A stretch of DNA of 64,000 bases from Paenibacillus aceti (GTDB taxonomy: Bacteria > Bacillota > Bacilli > Paenibacillales > Paenibacillaceae), in the NCBI RefSeq assembly GCF_003614185.1, contig NZ_KZ987724.1, forward strand, positions 3,934,107-3,998,106. Reading direction: 5' to 3'. Both the position numbers and the translations under genes were made by a program. Positions 1 through 64,000 of the stretch are shown here, piece by piece (within the stretch, counting starts at the first letter, position 1; every line of letters starts with the position of its first letter). The notes under the pieces are model-generated. The model was not told the origin of the DNA. It saw only the letters and a list, made by a program, of their open reading frames with translations, and did no database searches.

Positions 1-506
1 AGGAAGGTCGTCGGTTCATCCAGGAATAGAATCTCCGTCTCTTGTGCCAAGGCCATAGCGATCCAGGCCCGCTGCCGTTGACCGCCGGATAATTGCTCCA
101 ACGCACGGTCGCAAAATTCTCCCATCTTTGTAGCTTCTATCGCACAATCGATGACGCGGCGATCCTCCGCCTTCATTCCGCCGAATCCCTTCTGATGCGG
201 GAACCGTCCGTACGAGACGAGCTCACGTACAGTGAGCCCCTCCGGCGCAGTAGGGTTCTGTGGCAGAATGGCCAGCTGCTTAGCAACCTCGCGTGTCGAT
301 TGTTTGTGTATCGATTTTCCGTCAAGCAGCACCGTCCCTTTCTTAGGCTGCAAAATACGGGCCATCGTCTTCAAAATAGTAGATTTCCCCGAGCCGTTAG
401 CTCCAACCAATGCTGTAATCTCCCCCGCAGGGATCGAAATATTTAAATCCTGGACGATCAAACGATCCTCATAAGCTATATCCAAATGAGAGGTCTTCAA
501 TGACAT
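1..506 (-). CDS. Siderophore ABC transporter ATP-binding protein (partial, 3' end missing)
   Basis: This is the N-terminal part of a FecE/FepC/YusV-type ATPase that powers ferric-siderophore import at the inner face of the membrane. It starts at the ATG complementary to 504-506 and runs off the left edge. Walker A (GANGSGKST), the signature LSGGQRQR and Walker B (ILFLDEPT) are all present, as is the FepC-like phrase LAILPQNPTAPEGLTV. A perfect Fur box lies about 65 bp upstream, so iron repression is expected. Cognate permease and binding-protein genes are not visible on this side and would lie further left or elsewhere. Confidence 0.93.
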   Translation of the reverse strand, partial: MSLKTSHLDIAYEDRLIVQDLNISIPAGEITALVGANGSGKSTILKTMARILQPKKGTVLLDGKSIHKQSTREVAKQLAILPQNPTAPEGLTVRELVSYGRFPHQKGFGGMKAEDRRVIDCAIEATKMGEFCDRALEQLSGGQRQRAWIAMALAQETEILFLDEPTTF

Positions 507-569
507 ATCTGCCGCACTCCCCTTCTAAATGCACAACTATAAACTGATCACATAATATCTTAAAGATAC

Positions 570-584
570 TGATAATCATTATCA
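570..584. promoter_or_regulatory. Fur box
   Basis: TGATAATCATTATCA is a perfect 7-1-7 inverted repeat matching the Bacillus Fur operator. It lies just upstream of the siderophore ATPase gene that reads leftward. Confidence 0.85.
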
Positions 585-693
585 CTTGTCAATATTTATT
601 TATGAGCGCCAGGGAGGATCTATTCTATGAATACTCTGTAAGTGGTCTGATCCCGTCCGGGAAGAAGGCTGGGGAACTGGCGATGGCATGTGC

Positions 694-779
694 TCTAACG
701 AAACGGGGAAACGTTATTTGGTCAAAAAGTAGCTTATACCCCGGATATAGCACAAATAGCGATATGGAGTTTCATTAGA
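694..779. repeat. Intergenic inverted repeat, 'TAACGAAAC' family
   Basis: The left arm CTAACGAAACGGGGAAACGT and the right arm ending GGAGTTTCATTAGA face each other, with AT-rich GTTATTT / AAATAGCGATA blocks inside. The same arm motif recurs at 20911-20994, 28402-28585, 44708-44890 and 58932-58955. No gene is visible between the Fur box and position 1115. The short ORFs here are formed by the repeats. Confidence 0.7.
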
Positions 780-840
780 AGGAGGAAGGGATGTGATTCG
801 TCGCAGAAATGATAGAAGGTTGTCCTTCCCTCACACCAGC

Positions 841-1025
841 AAAGCCTGCGATTATGCAGGAATTTTGCCAATATTGCGCCTAGTCAGGGAAATTCCTGCG
901 AAAATGCAGTTTTTCCCCTTGAAAAAACCTGATTCCAAAGAAAATAGAGAGAAAGCCTGCATATTTGCAGGAATTTCCTCAAAACGGACAGGTTCACGGG
1001 TAAAAGCCTGCATATTTGCAGTTTT
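841..1025. repeat. Intergenic repeats, 'CCTGCATATTTGCAGG' family
   Basis: Four copies of a short palindrome (consensus GCCTGCATATTTGCAGGAAT, with variants containing GATTATG or GAAAATG in the centre) are spread over 180 bp in both orientations. Further copies lie at 28341-28365 and 44905-45090. Function unknown. Confidence 0.7.
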
Positions 1026-1114
1026 GGAGCCGGGGCACAGGATGGGGGCGTACGGGCCACGGACATTATTATGCGCGTGTGGGGAGTTTGCATATGTTCT
1101 TACCTTCCGATCCA

Positions 1115-1140
1115 CAAAAAAAGGCGCCGACATCGGCACC
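1115..1140 (-). terminator. Rho-independent terminator
   Basis: Read on the minus strand, GGTGCCGA pairs with TCGGCGCC and is followed by a run of Ts. It lies about 100 bp downstream of the VanY-like gene and probably ends that transcript. Confidence 0.7.
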
Positions 1141-1239
1141 CTTTCTCAATACGATCAAATATCTATCCATCAATAAGCTCTCCCCATACTTCCTAATATA
1201 AGAAGGATGAGCTATATCACTTTCATATGAAGTACGCCA

Positions 1240-2127
1240 TTAAGGATTAGCTGTTACTGGAATGGCGCCATAGTATTCCTCCAGCGTGATTCCCTGCTCC
1301 GCAATCTCGCTAGCAATCTCTACGCCGACATAGCGGATATGCCACGGCTCGTATTTGTAACCGGTAATACTATCCTTGCCTTCTGGATAACGGATAATGA
1401 AGCCATATTCTGCGGCATGCTTGGCCAGCCACTCCGCTTCCTTCGTGTCACCGAAGCAATCCTCTGCGGCGCATTTACCATCACTGCCTGACACATCGAT
1501 CGCCAGGCCGGTCTCATGCTCGCTATGTCCAGGCACAGCACTGTAGGTCTTGGCCTTCTCTTCGCCATCCCGCTTAACATAACGATTGAATAGTGAAGTC
1601 TGTGTCTTGTGAGAGCGGTAGGCCGATACCCCGGCCAGATAAATTCCATCTTCCTCCGCGCCGGCGAACAGCTCCTCCAGAGCCTTCGCAGCTTCACTGC
1701 GCATCATCCGCTTCTCAATCTTCTCCTTGAAAGTAAAACGCACATTCGGATATACGAGATCCGCAGGATTATATTCATCCGGCAGAGCGAACTCCTTGTT
1801 CACCAGCACAGCTACGCTGTTCACATCCGAAGCAGCCGCCATATCAGGGCCATTTCCCGCATTCGCCGAATTTCCCGACGCTTCTCCATCAGTAGAGCCA
1901 TTCTCGCCTGCACCTTGATTATCCGATCCCTGCTGCTCCTGGCTCTCCCCATTATTCTTAACATGATCTCCATTAACAGCGGCGGCACCGTTCTGATCTG
2001 CTCCTTGATTCGCCGTTGCCGGATTATTACCGGATGCTGCCTTGGGCGTATCTCCGCATGCTGTCACTAGCGCCATAGCGAGTAATAACGCGGACACCGT
2101 AGTCAGCGTCTTGATTCTAGTCGTCAT
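1240..2127 (-). CDS. D-alanyl-D-alanine carboxypeptidase, VanY/M15B family lipoprotein
   Basis: Predicted zinc peptidase that trims the terminal D-Ala from peptidoglycan stem peptides outside the membrane. The 295-aa protein starts with a lipoprotein signal (lipobox LVTAC, Cys about residue 24), then a low-complexity N/G/A/Q-rich linker to about residue 100, then the M15 domain. Zinc-site motifs are visible as SEHETGLAIDVSG and EPWHIRYVG. The linker probably spaces the catalytic domain from the membrane. It is a monocistronic unit with its own terminator. It could act as an LD-carboxypeptidase like LdcB; the fold assignment is firmer than the bond specificity. No vancomycin-resistance partners are nearby. 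Confidence 0.88.
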   Translation of the reverse strand: MTTRIKTLTTVSALLLAMALVTACGDTPKAASGNNPATANQGADQNGAAAVNGDHVKNNGESQEQQGSDNQGAGENGSTDGEASGNSANAGNGPDMAAASDVNSVAVLVNKEFALPDEYNPADLVYPNVRFTFKEKIEKRMMRSEAAKALEELFAGAEEDGIYLAGVSAYRSHKTQTSLFNRYVKRDGEEKAKTYSAVPGHSEHETGLAIDVSGSDGKCAAEDCFGDTKEAEWLAKHAAEYGFIIRYPEGKDSITGYKYEPWHIRYVGVEIASEIAEQGITLEEYYGAIPVTANP

Positions 2128-2249
2128 CTTCTAGTCCCCCTGATACATATTTAAGCAGTTCATGAATGGAATGAACCTGATCTTTGAATGATTCAAAATC
2201 TTAGCTTTTCTATTGTACCAGAGTTGAAGGTAAATTTCCCACTTGCACC

Positions 2250-3920
2250 TTAAAACCTGCCAGATCTAAAAATAGAATATAAAAGCCAAGCTACCATTAA
2301 AGTGGCAACTACAAAGCCGATATCGATCACCGGGATATTCCAGAGCAAGATCGGCCTGTTCGTTAACGATGAGCCGACAATTACGCCGACCATAATAATA
2401 CTGAAGGAGAGCAGCACAATGCTAAAAGAGAGGCGGTTCCCGATCTGATTGAACTTCCGCATCAATTCCTCCATCTCCGGGATATCCATCTCCGTCTTGA
2501 TCTTGCCCTTGCTGATGATAGAAGAGAGCCGCTGCATTTGCCGCGGCAGATCGGTCAAGGATTCGCCGAGCTCTACCGCTTCACCTATCAGCTTCTTCCC
2601 GAGTCTGCGAGCATCCAGCTTCTCGCGCAACAGCTTTTTGCCGAAGGGCTCGGCCAGATCGAGGATGCTAATATCCGGGTCCATCCCCTGTACCACGCCC
2701 TCCACCGTCAACAAGGACTTGCCGAGCAGCAGTAAATCCGGCGGCAGAATGACGCCATGGCGCTGAGCCGCAACGAACATATCATTAATGGCAGTGCCGA
2801 TGCTGATCTGAGAGAAAGGAATATCATAATAAGTCTCCCGTAGACGCTCCAGATCCAGGCGCAAGCCGTTCATATCCTCGACCTCATTCAGCAGCCCCAT
2901 CCGCAGAATCGCCCGTACCATCCCCTCCGTATTGCGGCGCATCAGGGCGATAATCAGCGAGGATAGGTGCTCCTTCAGCTCTGAGCTAAGCCGACCGACC
3001 ATTCCGAAGTCGAGAAAGGCAAGCCGCCCATCCGGGATGACCATCAAATTGCCAGGATGCGGATCGGCGTGGAAATAGCCGCTGATAAAAATCTGATGCA
3101 GCATGGCATCGACCAAGGTAGCGGCGAGCTCCTTCACATCCAGACCTTTCGCCTCGATCTCTGCTACTTTATTCAGGTGAATCCCTTCCACATAGTTCAT
3201 CGTCAGCACCTTAGAGGTGGTGCAATCCCAATGAACCTGCGGAATATATATTTTTTTGTTGCCGGTAAACTGCTTGCTGATTCGCTCCATATTCCGGCCT
3301 TCAAACGTGTAATCGAGCTCCGCCTTGATCGATCTTGAGAATTCCTCCACCATCTGTGGAATTTGATAATGCCCCACCCAGACCCAGCGCTTCTTCGCGA
3401 TCGCCGTCAAATTCTTCAGAATATCCAGGTCCCGCTCGATGACCGGAAAAATACCGGGGCGTTGAATCTTGATCGCTACCCTCTCTCCGCTCACCAGTCG
3501 TCCTTGATGGACTTGACCGATGGAAGCGGCAGCCAGAGGCTCTTCATCAAATTCGGCCAGCAGTTCCTCCACCGGCATATGGAATTCTTTCTCCATAATA
3601 GCCCTGGCTTCTCTGCCCGAGAAAGAAGTGACCTGATCCTGGAGCTTGACCAGTTCTGAAATAATAGACTCCGGCAGCAGATCAGATCTGGTGCTGGCCA
3701 GTTGCCCAAGCTTCACAAAGGTAGGCCCCAGTTCCTCTAATACGAGCCGAATGCGCTCGGCAAGCGTATGACTCTCTGGTTCACTCTTCGTGATCCAGCG
3801 CAGCGGAACGGAGAATAGCCGGGTAAGCCCTATCTCCTCCGCAATATAACCAAAGCCATGGCGCCCCAGCGCCATGGCTATTTCCCGGTAACGTCCGGCA
3901 TGCCGTACAGTAGCTCGCAT
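2250..3920 (-). CDS. ABC1/AarF (UbiB) family atypical kinase
   Basis: A 556-aa UbiB-family protein-kinase-like ATPase. Family motifs in order: KLGQLASTRSDLLPESI (KxGQ), the Ala-rich loop AAASIGQVHQG with the lysine in VAIKIQRPG, YFHADPHPGNLMV, and FLDFGMVGRL. The C terminus has two hydrophobic segments (about residues 495-520 and 530-550), so it is membrane anchored. UbiB proteins support quinone or isoprenoid-lipid homeostasis; the precise substrate in Bacillota is unknown. It follows the phasin-like gene immediately (stop 3924, start 3920), a common pairing that suggests co-transcription. Confidence 0.92.
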   Translation of the reverse strand: MRATVRHAGRYREIAMALGRHGFGYIAEEIGLTRLFSVPLRWITKSEPESHTLAERIRLVLEELGPTFVKLGQLASTRSDLLPESIISELVKLQDQVTSFSGREARAIMEKEFHMPVEELLAEFDEEPLAAASIGQVHQGRLVSGERVAIKIQRPGIFPVIERDLDILKNLTAIAKKRWVWVGHYQIPQMVEEFSRSIKAELDYTFEGRNMERISKQFTGNKKIYIPQVHWDCTTSKVLTMNYVEGIHLNKVAEIEAKGLDVKELAATLVDAMLHQIFISGYFHADPHPGNLMVIPDGRLAFLDFGMVGRLSSELKEHLSSLIIALMRRNTEGMVRAILRMGLLNEVEDMNGLRLDLERLRETYYDIPFSQISIGTAINDMFVAAQRHGVILPPDLLLLGKSLLTVEGVVQGMDPDISILDLAEPFGKKLLREKLDARRLGKKLIGEAVELGESLTDLPRQMQRLSSIISKGKIKTEMDIPEMEELMRKFNQIGNRLSFSIVLLSFSIIMVGVIVGSSLTNRPILLWNIPVIDIGFVVATLMVAWLLYSIFRSGRF

Positions 3921-3923
3921 AGC

Positions 3924-4244
3924 TTAGGATGGATCGGACTCGGATGCGGACTCCGCCGACCTGTTCTCTAATTCTGCTACCCGGCGTTTGAGTTCCTCTA
4001 CCTCTTTTACCGTTGCCAGACCCATTCCCTGCATGACCGTCCTTACCTGCTCATTTACCAATTCCTTGAACCGCTCCTGTTCCTCGGCTCCCTTATCGAT
4101 CAGACGTTCCACGAACTGCTTCGACTCCGAAGGGGCAAGCTCTCCACGCCGAACCAGCTCATCCACGATACTCTCCACCTTCTCCTTGCTGACAATCGTA
4201 AGTCCCCAGCCCAATGAAATAGCCTTCTTCAACAGATCACTCAT
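3924..4244 (-). CDS. Phasin-like coiled-coil protein
   Basis: A 106-aa acidic, mostly helical protein. The N-terminal LLKKAISLGWGLTIVSKEKV resembles the start of PhaF/phasin-type proteins. The C-terminal ATVKEVEELKRRVAELE is a heptad coiled coil, followed by a Ser/Glu-rich tail. An AAAGGG ribosome site precedes the ATG. It is translationally close to the AarF gene. No PHA synthase is visible here, so a granule role is not supported. It may be a regulator or partner of the membrane kinase. Confidence 0.7.
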   Translation of the reverse strand: MSDLLKKAISLGWGLTIVSKEKVESIVDELVRRGELAPSESKQFVERLIDKGAEEQERFKELVNEQVRTVMQGMGLATVKEVEELKRRVAELENRSAESASESDPS

Positions 4245-4311
4245 CGTTTACACCCTTTCCAGACTAGAATTTGATCCAACGGCAATCCGTAATACTACTT
4301 CTATTATATAT

Positions 4312-5190
4312 TTATCCTTCATTTCCGGCAGTGTCTAATTCGGCACCAAAACCATGCGGGAGTACAGAATTCCCCTCAACACTATAGAACTTTGCTAATT
4401 CAACGATCATGCTGCCCATTCGTTCTTCCGCGGGCCAGACGACCCGCTGAATCCCAGCCTCAAGGAGCCCTTGCGCAGTTATTCTTCCTACCGACAACGC
4501 TACGACCGGACCATGCAGTGCCTTCAGCAGAGCCTGACGTCGTCCCTGCTTGTCCGCATATTCCAGTAAGAAGCGTACCTGCGGGCCGCTAGTGAACGCG
4601 ACTGCGTCAACCTGACCGCCGAGGATATCCTGCAGCAATTGCTCAAGCGCTTCCTCTGGAGGAGCGATATGTCGATACGGCAGAATCTCTCTGCAACTGG
4701 CCCCCTGAGCCTCCAGCCATGAGATCAGCCGCGGAGCCGGGTCACCATGCAGCTGCACTACTACGGAGGTATCTCGCAACGGATGGCTCTCCAACCCGCG
4801 AATCAGTCCTTCCACACTCCCATCATCATCGCGGACTAGCGGTGTCAGCTTCCTCCGCTTCAGGGCATTGACCGTCTTATAGCCCCGGGCTGCGATTGAG
4901 GTGTTCTTGAGAATCTCCCACCACGCTTCTGCAACTCCCATATCCTCCGCCATGTCGAACAGAGCATCCAGCCCCATGCCTGTCGTGAAGACAGACCACT
5001 CCGGCGGGTTCTGAATCCAGGACACAATCCCATCGCGCAGATCGATATCATCGAGCAATACCGTACCCTGGGCAGGCCTATAGAGTGGAATACCTCCCAG
5101 ATTCTCTACCAGCTTACCTAACTCCTGCGCCCGGCGCGGGCCAGTTAGGGCAATTCTCCGGCCTTCAAGCCTTTTTGCCATACCTCTCAT
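4312..5190 (-). CDS. hemD: Uroporphyrinogen-III synthase (HemD-like)
   Basis: Predicted to cyclise hydroxymethylbilane to uroporphyrinogen III in heme/siroheme synthesis. The 292-aa protein begins MRGMAKRLEGRRIALTGPRR, and AGGAG sits 7 nt before that ATG. An in-frame extension to 5364 exists but overlaps the next gene and lacks a ribosome site, so I reject it. HemD features: an N-terminal IALTGPRRAQELGKLVE strand-helix, and in the second lobe AVAFTSGPQVRFLLEYA and VVALSVGRITAQGLLEAGI. No other hem genes adjoin it. It could be a second, non-pathway HemD paralogue, as such stand-alone copies occur in Paenibacillus. Confidence 0.82.
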   Translation of the reverse strand: MRGMAKRLEGRRIALTGPRRAQELGKLVENLGGIPLYRPAQGTVLLDDIDLRDGIVSWIQNPPEWSVFTTGMGLDALFDMAEDMGVAEAWWEILKNTSIAARGYKTVNALKRRKLTPLVRDDDGSVEGLIRGLESHPLRDTSVVVQLHGDPAPRLISWLEAQGASCREILPYRHIAPPEEALEQLLQDILGGQVDAVAFTSGPQVRFLLEYADKQGRRQALLKALHGPVVALSVGRITAQGLLEAGIQRVVWPAEERMGSMIVELAKFYSVEGNSVLPHGFGAELDTAGNEG

Positions 5191-5327
5191 CCCCCCACTC
5201 CTGGTCATCGTAATGATAACTGAGCTATTTTTTGACCCATTTCCATATTCATACAGGGTATAGCTACAGATTATACGATACGACAACAGGAAGTAAATCC
5301 TTAAATTGGATGAGCAGGGCATGAATT

Positions 5328-6437
5328 TCATCCTGGCTTCAGCCTTCGCTTCTTGCGTGGCCACAGGGCGACGAATAGCAACAGGGGAATTGCAATCTCG
5401 AATACGATGGCGAACAGCATCAGTTCCTCATTGAAATTGATCTGTTGGACCGGATTCCTGAAGAACCATATTCCGCATACATAACTTAGTGCCCCCAGCG
5501 GAGCCACCATCAAGCGACCAGACAATCCAGGAATAATGATCTGCAGCAGATTAGCCATCAGATAAATATTGAAGCCCAGCTTGCCGAATACAGTCGGTAG
5601 CCATAGCGCTACTAGTAGCAGATCGAATCGGTCCATGAAGTCCGTGATCTGGATCTGACGGACAAGCTCATAAGTCGGATACATCAGCTTCATTGACAAG
5701 GGGATACCAACGACCAGTTGAACCATAAGCATAAACACAATCAGATATAAGCCGCTGATCAGCAGGCCTGCGTACCCTCCCTTGCTCTTATAGTGCTTCC
5801 CCGACAAAATAAGCGGAAACACGATCAGTTCCCCCACACTGGAGAAAATAATCCAGAACCCATGAAAGATACCTGTCCAATCGAAGGAAAAGAACGGCTG
5901 AAGATTGCGAATCTCCGCATCCCGCCAGGTCGTCACAACGATCATTATCAGAATCAGGAACCAGATCGGTGTATAGATCTCCGCGATACCGACCAAGGAT
6001 CGGATTCCTCCCTGAGCGATGAACACTACGGTGGCTGCAATAATCAGCCCGATCACAACGATAGGTGTCTTATTTAATAGTGAGGAGCTGGTAAAGTCCA
6101 CACAAGCCCGCATCTCTCCTGCCGAAACCAACAGAAGAAAACCCATATATAAAATCGCTATGCTTCTTCCCATGACAGGATATCTTTCAATCATAGCGGA
6201 TACGACGTTTCTGCCGGAGAATCTTTTGATAATCCTGGAGATCACCCATATCATGAAAAGAGTGACCAGTACGCTCAGAATATAAGATATATACCCGTGC
6301 TGCCGGGCCGTCTCCGATAATTTAGAGGAAATATCCAGGTAGTTGACCGAGAAAAGATAGAGAACCGATAACAAAGCGACCTGCCTCGTAGTTATTGTCT
6401 TCAAACTTCGTGCCCCCCTGCTTGTGGATCGGATCAT
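5328..6437 (-). CDS. Spore germination permease, GerAB/GerKB family
   Basis: The B subunit of a germinant receptor: a 369-aa APC-fold membrane protein with about ten hydrophobic segments, expected in the inner membrane of the spore and to bind the small-molecule germinant. Typical family stretches are TTRQVALLSVLYLFSVNYL near the start and PTYELVRQIQITDFMDRFD in the middle. It is the last gene of the four-gene operon and starts one base after the stop of the small ORF (6438). Germinant identity cannot be read from sequence. Confidence 0.9.
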   Translation of the reverse strand: MIRSTSRGARSLKTITTRQVALLSVLYLFSVNYLDISSKLSETARQHGYISYILSVLVTLFMIWVISRIIKRFSGRNVVSAMIERYPVMGRSIAILYMGFLLLVSAGEMRACVDFTSSSLLNKTPIVVIGLIIAATVVFIAQGGIRSLVGIAEIYTPIWFLILIMIVVTTWRDAEIRNLQPFFSFDWTGIFHGFWIIFSSVGELIVFPLILSGKHYKSKGGYAGLLISGLYLIVFMLMVQLVVGIPLSMKLMYPTYELVRQIQITDFMDRFDLLLVALWLPTVFGKLGFNIYLMANLLQIIIPGLSGRLMVAPLGALSYVCGIWFFRNPVQQINFNEELMLFAIVFEIAIPLLLFVALWPRKKRRLKPG

Positions 6438-6653
6438 TCATCGAAATGGAACCAGCGGACGAAGCACCTCCTGGAGCCATAATGTCGGGTAGAAAATAGG
6501 GCCGCTTGTCGTATACCCCAGAATCAGCAGCGAGATGCCCATCAGCGAATAGGTTATCCAGCGATTGACCTTGGGCTTTTGCCGCATTAACGGCCAATCT
6601 CTCCGCAGACTGTATATAATTAGCAGAAGCATCAGGGTTAACGATTCAATCAT
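6438..6653 (-). CDS. Small two-TM membrane protein in the germination operon
   Basis: A 71-aa protein with two hydrophobic segments (MIESLTLMLLLIIYSL and YSLMGISLLILGYT) joined by a basic loop. It overlaps the end of gerC by 8 bp and abuts gerB, so it is clearly inside the operon. It resembles the short GerD/GerE-type extra subunits that accompany some Bacillus receptors in size and position only. No family can be named from sequence. A role as an accessory receptor subunit is inference. Confidence 0.7.
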   Translation of the reverse strand: MIESLTLMLLLIIYSLRRDWPLMRQKPKVNRWITYSLMGISLLILGYTTSGPIFYPTLWLQEVLRPLVPFR

Positions 6654-7947
6654 GGTTACTTTTCTCCCCTTTAACAGAGAGTGAGTTCATCAACTGGCTC
6701 GTGCCTTCCAGATGAATCGTCGAATCTAGCGAGACCTTCACGGAAGGGTATACCTCATGCCATCTGTCTTTGACCTTATCCCATTCCTGCGGGTACCGGT
6801 TTTTGATCACTTGACCGAAGCCGAAGATATCAGATTGATATTCGCGTTGCAGCTTCTCGATGACCCGACCCAGATTCTCGTTGATATAATTGCCGCATTG
6901 CTCCTCCAGCCCGTCAAGATTCTCACCCTCGATATCCTCATACGTAGTATTCTCCAGAATAGATCCCTTGGCCTGAAAATGAATCTTGATCGCCAATTGC
7001 GAATCCTGCACACTTGGGGTCCATCGTATCTTGGTCTCATTCAGATTGATCGTAATAAGCTCATCCTTGTCGCCGCGAGGAAGAATAATCTTCGGGTTCA
7101 GCGACTCGCCCATCCCCATTACGGCGAGCATCCCTTCATCTCTTTCGAGGATGCCGACGAGCTTATCACCCCTGAATACACCAAGCCCATCAACAGCTAT
7201 CAAACTCTTGGATTTGTCAGGTACATCCTTGCTGCTATCTTTAATACTCATCACTGGCAGCGCAAGATCGACGCCCTCATTCAACAGCTTATTGACCATC
7301 CGCTTCACATTCACCGGGTGGCGCATCGTATTCTTGGCAAGCTCCCGCGCCATCTCCGCCGGAAATTGCTCTATAGGCGCTTCTGCGGACAGGATATCGA
7401 AGGCTTTTCCTCGGGAGAGCACAACATACGCACTTAACCGATTCTGGGGAAAGCGGCCGAGAATATCTAATTGGCTGCCAATACCGCTACGAGCAAAATC
7501 CTCTCCGAGGATCATGAGCCGCCGATGAGAGAAATTTAAAATCCGCGACAGGCCCGCCTGAATCTCCCTGTTAGCGAGATACATGGTCCGGGCCTGCTTC
7601 GAGATTAGGAGATAATTCTGATTGCCAGAGGTACCTCCCCCGCCCCCTACGCTTCCGGTACCTCCAAGCTGGCTGGGGAGAGCAATCTGTATAGTCGTAA
7701 TAAACTGGTCATTCACTTTGTCGAAGGAGGAGCCTATTACAAAGGCGACATCATTGATCTCAACCCTATCCCAGCATCCGCAGAGCAGCGCTAATGATAG
7801 CAAGCTGGCACATAGAAATACTGGCTTAGGCTTAAACTTGGGCTTGGCCTTGGGCCTGCATCCAGATCCAGATCTGGATCGTACTGAGCACGCAGTCCTG
7901 ACTACAGCCATACTGAATCTGCTCTTTCTACCAGCCTTCATGCTCAT
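6646..7947 (-). CDS. Germinant receptor lipoprotein, GerAC family
   Basis: The C subunit of the receptor, exported and lipidated. The lipobox LLCGC is followed by WDRVEINDVAFVIGSSFDK, the GerAC hallmark. An unusual basic N-terminal extension of about 40 residues (Arg/Ser-rich, then a Lys-Pro repeat AKPKFKPKP) precedes the signal helix. The start could therefore be internal, but no better ribosome site is evident. The 433 aa include a glycine-rich loop (GGTGSVGGGGGTSGN). It overlaps gerA by 20 bp, implying translational coupling. Confidence 0.88.
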   Translation of the reverse strand: MSMKAGRKSRFSMAVVRTACSVRSRSGSGCRPKAKPKFKPKPVFLCASLLSLALLCGCWDRVEINDVAFVIGSSFDKVNDQFITTIQIALPSQLGGTGSVGGGGGTSGNQNYLLISKQARTMYLANREIQAGLSRILNFSHRRLMILGEDFARSGIGSQLDILGRFPQNRLSAYVVLSRGKAFDILSAEAPIEQFPAEMARELAKNTMRHPVNVKRMVNKLLNEGVDLALPVMSIKDSSKDVPDKSKSLIAVDGLGVFRGDKLVGILERDEGMLAVMGMGESLNPKIILPRGDKDELITINLNETKIRWTPSVQDSQLAIKIHFQAKGSILENTTYEDIEGENLDGLEEQCGNYINENLGRVIEKLQREYQSDIFGFGQVIKNRYPQEWDKVKDRWHEVYPSVKVSLDSTIHLEGTSQLMNSLSVKGEKSNHD

Positions 7948-9433
7948 CGGCCCTCCCTCTCAGCTTCGGCGCCCCGATCCTGTTGCGATTCGTCTCTGAG
8001 GAAGAATTAGGCCGCTGGGACATCTTCCACATCGGCACCCGGACGAAGATATCCTTGAAGTCTCGCAGACGATACGGGGACACCCCTAGCAGATAAGGAA
8101 CCCCGAAGGACTTCAATTGGGTCAAATGAACTAGGATCCAGACGGTACCGACGACGATCCCGAACAGACCGAATAGCGCCGCCAGAATCATAATCAGGAA
8201 GCGCAGCATCCTGACCGTCGTCGCCAGGTTGAACCGAGGCAGCGTGAACGAGGCGATACCGGTCATGGACACCACGATTACGATCGGGGCGGAGACGATC
8301 CCCGCCTGAACCGCAGCCTGTCCGATAACCAGCGCACCGAGGATACTCACGGCCTGACCGATCGTCTTCGGCAGCCGAATTCCCGCTTCCTGAAGGGCCT
8401 CGAAGGATACTTCCATAATTAACGCCTCAATGATCGCCGGGAACGGGATCGCCTCGCGGGCCGTGGCGATACTCAGAATCAAAGAGGAAGGGAGCATATC
8501 CTGATGATAGGTCGTCACGGCGATATACAAGCCGGGCAGCATAAGCGCCACCAGCAAGAAGAAAAGACGTATCCAGCGGATGAAGTTCGTGACGAAGTAG
8601 CGCTCGTAATAATCTTCACTGGATTGAAGCAGCTGCCATAATGTCACCGGAGCTACCAGCACGAACGGAGTACCATCGACGAAGATCGCTACCTTCCCCT
8701 CCAGAAGCTGAGCCGCAATCGTATCTGGACGCTCGGAATACTGCATTTGCGGAAAAGGAGAGTACGGATTATCCTCAATCCATTCCTCTACATAGCCCGA
8801 TTCCAGAATTCCGTCCATATCGATCTGCTTCAGCCGATCCAGCACACTATCCACCAGATCCTGCTTGGCCAGCCCATCGATGTATGACACGACTACATCC
8901 GTCTTCGTTATTTTGCCGACGATCAGCGGTTTCATCTTCAGTTTCTCTGTCTTAAGCTTGAAGCGGAGTAATGCCGTATTAATCCGCAGCGACTCGGTGA
9001 ACCCCTCTCGGGGCCCACGGATCACTGTCTCGGTAGAAGGCTCCTGTACACTCCGCCTGGATCCGCCCTTCACATCGAAGGTAAGCACTTCATCAGAATC
9101 ATCCATGAAAATAACGACATGGGCCGTCAATATAGCTTCGATCACGCCAGGCCAATCGGATGCGGTACTCGTCTGAGTAAGCGAGATCCGGGTAAAGGGC
9201 AGTTCGCTAAGCCGTTCTACCGGCTTCTCCGCCTTGACTAGTCCTTCGATCAGCGGCGAGATAATATTCTGATCGACCAAATCCACATTGATGATTCCTT
9301 CAACATATACAATCAGACCGCGCCGTGATTCGGTGAACTGAATATCCCGATACACCAGGTCAGAGCTGTCCTGAAATATATCTTTCAGAGCTTCCACATT
9401 CTGTGCAAGCTTACGACTAAGCTTCTCTTTCAT
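7928..9433 (-). CDS. Germinant receptor subunit, GerAA family
   Basis: The A subunit: an N-terminal soluble domain (about 1-290) and a C-terminal membrane domain with about five hydrophobic segments. Family motifs include VVVSYIDGLAKQDLVD, LLEGKVAIFVDGTPFVLVAP and LPSSLILSIATAREAIPFP. I start it at MKEKLSRKLAQNVEALKD because GGGGGGAG lies 7 nt upstream; the longer in-frame ATG at 9484 has no ribosome site. It is the first gene of gerA-gerC-orf-gerB. Expression is probably in the forespore, but I could not confidently pick a sigma-G promoter. Confidence 0.93.
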   Translation of the reverse strand: MKEKLSRKLAQNVEALKDIFQDSSDLVYRDIQFTESRRGLIVYVEGIINVDLVDQNIISPLIEGLVKAEKPVERLSELPFTRISLTQTSTASDWPGVIEAILTAHVVIFMDDSDEVLTFDVKGGSRRSVQEPSTETVIRGPREGFTESLRINTALLRFKLKTEKLKMKPLIVGKITKTDVVVSYIDGLAKQDLVDSVLDRLKQIDMDGILESGYVEEWIEDNPYSPFPQMQYSERPDTIAAQLLEGKVAIFVDGTPFVLVAPVTLWQLLQSSEDYYERYFVTNFIRWIRLFFLLVALMLPGLYIAVTTYHQDMLPSSLILSIATAREAIPFPAIIEALIMEVSFEALQEAGIRLPKTIGQAVSILGALVIGQAAVQAGIVSAPIVIVVSMTGIASFTLPRFNLATTVRMLRFLIMILAALFGLFGIVVGTVWILVHLTQLKSFGVPYLLGVSPYRLRDFKDIFVRVPMWKMSQRPNSSSETNRNRIGAPKLRGRADEHEGW

Positions 9434-9522
9434 CTGGAAACTCCCCCCTGCTAAGGAAATCTGTATAGAAGTATGATGTTCCAAATGGGGATTAATATGT
9501 ATTTAGCTGCTGGAAATGAGCG

Positions 9523-9552
9523 AAAAAAAACCGCCAGAGCCCGTCTGACGGT
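9523..9552 (-). terminator. Rho-independent terminator
   Basis: On the minus strand ACCGTCAGA pairs with TCTGGCGGT around a CGGGC loop and is followed by eight Ts. It probably ends the chemotaxis-receptor transcript before the ger operon. Confidence 0.8.
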
Positions 9553-9571
9553 AAAGGATTGAGAATAGCTA

Positions 9572-9760
9572 ATAACTGCTGAAATACACTTATTTTTTGA
9601 ATACGAACCCGCTACCGGAAAATAACTGCGAAAATACAACTACTTCCTGACCAAAGCCCCATTTGTACCCTATTCCACTGGGAATAGTTGCAGAAAATCA
9701 GTTATATCTCCGTGGAGAGCAAAAATCACCAATATAGCTGCATATTTGCACTTATAAGCT
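9572..9760. repeat. Intergenic repeat cluster, 'AATACAACTATT' family
   Basis: A 190-bp cluster with facing elements: GAAATACACTTATTTTTTGA, GGAAAATAACTGCGAAAATA and CAACTA on the left, and GGAATAGTTGCAG, CAGTTATATCTC and GCATATTTGCACTTAT on the right. A closely similar cluster with the same order of blocks lies at 35471-35655, and a third at 41371-41555. It fills the gap between the MCP gene and the ger operon. No gene seen. Confidence 0.7.
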
Positions 9761-9810
9761 GGCTGACCCGCTCTATTGGAAGTGGTAGGCTGACGGTCGA
9801 TGGACCCTCG

Positions 9811-11061
9811 TTATAGCTTCTGAACCTTGAACCGCTTGACCAGCCCATCCAAATAAAGGGCCATACGTGATAAATCATTCGATGACGCCGCGACCTCCTG
9901 AATAGAGGCCAGCTGTTGTTCAGACGCTGCAGAAATCGTCCGCGCATTATCGAGATTACCTTCGGAGATCGATGCGATTCCGTTGATGGATTCGGTAACT
10001 CTGTCTGCGCCGTTCTGAAGCTCCTGGGCAGCGCCGGACACTTCTTCCATCTTGGCAGTGGCATTGCGAACAGCCTTACGGATTCGCGAGAAGGAGCGGC
10101 CTGAAGTATCGACGGCGATGATACCTTCATCGACCCCCAGCTTCGCATTCTCCATCGATCGCTGTGCCAACTGGACCTCGCTCTGAATATTCCCGATCAA
10201 ATCTTCAATTTGATGCGCCGATTGCTCCGATTCCTCGGCCAGCTTGCGTACCTCGGAAGCGACGACAGCGAAGCCCCGTCCTTCTTCCCCCGCTCTGGCG
10301 GCCTCAATCGAAGCATTAAGCGCCAGCAGACTGGTCTGTTTGGCAATTCCGGTAATCGCGCCTACGATACCGCCTATATTTTCCGAGTGGGCTCCTAAGG
10401 TCTGAATAACATGGCCTAGCTCATCGACGGTATGCTGAATATGCTCAATCTTCTCAACGACGCTCAACACAGAAGCATTGCCTTCCTCTGCGGTCGCATT
10501 CGTCTTCTCCATCGTCTCCGTGACCTCGCGGATATGCTCCGTGATCGACCTAATCTGGCTTGACATATTCTCCATCTCTTGAACGCCAATCTCCACCCCT
10601 TGCTTCTGCCGTTCACTGCCGACAGCCATTTCCTGGATCGCTACGGTGACATCCTCGATCGCCTTCGTCGTCTGCTCCGCTCCAGAAGCGAGCTGCTCTG
10701 CCGAACGCGCTACATCGCCTGTAGTGTCACGCACGCTTGTAATCGTCTCGCTAAGATTATCGATCAGATCCTGAAAATGATTAGACAGATCGCCGATTTC
10801 ATCCTTTCTATGGGTACTGGCCAGCCGTTTCGTTAAATCTCCCAAGCTTACCGTTTGTGTCATTTCAACCAGACGGCTCAGCGGAGAAGCTATGGAATGA
10901 ATGGTAAACCATGTAGCAGCCAACGCAACAACCAATGAAATTCCCAAAGTGACTAGCCCACTCCCTATGCTGGCATGATTCAATATCATGCTAAGAACAC
11001 TCGGTACGACAGCAACAACAATCATTGAGAGCAACAAGGTAATACGTATGCGTTTCTTCAT
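9811..11061 (-). CDS. Methyl-accepting chemotaxis protein lacking a periplasmic sensor
   Basis: A 416-aa transducer. Two closely spaced hydrophobic segments (about residues 8-28 and 34-55) are followed by HAMP (about 55-110, SPLSRLVEMTQTVSLGDLTKR) and the cytoplasmic signalling helices with the conserved hairpin tip EEGRGFAVVASEVRKLAEES (about residue 265). There is almost no extracellular loop, so input must come through the membrane, the cytoplasm or partner receptors. It would control CheA kinase at receptor arrays. No che genes adjoin it. Confidence 0.92.
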   Translation of the reverse strand: MKKRIRITLLLSMIVVAVVPSVLSMILNHASIGSGLVTLGISLVVALAATWFTIHSIASPLSRLVEMTQTVSLGDLTKRLASTHRKDEIGDLSNHFQDLIDNLSETITSVRDTTGDVARSAEQLASGAEQTTKAIEDVTVAIQEMAVGSERQKQGVEIGVQEMENMSSQIRSITEHIREVTETMEKTNATAEEGNASVLSVVEKIEHIQHTVDELGHVIQTLGAHSENIGGIVGAITGIAKQTSLLALNASIEAARAGEEGRGFAVVASEVRKLAEESEQSAHQIEDLIGNIQSEVQLAQRSMENAKLGVDEGIIAVDTSGRSFSRIRKAVRNATAKMEEVSGAAQELQNGADRVTESINGIASISEGNLDNARTISAASEQQLASIQEVAASSNDLSRMALYLDGLVKRFKVQKL

Positions 11062-11101
11062 AGATCATGGTCCTTTCCCAATATGATTACTTAAAGAGAT
11101 A

Positions 11102-11249
11102 GTTCAAAAAGTCTAATTTTGCTCCTGATGTGAATCAGGATGCTATTCGGCAGCGAATCTTGAATTCAGCCGGGCCTAAGCAAATGCTTATGAGGTTATG
11201 CCCTAGCTTCACCCAACCTTCTCGGAGCTGAAAACCGGCCTTTTTGAAC
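11102..11249 (-). repeat. Divergent solo copy of the 166-bp structured element
   Basis: In the minus orientation this reads GTTCAAAAAGGCCGGTTTTC, then CCGAGAAGGTTGGGTGAAGC, then GCTGAATTCAAGATTCG, ending AGACTTTTTGAAC. That is the same block order as the tandem units at 24450-24981, with a different central loop. Terminal arms GTTCAAAAAG / CTTTTTGAAC pair. Internal hairpins are TCCTGAT / ATCAGGA (11123-11140) and ATTCG / CGAAT (11145-11158). It fills most of the gap between the MCP gene and the winged-helix gene. Confidence 0.8.
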
Positions 11250-11366
11250 GCGCACTTAGATTAGTATTCGACATATTCCATCATTCTCCTCTCTAGGCCT
11301 TAAAGCCTAGCTCCCGGCACGACACCACCATCCATCCGCAAAACATGTAAATAGGCAAACTATGTA

Positions 11367-11405
11367 AAAAAGACAAGCACCGCACGGTTGGCCGGTACCT
11401 GTCTA
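11367..11405 (-). terminator. Rho-independent terminator
   Basis: On the minus strand AGACAGGTACCG pairs imperfectly with CGGTGCTTGTCT, followed by six Ts. It lies 28 bp past the stop of the winged-helix regulator and ends the perR-regulator transcript. Confidence 0.75.
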
Positions 11406-11432
11406 ATCATACGAAAATGCACGCTATTGCTA

Positions 11433-12260
11433 TTAGTCAGCCAGACGATAGCCTACACCTCTCACCGTAGCTATATAGATAGAGTCTACCGCCCGGTCGC
11501 CAAGCTTCTTGCGCAGACTCTTAATATGAACATCGACAATGTTGCTGCCGCCGAGGAAGGTCGTGTCCCAGACTTCGGATAGCAGCTCCTCACGGGACAT
11601 CACCGCCCCTTCATTCTCCAGCAGCTTCACGAACAGCTCATATTCCGTCTTGGTCAGCTCAATCTGCGTGCCATTACGGTATACAGCCATCTTATTGCGA
11701 TCGATCCACAGGTCCTTGAATACCGCTGGCGAATGGCCCATCACTAAACTTAAGGAAGAACTGCGTTCACCTTGATTGCGGATAATACGCTGAGCGTGGT
11801 AGAGTATCTCTCCCGGTCTGGCCGGCCATACCAGCAGCTCATGATTCATTAAGCTCTGATCCAGGCCTGCGAGCACAGATTCATTGACAAGCAGAAGGCT
11901 CGGAACATCCCCCGTCTTCTCCATCAATGATTGAATCGCAGCCGCATCCTCGATCTGGCGATAGAAGGTACAGTCAAAAATAAGCAAATCCGCCGCTTGC
12001 GCATTACGTATCCCTTGCTCCAAGTGGTGGAATACGAGGACGTCGAAGCAGCCCTCCGACAGCGCCCGCAGCAACTCGTAAATTTCACTTGGATAAGGGC
12101 TGACGATAATGACCCGCTGCGTCACCGGGCACACGACCGGAACCCCGGCCAATTCCTCCAGTCCCATTTCAGAATCCTGCGTAGGGCGTCTTAAAGGAGG
12201 AGCCGTTGCCACGAAGGCACGCTCCGCCATGTTCATTTCTTCGACTGACATGCTGGGCAC
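11433..12260 (-). CDS. Orphan OmpR-type winged-helix regulator with atypical receiver
   Basis: The C-terminal 100 residues are a clear OmpR/PhoB DNA-binding domain (IELTKTEYELFVKLLENEGA, SNIVDVHIKSLRKKLGDR, IYIATVRGVGYRLAD). The N-terminal part (about 40-150) has receiver-like length and one candidate aspartate (LLIFDCTF). It lacks the usual acidic pair (IIVSPYPSE instead) and the Lys-Pro switch (VWPARPGE). No kinase adjoins it. The gene overlaps the end of perR. The ATG at 12236 forms an ATGA overlap with the perR stop and may be the true start, since upstream in-frame ATGs are also possible. It probably acts without phosphorylation in the same stress circuit as perR. Confidence 0.82.
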   Translation of the reverse strand: MPSMSVEEMNMAERAFVATAPPLRRPTQDSEMGLEELAGVPVVCPVTQRVIIVSPYPSEIYELLRALSEGCFDVLVFHHLEQGIRNAQAADLLIFDCTFYRQIEDAAAIQSLMEKTGDVPSLLLVNESVLAGLDQSLMNHELLVWPARPGEILYHAQRIIRNQGERSSSLSLVMGHSPAVFKDLWIDRNKMAVYRNGTQIELTKTEYELFVKLLENEGAVMSREELLSEVWDTTFLGGSNIVDVHIKSLRKKLGDRAVDSIYIATVRGVGYRLAD

Positions 12261-12622
12261 ACCCCCCCGAATACGACGTGAGCATGATGGACATCATATC
12301 CGGTTTCTTTGGCAACAGCATCGCTCCAGTCCTCGGGCACACACGTCATAACCTCATCCACACGACCGCACACCTCGCACAGTATATGCTGATGATCATC
12401 CAGCTTGGCATCATATCGGCTGGCCGCCTCGCCCAGCTTCAGCTCGCGGATCAATTCTTTCTCGGTCAAGTACCGCAGTGAATTGTACACTGTGCCATAT
12501 GCAAAATTATAACCCTGCTCTACAAGCCGGTTCATGACCTCGGCGGCGGTCGGATGGTCGTTCGCTTTGCGGACAACGTCATACACTGCTTGGCGCTGCG
12601 TCGTTAAATTTAGTGATTTCAT
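12233..12622 (-). CDS. perR: Fur-family peroxide-type regulator (PerR-like)
   Basis: A 129-aa metalloregulator. The winged helix (LTTQRQAVYDVVRKANDHPT, YGTVYNSLRYL) is followed by the dimer domain with HQHILCEVCG and the closing CPAC, i.e. the two CxxC zinc pairs. His/Asp ligands typical of PerR (DAKLDDHQH, HHAHVVF) are visible. I start at MKSLNLTTQRQ because AAGGATG lies 7 nt before it; the ATG 12 nt upstream has no room for a ribosome site. A Per-box-like operator at 12653-12667 suggests autoregulation. A Zur or Fur role cannot be excluded, but the ligand pattern and the site favour PerR. Confidence 0.85.
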   Translation of the reverse strand: MKSLNLTTQRQAVYDVVRKANDHPTAAEVMNRLVEQGYNFAYGTVYNSLRYLTEKELIRELKLGEAASRYDAKLDDHQHILCEVCGRVDEVMTCVPEDWSDAVAKETGYDVHHAHVVFGGVCPACQSKK

Positions 12623-12652
12623 ATATATGGTCATCCTTTATTATGAATAATT

Positions 12653-12667
12653 TTAGAATTAGTATAA
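12653..12667. promoter_or_regulatory. Per-box-like operator
   Basis: TTAGAATTAGTATAA matches the Bacillus Per box TTATAATTATTATAA at 13 of 15 positions. It lies between the divergent perR-like gene and the FAD/Rieske oxidoreductase gene, so it could control both. Confidence 0.6.
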
Positions 12668-12781
12668 GTCTTATTCTATTATCCGTCAATGATACCTCCA
12701 GCGAACCTGGTGTTTCATCTGCAAAATATTGGAGAGAATTGTACAAGGGATTAAAATTTCAATTGAAGGAGGACCCCGTTC

Positions 12782-14344
12782 ATGAACAACACATCCCATT
12801 CCGGATCATTGCCCAAGTTCCCCGAATCGATGTGGAGCCATACCTCTTCCCGGCCTTCGTTTTCAACCCTAAATGAGGATATACAGTGTGATGTGGCCGT
12901 TATCGGAGGCGGCATCACCGGGATTTTGACCGCCTATGTATTGCTTGAGGCAGGGCGGAAAGTCGCAATTATCGACGCTGGCCAAATACTGCAAAGCACG
13001 ACGAGCTTCACAACGGCCAAGATTACCTCACAGCACGGCTTGATATACAGCAAGCTGCTAAGCCACTTCGGGAAAGAAGCAGCACGTCTCTATTATGAGG
13101 CCAACGAAGAAGCAATCCGCTTCATTGCCGATACAATCCTGAAGCATAACATCGAGTGCCAGTTCCAACGGGAGGATGCTTATTTGTATGCGGACTCCGA
13201 GGAGCAGCTTGAACAATTGAAACAAGAATGGGAGGCTTACCGTCAGCTGGATCTGCCAGGCGAATGGGTTGATGATCTGCTCATACAGGTAGAATCAAAG
13301 GGCGCTATTGTCCTGCGCAATCAAGCCCGGTTCCATCCGCTTCAATATTTGACCGCTCTCACAAGCTCCATTGTTGAGAAAGGCGGACGTTTCTACGAGC
13401 ATACTACCCTTGAAGACTACGCCGAAGAACAGGACGACGGAAATCTGATTCTTAAGACCGCAGACGGGCATAAAATTACTTGCCAGCATGCAGTCTCAGC
13501 CTCTCACTTTCCTTTCTTTGACGGGGGCGGCCTATACTTCACACGGCTCCATGCCGAACGCTCCTATGCGATCGCCATCAAACCGCAGAAGCCCTATCCC
13601 GGCGGCATGTACATCAATTGCGGCGAACCGAAGCGTTCTATAAGATCCGCTATGCTGGACGGGAGCGAGGTCCTTATCGTCGGGGGTGAATCCCATAGGA
13701 CGGGGAAAAATGACTGTACGATCGAGCGTTATGAGAAGCTGGAGCAATTCGCCAGGGAGACCTACGGAATAGAACAAATTCCATACCGTTGGTCAACGCA
13801 GGATTTAATCACGATCGATGAGGTGCCCTATATCGGCCAGGTGACCTCCAGACATCCTAGAATTTATGTAGCTACAGGCTTCGCCAAATGGGGAATGACA
13901 ACCTCTGCAGTGTCGGCCGTATTAATAGCCGATTTGATTACTGGACAAGAGAATCGCTATACAGAGCTATTCACCCCCTCCAGATTCAAGATTAATCCGA
14001 GTCTCAAGAATCTAACGGTTCAGAATGCGGAAGTAGCCAAGGAATTGATCAGCGGCAAAATAGAGGCCGTTCATTTGAAGGTCGAGGATTTGAGGACAGA
14101 TCAAGGGTCCGTCGTCAAGTATCGCGGCAAGAGGGCCGGCGCCTATAAAGATTCCACCGGCGTCGTCCATCTAGTGGACACCACCTGCAGTCATATGGGC
14201 TGCGAGTTGAACTGGAATGAAGCCGAGCGGTCTTGGGACTGCCCCTGCCATGGATCCAGATTCAATTATCAGGGTGCCGTGATCGAAGGACCGGCCACAG
14301 AGGATTTGACCCGGTTGAATCCACATTATGGTGCAGAGAAGTAA
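12782..14344 (+). CDS. FAD-dependent oxidoreductase with C-terminal Rieske domain
   Basis: A 520-aa two-domain redox enzyme. The N-terminal DAO-type FAD domain starts with the Rossmann motif VIGGGITGILTAYVLLEAG (about residue 40). The C-terminal domain (about 430-515) carries the Rieske [2Fe-2S] ligands in CSHMGC and CPCHGSRF, separated by about 16 residues. A strong AAGGAGGA ribosome site precedes the ATG. Substrate unknown; the family is often annotated as a glycine-oxidase-like or YhfW-like protein. Divergent from perR across a Per-box-like site, which points to oxidative-stress control. Ends with a long hairpin at 14366-14411. Confidence 0.9.
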   Translation: MNNTSHSGSLPKFPESMWSHTSSRPSFSTLNEDIQCDVAVIGGGITGILTAYVLLEAGRKVAIIDAGQILQSTTSFTTAKITSQHGLIYSKLLSHFGKEAARLYYEANEEAIRFIADTILKHNIECQFQREDAYLYADSEEQLEQLKQEWEAYRQLDLPGEWVDDLLIQVESKGAIVLRNQARFHPLQYLTALTSSIVEKGGRFYEHTTLEDYAEEQDDGNLILKTADGHKITCQHAVSASHFPFFDGGGLYFTRLHAERSYAIAIKPQKPYPGGMYINCGEPKRSIRSAMLDGSEVLIVGGESHRTGKNDCTIERYEKLEQFARETYGIEQIPYRWSTQDLITIDEVPYIGQVTSRHPRIYVATGFAKWGMTTSAVSAVLIADLITGQENRYTELFTPSRFKINPSLKNLTVQNAEVAKELISGKIEAVHLKVEDLRTDQGSVVKYRGKRAGAYKDSTGVVHLVDTTCSHMGCELNWNEAERSWDCPCHGSRFNYQGAVIEGPATEDLTRLNPHYGAEK

Positions 14345-14365
14345 GTTATGACGGATCGTTACGTT

Positions 14366-14411
14366 GAATTAGCCGTATTCCTTGCTAAAACATGAGGAAT
14401 ACGGCTAATTC
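14366..14411. terminator. Long perfect hairpin, probable terminator
   Basis: GAATTAGCCGTATTCCT and its exact reverse complement flank a 12-nt loop. There is no T tract. It lies 22 bp past the oxidoreductase stop and before the PadR gene. Confidence 0.6.
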
Positions 14412-14537
14412 TGCATTATGGTATGAAATTAGGCGTCACTATCTTGCATTAATCAGTACTGCATGTTACTATATACACGTACTAATCATTATTCAGTACC
14501 AAACTAACACAACTACTAGAAAATGAGGCGATGATTT

Positions 14538-14864
14538 TTGGATATTAATGTTCAATTCAAAAAGGGCGCCCTCGAACTCTGTATATTGGTACTTATTCAC
14601 GAACGCGACCGATACGGATACGAGTTGGCTCAATCTGTCTCAGAATACATCGAGGTCGCTGAAGGAGCGCTGTACCCCCTACTGAGAAGACTTGTGAATG
14701 AAGGGCACTGCACAACGTATTTACAGGAATCAACAGAAGGACCGCCCCGTAAATATTATCAATTGACCTCAGAAGGTGAATCCCATATGAAGAAGTTAAT
14801 CATGGAATGGAAGCATTTCGTAAAGAACGTATCAGCCTTGATAGAGAAAGGAAGCCAGTCATGA
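14538..14864 (+). CDS. PadR-family transcriptional regulator
   Basis: A 108-aa winged-helix repressor with the PadR pattern KKGALELCILVLIHERDRYGYEL ... VAEGALYPLLRRLVNEG. The start is a TTG (reading MDINVQFKKG), with GAGGCG upstream. PadR proteins usually repress their own operon in response to envelope or drug stress. The downstream gene begins inside its stop codon (ATGA), so the three-gene unit PadR-DUF1700-DUF4097 is translationally coupled. Confidence 0.9.
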   Translation: MDINVQFKKGALELCILVLIHERDRYGYELAQSVSEYIEVAEGALYPLLRRLVNEGHCTTYLQESTEGPPRKYYQLTSEGESHMKKLIMEWKHFVKNVSALIEKGSQS

Positions 14865-15472
14865 ACAAAAATGAATTTCTCTCGACCTTGAGTGCGAATT
14901 TATCCATACTGCCGCCAGAAGAACGCGATGAGCTGATGAATGATTATGAGACCCATTTTGCTTTCGGCTTGCAAAACGGAAAAACGGAAACGGAAATCGT
15001 TCAAGAGCTCGGTGATCCTCAGGAGCTTGCTCGAGAGGCCATCGGCGAGCGGCGTTTTCCGCAGGGCCCGGTTTACTGGTTCGCATCCAACCCTAACCAG
15101 GAGCAACCACAGCAACCTGCTCCCGCTGTTCCTGCGGCAAGCCCTCGCAGCATATTTGCCACAGTGATGGTATGCATCGGACTTTTCTTTGTAGATATCG
15201 TTGCCATTTCATTCCTTGCCACTCTCTGTTGCTTCGGCTTAAGCTTCATCCTGGTCGCCGCTTCAGGTATTTTAAGCCCAGTTTTAGTGTTGCTTGATTA
15301 TATGATGCATGGGGCTTTCTTCCCCGCCAAAGGCTTCGCCTCGATCGCCTTCCTCGGGGTGGGTATCCTGTTCGCAATGCTCTCCTCCTACGTTATCAAG
15401 GGATTGCTAGTGATCAGCCGCAAATTCTTCGATTGGAACATGAGCGCAATTAAAGGAGGTAATACGAAATGA
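14861..15472 (+). CDS. DUF1700 (HAAS-domain) membrane protein
   Basis: A 203-aa protein starting MNKNEFLSTLSANLSILPPE; GAAAGGAAG precedes this ATG and it overlaps the PadR stop by 4 bp. The N-terminal half is the helical HAAS region (EERDELMNDYETHFAFGLQN, TETEIVQELGDPQELAREAI). Three or four hydrophobic segments follow from about residue 95. DUF1700 proteins typically accompany PadR regulators and DUF4097 proteins; their molecular role is not established. A signalling or anti-sigma-like membrane function is inference. Confidence 0.85.
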   Translation: MNKNEFLSTLSANLSILPPEERDELMNDYETHFAFGLQNGKTETEIVQELGDPQELAREAIGERRFPQGPVYWFASNPNQEQPQQPAPAVPAASPRSIFATVMVCIGLFFVDIVAISFLATLCCFGLSFILVAASGILSPVLVLLDYMMHGAFFPAKGFASIAFLGVGILFAMLSSYVIKGLLVISRKFFDWNMSAIKGGNTK

Positions 15473-16419
15473 GAAACGGTAAACGCTGGTCTTTTCTGGC
15501 CATAGCTCTAATCCTTATCGGCGTTGCTGGTATGGCATATCAACATTTTGAGTTTGAGGATGACCTGCCGTCCTATAGTCAGAAGCTGACTTTTAACGAA
15601 CTAAATTCCTTAACTATAGATAGCAGCTACGATGTAGATGTGAAGTTCATCAAGAGTACAGAGGGTACGGATTATATTGAAGTGAACGGCAATATGCAGG
15701 AGGACACGATCGACAAGCTGAAGAATGCCGATACATCGGCTAAGGATTTCACACTGGATCTCACCCGGAAAAATAAATGGAGCTTCATCAATATTTCCTT
15801 CCAGTCTAGCAAACAACGTATAACCGTGGCACTTAAAGATCCAGCTAAGCTGGACCGTTTCACCACCAAGCTAGGAGCTAACAATGGCTCCTTATCCGAC
15901 ATACGGGCTGGCAGTATCGACATCGCTGGTACATCTGGAAATCTGAAGGCAAACGGGGTTACCACCGATCAATTCAATGTCAACTTCACCTCAGGCAATA
16001 TTAAAATCACTGACGTTAAAGGCGACACGGAAATCAAGCTCACCTCCGGCGATATCAAGATTACAAACCTGGACGGGGCGGCTACACTTCAGGCAACCTC
16101 GGGGAATATCAAAACGGAGAAAATAACGGGCACGGCCAATGTTTCCCTGAAATCAGGGGATATCAAATTTAATGATTTTACCGGAGACGGTGTCTTTAAG
16201 AGTACTTCAGGCAATATCACTCTGGACAATCAGCGTTCAGACTCACTGGATATCAGCATCACATCCGGCAATGTTACCCTTTCTTCCGATCCCGGCTTCA
16301 AGGGAGTGTATGACTTACGCACCACCTCAGGAAATGTGCGGGCTCCCGAATCTCCAGATCAGACGCAGGACGTGATCAAGATCAGAGCGACCTCCGGCAA
16401 CATCAAGATCAAGAACTAA
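15469..16419 (+). CDS. DUF4097-family beta-repeat surface protein
   Basis: A 316-aa protein with one N-terminal membrane anchor (WSFLAIALILIGVAGMAY) and an extracellular right-handed beta-repeat domain. The repeat unit is about 20 residues with a recurring TSGNIKI / SGDIKI core (at least eight copies from about residue 140 to the end), as in LiaG-type DUF4097 proteins. It overlaps the DUF1700 gene by 4 bp. The family is linked to envelope-stress operons, but its ligand is unknown. Confidence 0.85.
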   Translation: MRNGKRWSFLAIALILIGVAGMAYQHFEFEDDLPSYSQKLTFNELNSLTIDSSYDVDVKFIKSTEGTDYIEVNGNMQEDTIDKLKNADTSAKDFTLDLTRKNKWSFINISFQSSKQRITVALKDPAKLDRFTTKLGANNGSLSDIRAGSIDIAGTSGNLKANGVTTDQFNVNFTSGNIKITDVKGDTEIKLTSGDIKITNLDGAATLQATSGNIKTEKITGTANVSLKSGDIKFNDFTGDGVFKSTSGNITLDNQRSDSLDISITSGNVTLSSDPGFKGVYDLRTTSGNVRAPESPDQTQDVIKIRATSGNIKIKN

Positions 16420-16428
16420 TATTGGAAA

Positions 16429-16460
16429 AGGCTTCAGGTTCTTCCTGAAGTCTTTTTTTA
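16429..16460 (+). terminator. Rho-independent terminator
   Basis: GGCTTCAGG / CCTGAAGTC with a TTCTT loop, followed by seven Ts, directly after the DUF4097 stop. Confidence 0.85.
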
Positions 16461-16520
16461 TTGATCCGGGAACCTTAATAATACCTGCGATTCTTCTTAA
16501 AAATAATTATAAATTACCTC

Positions 16521-16576
16521 TTGCTTTTCTCGTTAATAGGAGTAAAATTACTCTTGTGTTTACCAAGGGAAACTTT
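16521..16576 (+). promoter_or_regulatory. Promoter and MntR-like operator of the Nramp gene
   Basis: TTGCTT (16521) and TAAAAT (16543) with a 16-bp spacer could be -35/-10. Downstream, GTTTACCAAGGGAAAC (16559-16574) is a near palindrome resembling the MntR operator core (TTTGCC...GGAAACT). A GAGTAA / TTACTC inverted repeat overlaps the -10. The match to MntR is partial. Confidence 0.4.
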
Positions 16577-16605
16577 TTTGTACATAGGAAAAGGGAGGGA
16601 CGACC

Positions 16606-17949
16606 ATGGAAAAAGAAAAGTTCTTGCACAAAACACAAAACGGCTTAAGTCTGGCTGAAATTAATAACACTGTACCTATCCCCGAGAATGCAAGCTTCTG
16701 GCGGAAGCTACTGGCATATACCGGTCCCGGCGCGTTAGTCGCCGTTGGATATATGGACCCCGGCAACTGGGTTACCTCGATTACTGGCGGCGCTCAATAT
16801 GGTTACCTGCTCTTGACTGTCATTCTGATCTCCAATCTGATCGCTATGCTGCTGCAGAGTATGTCCGCGAAGCTAGGGATTGTGACTGGCATGGACCTGG
16901 CTCAAGCGACGCGCCTCAGATCAGGCAAGAAGCTCGGCTTCGTGCTATGGATTATCACCGAATTGGCTATTATGGCGACAGATATCGCCGAGGTCATCGG
17001 CAGTGCTGTTGCACTCAATTTATTATTTAATATTCCGCTGCTGCTCGGTGTCATTATCACTGTACTCGACGTGTTCCTGCTGCTGATTCTGGCACGCTTC
17101 GGCTTTAGAAAAATCGAGGCCATCGTGGCCACCCTAATCGCCACAATCCTAGTTATTTTCTTATATGAAGTCATTATCTCGCAACCGGATGTCGCTCATA
17201 TGTTCGGCGGATTTATTCCTAAACCAGAGATCGTCACCGATAAGGGAGCCTTGTTCATCGCTCTCGGGATCGTCGGAGCTACGGTCATGCCGCATAATCT
17301 GTATTTGCACTCTTCCATCGTTCAGGCGCGTCAATATGACCGTAATAACCGGAAGGCCCTTAAGGAAGCTGTCAAATTTGCTACGATTGACTCGAACATC
17401 CAGCTGTCGATCGCTTTCGTCATCAACTGCCTGCTGCTCATTCTCGGCGCTTCCCTGTTCTTCGGCTATGGCGGAGAATTGGACACCTTGGGACAGCTCT
17501 ACCGGGCATTGAATGATAATGCGATCGTCGGAGCTATTGCCAGCCCGGTGCTTAGTGTCCTGTTCGCGGTGGCCCTGCTCGCTTCCGGGCAGAACTCGAC
17601 CATTACAGGTACACTGACCGGACAGATCGTCATGGAAGGCTTCATCCGCATGCGGATGCCTCTGTGGGCAAGAAGAATGATCACTCGTGTTCTGGCCATT
17701 ATTCCGGTTATTGTATGTATTATCCTGTTCGGGGACACCGAATCGGTCGTAGAGCATCTGTTGATCTATACTCAAGTATTCCTGAGTGTCGCTCTGCCTT
17801 TCTCGATTATTCCACTTACGCTCTTCACCAGTGATGAGAAATTGATGGGCGAGTTCAAGAACCGGAAATGGGTCGTTATTCTAGCCTGGATCATCGCTGC
17901 GGTTCTCACCGTGCTGAATATATGGCTGATTATCACTACTTTCCAATAA
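16606..17949 (+). CDS. mntH: Nramp-family Mn2+/H+ symporter
   Basis: A 447-aa divalent-metal importer with 11 or more hydrophobic segments. Hallmark motifs: [12 protein letters not shown] in TM1 (the DPGN metal site) and [13 protein letters not shown] in TM6 (MPH). Length is normal for MntH. AGGGAGGG precedes the ATG. It is a single-gene unit bounded by terminators on both sides; the upstream palindrome suggests Mn-dependent MntR repression. Mn import also fits the neighbouring perR-type oxidative-stress genes, though they are not in one operon. Confidence 0.94.
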
Positions 17950-17981
17950 TTCGGATAGACACGCTGTTGATGTCGCATAGA

Positions 17982-18015
17982 AGCTCAAGCAAGAATCAGT
18001 TGCTTGGGCTTTTTC
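17982..18015 (+). terminator. Rho-independent terminator
   Basis: AGCTCAAGCAA pairs with TTGCTTGGGCT around GAATCAG, followed by TTTTT; it lies 33 bp past the mntH stop. Confidence 0.8.
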
Positions 18016-18194
18016 GTGCTCTAGTGGGAGCCGTAACTTTATACTAGAGTAAAACGTTATTATAAAGGCTGTCTAAGGCTGTAGCGAACGGATTTAAGGG
18101 AAATTTGGTTGAATATCCCTATTTATGGGTATAAAATCATTTAAGTATGATCATTTAAAAATTGGAATCTATAATAGAGATGGAGTTGAACCTT

Positions 18195-19487
18195 ATGTCA
18201 GGAACAGAGACGATGAGTCCCTTGGCAAAAAAGTGGTTGATCGGTTTAATGCTCCTCGTAGCTGTTGCCTCATGTGCCATAGTTCTTATATATAACAACT
18301 ATTTCTTCCTGGGCAATCCGGATCATCCCGACAATGATGATGTGAAATACATCCAGACCTCGCGTCTATTATTAAATGAAGGCGTACTCGCCTATAATAC
18401 GAAGGACAAGCCCTCCGCTTTTATTATGCCGGGGCTGCCGTTGATTCTGTCTGGACTGATGGCGGTGTTCGGGCAGGACCAGGGCGGTGTGATCGCCTTT
18501 CGTATTTTTCAATGCCTTCAGCAGGTATTATCGGTCTATTTAATTTTCTGGATCGGCAGGCGGACATTCAACGTGCGCACCGGCTTGATTGCGGCGACGA
18601 TCAGCGCCTTCTATTTGCCGGATTATTTCTCTTCCGGCGTCATCCTAACCGAGACGACCTTCCGCACCCTGCTGCTGCTGCTCGTCTGCGTGACTATTCT
18701 GGCGATGGAGCAGAATCGGACACGCTGGTATGTGCTGATCGGTATACTCACCGCCGCCGCGGCCTATTTCAAGCCGCATGCCACGCTCTATCCGGCTGTT
18801 TTTCTGATCATTTGGTGGAGGAATAAGCTGCCTTGGCGCCTGATACTGAAATATACCGGACTGATGGTCGGCGTATACATCGTGCTGCTAACGCCATGGT
18901 GGATAAGGAACTGGCTCACCTTCCATGAGTTTATTCTGTTCACCAATTCTGCTGGCAGCCCGTTCCTGCTGGGCACAAGAGTCTACTGGAAGCTTCCACC
19001 CGCTGGCTTCTTCGAAACCCATCCGGAATATTCGCCGGATACTTTATTCCAAGGGGCCGACCGGAATGCTATCCGCAGAGGACTGGACGTCATCGCCTAC
19101 GGCTTCACCCATGAGCCGCTAAAATATATCTATTGGTACACGCTGGGAAGATGGGTTGAGCTCTATTTCCATCCCTTCTATTCCCGGCCCATCTGGCCGA
19201 TTAGTCGGCCTGTAATGAATGTTCTGCAAATCGCTCTGATGCTCTGGAATATGGCTGGCATCACCTTCGCGCTGATCAAACGCCGGTACCGCCGCCTGCT
19301 CCCGCTTCTGCTTGCGCTATGTTATTTTACGGTGATCTATATCCCGTTCATTGCCTTCAACCGCTACGGCTACCCTAATATGGCGCTGCTGATTCTGTTC
19401 GGAGCTTGCCTGATCGATCAGGCCATCACCTCCTATACCCACCGCACGCGGAGTGATTTGGAGAAGAGGAGGTTAACAACGTCATGA
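18195..19487 (+). CDS. GT-C fold membrane glycosyltransferase (GT39/PMT-like)
   Basis: A 430-aa polytopic protein, probably transferring a sugar from a polyprenyl-phosphate donor to an outer-surface acceptor. About ten hydrophobic segments are visible. The first outer loop holds the acidic pair (DHPDNDDVKYIQTSRLLL) typical of the GT-C catalytic loop. Start chosen at MSGTETMSPLAKK because GGAG lies 9 nt upstream; the in-frame ATG at 18162 has no ribosome site. The next gene overlaps by 4 bp. The acceptor is unknown (teichoic acid, S-layer or other wall polymer). Confidence 0.85.
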   Translation: MSGTETMSPLAKKWLIGLMLLVAVASCAIVLIYNNYFFLGNPDHPDNDDVKYIQTSRLLLNEGVLAYNTKDKPSAFIMPGLPLILSGLMAVFGQDQGGVIAFRIFQCLQQVLSVYLIFWIGRRTFNVRTGLIAATISAFYLPDYFSSGVILTETTFRTLLLLLVCVTILAMEQNRTRWYVLIGILTAAAAYFKPHATLYPAVFLIIWWRNKLPWRLILKYTGLMVGVYIVLLTPWWIRNWLTFHEFILFTNSAGSPFLLGTRVYWKLPPAGFFETHPEYSPDTLFQGADRNAIRRGLDVIAYGFTHEPLKYIYWYTLGRWVELYFHPFYSRPIWPISRPVMNVLQIALMLWNMAGITFALIKRRYRRLLPLLLALCYFTVIYIPFIAFNRYGYPNMALLILFGACLIDQAITSYTHRTRSDLEKRRLTTS

Positions 19488-20188
19488 GAACACTTGTAAT
19501 TATCCCTGCTTATAATGAGGAGGGCAGCATTGCCTCGGTGATTGAGGATATCCACCGCAACGCTCCTTCGGTCGATATTATCGTCATTAATGACGGCTCT
19601 AGCGACCACACGGAGGAGATCGCCACGCAGGCGGGCGCTCGCGTGCTGACGATGCCCTATAATGTCGGGATCGGCGGTGGGATGCAAACCGGCTACATAT
19701 ACGCCCAGAGGATGGGCTACGATATTGCCGTGCAGATGGATGCCGACGGACAACACCCGGCTGCAGAGCTGCCGAAGCTGATCGAGCTGGCCGGGAAATA
19801 TGACCTGGTCATCGGCTCCAGATATGTAGAAGCGACGGATTACCGGTCACCTGTGCTTCGTCGTACCGGCATTCTGTTCTTCTCTGCGCTCGTCTCCCTG
19901 GTGACCCGCCAGCGCTTTACCGATACGACGAGCGGATTCAGAGCGGCGGGCCGCAAGGTGATCGATCTCTATGCCGACTATTATCCTATCGATTATCCAG
20001 AGGTGGAGTCGATCGTCTACCTGAAGCGCAAAGGTTGCAGCATCACTGAGGTGCGGGCGGAAATGCATGAGCGTAAGGCGGGCCGCTCCTCCATCACACC
20101 GCTCAAATCCGTATATTATATGATCAAGGTTACGCTGGCCGTGCTCATGAGCGCGCTGCGTTTCAATCGGACGGCGGTGAGTAAATAG
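19484..20188 (+). CDS. Family 2 glycosyltransferase (polyprenyl-phosphate sugar synthase type)
   Basis: A 234-aa GT-A enzyme resembling dolichol-phosphate mannose synthase. Motifs: VIIPAYNEEGSIASVIEDI, VDIIVINDGSSDHTEE, GIGGGMQTGYIYA and VQMDADGQHPAAEL (the DxD). The C-terminal half lacks the long TM tail of GtrB types but has one weakly hydrophobic stretch (FFSALVSLVT). Predicted to load a sugar onto undecaprenyl phosphate on the cytoplasmic face for use by the upstream GT-C enzyme. Overlaps that gene by 4 bp and abuts the DUF2304 gene. Confidence 0.9.
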   Translation: MRTLVIIPAYNEEGSIASVIEDIHRNAPSVDIIVINDGSSDHTEEIATQAGARVLTMPYNVGIGGGMQTGYIYAQRMGYDIAVQMDADGQHPAAELPKLIELAGKYDLVIGSRYVEATDYRSPVLRRTGILFFSALVSLVTRQRFTDTTSGFRAAGRKVIDLYADYYPIDYPEVESIVYLKRKGCSITEVRAEMHERKAGRSSITPLKSVYYMIKVTLAVLMSALRFNRTAVSK

Positions 20189-20536
20189 ATGTCGATCTAT
20201 GTGCTGTCGGTAGTGATCGCCGCCCTGTTCCTGCTCTCTATTCTTGAGCTGGTCAGAAGGCAGAAGCTGAAGGAGCAGTATTCCCTACTCTGGATTCTAT
20301 TCAGCTTAATCCTGCTGATCATTTCATTTAATGTCAGTCTGGTCGAACGGATTGCAGAATGGCTCGGTGTCAAATATGCGCCTGCCGTTCTATTCCTGTT
20401 CGGCCTCTTATTCTGTTTCGCTATTATACTTCACCTTACAATCGTCATTACGAGACTTAGTTCACAGGTGCTGCGCCTGACGCAGGAAGTGACGATTATG
20501 AAGGAACGGGAGGATCTCCATGGACAAAATGATTAG
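20189..20536 (+). CDS. DUF2304 membrane protein
   Basis: A 115-aa protein with three hydrophobic segments, a RRQKLKEQYSLLWILFSL core typical of DUF2304, and a C-terminal coiled tail (SSQVLRLTQEVTIMKERED). DUF2304 genes commonly follow GT2 genes of this type. Function unknown; a scaffold or regulator of the polyprenyl-sugar synthase is inference. It starts directly after the GT2 stop and overlaps the next gene by 17 bp. Confidence 0.82.
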   Translation: MSIYVLSVVIAALFLLSILELVRRQKLKEQYSLLWILFSLILLIISFNVSLVERIAEWLGVKYAPAVLFLFGLLFCFAIILHLTIVITRLSSQVLRLTQEVTIMKEREDLHGQND

Positions 20537-20867
20537 TTATCTGCTGCTGCTGGGCAATATCGTACTACTGGTGACCGGACAAGTACTATTCAAGATCGGA
20601 CTCGGCCGATCCGGCGGCCTGCATTGGGGCAAGATTATTACTTCCCCGATGATTATCGGCGGTGTTGCCCTATACGGTATCGCAACTCTGCTCTGGTTCG
20701 CCGTGCTGACCCGGCTCCCGTTAAGCGTGGCCTACCCCATGCAAGCCTTCGCCTATGTTCTTGCTATGATCCCGGCCTATTATTTATTCAAAGAGACGAT
20801 AACACCGCTGAAGCTGGCTGGCGTCATCGTGATTCTGATCGGCGTCTATATGCTGGCCAAATCTTAA
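20520..20867 (+). CDS. Small EamA/SMR-type four-TM transporter (candidate lipid-sugar flippase)
   Basis: A 115-aa protein with four hydrophobic segments and the SMR/EamA half-unit pattern (GQVLFKIGLG, RLPLSVAYPMQAFAYVLAMI, GVIVILIGVYMLA). Similar short pairs (ArnE/ArnF) flip undecaprenyl-phosphate sugars. Position at the end of a GT-C/GT2/DUF2304 operon supports that role over drug export, but this is inference. It would have to act as a homodimer. Confidence 0.8.
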   Translation: MDKMISYLLLLGNIVLLVTGQVLFKIGLGRSGGLHWGKIITSPMIIGGVALYGIATLLWFAVLTRLPLSVAYPMQAFAYVLAMIPAYYLFKETITPLKLAGVIVILIGVYMLAKS

Positions 20868-20910
20868 TCCTCAGATTTACCGAATACCTCAAAAACAAGG
20901 GCAGAACGAA

Positions 20911-20994
20911 TCTAACGAAACTCCCTATCGCTAGCGCTAAATCCGGGCTTTCAGTTGCTATTTGCGCTAAATAGCGATATCCTGTTTCGTTAGA
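20911..20994. repeat. Intergenic inverted repeat, 'TAACGAAAC' family
   Basis: The left arm TCTAACGAAACTCCCTATCG and the right arm ATAGCGATATCCTGTTTCGT face each other, with GCTAGCGCTAAA / TTTGCGCTAAAT inside. It sits between the glycosylation operon and the yesM-like gene and could also fold as a transcription-ending hairpin. Confidence 0.7.
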
Positions 20995-21104
20995 ATTCCC
21001 CCCATATTTCCACGTTTACCTGCTATCATTCATATTTCTCCCTTCTCAATGCGATGGATTCCGATATAATAGATGATAATTTTAATACCAAAAGAGGGAT
21101 AAAT

Positions 21105-22871
21105 ATGAAGCGCTGGCTGGCAAGTTCACTTAAGCACAAACTATCGTTCATGCTCGTCTGCTCGCTGCTGATTCCACTGCTGCTGCTCGGTGTCGTCTCA
21201 TATCGGCTAGCCTCGTCCGTCACAGAGGAGAAAGCAAAGGAATCGGGAACCAACACCCTGCGCCAAATCCGTACCAATTTGGAGTTCATCGTGCTGGATG
21301 CAGAGAATATGTCGGTCTTTCTGATCGGGCATAGCGATACGCAGAAATATCTTACTCGCAAAGACAATGACGCCAATGAATACTTAAGCATGATCGGCTT
21401 CCTTACTAACTTGGCCTTCTCCAAAAAATACATATCCGACATTACGATCCAACCGAACGGTACAAGACCTGCCCTATCTACCTTTTTCAATTACACCGTT
21501 ACCCGCTCCGGAGCGCCAGATCCAATAGAGTTAAGTCCCGACTATTATACAGAGTATTCCAAATACTGGACCTCCCTGTATGAGAATGAGACGATTAACG
21601 GCCCGAAGCGAGTGATCTCATTGATGCGGCCGATTCGCGATATTAATAACTTCCGGACACTCGGGAATCTGACGATCAGCCTCAATGAAGAGGTCATTTC
21701 CACTTATCTGAAGACATCAGGACTGGTCAGCAATGGATACGTCCTTCTACTCGATGCCGACGGAGTTATTATTTCGGGCGGCGAGCCGAAGTGGCTCAAG
21801 CATAAAGTCACCGAGCTGTTCCCTGGCTTAACCATCCCGCGTGATGGCGTACATGTAAGCGGTTACGGCGAGGGTGAGGATAAAAAGACGATCCTGTTCG
21901 ATCAGATCCCCAATGTGCACTGGACATTAATGGGGGTAATTCCCTACAGCGAATACAGTGCGCAGAACCGTTTTGTGTTGTCGCTGACGGCTATAGCGTT
22001 AACCATCTCGACGCTTCTACTAGTCGGACTGGTGCTCTATCTAGTGCATCGTGTCACAAGGCCACTCTCCCGCCTGTCCGCTGTACTCAAGAGCGCCAAT
22101 CCCGATGGAGAAATGCCCCGCTTCCCGGTCACCACGACGGATGAGGTCGGGCAGCTTATGCATACCTATAATAAATTCAGCAATCGAATCACTCATTTGA
22201 CGGAGCAGGTCAGAGAGAATGAAGCCCGGAAAAAAGAGGCAGATATGCGGGCGCTGCAGGCGCAGATTAATCCTCATTTCTTATACAACACGCTCTCTTC
22301 CGTCCATTGGATGGCACTGATGAATAAGGATGAACGAATTGCAGAGATGGTCGGCTCACTGAGCGACTTCCTCAGATTTAGCCTGAACAATGGCGAAGAG
22401 TTCTGCGCCATATCGCAGGAAATCGCCCATGCCCGGCACTATGCGCAAATCCAGTCGATCCGCTTCCCCGATCAATTCGCGATCCATTTCATGATTCATC
22501 CTGACTTGGATCAGCAAATGATGCTGAAGCTGCTGCTGCAGCCCCTTATCGAGAACGCGCTAATCCATGGCATTCAGAAGAAACAGGAGCCAGGATTGAT
22601 CCATGTTATCGCGGATTATATAGATGATCGTATACGGTTCACCGTCGAAGATACGGGGGTGGGCATGGAGCGGGAAGGTTTAAGAGCATTGCAGCGGCAG
22701 CTTGATTCTGCGCTATATGGGGATGATGCCTCGGGCAGCTATGGACTCCGCAATGTTCAGCGCAGGCTGGTCCTGCATTATGGATTAGATTCTCGTCTTA
22801 CCATTGACAGCATACCGGGGCAAGGCACCAAAGCGACATTTACTATACCGGTCAGGGAGGCATCGCAATGA
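21105..22871 (+). CDS. YesM-type sensor histidine kinase
   Basis: A 588-aa membrane kinase. TM1 (LSFMLVCSLLIPLLLLGVVS), a large extracellular dCache-like domain (about 40-280), TM2 (about 290-315), HAMP, then the His_kinase domain with phospho-acceptor QINPHFLYNTLSS and an ATP lid EDTGVGMERE / GSYGLRNVQRR. Start chosen at MKRWLASSLKHK behind AGAGG; the ATG at 21054 is unsupported. The stop overlaps the start of the response regulator by 4 bp. It probably senses an extracellular sugar for the importer at 25089-28301. Confidence 0.93.
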   Translation: MKRWLASSLKHKLSFMLVCSLLIPLLLLGVVSYRLASSVTEEKAKESGTNTLRQIRTNLEFIVLDAENMSVFLIGHSDTQKYLTRKDNDANEYLSMIGFLTNLAFSKKYISDITIQPNGTRPALSTFFNYTVTRSGAPDPIELSPDYYTEYSKYWTSLYENETINGPKRVISLMRPIRDINNFRTLGNLTISLNEEVISTYLKTSGLVSNGYVLLLDADGVIISGGEPKWLKHKVTELFPGLTIPRDGVHVSGYGEGEDKKTILFDQIPNVHWTLMGVIPYSEYSAQNRFVLSLTAIALTISTLLLVGLVLYLVHRVTRPLSRLSAVLKSANPDGEMPRFPVTTTDEVGQLMHTYNKFSNRITHLTEQVRENEARKKEADMRALQAQINPHFLYNTLSSVHWMALMNKDERIAEMVGSLSDFLRFSLNNGEEFCAISQEIAHARHYAQIQSIRFPDQFAIHFMIHPDLDQQMMLKLLLQPLIENALIHGIQKKQEPGLIHVIADYIDDRIRFTVEDTGVGMEREGLRALQRQLDSALYGDDASGSYGLRNVQRRLVLHYGLDSRLTIDSIPGQGTKATFTIPVREASQ

Positions 22872-24430
22872 TTCGATTATTAATCGTGGATGATGAAGTC
22901 ATTATACGCAATGGACTAAGCTCGGTCATAGATTGGGAGGGACTAGGCTTTACGCTGCTCGCCCCAGCCGCATCTGCCGAGGAAGCTCTGGAGCGCTTGA
23001 TAGAGGAGAAGCCTCATGTCATCTTGACTGATATCCGCATGGCCGGCCAGAGCGGGCTTGATCTGGCCCGCGAGGCGCATTTATTCAACCCGCAGATCGA
23101 GACGGTTATCCTGACTGGGTATGATGATTTCAAATATGCACAGCAAGCGATCCGCTTCGGGGTCAGCGATTATTTGCTGAAGACGAGCCGGCCAGAGGAA
23201 ATCATCAAAACGATGATGAAGGCGAAGCAGCGTATATTGCAGCACCGTGAAGAAGAACGTCAGGATCATACCCATCGGGTGATCTACCGTAATCGGCTAC
23301 TGGAACGCCTGCTAACCGAGTCGGCGCGGGAGGATTCCCTGCCCCCTGAGTGGGCGGAGCATTTACCGCAGATTCAGCTGTCCCCTGTGGGCGGCGAATC
23401 GCTGCAGGTAGTGATTATTAAGACCAGTGGCTGGGGGACTCAGCCGCAAATCCGCAGCCTGCTGCTCTTTGCCGTAGACAACTGCCTGAATAACCTGCTG
23501 GAATGCGAGACGCTTCTGCGCAAGGATGACATCGCTCTGGTACTGAGGAATGCCTCGGCTACGGCAGGCCAAAGGCTACTGAAGCATGCATCCGCACAAA
23601 TCCGCCAGGCTCTGAAATGTGAGCTATTCGCTGCGATCGGCACCGAGGTCAAGCATATCAAGGATTTGCATAAATCCTATTGTCAGGCATTATATGCAGC
23701 TTCGTTCCAGGGCTTGACCGAGACGACGGATAGCGTCGCCTATGAGCAGATCAAGGATCGCAGCGGCGGACGAACCGTCTGCTCCCTCGAAGAGGAGGCC
23801 GAACTGGCCAGTCTATTGCAGAACGGAAGTCCCATTGAACTGAAGGCCTGGGCGACGAACATCATCGGCAGACAGCTCCACGACCCGGAACTGACCCCGG
23901 ATTCCCTGCGGGCCTTCGTGATCTCCATCATCGTATCAGGCCATCGCTGGCTCGAGCGGGTAATGCGCGCCATCGGCAAGGGCGATCTCTCCCCGCTACT
24001 GTGCGGCAAGGATCTGCCTGAATCCTTCAGCCTGTTCAACGAACCGGCTGAGACCCTGTTCTCGCAATTGATCACGCTACGCGATGCCTACCATAAATCG
24101 GCCGCGGATGGCCCCTCCTCCTATATTCAGCAGGCGGTAGCTTACATCCAGGCGCATCTCGCTTGCAATATCTCGCTGCAGCAGGTAGCTGGAGCAGTGC
24201 ATCTGCATCCTCACCACTTCAGCGAAGTATTCAAGCGGGAAATGGGCATCAATTATTTGGAGTTCGTCACCCGGGAACGGATGCGCAGAGCCGAGGAACT
24301 GCTAACCCAATCCCCGGCCAAAATCAGCGAAATCGCCAAGAGCGTAGGCTACGAGGATATCAAATACTTCGGCCAGCTATTCAAAAAACATACGGGCAAG
24401 ACCCCCTCCGAATTCCGCAACAAGCCTTGA
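22868..24430 (+). CDS. YesN-type response regulator, AraC family
   Basis: A 520-aa regulator. The receiver has an acidic pair LLIVDDEVI, phospho-acceptor Asp in VILTDIRMAG and switch Lys in DYLLKTSRP. The middle region (about 130-410) is of unknown fold. The C-terminal AraC double HTH reads ISLQQVAGAVHLHPHHFSEVFKR and AKISEIAKSVGYEDIKYFGQLF. It is translationally coupled to the kinase. The likely target is the downstream sugar ABC operon, with the structured repeat array lying between the two transcripts. Confidence 0.93.
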   Translation: MIRLLIVDDEVIIRNGLSSVIDWEGLGFTLLAPAASAEEALERLIEEKPHVILTDIRMAGQSGLDLAREAHLFNPQIETVILTGYDDFKYAQQAIRFGVSDYLLKTSRPEEIIKTMMKAKQRILQHREEERQDHTHRVIYRNRLLERLLTESAREDSLPPEWAEHLPQIQLSPVGGESLQVVIIKTSGWGTQPQIRSLLLFAVDNCLNNLLECETLLRKDDIALVLRNASATAGQRLLKHASAQIRQALKCELFAAIGTEVKHIKDLHKSYCQALYAASFQGLTETTDSVAYEQIKDRSGGRTVCSLEEEAELASLLQNGSPIELKAWATNIIGRQLHDPELTPDSLRAFVISIIVSGHRWLERVMRAIGKGDLSPLLCGKDLPESFSLFNEPAETLFSQLITLRDAYHKSAADGPSSYIQQAVAYIQAHLACNISLQQVAGAVHLHPHHFSEVFKREMGINYLEFVTRERMRRAEELLTQSPAKISEIAKSVGYEDIKYFGQLFKKHTGKTPSEFRNKP

Positions 24431-24449
24431 ACTACCGATTTCCATTAGG

Positions 24450-24981
24450 CCGCAAAAGTCCGGGGGGGCAGACCCGAGAAGGTTGGATGAAGCAGGGGGC
24501 GAGGAGCGGAGCGTACGTTATGAGTACGTGAGCACCGGAGAGCCCTGCTGAGTTCAAGATTCGAGGTCGACTTACTCCCTGAGTTACCTAGGGATCAAAG
24601 GCGGATTTTTTAAACTCCTAATTTAAATAAAGGTTTAAAAAGTCCGGGTTTCAGACCCGAGAAGGTTGGAGGAAGCAGGGGGCGAGGAGCGGAACGTACG
24701 TTGTGAGTACGTGAGCACCGGAGAGCCCTGCTGAGTTCAAGATTCGATGTCGACTTACTCCCTGAGTTACCTAGGGATCAAAGGCGGACTTTTTAAACTC
24801 CTAATTTAAATAAAGGTTTAAAAAGTCCGGTTTTCAGACCCGAGAAGGTTGGATGAAGCAGGGGGCGAGGAGCGGAACGTACGTTGTGAGTACGTGAGCA
24901 CCGGAGAGCCCTGCTGAGTTCAAGATTCGATGTCGACTTACTCCCTGAGTTACCTCGGGATCAAAAGCGGACTTTTTAAAC
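24450..24981 (+). repeat. Tandem array: three copies of a 166-bp structured element
   Basis: Units lie at about 24450-24615, 24633-24798 and 24816-24981 and are nearly identical. They are separated by the same 17-nt AT-rich linker (TCCTAATTTAAATAAAG). Units 2 and 3 have perfect 14-bp terminal inverted repeats (GTTTAAAAAGTCCG / CGGACTTTTTAAAC); the left end of unit 1 is eroded. Inside: GCAGGG / CCCTGC closing an arm with ACGTAC / GTACGT, and TCCCT / AGGGA near the 3' end. A diverged fourth copy lies at 11102-11249. It fills the 650-bp gap between the response regulator and the sugar-binding lipoprotein. No coding capacity is evident. Confidence 0.92.
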
Positions 24982-25088
24982 TTCCTCTAAAATCTGAAGA
25001 TTATCCCCTATGGTGCTGGATAATGCCCCCTTCTCCCCCACAGAGGATGCTCTTATACTGAACCTGAACATATAAAGGAGGGGAAGTC

Positions 25089-26438
25089 ATGAAGAAAGTA
25101 TGGTTACTCGCATTCATGTTCGTACTTACAATTTCACTAGTCGGATGCTCGGCTGGTAGCAATCAAGCTGCTAATTCCGACAAGACACCGGCTACCACTA
25201 GCAACGGGGACTCTGGCAAGAAGAGCGAAGAGAAGGTGAAGCTATCCCTATGGCATAACTTCACAGGCAATGACCTTCGCGCCACGATGATGCGGGACCA
25301 GATCGATAAGTTCCAGCAGGAACACCCGAATATCGAGCTGGACATCCAAGCCATCCCGCCGGATGGATACAAAACAAGATTGAAGACCGTGGCAGCAGCC
25401 AACGAAATGCCCGATGTATTCATGATGTGGCCCGGAGCCATGACCAAAGAGTTCCATGATGGCAACTTGATTCAACCGATCAATGCCTTGCTTGACAGCA
25501 AGCCGGAATGGAGAGATGGCTACATGCCAGGCTCCTTCGATTCCTTCACGATCGATGGCAATATCTATAGCGCCACACTCGGATTGACACCGACATCCAT
25601 TCTTTTCTATAACAAAGCGATTCTTGATCAATACAAGCTGGAGGTTCCGAAAACCTGGGATGATCTGCTTAATGCGGTAAAAGTCATCAAAGAAGGTGGC
25701 CTGACGCCCATCGCCCTCGGCAACAAAGCGGCCTGGCTCGCCCAGTCCAGTATCATCAGCTCATTAGCTGATCGCGTAACCGGGACAGATTGGTTCTTGA
25801 AGGCGGCAGCACAGGACGGAGCCAAGTTTACCGATCCCGAATTCGTGCAAGCGCTGACATATCTGCAGGATCTATGGAAGGCTGGCGCTTTCCAGGAAGG
25901 CTTCAACAGCATCGACAATACGCAGATGGAAGTGATGTTCGCCCAAGGGCAAGCAGCGATGATGATCGACGGCGGATGGGCGCTCTCCAACCTGGCTGCC
26001 AACGCGACTCCTGAGCAATTGGAGGATATGGGCGCGACCGTGCTGCCTTCCATCCCTGGCGGCAAAGGGAATCCGAATTCCCTCGCTGGCGCACTTGGAT
26101 CGGCCTTCGGACTCAGCAGCAAAGTGGAGGGCAACCGTCTGCAAGCTGCCTATGACCTCATCTATGCCTTATCCGGACCCGAGGTGCAGAAGATGACCCT
26201 CGATAGCAGTAACCTCGTCAGCTACAAGGCTGAACTCGACGAGAGCAAAGTATCGCCGATATTCAGCGAAGTCTACAAGCTAGTTAACAGCGTCGAGCGG
26301 ACTCCGGTATATGACGGCGTAATGACCTCCGCCGGTTCGGATGCAGTGAATAACGGCCTGCAGGAGCTGCTCATGGGCGGAGATCCACAGAAGATCGCGC
26401 AGAAGATTCAGGACGCGCAGGCAACTTCCTTGCAATAG
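25089..26438 (+). CDS. Sugar ABC transporter substrate-binding lipoprotein (CUT1 type)
   Basis: A 449-aa extracellular binding protein of the MalE/UgpB class. Signal plus lipobox (ISLVGCSAG, Cys about 20), then a short Ser/Asn linker, then the binding domain (LSLWHNFTGNDLRATMMRDQ, DVFMMWPGAMTKEF, AMMIDGGWALSNL). AAAGGAGGGG precedes the ATG. First gene of the importer operon and next to yesM/yesN-like genes, a standard oligosaccharide-uptake arrangement. The sugar is not predictable. Confidence 0.93.
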   Translation: MKKVWLLAFMFVLTISLVGCSAGSNQAANSDKTPATTSNGDSGKKSEEKVKLSLWHNFTGNDLRATMMRDQIDKFQQEHPNIELDIQAIPPDGYKTRLKTVAAANEMPDVFMMWPGAMTKEFHDGNLIQPINALLDSKPEWRDGYMPGSFDSFTIDGNIYSATLGLTPTSILFYNKAILDQYKLEVPKTWDDLLNAVKVIKEGGLTPIALGNKAAWLAQSSIISSLADRVTGTDWFLKAAAQDGAKFTDPEFVQALTYLQDLWKAGAFQEGFNSIDNTQMEVMFAQGQAAMMIDGGWALSNLAANATPEQLEDMGATVLPSIPGGKGNPNSLAGALGSAFGLSSKVEGNRLQAAYDLIYALSGPEVQKMTLDSSNLVSYKAELDESKVSPIFSEVYKLVNSVERTPVYDGVMTSAGSDAVNNGLQELLMGGDPQKIAQKIQDAQATSLQ

Positions 26439-26481
26439 TTGAACAGAACATATTTTGGGTAAAAAGAATTCCTTAGTTCAA

Positions 26482-26512
26482 TTCGGAAAGCGCCGTCATA
26501 GCGCTTTCCGAA
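26482..26512 (+). promoter_or_regulatory. Intercistronic hairpin between binding protein and permease
   Basis: TTCGGAAAGCGC and its exact complement GCGCTTTCCGAA flank a 7-nt loop, with no real T tract after it. Such hairpins after the binding-protein gene often stabilise its mRNA or partly terminate, giving more binding protein than permease. Confidence 0.65.
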
Positions 26513-26532
26513 ATTGTTTAGGAGGATGGATT

Positions 26533-27408
26533 ATGACAGCAAAGGCCCGTATTCGGGGAGTTATTATAGTCGGTCTTTTGCCGGCCTTATTAGTATTCAC
26601 GTTCTTCGTAATCGTTCCGATCCTCTGGTCAGCCTGGTACGGCTTCTACGATTGGAAAGGCATCGGAGCGATGAAATTCATCGGCTTTGGCAACTATCTG
26701 GAGATTATTAAAGACCCTGTCTTCGCCACATCCCTACGGAATAACTTGATCGTCGTGGCTGCGTCGGTATTCGGACAGGTTCCAATCGCCCTGGCGCTGT
26801 CTCTGGTACTAAGACAGAGCACATTATTCCAACGGATCATCCGCTCGGTAGTATTCCTGCCCATGGTGCTGTCCTCCGTCGTCATCGGGATCATTTGGGG
26901 CTATATCTACCACCCGCAGATCGGTATCCTCAACTCCCTGCTGGAGTGGATCGGACTAGGTTCATGGAAGCAGGCCTGGCTGTCGAACCCGGACATCTCG
27001 ATGTATATGCTGGCCATTCCGATCATTTGGAACTTTATCGGTCCGTACATGATTATGTACATCGCCGCCCTGCAGAACATTCCATCCGAGATCGAGGATG
27101 CCTCCGCGATAGATGGAGCCAAGCCGATGCGGATGCTATTCTCGATCCGGCTGCCGATGATCTGGGATACGATCAAAGTTACCGTCGTGCTATGTATCTC
27201 AGGCAGCCTGAAGACCTTCGACCTGATCTATGTCATGACCGGCGGGGGTCCGGCCCATTCGACGGAATTGCTCGCATCCTATATGTATAACAATACGTTC
27301 AGCATCTACCGCTTCGGCTACGGCAGTGCTATCTCTACTTCCATCATTATCATCAGCACCGTCTTGATCGCTGGCAGCCAGCTGCTGATGAGAAGAAATA
27401 CCCGATAA
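26533..27408 (+). CDS. Sugar ABC transporter permease (MalF-like)
   Basis: A 291-aa inner-membrane permease with six hydrophobic segments and the EAA loop (EIEDASAIDGAKPMRMLFSI) that docks the ATPase. Start chosen at MTAKARIRGVI, where GGAGGA lies 7 nt upstream; the longer reading from 26455 would run through the intercistronic hairpin. No ATPase gene is present in the operon, so a shared MsmX/MalK-type ATPase encoded elsewhere is expected, as is normal for CUT1 systems. Confidence 0.92.
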   Translation: MTAKARIRGVIIVGLLPALLVFTFFVIVPILWSAWYGFYDWKGIGAMKFIGFGNYLEIIKDPVFATSLRNNLIVVAASVFGQVPIALALSLVLRQSTLFQRIIRSVVFLPMVLSSVVIGIIWGYIYHPQIGILNSLLEWIGLGSWKQAWLSNPDISMYMLAIPIIWNFIGPYMIMYIAALQNIPSEIEDASAIDGAKPMRMLFSIRLPMIWDTIKVTVVLCISGSLKTFDLIYVMTGGGPAHSTELLASYMYNNTFSIYRFGYGSAISTSIIIISTVLIAGSQLLMRRNTR

Positions 27409-27422
27409 GGAGGTCTGAGCCG

Positions 27423-28301
27423 ATGATGCAAACCCCGGTCGAACTCAAGAAACCATTGGCGAAGCGCCGGATGTTCCCTAAGGTTAAAATATCACGCGCA
27501 CTACTGAACATCCTGCTATCTATATACGGCTTTGTCACGCTCTATCCGCTGATCTGGCTATTTCTTAGCGCGTTCAAATCGAACCCGGAATTCTATGAAT
27601 TTCCCTTCGGCCTGCCTAAGGAATGGCATTGGGAGAACTTCGCCGATGCCTGGAACGTAGCCCGGATGGGAGTCTCCTTCAAGAACTCCTTCATCGTCAC
27701 CATTGCCGCGCTGATTCTCACTCTGGTCTTCGGGGCGATGGCTGCCTTTGTACTCTCGCGCTTCCGCTTCCGCGGCAGAGCAGCTGCAATGGCATTGTTC
27801 CTGCTCGGGATGCTGATCCCGATCCATAGTACGCTAGTTCCTTTATTCATTATGTTGAAAAAGATTCGTCTGCTCGATACTTATGGGGCGCTTATTTTCC
27901 CCTATACCGCCTTCGAGCTGTCACTGGCGATCTTCGTCACCATCGCCTATATGTCCTCCATCCCGAAGGAGATGGAAGAGGCCGCATTAATCGACGGCAC
28001 CGGCTACTGGGGCTTCTTCTTCCGAGTCATGCTGCCGCTGTCCGCCCCGGCCTTGTCCACGGTAGGCATTCTGGCGTTCCTGCGCTTCTGGAACGACTTC
28101 GCCTTCGCGCTGGTCTTCATCAGCAAGCCGGCGCTGCAGACGCTGCCGCTCAGCCTGTCCATGTTCGCCACCGGCTACATGACAGACTATCGCCTTACCT
28201 TCGCCGCTCTTTCGTTAGCCGTCATCCCGACGATTGTCGTCTACCTGGTCTTCCAGGAGCAGGTGATGAAGGGCATGGTGGCCGGTGCGGTCAAAGGCTA
28301 A
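27423..28301 (+). CDS. Sugar ABC transporter permease (MalG-like)
   Basis: A 292-aa partner permease with six hydrophobic segments and EAA loop EMEEAALIDGTGYWGFFFRV. AAGGAGG precedes the ATG, 14 nt after the first permease stop. Together with the two upstream genes it forms a complete CUT1 importer apart from the ATPase. Confidence 0.93.
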   Translation: MMQTPVELKKPLAKRRMFPKVKISRALLNILLSIYGFVTLYPLIWLFLSAFKSNPEFYEFPFGLPKEWHWENFADAWNVARMGVSFKNSFIVTIAALILTLVFGAMAAFVLSRFRFRGRAAAMALFLLGMLIPIHSTLVPLFIMLKKIRLLDTYGALIFPYTAFELSLAIFVTIAYMSSIPKEMEEAALIDGTGYWGFFFRVMLPLSAPALSTVGILAFLRFWNDFAFALVFISKPALQTLPLSLSMFATGYMTDYRLTFAALSLAVIPTIVVYLVFQEQVMKGMVAGAVKG

Positions 28302-28340
28302 GCTAGGCGAGTGAGAGGTCAGCTCGAACGAAACACAAAA

Positions 28341-28585
28341 AATGCCTGCAATTTTGCAGTTTTCAGGCTGCTGAAAAGGTACTAGCCACTCTTCCGGAGC
28401 GCTAACGAAACACCATATCGTTATTTTCGCGAAATCAGCACCCTACAAAACCTAACGAAACACCATAACGCTATTTGCCCAAAAATCCACCATTTAGCCG
28501 CTAACTTGCCTCAATAACGATACACAGTTTCGTTAGATTTCTAAATCGCTCCTTTTGACGCCAATAGCGATACCCTGTTTCGTTA
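28341..28585. repeat. Intergenic repeat cluster (two families)
   Basis: One GCCTGCAATTTTGCAG element (28341-28365) is followed by two forward copies of CTAACGAAACACCATAWCG (28402 and 28452). Two inverted copies, ending CAGTTTCGTTAG and CTGTTTCGTTA (28512-28535, 28563-28585), come next. The forward-forward-reverse-reverse order also appears at 44708-44890. It fills the gap between the convergent sugar-permease and ABC-exporter genes. Confidence 0.75.
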
Positions 28586-28651
28586 CAACTCAAAGAGGGC
28601 AGCAGCCTAAGACAGCGTCAACCTGTACATTCGCTCTAATCAAACAAGGGC

Positions 28652-28695
28652 AGCCCATCGGTCGAATAACATCAACCTTTGAACTGCCCTTACTT
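28652..28695. terminator. Candidate bidirectional hairpin
   Basis: AAGGGCAG and CTGCCCTT pair across a loop of about 26 nt just beyond the ABC-exporter stop. The T tract is weak, so this is only a possible terminator. Confidence 0.4.
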
Positions 28696-28698
28696 CAC

Positions 28699-30585
28699 TT
28701 AGCTAACTTCCTGCCCCAGGCCGCCGCCGGTAAATTGGCTGTTATACAGGTCGGCATAGAATCCGCCCTCGGCCAATAACTCGGTATGCGTTCCCTTCTC
28801 GATCACGGTCCCGTGGTTCATAACGAGGATCAGATCGGCATCCTTGATCGTGGAGAGACGGTGGGCAATCACGAAGCTCGTTCTGCCCTTCATCAGCACG
28901 TTCATCGCCTTCTGGATATAGACCTCGGTCCGCGTATCGACACTGCTCGTCGCCTCATCCAGAATCAGAATAGCCGGATCAGCCAGAATAGCGCGGGCGA
29001 TCGTCAGCAGCTGCTTCTGTCCTTGCGAGATATTCGAGGCTTCCTCATTCAGGATCGTATCATAGCCACCCGGCAGCGTGCGGATGAAATGATCGGCGTG
29101 GGCTGTCTTAGCGGCCTGAATAATCTCCTCTTCAGTCGCTCCTTCACGTCCATAAGCGATATTATCACGGATCGTTCCGTTAAATAACCAGGTATCCTGC
29201 AGCACCATACCGAACAGGCTGCGCAGATCTCCGCGCTTCATATCGGTGATATTCACACCGTCGACCGTAATTCTGCCTTCCGTCACCTCATAGAAACGCA
29301 TCAGCAGATTGATCAACGTCGTCTTGCCTGCCCCGGTTGGACCGACGATGGCGATCGTCTGACCTTTGGATACATTAATATTCATTTCTTCAATCAATAT
29401 ATTATTCGGATCATAGCCGAACTTCACATGTTCGAAGGCCACATTCCCCTTCGCTTCCGGCAAGGCCACCGAATGATCAGATTCAGCAACCTCCTCTTCC
29501 TCATCGAGGATTTCGAAGACCCGCTCGGCAGAAGCCACCGTAGATTGAATGATGTTGGCGATATTGGCGGTCTGTGCAACCGGCTGCGTGAACTGACGGG
29601 CATATTGGATAAATGCCTGCACATCCCCGATGGCGATTCTTCCCTTCGTAACCAGAATCCCGCCGACTACGGATACGAGCACATAGCCGATATTTCCGAT
29701 GAAGCTCATAATCGGCATGATGACGCCAGAGATGAACTGAGCCTTCCAGCCCGCTTGATACAACCGTTCATTGACCTCATTGAATTCATCCAGCGATCGT
29801 TGCTCCCGGCCAAATGCCTTGACGACATTATGACCGGTATACATTTCCTCGACATGGCCGTTCAACTCGCCCAATTCCTTCTGCTGCCGCAGGAACTGCT
29901 TCTGCGATTTCTTGGCTATCGAGGTGATCGCCACGATGCTAAGCGGCAGGGTCAGTATCGCAATCAGCGTCATCAGCGGACTGATCGAGAGCATCATCAC
30001 GATGACTCCGATAATCGTCAGCACCGAAGTGATCAATTGCGTCAAGCTCTGCTGCAGCGTGGAGCTGATATTATCTACGTCATTCGTCACACGGCTCAAT
30101 ATTTCACCATGCGTACGGGCATCAAAATACTTCAAAGGCAGGCGGCTCAGCTTGTCATTGACCTCTCTGCGCAGATCATAGACCGTCTTCTGGGCAACCC
30201 CAGCCATCAAATACTGCTGAATATAACCAAATGCGGCACTTAATAAATAGAGTCCGATTAGAATAAGGATGATTTGTCCTACATATTGAAAATCAATGGA
30301 TGCGCCCGGCACACCCTTCATCTTGGCCATAATGCCTTCGAACAGCTTGGTTGTCGCATGTCCCATGACCTTCGGGCTCAGCACACTGAACACTGTGCTC
30401 AGGATCGCCATGAGCAGGACAGCCAGGAGCTGCGTTTTATGGGGAGCCAGGTAGTAGATCAATCTTCTCAGCGTCCCTTTGAAATCCTTCGCCTTCTCTA
30501 CCGGACGTCCCATGGCTCCATGTCCGGCTCCAGGGCCCCTATGACCGCCGCCGCCCATTCTCTCTTTCGATTGTTGTCGGCTCAT
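28699..30585 (-). CDS. Heterodimeric ABC exporter subunit, catalytic (YfiC/LmrD-like)
   Basis: A 628-aa half-transporter: a Gly/His-rich N terminus (GGGGHRGPGAGHGAMG), a six-TM exporter domain (about 40-340), then an NBD with Walker A GPTGAGKTT, signature ISQGQKQLL and Walker B ILILDEATSS with the catalytic Glu intact. It overlaps its partner gene by 4 bp. In such pairs this subunit carries the hydrolysing Walker B. Probably a multidrug or lipid exporter controlled by the upstream MarR protein. Confidence 0.93.
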   Translation of the reverse strand: MSRQQSKERMGGGGHRGPGAGHGAMGRPVEKAKDFKGTLRRLIYYLAPHKTQLLAVLLMAILSTVFSVLSPKVMGHATTKLFEGIMAKMKGVPGASIDFQYVGQIILILIGLYLLSAAFGYIQQYLMAGVAQKTVYDLRREVNDKLSRLPLKYFDARTHGEILSRVTNDVDNISSTLQQSLTQLITSVLTIIGVIVMMLSISPLMTLIAILTLPLSIVAITSIAKKSQKQFLRQQKELGELNGHVEEMYTGHNVVKAFGREQRSLDEFNEVNERLYQAGWKAQFISGVIMPIMSFIGNIGYVLVSVVGGILVTKGRIAIGDVQAFIQYARQFTQPVAQTANIANIIQSTVASAERVFEILDEEEEVAESDHSVALPEAKGNVAFEHVKFGYDPNNILIEEMNINVSKGQTIAIVGPTGAGKTTLINLLMRFYEVTEGRITVDGVNITDMKRGDLRSLFGMVLQDTWLFNGTIRDNIAYGREGATEEEIIQAAKTAHADHFIRTLPGGYDTILNEEASNISQGQKQLLTIARAILADPAILILDEATSSVDTRTEVYIQKAMNVLMKGRTSFVIAHRLSTIKDADLILVMNHGTVIEKGTHTELLAEGGFYADLYNSQFTGGGLGQEVS

Positions 30586-32312
30586 GCGATCTCCTCCTCT
30601 GAGAGCTGCGAATATACGATTTCACGATACACTTCACAGGTCTCCATTAGTTCATGGTGCGTACCGACGCCAGCAATCTGACTCTCATTCAATACGATAA
30701 TCCGATCTGCATTCAGAACCGTGCTGACCCGCTGTGCGACGATCAAAACCGTCGCTTCCTTGGTCTCATCCTTCAAGGCTGCACGCAGCTTGGCATCTGT
30801 CTTGAAATCAAGCGCTGAGAAGCTGTCGTCAAAAATATAGATCTCTGCATCCCGCACCAAGGCCCGGGCAATGGAGAGACGCTGCTTCTGACCCCCGGAC
30901 ACATTCGTCCCGCCTTGGGCAATGGGTGAATCATAGCCCTGTTCCATCTCGGCTATAAATCCGGCAGCCTGGGCAATCTCTGCGGCATGCCGCACTTCCT
31001 CATCCGTTGCATCCTCCTTGCCATAACGGATGTTATCGGCAATCGTGCCTGTGAACAACACGGCCTTCTGCGGTACATAACCGATCTTCCGGCGCAATTC
31101 CTGCTGTGAGATATCGCGGACATCGACCCCATCGATAAGTATTCGGCCGCTCTCCACATCATAGAATCTCGGGATCAGGTTAATCATCGTTGACTTGCCG
31201 GACCCGGTACCACCGATAATAGCCGTCGTCTCGCCCGGATTGGCAATGAATGAAATATTCTGTACCGCTGGCTGCTCCGCCCCCGGATAGCTGAAGGTCA
31301 CGTCCTGGAATTCAATCTGTCCTCTCAAACTGCTGCTCTTCGCATTAGGCTTAACCGGATCTTCGATTACAGGCTCCATATCCAACACTTCGTTAATCCG
31401 TATCGCCGAGGCGGACGCACGTGGAATCAGGACGAACATCATCGACACCATGACGAGCGAGAACATAATCTGCATCGCATATTGCAGGAAGGCCATCAAG
31501 TCGCCGACCTCCATATGCCTGGCATCGATCCGAAGCCCACCGAACCAGATGATGGCGACGGAGGATAGATTCATAACCAGCATGACCACTGGCATCAGAT
31601 AGGCCATCAGCTTATTAACCTTGATCATCGTATCCGTCAAGTCACGGTTGGCCTCATCGAAGCGCTGCTTCTCATGCTCCGTCCGGTTGAAGGAACGGAT
31701 AACCCGAATCCCCGTCAATCCTTCCCGCATCACCAGATTCAATCTGTCGATCTTCTTCTGAATCGATTTGAAGAGCGGAATTCCTTTTCGGACAATCCCG
31801 AAAATAATAGCCGCCAGAACCGGAATAATAACTACCAGAACTAGCGTTAATGTCGCATCCTTAGACACCGCCATAATGACGCCGCCGATGCACATCATCG
31901 GTGCCATCATCATCATCCGCAGCATCATGATCAACACCTGCTGAATTTGCGTAATATCATTCGTAGTACGGGTAATCATCGATGCGGTGCCCACTTTATC
32001 GAACTCCTCAAGCGAGAAATTCGATACATGCTGGAATACCTTGCCCCGCATCAGCTTGCCAAAGCCCATCGCCGCCTTGGACGAGAAATAGCTGCCGCCA
32101 ATCGCACATATCATTCCACCGATGGCGACGAGCAGCATATAGCCGCCGACCTTCCAGATATAGGCCGTATCCCCATATACAACGCCGGTATTCACGATAT
32201 CTGACATCAGCGTCGGCAGGTACAATTCGGCAAGCGACTGAAAGAACACTAGCATCATTGCTGCGATGACCAACCATTTGTATGGTTTCAAGTGTCGAAA
32301 AAGTTTCATCAT
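30582..32312 (-). CDS. Heterodimeric ABC exporter subunit, degenerate site (YfiB/LmrC-like)
   Basis: A 576-aa half-transporter with six TM segments and an NBD: Walker A GGTGSGKST and signature VSGGQKQRL. Walker B is IYIFDDSFSALD, where Asp replaces the catalytic Glu. That substitution is the standard sign of the degenerate ATP site in heterodimeric exporters and predicts pairing with the downstream subunit. It lies 40 bp after the MarR gene. Confidence 0.93.
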   Translation of the reverse strand: MMKLFRHLKPYKWLVIAAMMLVFFQSLAELYLPTLMSDIVNTGVVYGDTAYIWKVGGYMLLVAIGGMICAIGGSYFSSKAAMGFGKLMRGKVFQHVSNFSLEEFDKVGTASMITRTTNDITQIQQVLIMMLRMMMMAPMMCIGGVIMAVSKDATLTLVLVVIIPVLAAIIFGIVRKGIPLFKSIQKKIDRLNLVMREGLTGIRVIRSFNRTEHEKQRFDEANRDLTDTMIKVNKLMAYLMPVVMLVMNLSSVAIIWFGGLRIDARHMEVGDLMAFLQYAMQIMFSLVMVSMMFVLIPRASASAIRINEVLDMEPVIEDPVKPNAKSSSLRGQIEFQDVTFSYPGAEQPAVQNISFIANPGETTAIIGGTGSGKSTMINLIPRFYDVESGRILIDGVDVRDISQQELRRKIGYVPQKAVLFTGTIADNIRYGKEDATDEEVRHAAEIAQAAGFIAEMEQGYDSPIAQGGTNVSGGQKQRLSIARALVRDAEIYIFDDSFSALDFKTDAKLRAALKDETKEATVLIVAQRVSTVLNADRIIVLNESQIAGVGTHHELMETCEVYREIVYSQLSEEEIA

Positions 32313-32352
32313 TCCTTGATCATCTCCACTTATCTAAAAATCAATAGTCTTG

Positions 32353-32802
32353 CTATGACCGGGCTTGCTGCTGATCTAGATATTCGAATACCTGCTCCAG
32401 CAAATCGGCCAGCTGACCGCTTTTCTCTTCTCCTAAATAATCGATCAACCCATTAAACCGCCGGGTGTAGGCTTCCTGTGCCTTACGAGTGATCGCTTCT
32501 CCTTGTTCAGTAAGCTTAATACGAACCGCTCTGCGGTCCTGCTCATCCGTATAGCGGGTCACCAGTCCCCTCTTCTCCAGACTGCGCACAAGCGGCGTAA
32601 CCGTCGGGGAGGTCACCTCCATCATATTGCTGATCGCCGAGATCGTAACACCCCGACTATCTTCGCAGCTCACTCTACGGATGATGAACAGCACCTTGAT
32701 TTCGCTGGACTTCATCCCCTCCAATGCGGGTTTATAGCACCCGACCCTGCGGAAGCGATTGAACACCTCCATCAGGCGCTGGGCTTTCGGCGTATCACTC
32801 AC
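32353..32802 (-). CDS. MarR-family repressor of the ABC exporter
   Basis: A winged-helix regulator of about 149 aa (ISAISNMMEVTSPTVTPLVRSLEKRGLVTR, then the wing DEQDRRAVRIKLTEQG). I start it at the GTG reading VSDTPKAQRLMEVF because AGGAGG lies 10 nt upstream; the GTG 9 nt earlier is too close to that site. It heads the operon with the two exporter genes and likely represses it through the inverted repeat at 32844-32872. Confidence 0.88.
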   Translation of the reverse strand: MSDTPKAQRLMEVFNRFRRVGCYKPALEGMKSSEIKVLFIIRRVSCEDSRGVTISAISNMMEVTSPTVTPLVRSLEKRGLVTRYTDEQDRRAVRIKLTEQGEAITRKAQEAYTRRFNGLIDYLGEEKSGQLADLLEQVFEYLDQQQARS

Positions 32803-32843
32803 AGTACTCACACCTCCTTCAAATTGTTTATATTGTTTAATAT

Positions 32844-32872
32844 TTAGGTATGCTTACTATTTGCATGCCTAA
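32844..32872. promoter_or_regulatory. Inverted repeat, candidate MarR operator
   Basis: TTAGGTATGC and GCATGCCTAA (9 of 10 paired) flank a 9-nt AT-rich centre about 40 bp upstream of the MarR start. Confidence 0.55.
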
Positions 32873-32910
32873 TTATATGAGCCTCATATTCCAATGTCAA
32901 GCGGACACAA

Positions 32911-32947
32911 ATAAGGACCGTTCCAACGATACCGGAACGGCCCTTAT
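32911..32947. terminator. Hairpin terminator
   Basis: ATAAGGACCGTTCC and GGAACGGCCCTTAT form a 14-bp stem (one mismatch) with a 9-nt loop, just beyond the pdaA-like stop. The T run on the minus strand is short. Confidence 0.65.
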
Positions 32948-32969
32948 CACCACTATTTAACGATCCATA

Positions 32970-33791
32970 CTATCTTACCAAAGGTCGGAACGGATCGATA
33001 TCCGAAGAATTCTGCAACGCATCCAGACTCTTGAATTCATAACCTTGCCGCTTGGCCTCATCGATGATGGAGCCCAGTGCAGCCGCATTATCCTTGGAAA
33101 TGGAATGCAGCAGAATAACCGCACCTGGATGAAGCTGGGACACTACATTTTTATAGGCATAGGCTTCGCCTCGCTGGCTGTTGACATCCCAGTCTTTATA
33201 GGCAAGCGACCAGAAGACATTCCTATACCCCATACTGTTCGTCACCGCCAAGGTCCGCTCACTGAATATTCCACGCGGAGGGCGTAGATACTTCATATCG
33301 GATTTACCAGTAATACGCGCCGCTTCATCGTTGACCCGATCCAGTTCCTGCTTGATCTCTCCATCGGAAATCGTCGTCATATCCGGATGGCTCCAGGAAT
33401 GATTGCCCACCAGATGCCCTTCGGCAACCATACGCTTCAATAGCTCTGGCTGGCTTTTTACATAATGACCGGTTACGAAGAAGGCCGCCGGCACCTGTTT
33501 GGCCTTAAGCGTGTCCAGGATTGCAGAGGTGTATCCATTCTCATACCCGTTATCGAACGTCAGGAATAGCTCCTTGCGGGAAGTATCTCCAAGGAAAATA
33601 GCGTTATGCTTCTCAATAATATCCTTGAAGCCCTCTTCATTAATAGAAGGAAGCTGCCCGCCTACGCTCTTCTTGAACCCGAAATGAAATGCCTTATCAG
33701 CGAAGGCGTTAGCAGCGGCACCATCATCCCCCCACGGTACGGAACCGAAGAGACAACTGGACAGGATCGCCACCATCAGGGCAAATTTCAT
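32970..33791 (-). CDS. pdaA: Polysaccharide deacetylase, PdaA-like (spore cortex)
   Basis: A 273-aa secreted NodB-fold enzyme expected to de-N-acetylate muramic acid during delta-lactam formation in spore cortex. Signal peptide about 1-31. Motif 1 is LFLTFDNGYENGYTS, with Asn after the Asp as in PdaA; metal His are in HLVGNHSWSHPDM; then LRPPRGIFSERT and VILLHSISKDN. Length is normal. It stands alone, bounded by a hairpin. Presence agrees with the germination operon in this window. Confidence 0.88.
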   Translation of the reverse strand: MKFALMVAILSSCLFGSVPWGDDGAAANAFADKAFHFGFKKSVGGQLPSINEEGFKDIIEKHNAIFLGDTSRKELFLTFDNGYENGYTSAILDTLKAKQVPAAFFVTGHYVKSQPELLKRMVAEGHLVGNHSWSHPDMTTISDGEIKQELDRVNDEAARITGKSDMKYLRPPRGIFSERTLAVTNSMGYRNVFWSLAYKDWDVNSQRGEAYAYKNVVSQLHPGAVILLHSISKDNAAALGSIIDEAKRQGYEFKSLDALQNSSDIDPFRPLVR

Positions 33792-33871
33792 GGTTCGCTC
33801 TCTCCCTCATCATAAAGTTGTTCGAACTCCCCATTAATTTCTGCCTTTTGCCGCTACAATATTCACCATGT

Positions 33872-35287
33872 TTATTTCTGCTTGTTCGCCGCTGTTTGCT
33901 GCGCTAATTTACTATGCCTGTGTCCGTATAAATTGTAGACAATCAGACCGAGCACCATCCAGATAAGAAAGGCTGCCCAGGTAATTCCAGGTAGACTAAT
34001 CAACAAGTAACCACAGCTTAGGATAGCGATCAGTGGGATGACCGGAACGAGCGGCACCTTGAAGGAACGTTGCAATTCTGGATGAGTCTTCCGCAGGATG
34101 ATAATCCCGAGCGAAACGGAGATAAAAGCAAATAAAGTACCGATACTAACCAAATCAGCCAGTCGGTTCAATGGAATCAGCCCAGCGAATAGAGCGACGA
34201 TCACTCCCGTTGACCAGATGCTGGTCGAAGGAGCATCTGTCTTCGGATTCAGACGCGATAACCGCTCCGGAAGCAGCCCGTCCCGCCCGATGGCAAACAA
34301 CAGCCGAGATTGGCCGAATAGCAGCACGAACAGAACGGTTGTAATGCCGACGATCGCTCCCAGGGAGATGAACCCGGCTACCCAATTCTGATGAATAACT
34401 TGCAGCGCGAAGGCTACCGGATTTTTCACATTGAGTTGCCCATAAGGAACAATCCCGGTTAATACCGCCGTCACGATGATATAGAGCAACGAGCAAATAA
34501 CTAGCGACCAGATGATCCCCAGGGGTAAGTCTTTTTGCGGATTCTTCACTTCCTCTGCAGCAGTAGCCACGACATCAAACCCGATGTAAGAAAGGAAAGC
34601 TGTCGCTGCTCCTGTAATGACACCACTGAAGCCGTAGGGCATGAAGGGGCTCCAATTGGACGGCTTCACATAGAATGCGCCCACAACTACGAATAGAAGG
34701 ATGACTGCGATCTTGATGATCACCATAATTGAATTGAGACGTGCCGACTCCTTGCCCCCTCTGGATACGATAAAGGTAAGAAGCAGGACGATAAGGACCG
34801 CTGGCAAATCGATATAAGTCCCGTCTGAGGGATGGAAGGCACTGCTTAGTGCGTGGGGAATCTCCCAACCAAATCCCGATAATAAGCCTTGAAAATAACC
34901 CGACCAACCGCTCGCCACCATCGACGCAGCAAAGCCATATTCGAGGATCAGATCCCAGCCTAGAATCCAGGCGATCAGTTCGCCAAATGTCGCATAGCTG
35001 TAGGTATAAGCGCTGCCTGATACCGGTACCATCGAGGCGAATTCTGCGTAGCATAGCGCACAGAATGCACATACAATTCCGGCCAGTACGAAGGAGAGAA
35101 TTAAGCCTGGACCTGCATGGTTAGCCGCGGCCACGCCAGTTAATACGAAGATTCCTGTACCGACCACACAGCCCACGCCAAGCATCGCCAGGTCGAACAC
35201 GCCTAGTTCTTTTTTTAATTGTCCCTGACTTGCAGCTTGCTGCTCCTCAATCATTGAGGGTATAGACTTTCTTCTGAAGTAATTCAT
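33872..35287 (-). CDS. APC-family amino-acid permease (YfnA/CAT-like)
   Basis: A 471-aa transporter with 12 or more hydrophobic segments. The N-terminal LAMLGVGCVVGTGIFVLTGV is the unwound TM1 substrate motif of the APC superfamily, and YAEFASMVPVSGSAYTYSY follows. Closest in character to cationic/branched-chain amino-acid permeases. Substrate cannot be fixed. Monocistronic; no riboswitch is visible in the 170 bp before the repeat cluster upstream. Confidence 0.9.
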   Translation of the reverse strand: MNYFRRKSIPSMIEEQQAASQGQLKKELGVFDLAMLGVGCVVGTGIFVLTGVAAANHAGPGLILSFVLAGIVCAFCALCYAEFASMVPVSGSAYTYSYATFGELIAWILGWDLILEYGFAASMVASGWSGYFQGLLSGFGWEIPHALSSAFHPSDGTYIDLPAVLIVLLLTFIVSRGGKESARLNSIMVIIKIAVILLFVVVGAFYVKPSNWSPFMPYGFSGVITGAATAFLSYIGFDVVATAAEEVKNPQKDLPLGIIWSLVICSLLYIIVTAVLTGIVPYGQLNVKNPVAFALQVIHQNWVAGFISLGAIVGITTVLFVLLFGQSRLLFAIGRDGLLPERLSRLNPKTDAPSTSIWSTGVIVALFAGLIPLNRLADLVSIGTLFAFISVSLGIIILRKTHPELQRSFKVPLVPVIPLIAILSCGYLLISLPGITWAAFLIWMVLGLIVYNLYGHRHSKLAQQTAANKQK

Positions 35288-35470
35288 GCTCGCGTCTCTC
35301 CCAAGTAATTTTTTTCAACAGGACTATAATTTTAGCAGACTTTTCGGTCCTCGATAGAAAAAAACAGCTCAATTATTGTGTCCAAATTTGAAAAATTTTC
35401 AGAAGAGGTGAATATTTTCATAAATATTTCCTGATCAGCACCCGAGAAGAGATGCAACATTGTATAGCGA

Positions 35471-35655
35471 ATAAATGCTAATATACACTTATTTTCCAGA
35501 ATATGGACTGAAAATGGAAAATAACTGCGTAAATACAACTATTCCCCGCCAAAAGCGCTGTTTGTGGAGAAATTCGTCTGAATAGTTGTATAAACGCAGT
35601 TATATCTCAAGCGGAGAGCAGATCACTCTGATACATTTGCATATTTGCACTTATT
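35471..35655. repeat. Intergenic repeat cluster, 'AATACAACTATT' family
   Basis: Same block order as at 9572-9760: TACACTTATTTTCCAGAAT, GGAAAATAACTGCGTAAATA and CAACTATTCC, then the opposing GAATAGTTGTATAAACGCAG, TTATATCTC and GCATATTTGCACTTATT. It fills the space between the permease and the LysR gene; nothing else is seen from 35288 to 35725. Confidence 0.7.
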
Positions 35656-35725
35656 TACTGAAACAGGCTTATGCTGCCGCTGGTACTGAGGCCAGCACAT
35701 TATAAGTGGCGCCTCACAGGGCCAC

Positions 35726-36610
35726 TTATTGAACCAGCACCCTCTTGGCAAAACGTATCCACTCGCGGGCCGAGAAGGATAAATACCGATCCTCACGCCA
35801 GACGATACCGAGATGCCACGGGATGACCGGCTGGGTTAACCCGATAATCCGCACCCGTCTCTGATCGATCTCCCGACAGATCGTCTCGGGAAGCAGCGTA
35901 ATTCCTAGTCCGACCGCCACCATCTCACTGATGAGATCCCATTGCGAGCTCTCGTAGATCACATGCGGCTGGAAGCCGACCTTGGCACATTCAGCGATAA
36001 TCCGGTCATGGAGCGTGAAGTCCTCGCGGAACAATACGAAGGAATCCTCGGCGAGTTCCTTTAGATTCACTTCCTCGCGACCTGCCAGCACATGAGAAGG
36101 ATGCACGACGAGATTCAGCTTCTCTTCCACGAATGGAAATACCGTGAGTCCCTCCTGAGTCGCAGGCAATACAACGACCCCAACATCAAGCGAGCCATTA
36201 GCGACGTCGTACTCCACTTTCTTCGCCCCATCCTCAAACAGCTGGATCGTAATCTCAGGATAGCGTTCGTGGAATTGACCGATCACCTTCGGGAAGAAAT
36301 TCGCGCCTACCATAGGTGGCAAGCCGATACGGATATGCCCGCGCTTCAGGTTACGCAGATCGTCCAGCTCCGCTGTCAAGTTCTGAAAGGAGGCTACAAT
36401 CTGCTGGGCCTGACTGACGATAATCTGTCCTGCGTCGGTCAGCTCGATTCTTTTTCCATTCCGGTTGAATAGGACGACCCCCAGTTCCTCTTCCAACGAC
36501 TTGATCGTCTTACTGATCGTAGGCTGGGTGATAAAGAGCGCATCCGCCGCCTTCGTAAAACTCTGATGCCTTGCTACTTCAACCAAATACTGCATCTGCC
36601 TTATATCCAA
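35726..36610 (-). CDS. LysR-family regulator of cid/lrg-like genes (CidR/YwbI-like)
   Basis: A 294-aa LysR regulator: N-terminal HTH (FTKAADALFITQPTISKTIKSLEEELG) and a C-terminal effector domain. I start at the TTG reading LDIRQMQYLVEVARHQ, since AAAGGAG lies 10 nt upstream; an ATG 24 nt earlier overlaps that site. It is divergent from the CidA/LrgB pair, matching the ywbI-ywbH-ywbG arrangement of Bacillus subtilis, where the regulator activates the pair in overflow metabolism. Confidence 0.88.
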   Translation of the reverse strand: MDIRQMQYLVEVARHQSFTKAADALFITQPTISKTIKSLEEELGVVLFNRNGKRIELTDAGQIIVSQAQQIVASFQNLTAELDDLRNLKRGHIRIGLPPMVGANFFPKVIGQFHERYPEITIQLFEDGAKKVEYDVANGSLDVGVVVLPATQEGLTVFPFVEEKLNLVVHPSHVLAGREEVNLKELAEDSFVLFREDFTLHDRIIAECAKVGFQPHVIYESSQWDLISEMVAVGLGITLLPETICREIDQRRVRIIGLTQPVIPWHLGIVWREDRYLSFSAREWIRFAKRVLVQ

Positions 36611-36749
36611 CGTGAATCTTCTCCTTTGTCCCAACTATAGCTAAATGGAATGACAATCATTCTTTATATTCATTTTACTCATGAAAGTAATTGATGTAAT
36701 ATTTTCATTAACGATTACAAGAGATACATCGAGAAAGGAAAGACAAGTC

Positions 36750-37130
36750 ATGGGTAAGATAAAAAATTTAAGTATCATCGTTTTGCAGGTAGCTGTTCTA
36801 TTTTTTATCTCCCTGGCGATGAATTTTATAGCAAAATGGCTGCATCTGCCGATCCCCGGCACGATTCTAGGGATTATCGTTCTGTTCATCCTGCTGAAGA
36901 CGAATGTCATCAAGCTGAGCTGGATCGAACAAGGTGCAAACTGGCTATTGGCCGAACTACTGCTATTCTTCATTCCCGCAGCCGTGGGCGTGATGAACTA
37001 TATGTCTCTTCTGGAGCATGACGGCGTACGGATTCTGTTGGTCGTTATCTCCAGCACTGTGGTTGTCATGGCAAGCTCCGGTCTCGTCGCAACGAGAATA
37101 TCTAAACGAAAGGAGCACAGAGTACAATGA
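36750..37130 (+). CDS. cidA: CidA/LrgA-family holin-like protein
   Basis: A 126-aa protein with four hydrophobic segments and the family core WLHLPIPGTILGIIVLFILL. Start chosen at MGKIKNLSIIVLQVAVLF behind AAAGGAAAG; the in-frame ATG at 36681 lies in the promoter region. The stop overlaps the next start by 4 bp. CidA proteins modulate murein hydrolase activity, lysis or small-metabolite export. The divergent LysR gene supports CidA over LrgA. Confidence 0.88.
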   Translation: MGKIKNLSIIVLQVAVLFFISLAMNFIAKWLHLPIPGTILGIIVLFILLKTNVIKLSWIEQGANWLLAELLLFFIPAAVGVMNYMSLLEHDGVRILLVVISSTVVVMASSGLVATRISKRKEHRVQ

Positions 37131-37807
37131 TGTTAGGAATTCTGTGGCTTATCATTACTTTGGCCATTTATGGCTTATCTAAACGACTATACCGGGCTCG
37201 TCCGAGAGTGTATTTCTCACCGCTTCTGGTGACGCCTCTTACATTGATTATAGGCTTGATGTTAACGAATGTCTCCTTTGAGACCTATAACGAAGGTGGA
37301 AAATGGCTCAACACCATGCTGCAGCCAGCGACGGTTGCCTTTGCGATCCCGCTGTATAAGCATTACGAGGTGCTGAAGAAGCACGCGGTCGAAATTTTTG
37401 CTAGTGTACTGACGGGTTCCATCGTTGCCATCATCTCTTCTGCTTTATTTGCGAAATGGCTGCATCTGGATAACCAATTAATCAGCAGTCTTGTACCTCG
37501 TTCTGTAACGACTCCAATCGCGATGAGCGTGTCGCAAGTGATTGGCGGCGTACCGAATATTACCGCTGTGTTCGTTATTATTACGGGTCTGTTAGGCTCG
37601 ATGATCGGTCCACTAGTCGTCAGAGCGCTTCGTATCGACGGTGAAGTTGCCCGCGGCGTATTGCTCGGGACTAGCGCGCATGGTACTGGTACCTCCAAGG
37701 CGTTCGAGCTCAGCTCACTGACCGGGACGATCTCCAGTATTTCGATGATTCTGGCTGCGCTGTTCACATTAACCGTAGCTCCGTTATTTTTGCTAATGTT
37801 TCATTAA
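37127..37807 (+). CDS. cidB: LrgB/CidB-family membrane protein
   Basis: A 226-aa polytopic protein with the LrgB signature LVPRSVTTPIAMSVSQVIGG and LLGTSAHGTGTSKAFELSS. It is translationally coupled to cidA and followed by a terminator. It probably forms a membrane complex with CidA that affects cell lysis or pyruvate/acetate handling. Confidence 0.9.
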   Translation: MMLGILWLIITLAIYGLSKRLYRARPRVYFSPLLVTPLTLIIGLMLTNVSFETYNEGGKWLNTMLQPATVAFAIPLYKHYEVLKKHAVEIFASVLTGSIVAIISSALFAKWLHLDNQLISSLVPRSVTTPIAMSVSQVIGGVPNITAVFVIITGLLGSMIGPLVVRALRIDGEVARGVLLGTSAHGTGTSKAFELSSLTGTISSISMILAALFTLTVAPLFLLMFH

Positions 37808-37847
37808 TTTAGGTTCCTCCCAAGTTTTATATAGATCTCTCTTTATT

Positions 37848-37875
37848 GACCTTTCCGGATGGTAAGGTCTTTTTT
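37848..37875 (+). terminator. Rho-independent terminator
   Basis: GACCTT / AAGGTC with loop TCCGGATGGT and six Ts, 41 bp past the cidB stop. Confidence 0.8.
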
Positions 37876-39575
<1,700 letters not shown>

Positions 39576-39593
39576 GAGGTTAATCAAAAGGAT

Positions 39594-39606
39594 AAAGGAC
39601 CGTCAG
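39594..39606 (+). terminator. gdhA terminator, left arm (split by IS)
   Basis: AAAGGACCGTCAG pairs with CTGGCGGTCCTTT at 41351-41363, which is followed by TTTTT-type tailing. The 1.7-kb IS lies in what was a loop of about 13 nt. Confidence 0.8.
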
Positions 39607-39687
39607 AGAAAATTGATATGCTCCCATCATAGTAGACAGTAGAAAAAAACAAAAACTTCTACTTCTATAATGATGGGAGTTTTTCTA

Positions 39688-40377
39688 ATGTCCAAAAAGA
39701 GTCCAATTTCTTTTGAGATCAAGTTACATGTCGTAGAACGTTGTCTTCAGAATGAAACTAACCCAACTCATGAAGCGAAACGGCTTGGGGTAGATAGGCA
39801 CACCGTCACAGAATGGGTTAGAAAATATAAAGCAGATGGTTTTGAGGGATTAAAGAAGTCTAGAGGGTGGAAAGCCTATTCAAAGGATCTGAGGCTTACT
39901 GCAATCATGGATGTCCTATCCGGTAATCATTCCATACGGGAGGCGACGAAGAAATATCATATTTCGAGTAAAAGTGTTTTGACGAGATGGATTTCCAAGT
40001 ATACTAGTGGGGAAGAAATGAAACCTACTCGTAAAGGAAAAGGACTATCTCATATGAATAAAGGACGTAAAACCACTCTCCAAGAACGTATTGAAATTGC
40101 TCAATATACGATCGCTAATGATTTCGATTATCAGAAGTCGATTGAGAAATACAAAGTTTCTTATCAACAGGTGTATGCATGGGTTCGTAAATATCAATCT
40201 GGCGGTGAGGATGCGCTTCATGATCATCGGGGACGTAATAAGCCTGTAGAAGAGCTAAATGATCATGAACGGCTCAAGCTTCGGATCAAAGAACTAGAGG
40301 CGCGAAATGAGTACCTGGAAATGGAGAACGCCCTTGCAAAAAAGTTGGCAGAGATCCGGCGACGAAATACACGTTAA
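39688..40377 (+). CDS. IS3-family transposase OrfA
   Basis: A 229-aa DNA-binding protein with two helix-turn-helix units (HEAKRLGVDRHTVTEWVRKY; YKVSYQQVYAWVRKYQSG) and a C-terminal leucine-zipper-like helix (RLKLRIKELEARNEYLEMEN). Start at MSKKSPISFEIK behind GGGAG. Near its end, A6G (40338-40344) allows -1 slippage into orfB. Confidence 0.9.
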   Translation: MSKKSPISFEIKLHVVERCLQNETNPTHEAKRLGVDRHTVTEWVRKYKADGFEGLKKSRGWKAYSKDLRLTAIMDVLSGNHSIREATKKYHISSKSVLTRWISKYTSGEEMKPTRKGKGLSHMNKGRKTTLQERIEIAQYTIANDFDYQKSIEKYKVSYQQVYAWVRKYQSGGEDALHDHRGRNKPVEELNDHERLKLRIKELEARNEYLEMENALAKKLAEIRRRNTR

Positions 40378-40397
40378 CCTTAGTTCGACATGTAGAC

Positions 40398-41252
40398 TTG
40401 TATCAAGCCATCCAAGAACTGCACTCGGAGAAAGGCTACGCCATCACAAAGCTGTGTAAGCTAGCTGGAGTCGCTAGGTCTGCCTATTATAAATGGCTGA
40501 AATGGAAGCCATCCACCAGAGAACTTGAAATGATTTCACTCGCTAAGGAAGTAAAGCTGCGCTATGACAAGAGAAAAGGAGCACTCGGATACCGTCAAAT
40601 CCGCACCCAATTAAACCGAAAACTCAAGAAAAATTACAACAAAAAGCGTTACTATCGAATCATGTGTGCTCTTGGATTGAAAGCAGTCATTCGCAGGAAA
40701 CGACCCAACTATGTGAAAGCTTCAGAAATTCATGTAGCGGAAAATGTAATGAACCGTGAATTTCAAGCAGATGCTCCTAATATGAAGTGGTGTACCGACG
40801 TTACAGAATTGAAGTACGGGAACGGTCGTAAAGCCTATCTGAGTGCTATTCTCGATGTATACGATAACTCTATCGTCTCATGGGTGTTAAGCCCCTCCAA
40901 CAACAATAAACTCGTCATGGATACGGTGAAGAAAGCCTACTGTAAGAATTCGGGGGTCACTCCACTTCTTCATAGCGATAGAGGCTTCCAATATACCTCA
41001 CATGAGTATAATTGGCTCCATATAAAATACGGATTTATGAAAAGCATGTCTCGTGTAAGCCGATGCTTGGACAACCAACCTATTGAACGATTCTGGGGCA
41101 CTTACAAATCAGAAAGCTATTATCTTACAAAGCACGATACCTATGAAGACGTCCTCAAAGACGTTAAGGAATATATTCATTATTACAACAACTATCGCTA
41201 TACAGAGTGTTTGGATGGCTTGTCACCTAACGAATACCGACGTGCTGCATAA
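40398..41252 (+). CDS. IS3-family transposase OrfB (DDE integrase domain)
   Basis: The catalytic half. The DDE triad is visible in WCTDVTELKYG, LLHSDRGFQYTS and PIERFWGTYKSE; the domain is full length. This frame is open back to the A6G heptamer at 40338, giving KKVGRDPATKYTLTLVRHVD before the annotated TTG. The active product is therefore most likely the OrfAB fusion made by -1 frameshifting; the TTG at 40398 may serve as an internal start. Confidence 0.9.
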   Translation: MYQAIQELHSEKGYAITKLCKLAGVARSAYYKWLKWKPSTRELEMISLAKEVKLRYDKRKGALGYRQIRTQLNRKLKKNYNKKRYYRIMCALGLKAVIRRKRPNYVKASEIHVAENVMNREFQADAPNMKWCTDVTELKYGNGRKAYLSAILDVYDNSIVSWVLSPSNNNKLVMDTVKKAYCKNSGVTPLLHSDRGFQYTSHEYNWLHIKYGFMKSMSRVSRCLDNQPIERFWGTYKSESYYLTKHDTYEDVLKDVKEYIHYYNNYRYTECLDGLSPNEYRRAA

Positions 41253-41253
41253 T

Positions 41254-41286
41254 GAAAAAAACTCAGCTCGGTTTAACCGAGCTGAG
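41254..41286 (-). terminator. Hairpin terminator inside the IS
   Basis: CTCAGCTCGG / CCGAGCTGAG, followed on the minus strand by a run of Ts. It would stop transcription entering the IS from the right. Confidence 0.75.
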
Positions 41287-41350
41287 GAATGCAAACTAAC
41301 TATTTTGTTTTTTACACTGTCTACTTGACAGGGAGCACTTCAAATCACCC

Positions 41351-41365
41351 CTGGCGGTCCTTTTT
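41351..41365 (+). terminator. gdhA terminator, right arm with T run (split by IS)
   Basis: CTGGCGGTCCTTTTT complements 39594-39606. Excising the IS plus one AAT copy restores a 13-bp stem (one G-U) and a loop of about 13 nt. Confidence 0.8.
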
Positions 41366-41370
41366 GAGAT

Positions 41371-41555
41371 ATAAGTGCTGATATGCAACTATTTTCTCCG
41401 TTTAGCCTTTAGACAGAACATATAATTGCAATTATACAACTATCCGCGTGGTTTCTGCCCTGATTTGAGTTTATATCCAGAAATAGTTGTACATCTGCAT
41501 CTATTTCCTGATGGCGAGAACATTCCCCACGGAATAAGTGTATTTCTGCAACTAA
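41371..41555. repeat. Intergenic repeat cluster, 'AATACAACTATT' family
   Basis: Third and more diverged cluster: AAGTGCTGATATGCAACTAT, ATTATACAACTAT and GAAATAGTTGTACATCTGCA, then AATAAGTGTATTTCTGCAAC. It lies between the IS/gdhA and ndh genes. Confidence 0.6.
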
Positions 41556-41583
41556 GCGCAATCGTATCACTCTCTGAACAGCT

Positions 41584-41625
41584 CAAAAAAGCTCTGATCC
41601 AGACAGAAAGTCCGAATCAGAGCTT
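41584..41625 (-). terminator. Rho-independent terminator
   Basis: On the minus strand AAGCTCTGAT...GAC pairs with GTC...ATCAGAGCTT and is followed by TTTTTT, just past the ndh stop. Confidence 0.85.
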
Positions 41626-41630
41626 CATTT

Positions 41631-42809
41631 TTAATAAGCCAAAGCGTCCAAAGATTTGATATGAGCCAGATAACGCATATTGCTGGCTTCCTTCATCAAG
41701 GTTGCTGGCAATCCGCGCAACGCAGTGTTGTTGCCGCCGATCGTAGCTACCGCATCCTTGCGGCCCAGGCTAGCGAGTGTACCGGAATTCACCGGATGGA
41801 ATTCTTCGAGATGCTTGCCGATGATATAGGCATAGAGGTTATAGCCAACCAATTCTCCCATTTGCCAAGCATTCTGGGCAGTTGGGGCATATGGACGTCC
41901 GTCAGGGCCGAAGCTTACAGCGCTATCACCAACTACGAATACATCCTGGTGGGAAGTAGATTGCAGGTACTCATTAACAGTGGCGCGGCCACGGTTGACT
42001 TCCAGGCCTGATTCGCCTACCAGCGGATTTCCTTGAACTCCGCCAGTCCATACGAAGGTGTTAGCTGTAACCTGTGAGCCGTCCTTCAGGTCGATGACGT
42101 TACCTTCTACTTTGGTAACCGGGAGACCTGTCAGGAACTTAACGCCGCGTGATTCGAGGCTAGCTGTTGCGCGCTTGATCAAGTCTTCAGGCAATACGGG
42201 AAGGATCTTCGGACCTGCTTCAACGAGGAGCAGCTTGATCTCCTTCGGATCAACACCGTATTTCTTGGCAAGGGCAGGGAGTCCGTCAGCGATTTCGCCG
42301 ACTAGTTCAACCCCTGTTAATCCGCCGCCGCCGATCAGAATCGTAGCGTCTGCTTCATTCTTTGACTTCGCATATTCCGCGATTTTGCTCTCAATATGAC
42401 GATGGATGCGGTTCGCATCATTGGCGGATTTCAGCACCATGCTATACTGATCTAACCCAGGAATGCCGAAGTAAGCAGTCACGCTACCCAGACCAACGAC
42501 AAGCGCATCATAGGAAAGTGTTGTTCCATCGGACAGCTTCACTTCTTTATTGTCTACGGAGAATTTCTCAACCTTGGCGATGCGAAGATCGATATCCTTG
42601 TCCTTAAAAATCTTATCCAAAGGCAACGCTACAGCGCGCTCAGCGATATTGCCTGCTGCCAGACGGTGCAGCTCAGTAATGATCTGATGCGTTGGAAATT
42701 GATTCACTACAGTAACCCGTGCTTCCGATTGTTTCATATATTTGCGAACGGTTAAAGCGCTAAGAACACCGCCATAACCGGCACCTAAGATGACGATATG
42801 TTTTGACAT
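41631..42809 (-). CDS. ndh: Type II NADH dehydrogenase
   Basis: A 392-aa non-proton-pumping NADH:menaquinone oxidoreductase. FAD motif HIVILGAGYGGVLSAL at the start, THQIITELHRLAAG near the quinone site, NAD motif ATILIGGGGLTGVELVGEIA, and FVVGDSAVSF near the C terminus. The C-terminal amphipathic helix (LMKEASNMRYLAHIKSLDAL) would bind the membrane. The DUF1641 gene lies 50 bp upstream on the same strand, probably in one operon. Confidence 0.93.
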   Translation of the reverse strand: MSKHIVILGAGYGGVLSALTVRKYMKQSEARVTVVNQFPTHQIITELHRLAAGNIAERAVALPLDKIFKDKDIDLRIAKVEKFSVDNKEVKLSDGTTLSYDALVVGLGSVTAYFGIPGLDQYSMVLKSANDANRIHRHIESKIAEYAKSKNEADATILIGGGGLTGVELVGEIADGLPALAKKYGVDPKEIKLLLVEAGPKILPVLPEDLIKRATASLESRGVKFLTGLPVTKVEGNVIDLKDGSQVTANTFVWTGGVQGNPLVGESGLEVNRGRATVNEYLQSTSHQDVFVVGDSAVSFGPDGRPYAPTAQNAWQMGELVGYNLYAYIIGKHLEEFHPVNSGTLASLGRKDAVATIGGNNTALRGLPATLMKEASNMRYLAHIKSLDALAY

Positions 42810-42859
42810 GACTCCGTCCTCCGTTCTTGCATATTAGTTTATATTTTTATATAAGAATT

Positions 42860-43300
42860 TTATTTTTGTTTATTACGTTCCCCAGAGACTTGCAGATAGG
42901 CATTAAAGAAACGGAAGATCTTCTGAGCTTCAGGATCTTTAAGCATTTTGAGCAAACCAAATAAACCGATAACTTCCTGGCTCGCATCTGCACGATCCTT
43001 GGCTTCGATAACATTGGCGGCGATGTGCTTCACTTTGTCTTTTACAGGTCCCGCAATTTCTTGAATAGCTCCAACCGTATCATTCTTGAGAACCTCATCT
43101 GTAGCTACAGACTTGGCAAAATCATAGGATTTCGTCATCACATTAACAAGCTCAGTCAACTTTGGAAGCTGCTGCACCAAGGCCGTCAAGGATTCCTGAA
43201 CCTCAGGAGTAAGCAGTTGATCGGTAATATCCCGTCCACCCTGATTTGACGATACTTGTGTCTCTTGTTCAGACTTCGTTTCTGTGATCGCTTCTGACAT
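42860..43300 (-). CDS. DUF1641 protein associated with NDH-2
   Basis: A 146-aa, mainly helical, soluble protein starting MSEAITETKSEQETQV; AAAGGAG lies 7 nt before it. Core KLTELVNVMTKSYDFAKSVATDE and a C-terminal FGLLKMLKDPEAQKIFRFFN are typical of DUF1641. Members sit next to formate dehydrogenase or NDH-2 genes; their function is unknown. An accessory role in the respiratory chain is inference from context. Confidence 0.8.
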   Translation of the reverse strand: MSEAITETKSEQETQVSSNQGGRDITDQLLTPEVQESLTALVQQLPKLTELVNVMTKSYDFAKSVATDEVLKNDTVGAIQEIAGPVKDKVKHIAANVIEAKDRADASQEVIGLFGLLKMLKDPEAQKIFRFFNAYLQVSGERNKQK

Positions 43301-43447
43301 AGCTGATTCTCCTTTGCAATAAGCATAATGCTTGAAATTTGGGGATAGTTTCGAGGCCCCCATAGCCCCCTTACTTAAGAAAAGTTAGTGAAAAACTGAA
43401 CAATTCCTCACATTGAACACCCAAAATCAATTTTACCACAATTTCAA

Positions 43448-43480
43448 TAAAAAAAGTCATTAAGTTATGAACTTAATGAC
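43448..43480 (-). terminator. Rho-independent terminator
   Basis: GTCATTAAGTT / AACTTAATGAC form a perfect 11-bp stem around a 3-nt loop, with a T run on the minus strand. It lies about 120 bp past the stop of the GltC-like gene. Confidence 0.8.
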
Positions 43481-43598
43481 AAATATCACTGTATTTATTC
43501 TGCGTTAATGAATTAGACATATTCCACACCCTAATATCCGGGATTGGAGGAAGTATTTAATGTAGAGAAAGCGAGCGCCTCCCATAACTCAAAACAGC

Positions 43599-44516
43599 TT
43601 AAAGTAGCTCCAAGCCCTCCTCAAAACCGAACATACCAAATTCATTTTTCAGAAACTCATAGAATAGCTTCTCGGTCGGCGGCAGCTCGCGATTGGCCGG
43701 AATAATGACACCGACATCCCGGGTTACTACCGGCTCGATCACAGGTAGAGTCATAATCGTCGAAGCCAGATGCTCATTCAGGGCGATCTCCGGCAATACA
43801 GTCAACCCCATCCCTGCGCCTACCAGACCTTTGATCGCATCCAGATCATCTCCCTCGAATGCCACCTTCGGCTTAAAGCCCAAGTCAGAGCAAGCGTCCA
43901 CCACGATTTCCCGCAGAATGAAGCCTTCCGGGAACAGCACGAAATAATCATCCTTCAGTTCGCTAAGTCGGACAGCGTTCCGATCAGCCAGTCTATGATC
44001 CGCTGGCAGCATAGCCACGAATTTCTCCTGGAACAGGACCTCGCTCTTGATCAGCGGCTCATGCTGCGGAACCGGGCCTATGATCGCCAGATTCATATCC
44101 CCCTTGACCACTGACTCCACCAGTTCCTTATATGAACCATGCTGCAGCTGGAAATGAACCGCCGGATAGCGTTCCCGGAACGCCGATACAACCTTGGGGA
44201 TCATCTGCGCCGCTAAACTGCTGGGAAAGCCGATGCGCACGGTACCGCGTTCGGGATCAAGATATTCGTTGATCTCCTGCTGCGCATTCTCAATCACCTT
44301 CATTAACTGCTCCATATGGGCCAGGAACAGCCGGCCAATGGGCGTGAGCTTCACCTTACGCCCTTCATGAATGAACAGATTAACCCCCAGCTCCGATTCC
44401 AGCTTGAAAATTTGCCTACTTACCGCGGATTGCGATACATGCAGCACATAAGAAGCCTCTGTCACATGCTCCAGCTTCGCTACCTCGATAAAGTACTGAA
44501 TCTGTCTTAGTTCCAA
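43599..44516 (-). CDS. gltC: LysR-family regulator, GltC-like
   Basis: A 305-aa LysR regulator. HTH region HVTEASYVLHVSQSAVSRQI. Several stretches read like Bacillus GltC as I remember it: NEYLDPERGTVRIGFPSSLA, FVLFPEGFILREIVVDAC and GDDLDAIKGLVGAGMGLTVL. GltC activates glutamate synthase. Here no gltAB is visible, but gdhA is 4 kb away across the IS. Control of gdhA or of a distant gltAB is inference. Monocistronic with its own terminator. Confidence 0.82.
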   Translation of the reverse strand: MELRQIQYFIEVAKLEHVTEASYVLHVSQSAVSRQIFKLESELGVNLFIHEGRKVKLTPIGRLFLAHMEQLMKVIENAQQEINEYLDPERGTVRIGFPSSLAAQMIPKVVSAFRERYPAVHFQLQHGSYKELVESVVKGDMNLAIIGPVPQHEPLIKSEVLFQEKFVAMLPADHRLADRNAVRLSELKDDYFVLFPEGFILREIVVDACSDLGFKPKVAFEGDDLDAIKGLVGAGMGLTVLPEIALNEHLASTIMTLPVIEPVVTRDVGVIIPANRELPPTEKLFYEFLKNEFGMFGFEEGLELL

Positions 44517-44705
44517 ATCCCCTCACCTCCGAATAATTGCCGTCCTGCCTCACTTATATCATGACTCTTCATCCGCTTGATGATGAATGGTTAACCTTCC
44601 TGGCTATAATTAATCCCCATTATATCGGCTATACAGTAGAAGTGGAAGCGAATAACCCTTTAATTGATACCGTGCGTGACTTCATCTATTTGGGGTAGTC
44701 CACCT

Positions 44706-45095
44706 TCTAACGAAACTTCAGAACGCTATTTACTCCCAAAAGGGGGCCGCGCAAATCTAACGAAACACCATAGCGCTATTCGAGCCAAATTGAGGTGTTA
44801 AGCTACTACTGAGGTCAAATAACGTTACCCTGTTTCGTTACATTTTGTGGAGGCTCTTTTAAGTGCGAATAGCGATACCACGTTTCGTTAGAGTGCGCCG
44901 GGAGGGAATTCCTGCAAATATGCAGGAATTCTGCCTGCCCTCCGCCCTCTAATGGTAAATTCCTGCGATAATACAGGCTTTTACTCCGTATAGGCCTCAT
45001 TTCGGCAAAAACAGCAAAAAAGCCTGCAGATTCGCAAGCTTTTGCTGAGAACAGACCGTTTCGCCTTCAAAAGCCTGCATATTTGCATCTTTCAA
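44706..45095. repeat. Intergenic repeat cluster (two families)
   Basis: Two forward TCTAACGAAAC elements (44706, 44757) and two inverted GTTTCGTTA elements (44832, 44882) are followed by four CCTGCAAATATGCAGG-type elements (44909-45090). The order mirrors 28402-28585. No gene is visible from 44517 to 45241. Confidence 0.75.
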
Positions 45096-45127
45096 GTTCA
45101 TTCGACGACAGGGCAGCGCGCAAATAA

Positions 45128-45181
45128 GCCGTAAGCGGAACATCGCTCCACTTACGGCATTTGCGGCATTTGCGGCATTTG
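45128..45181. repeat. Hairpin plus triplicated 9-mer beyond cydC
   Basis: GCCGTAAG...CTTACGGC can pair (45128-45158) and may end the cyd transcript. It runs into three tandem CGGCATTTG 9-mers (45155-45181). Confidence 0.55.
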
Positions 45182-45241
45182 CAACACTTACAGGCAGGCA
45201 CTTACGGCCACTTAATACTTGAAGCCTCAGAAGGCTCATAT

Positions 45242-47032
45242 TCATACCTCTGGCCGATCCAGCCGGTACAGATTGCGATAGCGCGGCTCGCGCTCCATCA
45301 ATTCAGCATGGGTTCCGCGCATAATGATGCGGCCATGCTCCATGAAGATGATCTCATCCATCTGCTCGGCACCGACCAGATGATGCGTCACCCAGATCAG
45401 CGACTTGCCTGCCGTCGCTTGGAAGATCGTGGACAGCAGTGCCCGCTCGGTCCGCGGATCGAGCCCTACCGTCGGCTCATCGAGGATGAGCACCGGCGTA
45501 TTCTGCAGCAGCACCCGCGCCAGCGCGATACGCTGCCGCTCTCCGCCGGAGAAGCGCTGCCCCGTCTCACGCATCGGCGTGTTCAGCCCCTCTGGAAGCG
45601 AGGCGATCAGCTCGCCCATCCGTGCCTGCTCAGCCGCTCGCAGAATCTCCTCCTCGCTCGCCTCCGGGCGGCCCAACAGAATATTGTTCGCCACCGTCGT
45701 GTCGAACAGATGCGGGCTTTGGTTCAACACCGAGATAAGCTTCGGGATGTCGTCACCATAGTCAGCGGCGGCGCGGCCGTTAATCATGACAGACCCCTCC
45801 GTCGGTGCCAAAGCCCCCTGAATCAGCTTGAGCAGCGTGGATTTCCCCGCCCCGCTGCGACCGATGATGGCGATTCTCGACCCCTGCGGGATATCAAGAG
45901 ATACGCCATCTACCGAATTCGCTCCGGCTCCGGCTCCGTCTTCGCCATAAGCGAACTTAACCTGATCCAGCTGCAAATGAGCATAGTCAGCTATGGCAGA
46001 GGGGACCCCCGCAACTAATGTCCCGGAAGCTCCTCCAGCCGCACTATTACTGTCTCCCGAAGTCTCACCCTGACCCTCCATCCGGGTCAGCCGCTCCAGT
46101 GATTCCCTATACTCCGGAATACGCTCGATCGCATCGGATACCGGCAGGAAGGCATCAGCAAGCGGAAATACTACGAGCACAAAAGCTGCGATCAAGGTCG
46201 GATCGATGTGACCCGCCGACGACTGACCGCTGGACCAATAGATCATCGCCACAGCAGCAAGCCCCACCACGAGCTGGCTGATCAGCCCTCTCCACCTCGA
46301 CCATACATGCAGCTTATACTCCTTGCGGGCGACGGCCGCCTCAGCCTGCTCATATTCATCCAGGAAGTCATGATGGCGACCGCTAATGACCCAATCACTG
46401 ATTCCCATTACTGCATCCGTCAGCTGTTGGTACAGACCGTTGCGGTCACGTTTTACCTCCGCATTGGTCCTTTGGGTCAGCTTCAGTGAAATATAGGGGA
46501 GCACGACGACAAGAATCAGAATATACAACGCAGCTAACAGCGCAAACGTCACATCGAACACGCCCAGCGCCACGACAACAACGGCATACAATACAATTGA
46601 TACCAGGCTCGGGAACACGGTACGGATATAGACGTTCTGAAGCTGCTCGATATCATCGGCAAGCGCTCCAAGAATATCCCCTGTCCGGTAGCGCGAGCGG
46701 ATGAATAGAGCCTGCGGCTCCAGCACCCGATACAGGCGAACCCGCATCCGTGATAATATGCGCAGCACCGCATCATGGCCGACCAATCGCTCCACATAGT
46801 GGATGACAGAACGCCCGATCCCGAACGCCCGCACACCGACAATCGGTACATACACAAGCAGAATGTTGTACGGCATGGTGGATGACTTCGTGATCAGATA
46901 ACCGGAGGTGAACATCAGCATCGAAGCTGTCAGCAGGGTCAATACACCCAGGATCAAATACAGGGCGAATCGGCCGCTGTACAGCCGAAAATACGGTGTA
47001 ATCCAACCTCTATCGGATAGACTCTCCCTCAT
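45242..47032 (-). CDS. cydC: Thiol-reductant ABC exporter subunit CydC
   Basis: A 596-aa half-transporter needed to assemble cytochrome bd by exporting glutathione/cysteine-type thiols. Six TM segments with the CydC phrase MFTSGYLITKSSTMPYNILL and GIGRSVIHYVERLVGHD. NBD: Walker A GRSGAGKST, signature FSGGERQRI and Walker B VLILDEPTVG. A poorly conserved linker of about 60 residues (DSNSAAGGASGTLVAG, then GEDGAGAGANS) interrupts the region before the NBD. Overlaps cydD by 4 bp; last gene of cydABDC. Confidence 0.93.
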   Translation of the reverse strand: MRESLSDRGWITPYFRLYSGRFALYLILGVLTLLTASMLMFTSGYLITKSSTMPYNILLVYVPIVGVRAFGIGRSVIHYVERLVGHDAVLRILSRMRVRLYRVLEPQALFIRSRYRTGDILGALADDIEQLQNVYIRTVFPSLVSIVLYAVVVVALGVFDVTFALLAALYILILVVVLPYISLKLTQRTNAEVKRDRNGLYQQLTDAVMGISDWVISGRHHDFLDEYEQAEAAVARKEYKLHVWSRWRGLISQLVVGLAAVAMIYWSSGQSSAGHIDPTLIAAFVLVVFPLADAFLPVSDAIERIPEYRESLERLTRMEGQGETSGDSNSAAGGASGTLVAGVPSAIADYAHLQLDQVKFAYGEDGAGAGANSVDGVSLDIPQGSRIAIIGRSGAGKSTLLKLIQGALAPTEGSVMINGRAAADYGDDIPKLISVLNQSPHLFDTTVANNILLGRPEASEEEILRAAEQARMGELIASLPEGLNTPMRETGQRFSGGERQRIALARVLLQNTPVLILDEPTVGLDPRTERALLSTIFQATAGKSLIWVTHHLVGAEQMDEIIFMEHGRIIMRGTHAELMEREPRYRNLYRLDRPEV

Positions 47033-48765
47033 GAAATCCCCTCCTGCTGCGAAACCATCAAATGATAATACGCACCCTGATCCTTCAATAATTGCTCCGG
47101 CGTACCATATTCAACAACTCGTCCCTGATCCATCACAATAACCTGATCCATCTCCTGCATCCAGTGCAGACGATGGGTAGCCAATATGACCAATTTATGT
47201 GCAAACAGAGGGAGCATTGTCTCCTTTAGTTCGTATTCCGTCTCAATATCCAGATGAGCCGTCGGTTCATCCAGCAGAATGACCGGCCGCTCGCTCAGTA
47301 ATGCCCGGGCCAAGGCCACGCGCTGCTCCTGACCACCGCTCAGGGGGCGACCGCCACCGCCGATCGGCTCTTCCAGCCCCAGCGGTAATTCAGCAATCAG
47401 CCCGCCTAGCCCCGCAGCATCAGCCGCCTTCGCCACATCCTCCATAGATGCCTCCGGCCGATTGAAGCGGATATTGTCCGCCAAGCTGCTGCTGAAGATA
47501 TACGGCTTCTGTGGAATATACGTGATCAAATCCCTCCACCCGGAGGCGCTTAGATCACCTAATGTACAGCCATTAAGCTCGAATGTCCCGGAGGTCGGAC
47601 GCAAGAAACCGCCCAATACATCGATCAGCGTCGATTTGCCCGCGCCGCTCTCACCGATAATTCCAATTTTACGGACACCGCTAAAGGTCAGGCTCACATC
47701 CTCCAGGGAGGCGCGGCCCGCTTCTTCATACTTCATGCCTACCGAATGGAGAGCCAGCTTGCTCTCCCGATTCCAACTAAAATCAGCATCGGCAGGGACT
47801 TCCGCCGCTTTAGCGAATTCCTGCTCGGCTTCACGAATAATACTCTCCATCGCTTCTCCAGCTTCCTTGCCATCCAGCGTCGCATGATAGTCTGCGCCAA
47901 CCATACGCACCGGCAGGAAATATTCCGGTGCCAGAATCAGCACCGTTAGGCCGGTCAGCAAGGTCATTCTCCCATCGATCAAGCGCAGACCGAGACTGAC
48001 AGCGACCGAAGCAACCGACAGCATCGTGAAGAAATCGAGCGCGAACGAGGACAGAAAGGCAACACGAAGCGTACGCATCGTCGCCGAACGATAGGAGTTG
48101 CTGACTCCGTCGATCGACTCGATATGCGTCTTGCTGCGCCCTAGGAATTTGAGCGTCTCAAGACCTCGCAATGAATCCACAAAGTGATTCGACAGCATTC
48201 TGTACGACTCCCATTGCCGATCCATCTGCTTGCGTGCAGCTAGACCGATCAGAATCATGAAGATGATCAGAATCGGCATCGTTACGATCAGAATGATCCC
48301 GGAGGTCACATCCAATGTGAATACATAGGCCAAAATCAAAACTGGCGTAAGCCCGGTACCCAGCATCCGCGGCAGGAACAGCTCCAAATATTTACGGAAC
48401 TTGGCCACGCCCTCCAGAATCAGGGTGACCAGATTGCCCGTGCCTTCCCGGCCGGCAAACCTCGGCCCAAGCTCGAACAGCTTGGACAGCACCTGCTCCC
48501 GAAGCGCACTTCCAGTACGCTCAGCAAAGCGGAAGGCGAGCTTCTGCTCGACCAATGCACATAGTTGGCGTACGGTAAAAGCAAACAGGAACAAGCCGAC
48601 TGTTCCGGCCTGTTCCTGTAGCTTGGCGCCGGCGAACAGAGCGGATACCGCCTCTGCAAGCCATTTTGCCTGCAATATAATCGCTATCGTCTGAATAAAG
48701 GTCAAGCCGGCCATTAAGCATAAGACCGGCTTGATTCCTTTGAACTTCATTAATCCTTTACCCAT
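47029..48765 (-). CDS. cydD: Thiol-reductant ABC exporter subunit CydD
   Basis: A 578-aa partner half-transporter: six TM segments, then NBD with Walker A GESGAGKST, signature LSGGQEQRV and Walker B VILLDEPTAH. It follows cydB by 2 bp and overlaps cydC by 4 bp. Naming of C and D follows sequence type, not gene order. Confidence 0.92.
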   Translation of the reverse strand: MGKGLMKFKGIKPVLCLMAGLTFIQTIAIILQAKWLAEAVSALFAGAKLQEQAGTVGLFLFAFTVRQLCALVEQKLAFRFAERTGSALREQVLSKLFELGPRFAGREGTGNLVTLILEGVAKFRKYLELFLPRMLGTGLTPVLILAYVFTLDVTSGIILIVTMPILIIFMILIGLAARKQMDRQWESYRMLSNHFVDSLRGLETLKFLGRSKTHIESIDGVSNSYRSATMRTLRVAFLSSFALDFFTMLSVASVAVSLGLRLIDGRMTLLTGLTVLILAPEYFLPVRMVGADYHATLDGKEAGEAMESIIREAEQEFAKAAEVPADADFSWNRESKLALHSVGMKYEEAGRASLEDVSLTFSGVRKIGIIGESGAGKSTLIDVLGGFLRPTSGTFELNGCTLGDLSASGWRDLITYIPQKPYIFSSSLADNIRFNRPEASMEDVAKAADAAGLGGLIAELPLGLEEPIGGGGRPLSGGQEQRVALARALLSERPVILLDEPTAHLDIETEYELKETMLPLFAHKLVILATHRLHWMQEMDQVIVMDQGRVVEYGTPEQLLKDQGAYYHLMVSQQEGIS

Positions 48766-48767
48766 AA

Positions 48768-49781
48768 TTAATACTCCAAATGCTCCTTCTCGTGAACGCG
48801 CTTATGGAACACGAAGTAGCTCCAAATTTGATAAGCTAATACGAATGGAAGCAGCGTAAGTGCCACGATCGTCATCACCTTCAACGAATAGTTCCCGGAG
48901 GAAGCCGTATAAACGGTCAACGAGAAGGCTTCGTTAATCGAGCTGACCATAACGCGTGGGAATAGTCCCACGAACACGCCAGCGATCGAGAGAGCGATCA
49001 AGGTTCCTGTCATGCCGAATGCCCAGCCATCTCTCTGCTTGGACATGAACCATCCAGCCAAGAGGAAGGCAACGAGACCAACGACAGCTAGCAGAACCAG
49101 CGGCAAGCCGCGTACTTCAAACACATCTGTCTGGAAGTAAGTCATTACTGCAAAGATGACGAACAAGGCAGCCAGCGGAATTAACATCGTATGAGCCAGC
49201 TTACGGGCTCGCTTCTGTAGATCCCCTGTTGTCCGCAGCGAAGCGAACAGCAACCCATGCACCAAACATAACACAACTACTGTAATTCCGCCAACCAGTG
49301 TATAGAGGTTGACCATATCGAACAGACCTGCCTTCATCTCCATCTCGCTATCGATCGGCAAGCCCTTGAGCAAGCCGGAGAATACGACACCGAGCAGGAA
49401 TGGTGGCAACAGGCTACCTAAGAAGATCGCCATATCCCAAGTGTTCTTCCACTTGGTGTTATCCACCTTACCGCGGAACTCAAACGCGACGCCACGGCCG
49501 ATCAGTGCCAGCAGCAATACGACGAGCGGTGTATAATAGCCGCTGAACATCGTCGCATACCAGTTCGGAAAAGCTGCGAACATCGCGCCACCGGCGGTTA
49601 GCAACCAAACTTCATTAGCGTCCCAGAATGGGCCGATCGAATTAATCAACACCCGGCGCTCCATATCATTCTTGGCCAGAAAGCGAGTGCTCATACCAAT
49701 ACCGAAGTCAAAGCCCTCCAGGAAGAAAAAACCGATGAACAATACGGCGACCAACACAAACCAAAGCTCATTAAGAGACAT
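48768..49781 (-). CDS. cydB: Cytochrome bd ubiquinol/menaquinol oxidase subunit II
   Basis: A 337-aa membrane subunit with about nine hydrophobic segments and the family start MSLNELWFVLVAVLFIGFFFLEGFDFG. AAGGAGGG precedes that ATG; the in-frame extension to 49889 lies inside cydA. Its start overlaps the cydA end by about 11 bp, so expression is coupled. Confidence 0.93.
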   Translation of the reverse strand: MSLNELWFVLVAVLFIGFFFLEGFDFGIGMSTRFLAKNDMERRVLINSIGPFWDANEVWLLTAGGAMFAAFPNWYATMFSGYYTPLVVLLLALIGRGVAFEFRGKVDNTKWKNTWDMAIFLGSLLPPFLLGVVFSGLLKGLPIDSEMEMKAGLFDMVNLYTLVGGITVVVLCLVHGLLFASLRTTGDLQKRARKLAHTMLIPLAALFVIFAVMTYFQTDVFEVRGLPLVLLAVVGLVAFLLAGWFMSKQRDGWAFGMTGTLIALSIAGVFVGLFPRVMVSSINEAFSLTVYTASSGNYSLKVMTIVALTLLPFVLAYQIWSYFVFHKRVHEKEHLEY

Positions 49782-51171
49782 GGTATCCCTCCTTAGAGAA
49801 TGGATCGATCGAATGGCTATCATCGGTACCCTCCGCATAAGGGCCTTTTTTAATCGTTTTGACGAATAGATAGACCATCGAAGCTGCAAGCACAGTGAAA
49901 ATAGCGGTAAATGCGATGAGCGAGAACAGGAGCTGCCCTGATGTTACACTTGGCGATACGCTGTCCTTCGTCTGCATCAATCCGAAGACCGTCCACGGCT
50001 GACGACCGAATTCTGTCATAACCCATCCTGCCGTGTTCGCAATGAATGGAAGGGAAATTGACCATAACATGAGTCTGTAGAACCAAGTATTTTTATTATC
50101 CAGTTTCTTGCGCCATGCCAGATATGCCCCGTACAGTGACAGCACGATCATCAGCGACCCTGCCGCTACCATGATGCGGAAGCTCCAGAATGTAGTGCGC
50201 ACTGGTGGAATGTAATCCCCAGGACCATAAGTTTGTTCATACTCTGCCTGCAGCTCGTTCATCCCCTTAACTTCACCGGAGAAGCTGCTGTAAGACAGGA
50301 AGCTGAGCATATACGGAATTTTGATCTCAAAAGAATTCTCGCCCGTCTTCGGGTCGATATGTGCATAAACCGTCCATGGAGCAGGATCACCGCTCTTGCC
50401 CCACAATCCTTCGGAAGCGGCCATCTTCATCGGCTGGGTCTTCACCAGGTACTGAGCCTGTTGGTGACCATACAGCGCCGTCCCGAGGGAAGCGATCAAA
50501 CCGACGATCACGCCGAGTTTGAATGATTTCTTGAAGAATTCCATATCTTTGCGGCGCAGCATCTTATAAGCGCTGATCCCGGCGATCATGAAAGCGCCTG
50601 TAGCAAATGCGCCCAGTACCGTATGCGGGAATTCTACTAACAACTGTCCATTCGTAATCAGAGCGAAGAAGTCATTCATTTCTGCACGCCCATTGACCAT
50701 TTCAAAACCAACCGGACGTTGCATAAAGGAGTTAGCAGTCAGAATCCAGAAGGCTGATACAGTCGTTCCAATAGCGACGAGCCAAATACATAGCAAGTGA
50801 ACTCGCTTCGACAATCTCTCCCACCCGAAGATCCACAATCCGATGAACGTGGACTCCATGAAGAAGGCGAATAAAGCTTCCACCGCGAGCGGGGCACCAA
50901 ATACGTCACCAACAAAACGCGAATAATCGGACCAGTTCATCCCGAACTGGAACTCCTGAATAATCCCGGTAACAACACCGACGGCAAAGTTAATGAGGAA
51001 CAGCTTCCCCCAGAATTTTGCCATGCGCTTGTATTCTTCTTTTCCCTTGACTACGTACATCGTCTCCATGATTGCAATCAGAAGAGCCAGGCCGATAGAC
51101 AGCGGAACGAAGAAGAAGTGAAAAATTGTCGTCACCGCAAACTGAAGTCGTGCAAGCACTAACGGATCCAT
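49771..51171 (-). CDS. cydA: Cytochrome bd oxidase subunit I
   Basis: A 466-aa heme-bearing subunit that oxidises quinol and reduces O2. N-terminal LARLQFAVTTIFHFFFVPLSIG carries the conserved heme histidine. GWVMTEFGRQPWTVFGLM marks the late conserved block. The Q loop is short, as in Bacillus and Geobacillus enzymes. First gene of cydABDC. A TTGTGA-N6-TCACAT site lies about 90 bp upstream, suggesting Rex or Fnr control by NADH/oxygen. Confidence 0.95.
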   Translation of the reverse strand: MDPLVLARLQFAVTTIFHFFFVPLSIGLALLIAIMETMYVVKGKEEYKRMAKFWGKLFLINFAVGVVTGIIQEFQFGMNWSDYSRFVGDVFGAPLAVEALFAFFMESTFIGLWIFGWERLSKRVHLLCIWLVAIGTTVSAFWILTANSFMQRPVGFEMVNGRAEMNDFFALITNGQLLVEFPHTVLGAFATGAFMIAGISAYKMLRRKDMEFFKKSFKLGVIVGLIASLGTALYGHQQAQYLVKTQPMKMAASEGLWGKSGDPAPWTVYAHIDPKTGENSFEIKIPYMLSFLSYSSFSGEVKGMNELQAEYEQTYGPGDYIPPVRTTFWSFRIMVAAGSLMIVLSLYGAYLAWRKKLDNKNTWFYRLMLWSISLPFIANTAGWVMTEFGRQPWTVFGLMQTKDSVSPSVTSGQLLFSLIAFTAIFTVLAASMVYLFVKTIKKGPYAEGTDDSHSIDPFSKEGYHVS

Positions 51172-51258
51172 AATTTTTCTTCCCTACTTTCATTCAATTT
51201 AACTTAATGTGAATTCTAGCACGGAATTTAGAAAGTGAACGTTCAAAATTTAATAATT

Positions 51259-51276
51259 TTGTGACGAGAATCACAT
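51259..51276. promoter_or_regulatory. Rex/Fnr-like operator upstream of cydA
   Basis: TTGTGACGAGAATCACAT matches TTGTGA-N6-TCACAA at 11 of 12 fixed positions. Half sites (ATCACAAAA at 51283, AATTGTGAAA at 51345) flank it. A second TGTGA-N6-TCACA lies at 61044-61059. Confidence 0.6.
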
Positions 51277-51377
51277 GATAAAAATCACAAAAATAATTTT
51301 AGTGCATAAACGCTGTAGTGGCGCGGGTTTTGGGACTCTCTTCCAAATTGTGAAACTTTTTTGACGGGGCTTGATTT

Positions 51378-51396
51378 AGGGCAGATTACCTGCCCT
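51378..51396. terminator. Short hairpin beyond the ABC-2 permease
   Basis: AGGGCAG / CTGCCCT with a 5-nt loop, 10 bp past the permease stop; no T tract on the minus strand, so a weak terminator candidate. Confidence 0.4.
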
Positions 51397-51405
51397 TCCC
51401 CAAGT

Positions 51406-53073
51406 TTAATTCTCCACCCGACGAGTCAGTCGCTTGAAGATCTTACGATTCGGATGCCATACCAGGAAATTGAGCAGGATCAGCACCATCGTATACGCAT
51501 ATACCCCATAATTAATAAACGTCATAACAAAATGCAGGACTCCGAAACCACCAAGCAGCAGTATTAACGGAAGAACCCTCAGCCCTTCATTCTGGATCGC
51601 ATCAAATGGTTGAGAGAAAGGCAAATTTCTATGCAGGAACGCATAGCAGATTACCGTATATAGCAGCAGACTCAGCCCGGCAGTCACCAAATCCAGAATG
51701 ATACCCGAACCAAAAATGAAACTGAATATTACACTCTGCACAAGGAACAGCGGCAGAATCAGCCGAACAATCGCAGCGATTAGGGCCCCTCTATGAACCT
51801 CTTCATAATCGCTGATGGGCAGAGTTTTATAGATCCAGGAGGCTTTATACTTATTGGAATACTGCAGCATCATAATGATTGTGGAGATCATCGCTCCACT
51901 GAAATAGATAAACAAATACTTCGGCGATCCCTGTAGCCCCTTCAGTCCATCGTCAAATCCGGAGGTGAACAGAAATAAAAACGGAAATATGATCGAAAAA
52001 CCGAGGATCGGATACACCTTAAGCTTGAAATCTCGCTCATTTCCCATCAACGACCAGGCTAACCGGAAGAATCCTCTCTCTTGCGAGCCGGAACAGAATA
52101 TACGGGATAGACCCTGCAGCAGTCTTCCTTTGCCCCTTACAGGTCTGCCACCCGGATCAGCCAGCTTCTGCAAGTGTCGTTCCATCGATGGCATCAGCCG
52201 GATATAAATTATAAAGGCCAGCAGCGGAACCGCGATCCCAAACAATGAGAATACGGTGAGGATCGGCTCCCCATTGCGATGCAACAGGCTCTCAAATGGA
52301 GCCGCAAACCAGGCCGGAATGATGTAAAGCTGATACCATTTGGGCTGGAATGTGACATGAAAATCGATAAGATTAAACATCCGGATTAATAATTGATACC
52401 CTATCGTCATGACGATAGTAAGACCGATCTGAACGTAATTGATAATATCCTTCAGCTTCTCACCATCGAAAAATTTAAGCACGGTAAGATAGACTAGAGC
52501 GGTGAGCGCCACGACCAGCAAGTCCATAAAGATCAGTTCAACAGCAAAAATAAGAAAGAAGAGGATTCCATGACGGATCAGTCCGGTAATTAGCGGCACA
52601 ACAGCGATGGCCCCCGTCAGCATGATCAAGTAAATACATACATGCATCGTCTTGGCCATGGTCAAGGTACGATGATTCACCGGCTTGGTCGCAAGTATAT
52701 TACGGTCCCGAATATCCAGCAGTACAGATGAGAAATCGGAAATCAATGAGGTCATCACAATGAACATCAGGACCCCGAAGGTCAAGCTCATTTTAAAAAA
52801 GTAATTGTCCCCGAGCCACATAAACGCAGAGCAGAATACACCAAAAAGTGCATAGATCCACAGTGATTTTGCAAATTGATTGTGATCCTCTGCATTCTGA
52901 TCATCGCTTCTCTGTTTGCTTTTCCCCACGATAGTAGGTACTCTCCGCGCATCCATCGTCAGCTTCACCTGCAGTATGCGCCGCATCACGGGATAATCGA
53001 CACCGAACCTGGAGAATAACCCCCGGAACCGATCCAGCACGCGCAAAGCAATCGGCTCAGTCATGCGCTTCAC
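51406..53073 (-). CDS. ABC-2-type exporter permease
   Basis: A 555-aa membrane protein with about twelve hydrophobic segments and a soluble N-terminal 60 residues. Conserved-looking phrase DFSSVLLDIRDRNILATKPV resembles large ABC-2 permeases of Bacillota. It overlaps the ATPase gene by 17 bp, so the two make one exporter. The substrate is unknown. Confidence 0.82.
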   Translation of the reverse strand: MKRMTEPIALRVLDRFRGLFSRFGVDYPVMRRILQVKLTMDARRVPTIVGKSKQRSDDQNAEDHNQFAKSLWIYALFGVFCSAFMWLGDNYFFKMSLTFGVLMFIVMTSLISDFSSVLLDIRDRNILATKPVNHRTLTMAKTMHVCIYLIMLTGAIAVVPLITGLIRHGILFFLIFAVELIFMDLLVVALTALVYLTVLKFFDGEKLKDIINYVQIGLTIVMTIGYQLLIRMFNLIDFHVTFQPKWYQLYIIPAWFAAPFESLLHRNGEPILTVFSLFGIAVPLLAFIIYIRLMPSMERHLQKLADPGGRPVRGKGRLLQGLSRIFCSGSQERGFFRLAWSLMGNERDFKLKVYPILGFSIIFPFLFLFTSGFDDGLKGLQGSPKYLFIYFSGAMISTIIMMLQYSNKYKASWIYKTLPISDYEEVHRGALIAAIVRLILPLFLVQSVIFSFIFGSGIILDLVTAGLSLLLYTVICYAFLHRNLPFSQPFDAIQNEGLRVLPLILLLGGFGVLHFVMTFINYGVYAYTMVLILLNFLVWHPNRKIFKRLTRRVEN

Positions 53074-53851
53074 CTCTTACAATAGCTACAAACTGTTCAG
53101 CGATCTGCTTATGTTCATTAAACCCGGTCAATTGATTGAATATTTGCTCCAGCGAGCCTTCCTGGCTCTTCTCCTGTAGCTCTGCGAAGCTACCATCGGC
53201 AACGACCCTCCCGTCATCGAGCAGAATGATGCGATTGCTAATCTTCTCGACCACGTCCATCATATGGGAGGAATAGAATATCGTCTTGCCTGAGGCCGCC
53301 AGCAATGCGAGAACTTCCTTCACAACCATCACACTGTTCGCATCCAGACCACTCAGCGGCTCATCCAGGAAGAGAATATCCGGATTATGTAACAGGCTGG
53401 ATATGATCAGGACTTTCTGCCTCATGCCCTTGGAGAAAGAAGCGATCCGATGGTCGAACACTCGTCCCATACCGAAACGATTCATTAACCCCTGCGCCTT
53501 ACTCTCCGCATCATCCGTAGATAGACCGTATAATTCGCCTATGAAGGTCAGGTACTCCCTGGCCGTAAGCGTATCGTATATCTCGGCGATCTCTGGCACA
53601 TATCCGATTTTGCGCTTATATTCCACGTCCTCTCCATCTGGGCTCTGGCCCATAATACGGACTTCCCCCGTAAAATCACCGACCAGTCCCAGCATGATTT
53701 TGACCGTCGTACTCTTGCCTGCGCCATTGGGTCCAATATACCCGATAATTTGCCCTGGATAGACATCGAGATCAATCCCGTTCAGGACAAATCGATCTCC
53801 GTATCGTTTGCGTAAATCCCGAATTGTTATGATCGGCATTACATTGTTCAT
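53057..53851 (-). CDS. ABC exporter ATP-binding protein
   Basis: A 264-aa ATPase with Walker A GPNGAGKST, signature FSKGMRQKV and Walker B ILFLDEPLSG. Start chosen at MNNVMPIITIRDLRKRYG, where GGAGATG lies 5-8 nt upstream; the longer reading to 53902 is unsupported. FSKGMRQK is typical of ABC-2 export ATPases. Pairs with the overlapping permease gene. Confidence 0.9.
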   Translation of the reverse strand: MNNVMPIITIRDLRKRYGDRFVLNGIDLDVYPGQIIGYIGPNGAGKSTTVKIMLGLVGDFTGEVRIMGQSPDGEDVEYKRKIGYVPEIAEIYDTLTAREYLTFIGELYGLSTDDAESKAQGLMNRFGMGRVFDHRIASFSKGMRQKVLIISSLLHNPDILFLDEPLSGLDANSVMVVKEVLALLAASGKTIFYSSHMMDVVEKISNRIILLDDGRVVADGSFAELQEKSQEGSLEQIFNQLTGFNEHKQIAEQFVAIVRGEAHD

Positions 53852-54023
53852 CGCTTCATCTCCTTCAAAATCGTATTGGAGGGATCGCTCCACTTGGATC
53901 ATTATGCTAGATTAACGTTCTTGATCCATTCTTGCTTCACTATATCATGACTTCAGATCGTTTCGTAGGAGAGAAATTGCATCATAAAGTTGGTTGTATA
54001 GGTATCGTGACCGGGATACAAGC

Positions 54024-54050
54024 AAAAAAACCACCGACAGTTGTCAGCGG
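54024..54050 (-). terminator. Rho-independent terminator
   Basis: On the minus strand CCGCTGACA pairs with TGTCGGTGG (two G-U pairs) and is followed by seven Ts; 46 bp past the siderophore ATPase stop. Confidence 0.7.
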
Positions 54051-54095
54051 CTCTTCCCGATCTAGTTATCCATTTATTCAAATAGCATTGTATTT

Positions 54096-54848
54096 CTAAT
54101 AAATCGCTATTGGCCCATAAGGACCTTCGATAATCTCTATTTTCGTTTCAAAAATATCTGTCAAAATTTCTGGATCCATAACCTCTTCTACTGTTCCAAA
54201 AGCGGCAATTTGTCCATTTTTCATAGCACAGATTCTATCGGAATATTTGGCTGCAAAATTGATATCATGCATAACCGTCAGGATTGTTCTTCCAAATTCA
54301 TCAGCAGCATGCCTCAAATGCTCCATCATTTGAACAGAACGAGCAACATCCAGATTATTCAGCGGCTCATCCAAAAGTACATATTCAGTCTCTTGGCACA
54401 AAACCATGGCCACATATGCCCTTTGCCTTTGACCACCAGAGAGCTCATCTAAATATCTATTTTCCAGATCAGTCAGGTCTAAAAAATCGATATATTTAGA
54501 AATAATCGCTTCATCCTCTTTAGTTAATCTTCCCTTTGAATAAGGAAAACGTCCAAATCCAGCTAGTTGTCTTACAGTCAACCTTGTTACAAAATGATTT
54601 TCTTGTCGCAAAATGGTCACGATTTTTGCTAAGTCTTTTGATTTAGATTCAGAAACATCCATATTAGCTACCCTAATTTGGCCTTCATCTATATTCAAGA
54701 GTCTTCCAATCATCAAAAGTGTCGTCGATTTTCCAGCACCATTGGGTCCAATTAAAGAAGTAAAACCGGCCTTTGGTATTTCAATATTCAAAGGCCCTAT
54801 GCTTACTTTATCGCTATATAACTTTCTAACATTATCAATCTTTATCAT
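54096..54848 (-). CDS. Siderophore ABC transporter ATPase (YclP-like)
   Basis: A 250-aa ATPase with Walker A GPNGAGKST, signature LSGGQRQRA and Walker B YVLLDEPLNNLD. VTILRQENHFVTRLTVRQL is typical of the YclP/FatE/CeuD group. Last gene of an AT-rich four-gene operon, overlapping the permease by 4 bp. Codon choice (AAA, ATT, TTT, CAA rich) contrasts with the GC-richer neighbours on both sides. Confidence 0.92.
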   Translation of the reverse strand: MIKIDNVRKLYSDKVSIGPLNIEIPKAGFTSLIGPNGAGKSTTLLMIGRLLNIDEGQIRVANMDVSESKSKDLAKIVTILRQENHFVTRLTVRQLAGFGRFPYSKGRLTKEDEAIISKYIDFLDLTDLENRYLDELSGGQRQRAYVAMVLCQETEYVLLDEPLNNLDVARSVQMMEHLRHAADEFGRTILTVMHDINFAAKYSDRICAMKNGQIAAFGTVEEVMDPEILTDIFETKIEIIEGPYGPIAIY

Positions 54849-55909
54849 AGAGCCCTCTTCCTTAAAATCACAATTAGGAATATTATTCCGCCAAACATCT
54901 CAATAATAACTGAAACTACCCCTTGAGCATTGAATACATGATACATTAAAAAGTATGCACCTGTTAGTATCAAAAAACCTATAGCAAGGGCCATAGGAAA
55001 AATATATCTGTGATCATAAGTTGGCGCCGCTTGATAACTCAAAGTTGCAACTAAAAAACCAAAGAAAGTAAGTGGTCCAACCAACGCCGTTGAAATGGAC
55101 ATCAGAATAGAAACTAATATAAGCGTATAAATGATACTAGATTGATGTTTAACTCCAAAAGAAGTAGAGACATCCTTACCCAGGGATACCACATTTAATT
55201 TTTTGGAATTAGCAAGAAGCAATATTGCCACAATGATTACCATTGGAATTACAATAGGAAAATAGGCAGAATCCGCATTATTGACAGAACCAAACAATCT
55301 TGCCTGTAAAATATCAAACTCGGAAGGCGAAAGAAGTCTTCTCATAAAAGTTGACACAGAGCTCAGCCCGGTTCCAATAATAATTCCAACCAAAAGCATA
55401 AGTTGCAGATTTCCATACTTTCCAGAAAGCAACCATCCATAAAGGATTAAACTCATTAAAACCATAACGATAACTTGAAATAAAAATGATCCAATACCAC
55501 TAAAATTGATCAATGCACCAGCACCAAAGAAAAATATTGTACTAGTATGAATTGTTGAATAAAGTGATTCAAAGCCTAAAAGTGAAGGAGTTATGATCCT
55601 GTTATTCGTAATCGTTTGGAAAGCAACGGTCGATAAACTCTGACAAATTGCAGCAATAATCATGGCTACCAGGGCTACGATCCTTCTCATAACAACGGGG
55701 ATAAAAGAAGGTGAATCTACTGGAACCGGATTGTTATAAATTAAAAGTCCATATGAAGAAAGGACGCCCAAAGCAATCAATGTTATCAGCAAAATCCAAT
55801 AAGTTGTTTCTTCTTTCTTAGAACGAAAGGCTCTAGCTGATCTATTTACATTATGAAGGCTAGAATCGATTCCGACATTTTCAATACGTCTATATTCCAA
55901 TGCGTTCAT
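54845..55909 (-). CDS. Siderophore ABC transporter permease (YclO-like)
   Basis: A 354-aa FecCD-type permease with about nine hydrophobic segments (QTITNNRIITPSLLGFESLY, GTGLSSVSTFMRRLLSPSEF). A longer, charged N terminus of about 35 residues precedes TM1. Overlaps the second permease by 4 bp. Imports a ferric catecholate/petrobactin-type siderophore by analogy with YclNOPQ; substrate inferred only. Confidence 0.9.
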   Translation of the reverse strand: MNALEYRRIENVGIDSSLHNVNRSARAFRSKKEETTYWILLITLIALGVLSSYGLLIYNNPVPVDSPSFIPVVMRRIVALVAMIIAAICQSLSTVAFQTITNNRIITPSLLGFESLYSTIHTSTIFFFGAGALINFSGIGSFLFQVIVMVLMSLILYGWLLSGKYGNLQLMLLVGIIIGTGLSSVSTFMRRLLSPSEFDILQARLFGSVNNADSAYFPIVIPMVIIVAILLLANSKKLNVVSLGKDVSTSFGVKHQSSIIYTLILVSILMSISTALVGPLTFFGFLVATLSYQAAPTYDHRYIFPMALAIGFLILTGAYFLMYHVFNAQGVVSVIIEMFGGIIFLIVILRKRAL

Positions 55910-56922
55910 CTTAGCCTCCTTGTTTTCCTCTGTCTCAATAATATAGTAATAAATACGACTGCCCCCACTGTTCCAAGGATCAAAGAAACAGGTACTTCAA
56001 AAGGCATTATAATGGTTCGAGAAATGATGTCACAAACCGTTATAGTCCCCATACCTATCACACATACCCAAGGCAAATTACTCCTGAGATCATCTCCTCG
56101 AAACATGGAAACAATATTGGGTACTATTAGCCCTAGGAAAGGTAAGTTTCCAATAACAGCTGCAACAATTCCGACTGCAATAGAAATAAGAGCGGTACCC
56201 AAAAGAACGATTCTATTGTAATTTACCCCAAGACTTGTTGCGACATCTTCCCCTAATCCGGCTAAAGTCAATCGATTAGCAAAAATAAAAATAAGAAAAG
56301 TAACTATAACAATTAGCCATAAATATTCATATCTTCCAACTTGGACTGCCGCAAAAGAGCCTACAAACCAATTTTGAATATTTTGCGTCATTTGAAAAAG
56401 GAGTCCCATAAAAGTGGAAACTGCAGAAATGACTGCTCCAAGCATCAGTCCAATAATCGGGACAATTAAAGACGAACGGAGCTTAACTCTTCTTAAAAAT
56501 AAAAAGAAAATCATCGTGCCTATAAAAGAAAAAATAATTGCACCGGTCATTCTTAAAACTAAAGTTGGGGCAGGAAATAATAAATAAACAAGAAGAAGTC
56601 CTAAGCCTGACCATTCAATAGTTCCTGTTGTGGTAGGTTCGACAAAACGATTCTGTGTAACAAGTTGCATTACGAGTCCTGCCATAGACATGGCGGCTCC
56701 AGTAAGCATTAGTGCCGCTGTTCTTGGAACACGAGTAATGAAAAACATATTTATTCCATCCTCTTGTCCGCGTATATCATAAACTCCAGTAAACAATGAT
56801 ATAATGCCTAAAATAATAACAACTATAATCGTGAATATAAAAGGTTTTGTCCATATTCTATTGTGGTTATAAAGCTGGGGTTGAGAATTTTTCTCAACCC
56901 CGGCAATTATATTTTTGGGCAC
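55906..56922 (-). CDS. Siderophore ABC transporter permease (YclN-like)
   Basis: A 338-aa FecCD-type permease with the family phrase FFITRVPRTAALMLTGAAMS and MQLVTQNRFVEPTTTGTIEW. The same region is recognisable, decayed and more GC-rich, at 58160-58440. Lies 20 bp after the binding-protein gene. About nine hydrophobic segments. Confidence 0.92.
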   Translation of the reverse strand: MPKNIIAGVEKNSQPQLYNHNRIWTKPFIFTIIVVIILGIISLFTGVYDIRGQEDGINMFFITRVPRTAALMLTGAAMSMAGLVMQLVTQNRFVEPTTTGTIEWSGLGLLLVYLLFPAPTLVLRMTGAIIFSFIGTMIFFLFLRRVKLRSSLIVPIIGLMLGAVISAVSTFMGLLFQMTQNIQNWFVGSFAAVQVGRYEYLWLIVIVTFLIFIFANRLTLAGLGEDVATSLGVNYNRIVLLGTALISIAVGIVAAVIGNLPFLGLIVPNIVSMFRGDDLRSNLPWVCVIGMGTITVCDIISRTIIMPFEVPVSLILGTVGAVVFITILLRQRKTRRLR

Positions 56923-56941
56923 TATGTTATACTCCTTTAGA

Positions 56942-57988
56942 CTACTTAGTTAAAGTCTTTGCAAGGTTCTCAAACAACTCTAAATAAGTTTGGATTGATT
57001 CATTGGTGTAAGTGTCATTTGGTGCATAAACGATCTGTCCTTTAGAAACAGCAGTTACCTTTTGAAGAGCAGGTGAATTATCAATAACATCCTTAGCAGG
57101 AACGGCATCAGATGCAGAAGATATTGCAGCATCACGATCTAGTACAAAAATCCAATCCGGATTACTTTGTGCAATAGCTTCAACAGAAACCTCATCACCT
57201 TGATGATCTGAAGAAGAACCGTCAACTTCTAATGCTGGAGTCCATCCAAAAATTTCATACATCGGTCCCCAAACGCGTCCAGAATGAGGAGCTGAAAAAC
57301 CAATATTTCCACCAGAAACTACAACACTCATCACTTTATCTGTTCCGTTATAGGCAGACTTAGCATCTTCGATAGCTTTATCGAAATCAGCTATCAATTG
57401 TTTAGCTTCTTCATTTTTATCAAAAATTTGCCCTAAAGAAGTCGTAGCATCCTTAAGTCCATTTACTAAGCTTTCTCCAGGGGCATCAGATTTCTCAGAA
57501 ACATCAAAAGAAAGATCAATCACAGCTGCATTAGGCACTAATTTTTTTATATCTTCATAATAGCTAGCAAATCTTTGACCGACAATTACAAGTTCAGGGT
57601 CAGCCGCTGCTATAATTTCAAGATTTGGTTCACGGTGATTTCCGATATTTTGAACAGAATCATCACTTACATATGGTGAATCCCCAGGCATAACATCCTT
57701 TGGAACAGCCACTAATTTAATTCCCCAATCCGCTAAAGTTTCAAAAGTTCTATTATCCAAAGCAACTACATTCTTTGGGCTTACAGGAACAGTGACAGTT
57801 CCATGGGCATCAGTGATTTCAACCGTTGAAGGTTTCTCAGGCTGACTCGATGACGCAGCAGCTTGATTTGTCGTAGCAGGTTCATTTGCCGCGGCTGGTT
57901 TATTATTTGAGGTCGAGCAAGCTGATAAGACTAAAGCAAAAATAGCAAACATGGCAACTGTTAATTTTAAGTAATTAGATTTTCTCAT
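56942..57988 (-). CDS. Siderophore-binding lipoprotein (YclQ/CeuA-like)
   Basis: A 348-aa class III binding protein. Lipobox LVLSACST (Cys about 24), then an Ala/Asn-rich linker, then TVEITDAHGTVTVPVSPKNV, VVALDNRTFETLADWGIKLV and DPELVIVGQRFASYYEDIKK, all typical of YclQ/FatB. First gene of the AT-rich operon. The nearest Fur box is at 58502-58516, about 510 bp upstream, beyond a decayed permease. Confidence 0.93.
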   Translation of the reverse strand: MRKSNYLKLTVAMFAIFALVLSACSTSNNKPAAANEPATTNQAAASSSQPEKPSTVEITDAHGTVTVPVSPKNVVALDNRTFETLADWGIKLVAVPKDVMPGDSPYVSDDSVQNIGNHREPNLEIIAAADPELVIVGQRFASYYEDIKKLVPNAAVIDLSFDVSEKSDAPGESLVNGLKDATTSLGQIFDKNEEAKQLIADFDKAIEDAKSAYNGTDKVMSVVVSGGNIGFSAPHSGRVWGPMYEIFGWTPALEVDGSSSDHQGDEVSVEAIAQSNPDWIFVLDRDAAISSASDAVPAKDVIDNSPALQKVTAVSKGQIVYAPNDTYTNESIQTYLELFENLAKTLTK

Positions 57989-58159
57989 AGATCCTCCTAA
58001 GATATAAGCTTAATATTATTGAATTAATGAAATTAATAAATATCTATATTATGTTTTATGTGCTTTTTATGCAGCTGGCCGCTGACTAGTCTTTGAATTT
58101 CAGGCGGCTTAGAATTTTCATGAATGTAAATGTACCTACCAAAGAGCATGCAAAAAATA

Positions 58160-58440
58160 CTCGTCTTCAACAGCGACCCCGCTGAATTAACAGTAACAGA
58201 GACACCATAATACCGAAGTTGACGGAATCTCCCGTACCCGCCGTAGTCGGGATACAAATTTGTTGCGGGTGAACTGCTGCATAATGAGGCCGACGACGCT
58301 CATACTGACACCGGCGATCACGATGCTGATTAATCGGGGAACCCGACTGATCCGCAGAATCTCCCATGTTCACGATCAAACCGGAATATATCCGGCGGTG
58401 AGATATCCTTCTTCATCTCTCGTCCTTACTTCCCTTCCCC
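58160..58440 (-). pseudogene. Decayed N-terminal fragment of a FecCD siderophore permease
   Basis: On the minus strand one frame reads TWEILRISRVPRLISIVIAG then VSMSVVGLIMQQFTRNKFVS. It continues after a one-base shift as PTTAGTGDSVNFGIMVSLLL. This is the permease region equivalent to VPRTAALMLTG...NRFVEPTTTGT in the intact gene at 55906-56922. A second frame break lies upstream, between a candidate ATG near 58437 and TWEIL. The rest of the gene is missing; AT-rich DNA begins where it ends. Base composition matches the host, unlike the neighbouring operon. Confidence 0.8.
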
Positions 58441-58501
58441 TGGCCTGGAGGAAGTTCAAGTTAATTCTGCCGGCAAGACAGACGAATTGATAGATCAATA
58501 A

Positions 58502-58516
58502 TGATAATCATTATCA
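58502..58516. promoter_or_regulatory. Fur box
   Basis: TGATAATCATTATCA, a perfect 7-1-7 Fur operator extended by further ATTATCATT repeats. It lies just upstream of the decayed permease and is the likely iron-control site for the siderophore operon reading left. Confidence 0.85.
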
Positions 58517-58722
58517 TTATCATTCAGACTAAATTATACGTGTACCTTTTTCACATTGTCAACCATTTTAAATTTAATTCTCTTATAATTCTTGGAAAAA
58601 TCGGCTATGACCCTTTCTAGATTCCCCTTGGCCCGGTCGGCTTGAAGCAGCGAAACCCGGCAGCATGAAATGCAGGAAATTGAGGCATAGTAACGTCTGA
58701 AGCCACTCTCTAAATGGTGCTT

Positions 58723-58758
58723 GTTCCAAAAAGTCTGTTTTCAGTGGACTTTTGGGAC
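58723..58758. repeat. Short hairpin with the ends of the 166-bp element
   Basis: GTTCCAAAAAGTC and GACTTTTGGGAC pair around TGTTTTCAGTG. The 5' part (AAAAAGTCTGTTTTCAG) matches the start of the structured element at 24633, as if the middle had been deleted. Confidence 0.5.
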
Positions 58759-58790
58759 TACCTCTACTTTCTAAAGGAGGATCGTTGTAC

Positions 58791-58922
58791 ATGGACAATA
58801 CCCATGAATTCGTTGAGAAGCTGCACGACAAGCAGGCCAAGGACGAGGCGGGAAAACGGCGCCAGGGCAAAGGAAATCCCGCAGGCAAGCTGGCCAGCAA
58901 GAAACATAGCACGCAGAAATAA
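58791..58922 (+). CDS. DUF4023-type small protein
   Basis: A 43-aa basic, hydrophilic protein (MDNTHEFVEKLHDKQAKDEA, then GKRRQGKGNPAGKLASKKH). AAAGGAGG lies 10 nt upstream of the ATG. The pattern fits DUF4023, small proteins found in spore-forming Bacillota. Function unknown; a spore role is suggested by taxonomic range only. Confidence 0.75.
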   Translation: MDNTHEFVEKLHDKQAKDEAGKRRQGKGNPAGKLASKKHSTQK

Positions 58923-58931
58923 TGCATCCGC

Positions 58932-58955
58932 GCTAACGAAACTCCGCAAAATTGC
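58932..58955. repeat. Single 'TAACGAAAC' repeat joined to a 'TGCAGG' half element
   Basis: GCTAACGAAACTCCGCAAAA runs directly into TTGCAGGCTTT, a hybrid of the two intergenic families. Confidence 0.5.
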
Positions 58956-59081
58956 AGGCTTTCTCACCGGGCATGAGTGACTTAAAGTGCAGACCTTGGC
59001 ACGGTATAAAAACAGACCCTATAGCAGACGCTAACTAGCAATAAGCATTCTTAGCTTTATGATCTGGAGGTGAACCGCAGT

Positions 59082-59255
59082 ATGGCGAAGAAAGATCGGC
59101 GGGCTGGCAACGGCAGCAGTAATGGCCAGAATGCTTCAACAGGAAATGGCGGCGAGGGCGGAGCTGGACGGCTCAGCCAGTTCAAGAACCATTCCAAGGA
59201 TGGCAAGGGGACTTCGGATGGTTTCATCTCGGGAACTGACAAGTTCCGGGGATAG
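59082..59255 (+). CDS. Small Gly/Asn-rich hydrophilic protein
   Basis: A 57-aa protein (MAKKDRRAGNGSSNGQNAST, rich in G, N and S, ending SGTDKFRG). GGAGG lies 11 nt upstream of this ATG; the GTG 12 nt earlier is too close to it. No family recognised. Size, polarity and the neighbouring DUF4023 gene suggest a spore-associated or disordered protein. Confidence 0.6.
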   Translation: MAKKDRRAGNGSSNGQNASTGNGGEGGAGRLSQFKNHSKDGKGTSDGFISGTDKFRG

Positions 59256-59276
59256 ATAGGAATCGTAGTGCAACAG

Positions 59277-59314
59277 CAAAAAGCCGCTAATCGCAATCAA
59301 CTGCGAAGCGGCTT
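59277..59314. terminator. Bidirectional terminator hairpin
   Basis: AAGCCGCT...TCGCA pairs with TGCGA...AGCGGCTT; five Ts follow on the minus strand. It separates convergent genes. Confidence 0.75.
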
Positions 59315-59339
59315 GCTTGTGTCTGCTGTACTTGCTTCC

Positions 59340-60066
59340 TTACTCCTTTATCGTCACCGTTATTGGAGAATACTCGGCAATGACCGTCTGCCCATGTACG
59401 GACACACTGCCCTCCGGCGAGATATCCTTCTCCGTCATGATGCCAAGAGCGATGGTGAAACGATTGAACTTGACCGGTACACCACTCTCCCGGCGCACCT
59501 CTGCCCCGTTCAGATAGAAGATGACCTCATCCTGGGCACGGTTATAAGTGATTTTATAAGTGTTAAATTCACGGGCCTTGAAGTCCGTATCCTCCTTAAA
59601 CACACAGAAGTATTTCGTCTTGTCACTATCCGGCACTTTGACGCCGGGGAAGGGCAATACCGCATATACACTGGCATATTTATCATTGCCGGCGAAGAAG
59701 TCCAGCGCCGCTCCTGTCGTGAAATCAAGCAGGTTCAGCGATACAGCCATCGTAAAGGTCACCCGGCGTTGTATTCTGTGTACGGGCGCGGATTTGCAGC
59801 TCGAAGCTGACCTCGCCTTCCTCCGGTACGACGACATCCTCAACTGAATAATACATATGCTTGGCATTATCGAGAATTTGGACTTGATCGTTCTGACGGC
59901 TCAGTGGAGCGCGGACATACAGAATCCCGTTGCGTACAATCACTACAGCCTCGGGCTCACGATACTCCCAGAATGAACCGTCGGGCAGCGGGAAGCCGCC
60001 TATTTTCCAGACCTGTCCTTCATTCAGAATCGTATGAAAATCACCAAATACCTTTTGTTCTTCCAT
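59340..60066 (-). pseudogene. DUF6081-like gene with one frameshift
   Basis: The N-terminal frame (60066 down to 59725) gives MEEQKVFGDFHTILNEGQVW through RTQNTTPGDLYDG, then a short wrong tail and stop. The rest continues in another frame from about 59750: VSLNLLDFTTGAALDFFAGN and so on to TVIAEYSPITVTIKE. Removing one T in GGCTGTATCG (about 59745-59755) restores DLYDGVSLNLLDF and a protein of about 240 aa. It resembles a family I know as DUF6081 (jelly-roll-like, unknown function). Follows the prenyltransferase gene by 20 bp on the same strand. Confidence 0.7.
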
Positions 60067-60086
60067 TAAGCTCGTCTCGCTTTCTC

Positions 60087-61025
60087 TTAAAATTGTTGGA
60101 TAATACCTTGAATCAGCAGAGTTACGATCATGACCAGTCCACAGCGGACCGAGGCCTTCTGCGAAGCCCCCATTAGCGGCAAATAGGCCGTAGAAGGATT
60201 ATGGTCCTTTAATCTGCCATAGACTTGATATAGCGGCACTGCCGTTAACAATCCGACTAGGGAATAGAGCGGCAATATTCGTACAGCTACACAGAGCACG
60301 AGAAAGGCGTAAGCAAGGATCAAGAGCATTTTAGAAAAAGCCAACGCCCTCTTCTCCCCCCACACGACGACCAATGTGTTCTTCCCCGCTTGCTTGTCCG
60401 CCTGCCAGTGCAGGAAATGATGGTTAAATAATAGCAATGTCGTCAATAGCCCGATCGGCAGCGACAACAGCACCGAACGCAAGCTCAAATCTCCTGTCTG
60501 AACATAATACGAGCCCATAATAGGCATAACGCCAAAGGATAGCAGAATCGCCAGCTCGCTCAGACCTTTCCCCCTGTAACCAAACTGGATCGGTGGGGCT
60601 ACATAGAAATAAGCGATCAGCCCGCCTAATACCGAGAATATGAGAATAGGCCAACCGCTGAGAATACTTAGCACGATACCGCAAAATACCGCCAGACCAA
60701 GCAACGACCAAGTGATGGTAGCGAAGGTCTTCTCGGACATCGTTCCATTCGACAGGAAGCCGGAATTGGTCGAGATGACCTCGGGGGTACGATGGGCAAC
60801 GTCATCCGCCCCACTGCGATAATCCCATAAATCATTGACCATATTCGAGAACAGATGCGCCGCACCTGCGCCAATTAATGTAATTATGAAAAGCCCCGGA
60901 TGAAAGACTCCCTTCCATACATAAGCTCCAAGCGCTCCAAGGAATACCGGAACCAGCATGACGGGAATTACTTTGAACCGGGAGGCCTTCTTGAATTTTG
61001 TCCATTGGCTCACTAGCCACTTCAC
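60087..61025 (-). CDS. UbiA-family prenyltransferase
   Basis: A polytopic enzyme of about 312 aa that would attach a polyprenyl chain to an aromatic acceptor. First Asp motif FSNMVNDLWDYRSGADD is intact. The second motif reads NHHFLHWQADKQAGKNTL, with His where an Asp is usual. I start at the GTG reading VKWLVSQWTKFKKASRF because the longer frame (to 61085) would cover a likely -10 (TATAAT, 61064-61069) and an operator at 61044-61059; the exact start is uncertain. A second UbiA gene lies at 61803, so this one may have a different substrate. Confidence 0.85.
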   Translation of the reverse strand: MKWLVSQWTKFKKASRFKVIPVMLVPVFLGALGAYVWKGVFHPGLFIITLIGAGAAHLFSNMVNDLWDYRSGADDVAHRTPEVISTNSGFLSNGTMSEKTFATITWSLLGLAVFCGIVLSILSGWPILIFSVLGGLIAYFYVAPPIQFGYRGKGLSELAILLSFGVMPIMGSYYVQTGDLSLRSVLLSLPIGLLTTLLLFNHHFLHWQADKQAGKNTLVVVWGEKRALAFSKMLLILAYAFLVLCVAVRILPLYSLVGLLTAVPLYQVYGRLKDHNPSTAYLPLMGASQKASVRCGLVMIVTLLIQGIIQQF

Positions 61026-61043
61026 GCCCCTTCCACAGTTGCA

Positions 61044-61059
61044 TGTGATATTTATCACA
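61044..61059. promoter_or_regulatory. Fnr/Rex-type palindrome
   Basis: TGTGATATTTATCACA is a perfect TGTGA-N6-TCACA site directly downstream of a TATAAT -10 (61064-61069, minus strand), a position expected for repression of the prenyltransferase gene. Confidence 0.6.
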
Positions 61060-61255
61060 CTATCCATTATACACCTTTTCACCAAGAGTGATAGTGGTAA
61101 AATCGTTCATCCGACAACTAGACTAAAGTCTAGATTTTTTCTTCCCCCGAGACCGAAGTAGGGCTTGCATTTTTGTGATACGATGTTACCAGATTATATT
61201 TTGAGTGTATGTTCAAAAAAACGAACTACCTATCGAAAGGACGGAAATCAATAAA

Positions 61256-61759
61256 ATGAGTAAGAAATCATGGATTGGTCCGCTACTTATCCTGCTCGGG
61301 ATGTACTTGCTCTTCTTTCGCAGAGAAGCGGTCAGCGCCGGTACCCTGTTCGGGCAATTCTGGCCGACGATGTTCGTGCTGCCCCTCGGCTTGTTCTTCC
61401 ACTGGATGTACTTCTCTGTAACCAATCGCAGAGCAAGCGGGCTGTTGATCCCAGGCGGCATTCTGTTCACCGTTGGCCTCGTCTGTCAAGTCTCCACTCT
61501 GTTCGATAGCTGGCAGTACCTGTGGCCAGGCTTCATCCTTGCTCCAGCCGTCGGACTATTCGAGTTCTACTGGTTCAGTAACCGTAACAAGTACCTGCTT
61601 ATTCCGATTAACATTCTGGCTGGACTGTCCTTGCTATTCTTCGCTGTTTTCTCGCTAGGGGCACTGTACAACCGTATGATCTTCGGACAACCCGTATTAG
61701 CCATCGCCCTCGTGGTCATCGGCGCAGGCATTATGATTGCACCAAAAAAGCGGATCTAG
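61256..61759 (+). CDS. Membrane protein with LiaI/LiaF-type helices
   Basis: A 167-aa protein with five or so hydrophobic segments (SWIGPLLILLGMYLLFF, LFGQFWPTMFVLPLGLFFHW, LLIPGGILFTVGLVCQVS). GAAAGGACGG precedes the ATG chosen; an in-frame GTG at 61205 lacks a site. The repeated 'hydrophobic-G-hydrophobic' pairs recall LiaF/LiaI N-terminal domains, but no soluble domain follows. Its stop codon lies inside the terminator stem. Function unknown. Confidence 0.75.
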   Translation: MSKKSWIGPLLILLGMYLLFFRREAVSAGTLFGQFWPTMFVLPLGLFFHWMYFSVTNRRASGLLIPGGILFTVGLVCQVSTLFDSWQYLWPGFILAPAVGLFEFYWFSNRNKYLLIPINILAGLSLLFFAVFSLGALYNRMIFGQPVLAIALVVIGAGIMIAPKKRI

Positions 61760-61776
61760 TCTGATCCGCTTTTTTG
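61744..61776. terminator. Bidirectional terminator
   Basis: AAAAAAGCGGATC / GATCCGCTTTTTT with a 7-nt loop. It includes the stop codon of the upstream gene and serves both convergent genes. Confidence 0.9.
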
Positions 61777-61802
61777 TATTCTGTACCCCACTAGGGGCAG
61801 TG

Positions 61803-62753
61803 TTAAATTTGGGTCATAAAGATAGCCACGGTTAGAACCGCAATCCTCGCTGCATTCATCATGATGAAATTTTTGACCGCCAATCCGAAGGTGTGCTGCT
61901 TCGTCTGCTGCTGTGTGAACCGCTGGATATTCTTATTAATCGGCACTAGCGTAACCAGAACCAGCAGGCAGAGCAGCGGGTTCACCCCCACGAAGAACAG
62001 CACGAGCAGATCCACAAAAGCCGCATAATACATCAGCTTGAATAGCACTAGTGCATTCGCCTTCCCGATATAAACCGGCAGCGTGTAGCGTTTGTTCTCA
62101 ATGTCTTCCTCAATATCGCAAATATTGTTGGCCAGCATAATGTTCGCGATGCCGAGGATCGCCGGAATCGATACCAGAAAGATGAGTATGACTTCAAGCA
62201 GATGCACCTGAAGCACAGCGATCCCCCCCTGCAGCGTCAGAGAGGCCAACCGATCCCCGGCCTGGATATACGCTGAGATGAACATGATCACAAAGCCCAT
62301 GAACAAGCCCGAGAAAATCTCCCCAAGCGGCATTCTCGATATAGGAATCGGCCCGAAGGAATATAGAATTCCGACCGCGAACGAAAGTCCCCCGAGCAGC
62401 AAAATAAGCAGGTCTGTCCGCAGGAAAAGTACGATCCCCGCACCAACCGCAATCAGCAGCAAAATGCAGAGCAGCAAGAGAACCCGCGTCGGTTTCATTT
62501 TATAGCTCACAATCGGATTATGAACCTCGTAGCCGTAGCCGTGCTTTCGGGCTGCTTTTTTATAGTCATAGTAATTATTCAGCGCTGTCGTCGCCATGTC
62601 GAAGCTGAGCAAGGAGAACAACATGAGCAGGAAATGCTCTACATGGAACTCGTGGAATCGAAAGATAGCGTACACGGTACCGAACAGGAACGGGATCATG
62701 CTCGCCGTCTTCGTCTTGATTTCTACCAATTGCATAAATTTCTTAATCGCCAT
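61803..62753 (-). CDS. menA: MenA-like 1,4-dihydroxy-2-naphthoate prenyltransferase (UbiA family)
   Basis: A 316-aa polytopic enzyme with both Asp-rich motifs: NNYYDYKKA and NNICDIEEDIENKRYTLPVY. About nine hydrophobic segments. The second motif is the better preserved of the two UbiA proteins in this window, so I favour this one as the menaquinone-pathway MenA. Converges on the LiaI-like gene with a shared terminator. No other men genes are visible. Confidence 0.85.
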   Translation of the reverse strand: MAIKKFMQLVEIKTKTASMIPFLFGTVYAIFRFHEFHVEHFLLMLFSLLSFDMATTALNNYYDYKKAARKHGYGYEVHNPIVSYKMKPTRVLLLLCILLLIAVGAGIVLFLRTDLLILLLGGLSFAVGILYSFGPIPISRMPLGEIFSGLFMGFVIMFISAYIQAGDRLASLTLQGGIAVLQVHLLEVILIFLVSIPAILGIANIMLANNICDIEEDIENKRYTLPVYIGKANALVLFKLMYYAAFVDLLVLFFVGVNPLLCLLVLVTLVPINKNIQRFTQQQTKQHTFGLAVKNFIMMNAARIAVLTVAIFMTQI

Positions 62754-62947
62754 TAGATGTCATTCCTTTAAGAGGTTTTGAAAAATATAGGTCTCTCGAC
62801 AGTTTTCCTGCCTATTCAATCGTTCATACAACAATTTTTCCGAGTAATTTGATGATGATGGAGGATATTTCTGTAAACGTGTAGAAATTAAGTTAGGTGT
62901 AAATCTCCTATTTTTCCACTAATTACTGTTCCATAGGGGGCAACTGA

Positions 62948-64000
62948 ATGAAGCAAAGGAGATCAAAGAGCCTGCTTCTCGTCATCACTTACCTGGCTGG
63001 CCTCGGACTAGCCCTATATTGCGAGTCGCATGAGCTGCATCTAATTTTCAGCATTTCGTTGTCATTTACGAACGTCATTCTATTACTCATGCTCCGTTGC
63101 TTCGGGAATATGTATGGCCTTGCTGCCGCTGTGCTTGCATACGGAATGTCTATAACCATGTGGGATAAGCCCTATATCGTCATTCTATCCCTACTTGAGC
63201 TTGTAGCCATCAGCCTGTCCCTAACCTGGAGCAAGAGAGACCGGATGTTACGGACAGACGCCCTGTTCTGGCTGATCATCGGCATCCCTGCGATCTTCCT
63301 GACTTATTGGGGCCTATACCATAAGGTTGGCATCGAGCTGTGGCTGCTGATCACGATCTCTGTCACCAACGGGCTGTTCAATGTCATGTTCGCCGACATC
63401 ATCTGGAAGTACCTGCCCAAGCGTTGGCTCCGGCCGGGAATTTCCTTTCGCAACGAGCCGCTGTTCTTTAGAAAAGTATTATTTCATATTATCATTGTAT
63501 CGATTGCACTGCCATTCCTGATATTCATTCTGAATAATAGCTGGAGCAGCTATGCTTCAGTATCGCAATATTCCTACAAGCTTGCAACCAGCACAGCCAA
63601 CTCGATAGTCAAGGAATTGACAGCATTGCGGCAGACGAAGGGCCAGCCGTTATCCTCAGCGGAGTATCAGAGCTATATTCAAGGACTGATGGATCAACCT
63701 GTCACAGGCAGCTATTATGAGATTGCGATCACTACCCAGAACGACTCCCTCATCGCCTCCACCCATGAAATGAATCTGTCCGGGAGCTCCCGGCCGTACG
63801 GCATCAACTCGCCTCATCGACTGGATCAACCTGATTTCTATCTCCATGTTCCGACCTACAAATCTCGAATCCTGCCGGTTCAAGGATGGTCCGAAGCCTC
63901 TTATGTATACAAAATGCCGCTGAATACACTGGACGCATTGCAGTTACTGATCTGCGTTCCGATGAAGCATGATCAGGAGCTGATCTACAAGCATTTCCTG
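62948..64000 (+). CDS. Membrane sensor protein, N-terminal part (runs off right edge)
   Basis: Open from ATG 62948 to the window end (351 codons, no stop). It starts MKQRRSKSLLLVITYLAGLG and has about six hydrophobic segments to residue 145 (MASE-like membrane module). A further TM (VLFHIIIVSIALPFLIFIL, about 178-196) follows, then an extracellular region (ASVSQYSYKLATSTANSIVK onward) resembling a Cache-type sensor. The kinase or cyclase output domain, if any, lies outside. GGGGCAACTGA is a poor ribosome site, so the start could differ. Confidence 0.75.
   Translation, partial: MKQRRSKSLLLVITYLAGLGLALYCESHELHLIFSISLSFTNVILLLMLRCFGNMYGLAAAVLAYGMSITMWDKPYIVILSLLELVAISLSLTWSKRDRMLRTDALFWLIIGIPAIFLTYWGLYHKVGIELWLLITISVTNGLFNVMFADIIWKYLPKRWLRPGISFRNEPLFFRKVLFHIIIVSIALPFLIFILNNSWSSYASVSQYSYKLATSTANSIVKELTALRQTKGQPLSSAEYQSYIQGLMDQPVTGSYYEIAITTQNDSLIASTHEMNLSGSSRPYGINSPHRLDQPDFYLHVPTYKSRILPVQGWSEASYVYKMPLNTLDALQLLICVPMKHDQELIYKHFL

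Follow-up and report, generated by a model that had tools for sequence, protein, structure and literature searches.

A dispersed structured palindromic repeat of Paenibacillus with an apical hairpin common to several bacterial phyla

Three tandem units from the genome of Paenibacillus aceti are copies of a mobile structured repeat, and the tip of its hairpin is common to several phyla. That the array is more than a chance arrangement is confirmed by the covariance model R1: built from 45 copies, it has 58 matches in the same genome, at 56 distinct places (two are opposite-strand doubles). The element probably belongs to an ERIC-type superfamily of mobile hairpins that are not autonomous, and an enzyme reading the folded strand would move it in trans.

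The window, that is, the whole analysed stretch of 64 kb, contains the array at 24454-24982 on the plus strand, with three units arranged head to tail and unit starts 183 nt apart. The 166-nt part by which the units had been described extends by 6 nt on either side, and the real element has about 180 bp. Unit 1 (24443..24621 with these end extensions; R1 match G000:C1:3958549-3958727) is decayed at the 5' end: GTTTA is missing from its 5' arm, and its 3' end is CGGATTTTTTAAAC, with one change. Thus the perfect 14-bp ends that the earlier note ascribed to all three tandem units are present in units 2 and 3, whereas the terminal repeat of unit 1 is imperfect. Units 2 (24627..24804) and 3 (24810..24987) are complete elements matched by R1, with the 166-nt parts at 24633-24798 and 24816-24981, respectively. 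The shared linker of 17 nt, TCCTAATTTAAATAAAG, indeed occurs twice and is composed of 6 + 5 + 6 nt. The 5-nt spacer TTTAA between units 1 and 2 (24622..24626) occupies the position of a target duplication; the same TTTAA separates units 2 and 3 (24805..24809), and TAAAA directly follows unit 3. The apical cores are at 24505..24534 in unit 1 (AGCGGAGCGTAC at 24505-24516, loop, GTACGTGAGCA at 24524-24534), at 24688..24717 in unit 2, and at 24871..24900 in unit 3; the latter two have the form AGCGGAACGTAC .. GTACGTGAGCA. All three are matched by the tip model R2 described below. The window holds one more copy of the element, diverged and with the apical hairpin replaced (11096..11255, minus strand; R1 match G000:C1:3945202-3945361); it is missed by R2.

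The array is preceded by genes of a sensor kinase (His_kinase) and an AraC-type response regulator, the stop codon of the latter lying 12 nt before the array. A solute-binding protein gene follows about 100 nt downstream, and then two permease genes. The placement between a YesM/YesN-type pair and a sugar operon is therefore correct, as is the absence of coding capacity, the element being short and non-coding.

The family is dispersed. With one unit as the query, BLAST produced 52 matches in the same genome, the full-length ones outside the array being 75-86% identical, and matches were found in the genomes of 31 out of 59 relatives. R1 has matches in 164 of the 393 sampled genomes of the order, representing 19 of 49 genera. 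Among 398 genomes sampled across the phylum ten match, five of them outside the order (best E from 3e-10 to 4e-8); most copies in these five measure only about 150 nt, and their ends are similar. Rfam release 15 has nothing above the gathering cut-off in the window, and a relaxed cut-off added only matches at the level of chance. In 18 cross-phylum loci the same database yielded two tRNA matches and one AsdA match, all away from the core. One partial match was observed in 50,697 phage records. Five of 72,556 plasmid records match, two of them by the core alone, and one of the best plasmid matches lies under an annotated gene. The core is carried by 20 viral contigs. With so few phage, plasmid and viral matches, the element is mainly chromosomal.

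The fold is conserved, with strong covariation, on the plus strand only. RNAalifold applied to the MAFFT alignment gives 46 pairs. The fraction of paired cells is 96.8%, and two-sided changes are seen in 22 of the 46 pairs (shuffled mean 8.6); neither value was reached in 500 shuffles. Sliding the partners lowers the pairing to 27-48%. The inner stems GCAGGG/CCCTGC and ACGTAC/GTACGT, pointed out from the single sequence, are conserved stems of this fold, whereas the third proposed stem, TCCCT/AGGGA, falls in a region that is unpaired in the consensus. The consensus energy is -43.0 kcal/mol on the plus strand versus -16.5 on the minus strand, and the plus strand is the more stable one in all 45 copies. 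The minus-strand fold contains 23 A-C oppositions versus 13 G-U pairs. When the arms are scored in a strand-neutral way, G-U exceeds A-C both in the 45 copies (55 versus 12) and in 120 hits of the cross-phylum set (258 versus 81). The same holds for 30 non-redundant cross-phylum hits (51 versus 27; by elements, 19 versus 6 with 5 ties). However, 16 distant Bacillota copies, which are not independent of each other, have the reverse asymmetry, 21 G-U versus 38 A-C, and this counts against the explanation that we prefer. The check proposed in the earlier note, a search for homologues and covariation, thus gave many interspersed copies with a covarying fold, rather than an isolated locus or lost stems.

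The consensus ends are RTRNRW-GTTCAAAAAG and CTTTTTGAAC-WACCTC. Comparison of all offsets in 57 solo copies revealed a target duplication of 5 bp, of the type TWWWA, which lies 6 nt beyond GTTC at one end and 6 nt beyond GAAC at the other. The identity of the flanking 5-mers is 64.6%, while 500 shuffles had a mean of 47.7% and a maximum of 53.3%. The duplication is perfect in 19 of these 57 copies, most often TATAA, TAAAA or TAATA. In a distant genome consisting of one contig (G595), exact 5-bp duplications flank four out of six copies read (ATATA, TTAAA, TACTA, TTTAA). Duplications identified by eye are also found in Fulvivirga (TANNTA at six of seven copies, among these six one whose 5' end is shortened) and in a proteobacterial MAG (all four copies, 5-7 nt). 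For the copy in locus L042, three of the eight relatives searched lack the element and have both flanks adjacent; the target TTATAG is single in G361 and G021 and altered in G034. In three other relatives the search matched only the element, and in two it matched nothing. The interspersed copies, covariation, target duplications and empty site support the original suggestion, which was either a structured RNA or a palindromic element that can be mobilised.

The element has the characters of MITEs: inverted terminal repeats, short length, non-coding sequence, target site duplication, and empty sites; MITEs also are shorter than 500 bp. It could then be an ordinary MITE, whose terminal inverted repeats are read by the DDE transposase of an insertion sequence; the fold would then be a side effect of the palindromic sequence, and movement would not depend on the tip. 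We regard this as possible, but rather unlikely. The ends are alike in all Bacillota copies with the 5-bp duplication, even distant ones, and a transposase reading the termini would produce the same, which argues against our preferred explanation; derivatives of 30-60 bp that retain little but both ends, some with perfect duplications, also favour a MITE. On the other hand, no parent transposon was found in the searches described below, the constant part across phyla is the tip and not the ends, and a covarying fold conserved on one strand is not expected from a MITE.

A longer element with such ends was sought in several sets of genomes. The 22 exact 3'-end sites of the P. aceti genome all are short copies, fragments or single ends, and the 11 end sites found in G595 all lie within short copies. 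A pattern of the ends excluding the family interior produced 53 sites in 41 genomes of the genus, and the 30 of them that were read contain no autonomous element. The opposite end is within 220 nt at 20 of these sites; at the remaining ten, the longest frame is no transposase by Pfam, one frame having no match at all. In 296 genomes of the family, the end pattern lists 12 loci. No partner was seen in the fetched part of 52 sites listed for five distant genomes, in which the G595 sites are fully covered. Truncated or diverged ends could conceal an autonomous element from searches of this kind.

End-only derivatives of 30-60 bp are numerous (L082 393, L083 395, L188, L192, L206, L211), some of them with perfect duplications. 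One derivative of 30 bp, with little beyond both ends, is flanked by TATTA on either side. They may be deletion remnants or a mobile mini-form.

The apical hairpin of the element is AGC-GGA-GCGTAC..GTACGT-GA-GCA. Using one genome per species, we scanned for exact matches to the core pattern AGCGGAGCGTACN{4,10}GTACGTGAGCA. This two-part core of 23 bases occurs in at least 119 genome stretches, the chance expectation being about 0.05. Among the matches listed are Mesorhizobium and other Alphaproteobacteria, Klebsiella, Kosakonia, Pseudomonas, Lysobacterales, Deltaproteobacteria, Listeria, Paenibacillus, Mogibacterium, Fulvivirga, Rikenellaceae (Bacteroidota), Nitrospirales and Binatota, including several MAGs. 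A relaxed core was counted in 16 genomes reached from the core loci; ten of them have 7 to 58 copies, and the reversed pattern is absent from all 16. The highest count is that of a Rickettsia endosymbiont (58 copies in a 1.4-Mb genome), followed by Fulvivirga (39), two Mesorhizobium (37 and 16), three Listeria (32, 16 and 11), a Lysobacterales MAG (23), a proteobacterial MAG (13) and Sphingosinicella (7). Pseudomonas viridiflava has two copies, and the remaining five genomes have one each. That the tip is common to several phyla is thus a firm observation.

The flanks of the core are unrelated in sequence between lineages, yet they pair with each other. In 30 non-redundant hits, the mean energy of flank pairing is -52.5 kcal/mol versus -26.0 with swapped partners, and 17 of the 30 lie past the 1% tail. 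In an alignment of 27 copies from different phyla, 75% of the cells in the helix beyond the core are paired, and the innermost variable pair is retained in 26 copies (AU 13, GC 9, GU 4). Covariation evidence from this alignment is moderate: the paired cells and the covariation score are above all 500 shuffles, but two-sided changes, seen in 7 pairs, are no more frequent than in shuffled alignments (6.4; 246/500), and a slide by +1 comes near, with a covariation score of 0.208 versus 0.279.

These 27 copies, with Paenibacillus and enterobacteria excluded, were used to build the model R2. As they were collected by the exact pattern, the constancy of the core in R2 holds by construction. The E-values of R2 are rough. 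Its only matches in the window at E up to 1 are the three units, with E from 5e-13 to 2e-11. Its five matches in 82 kb of other loci all are within copies of the family.

In Listeria fleischmannii (L374-L379), all six copies read by eye directly precede a hairpin with a T run, the sequence of which differs each time. Transcription terminators thus look like places where the repeats insert or persist.

The tip resembles that of ERIC. Two E. coli copies, located with the ERIC centre sequence, both have the tip fold CCCCAG-GA-GCUUAC..GUAAGU-GA-CUGGGG. R2 matches both at the same place and on the same strand (E 9e-6 and 2e-5 in 1088 bases, next best 1.1). The common features are the stem, the GA/GA loop, and GCNUAC..GUANGU with the basal G-U. 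The motifs AAGGCG..ACGCAG of the ERIC lower stem also occur in some copies from other phyla, a strict string test detecting both in 5 of 121 core hits. However, the ERIC tip is GGAGCTTAC, with no extra bulged A, and the ERIC stem and ends are of unrelated sequence. The target duplication of ERIC is TA. The element is not ERIC proper: the 127-bp sequence is unmatched over its length, the plan of the tip alone being common, and the 5-bp TWWWA duplication is not TA. The window units have the apical core hairpin on the same strand and at the top of the palindrome, the features by which we propose to define an ERIC-type superfamily. Common descent of the ERIC tip and the tip of our element is likely; the alternative is convergence on a shared factor.

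Other repeats are similar to a lesser or greater extent. Rickettsia palindromic elements (RPE) are known for in-frame insertion into genes. The 58 copies in the Rickettsia endosymbiont genome point to a likeness with RPE, although they were counted as core and not as named RPE families. In the excerpts of PMC2229807, RPE are long stem-loops of 105-146 bp. ERIC, also named IRU or RU-1, is described there as a small non-coding palindrome with many copies, considered mobile and with no demonstrated enzyme, like the element considered here; in contrast to it, ERIC has 127 bp and TA at the termini. This review keeps ERIC, RPE, RUP, Correia and others apart as distinct families, and it leaves the enzyme open. 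The range of ERIC given in the excerpts of PMC10969869 is Enterobacteriaceae and Vibrionaceae. The repeats bcr1-bcr18 (BCR) of the Bacillus cereus group, as outlined in excerpts of PMC6542083 and PMC3446304, are also small and numerous on Bacillota chromosomes, show features of mobility and contain a TTTAT motif; here the likeness is one of description, and we claim no shared core. Among the open-licence papers listed by literature searches, judged by title and opening lines of the abstract, none reports a common ERIC-like core across phyla.

The genomic context was analysed at 126 non-redundant sites, with a simple gene caller and with frames overlapping the element dropped, so that the counts represent an intergenic view. 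Co-directional genes surround the element in sense at 50 sites and in antisense at 38; 14 sites are divergent, 10 convergent, and 14 not assignable. Solo copies have no preferred orientation, with 24 in sense and 26 in antisense, whereas arrays lean to sense, 26 versus 12. At co-directional sites the 3' end is nearer to the gene edge, with medians of 37 nt to the start (sense) and 13 nt to the stop (antisense), while the medians on the 5' side are 83.5 and 102.5.

The sense bias of arrays counts against our preferred explanation and leaves room for a role in cis, in which the element would be a regulatory RNA of the adjacent genes (an attenuator, an mRNA stabiliser or an RNase site) retained by selection. 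The position of the window array between the regulator pair and the transport operon and the closeness of the 3' end to gene edges are consistent with that, and so is the effect of Yersinia ERIC on mRNA stability, which depends on orientation according to the excerpts of PMC2229807. However, we consider such a role improbable, given the balance among solo copies and the decay of the orthologous site in all three relatives examined. Given these two observations, a special link to the adjacent sugar operon is not supported as a general function. Moreover, no promoter-like site directed outward was found at the array, and the only terminator-like site there is on the other strand, about the number expected by chance. 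Conservation of one strand, combined with the absence of orientation preference in solo copies, suggests selection on the spreading copies rather than on a local effect.

A family of trans-acting small RNA genes multiplied by duplication would also have a fold conserved on one strand, and the position of the six Listeria copies before hairpins with T runs would suit it. Nevertheless, it is very improbable in view of the target duplications, the empty site, the decayed copies, the lack of promoter-like sequence at the array, and the 58 copies in a genome of 1.4 Mb.

Arrays have a regular structure. All 30 pairs of neighbouring units examined are head to tail, with linkers of 16-18 nt in 23 of them. 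At orthologous sites the number of units varies between species, for instance 4, 3, 2 and 2 at one site. In the gap orthologous to that of the window array (L131-L133), G008, G031 and G003 retain just a 3' or 5' remnant of one element. Insertion at this site is therefore old, and the present lineage has retained the array or enlarged it.

The first unit is shortened by at least 15 nt in 32 of 60 arrays, whereas the last unit is cut before model position 160 in none. Here 60 is 63 groups minus three single elements split by deletion, and orthologous arrays are counted separately. Truncation of the first unit at its 5' end might be a trace of target-primed reverse transcription. In one orthologous pair, however, it arose afterwards, through deletion between short repeats, and we therefore do not count it as evidence for an RNA intermediate. 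This deletion is the sole explanation of the polarity seen so far.

Smaller repeats occur within and near the copies. A double hairpin of about 42 nt (of the type AAGCATATGCTTnCGG..GTTTTC..GAAAAC..TTCAG) has two insertions in one copy and none in the orthologous copy (L057 1499-1739 versus L050 1499-1664). Similar stretches occur in L048, L049, L286, L292 and L305. This is a nested micro-repeat, apparently mobile. A third repeat, CGATACCACGTTTCGTTAG and/or TTAGATATAGAATTTAT..GTTATCAGC, breaks or adjoins several copies of the element (L019 about 1289-1365, L020 about 1640, L012 about 1354, L028, L077, L092).

These data are best accommodated by a mobile hairpin moved in trans. The element, of about 180 bp and presumably without its own enzyme, forms on one strand a long multi-part hairpin with a near-invariant tip. 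A trans-acting factor may recognise the folded strand, either RNA or transiently single-stranded DNA, via the GGA/GA tip. We infer that the mobilising enzyme reads the tip, and that it reads it as RNA; such recognition would explain why the tip is constant while the stem and the ends vary with the lineage. Insertion duplicates 5 bp of an AT-rich target, copies are dispersed over the chromosome, and some have decayed by deletion. Most copies would be neutral once inserted, and tandem duplication would enlarge the arrays. The window array may descend from one ancient insertion, expanded later to three units in the present lineage. The duplication is 5 bp in copies of the Paenibacillus type and 5-7 elsewhere, and thus a single enzyme for all of them does not follow.

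A broader and more doubtful proposal, which we put forward only tentatively, is that a single SINE-like class, present throughout bacteria, includes the Paenibacillus element together with ERIC and the dispersed palindromes of Mesorhizobium, Rickettsia, Listeria, Fulvivirga and others. Its members would be short structured RNAs, or folded single strands, with an invariant tip. A widely conserved enzyme, of the host or of a parasite, would read this tip, copy the element and insert it, the stem and the ends diverging in each lineage.

The common tip makes ERIC, RPE and similar repeats one comparative problem across phyla. Since the tip is common, the enzyme or host factor should be shared, or convergent on the same tip, and a search for it can use co-occurrence as well as pull-down with a single RNA. 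A searchable model now exists for a class of repeats that is unmatched by Rfam release 15 in the loci tried.
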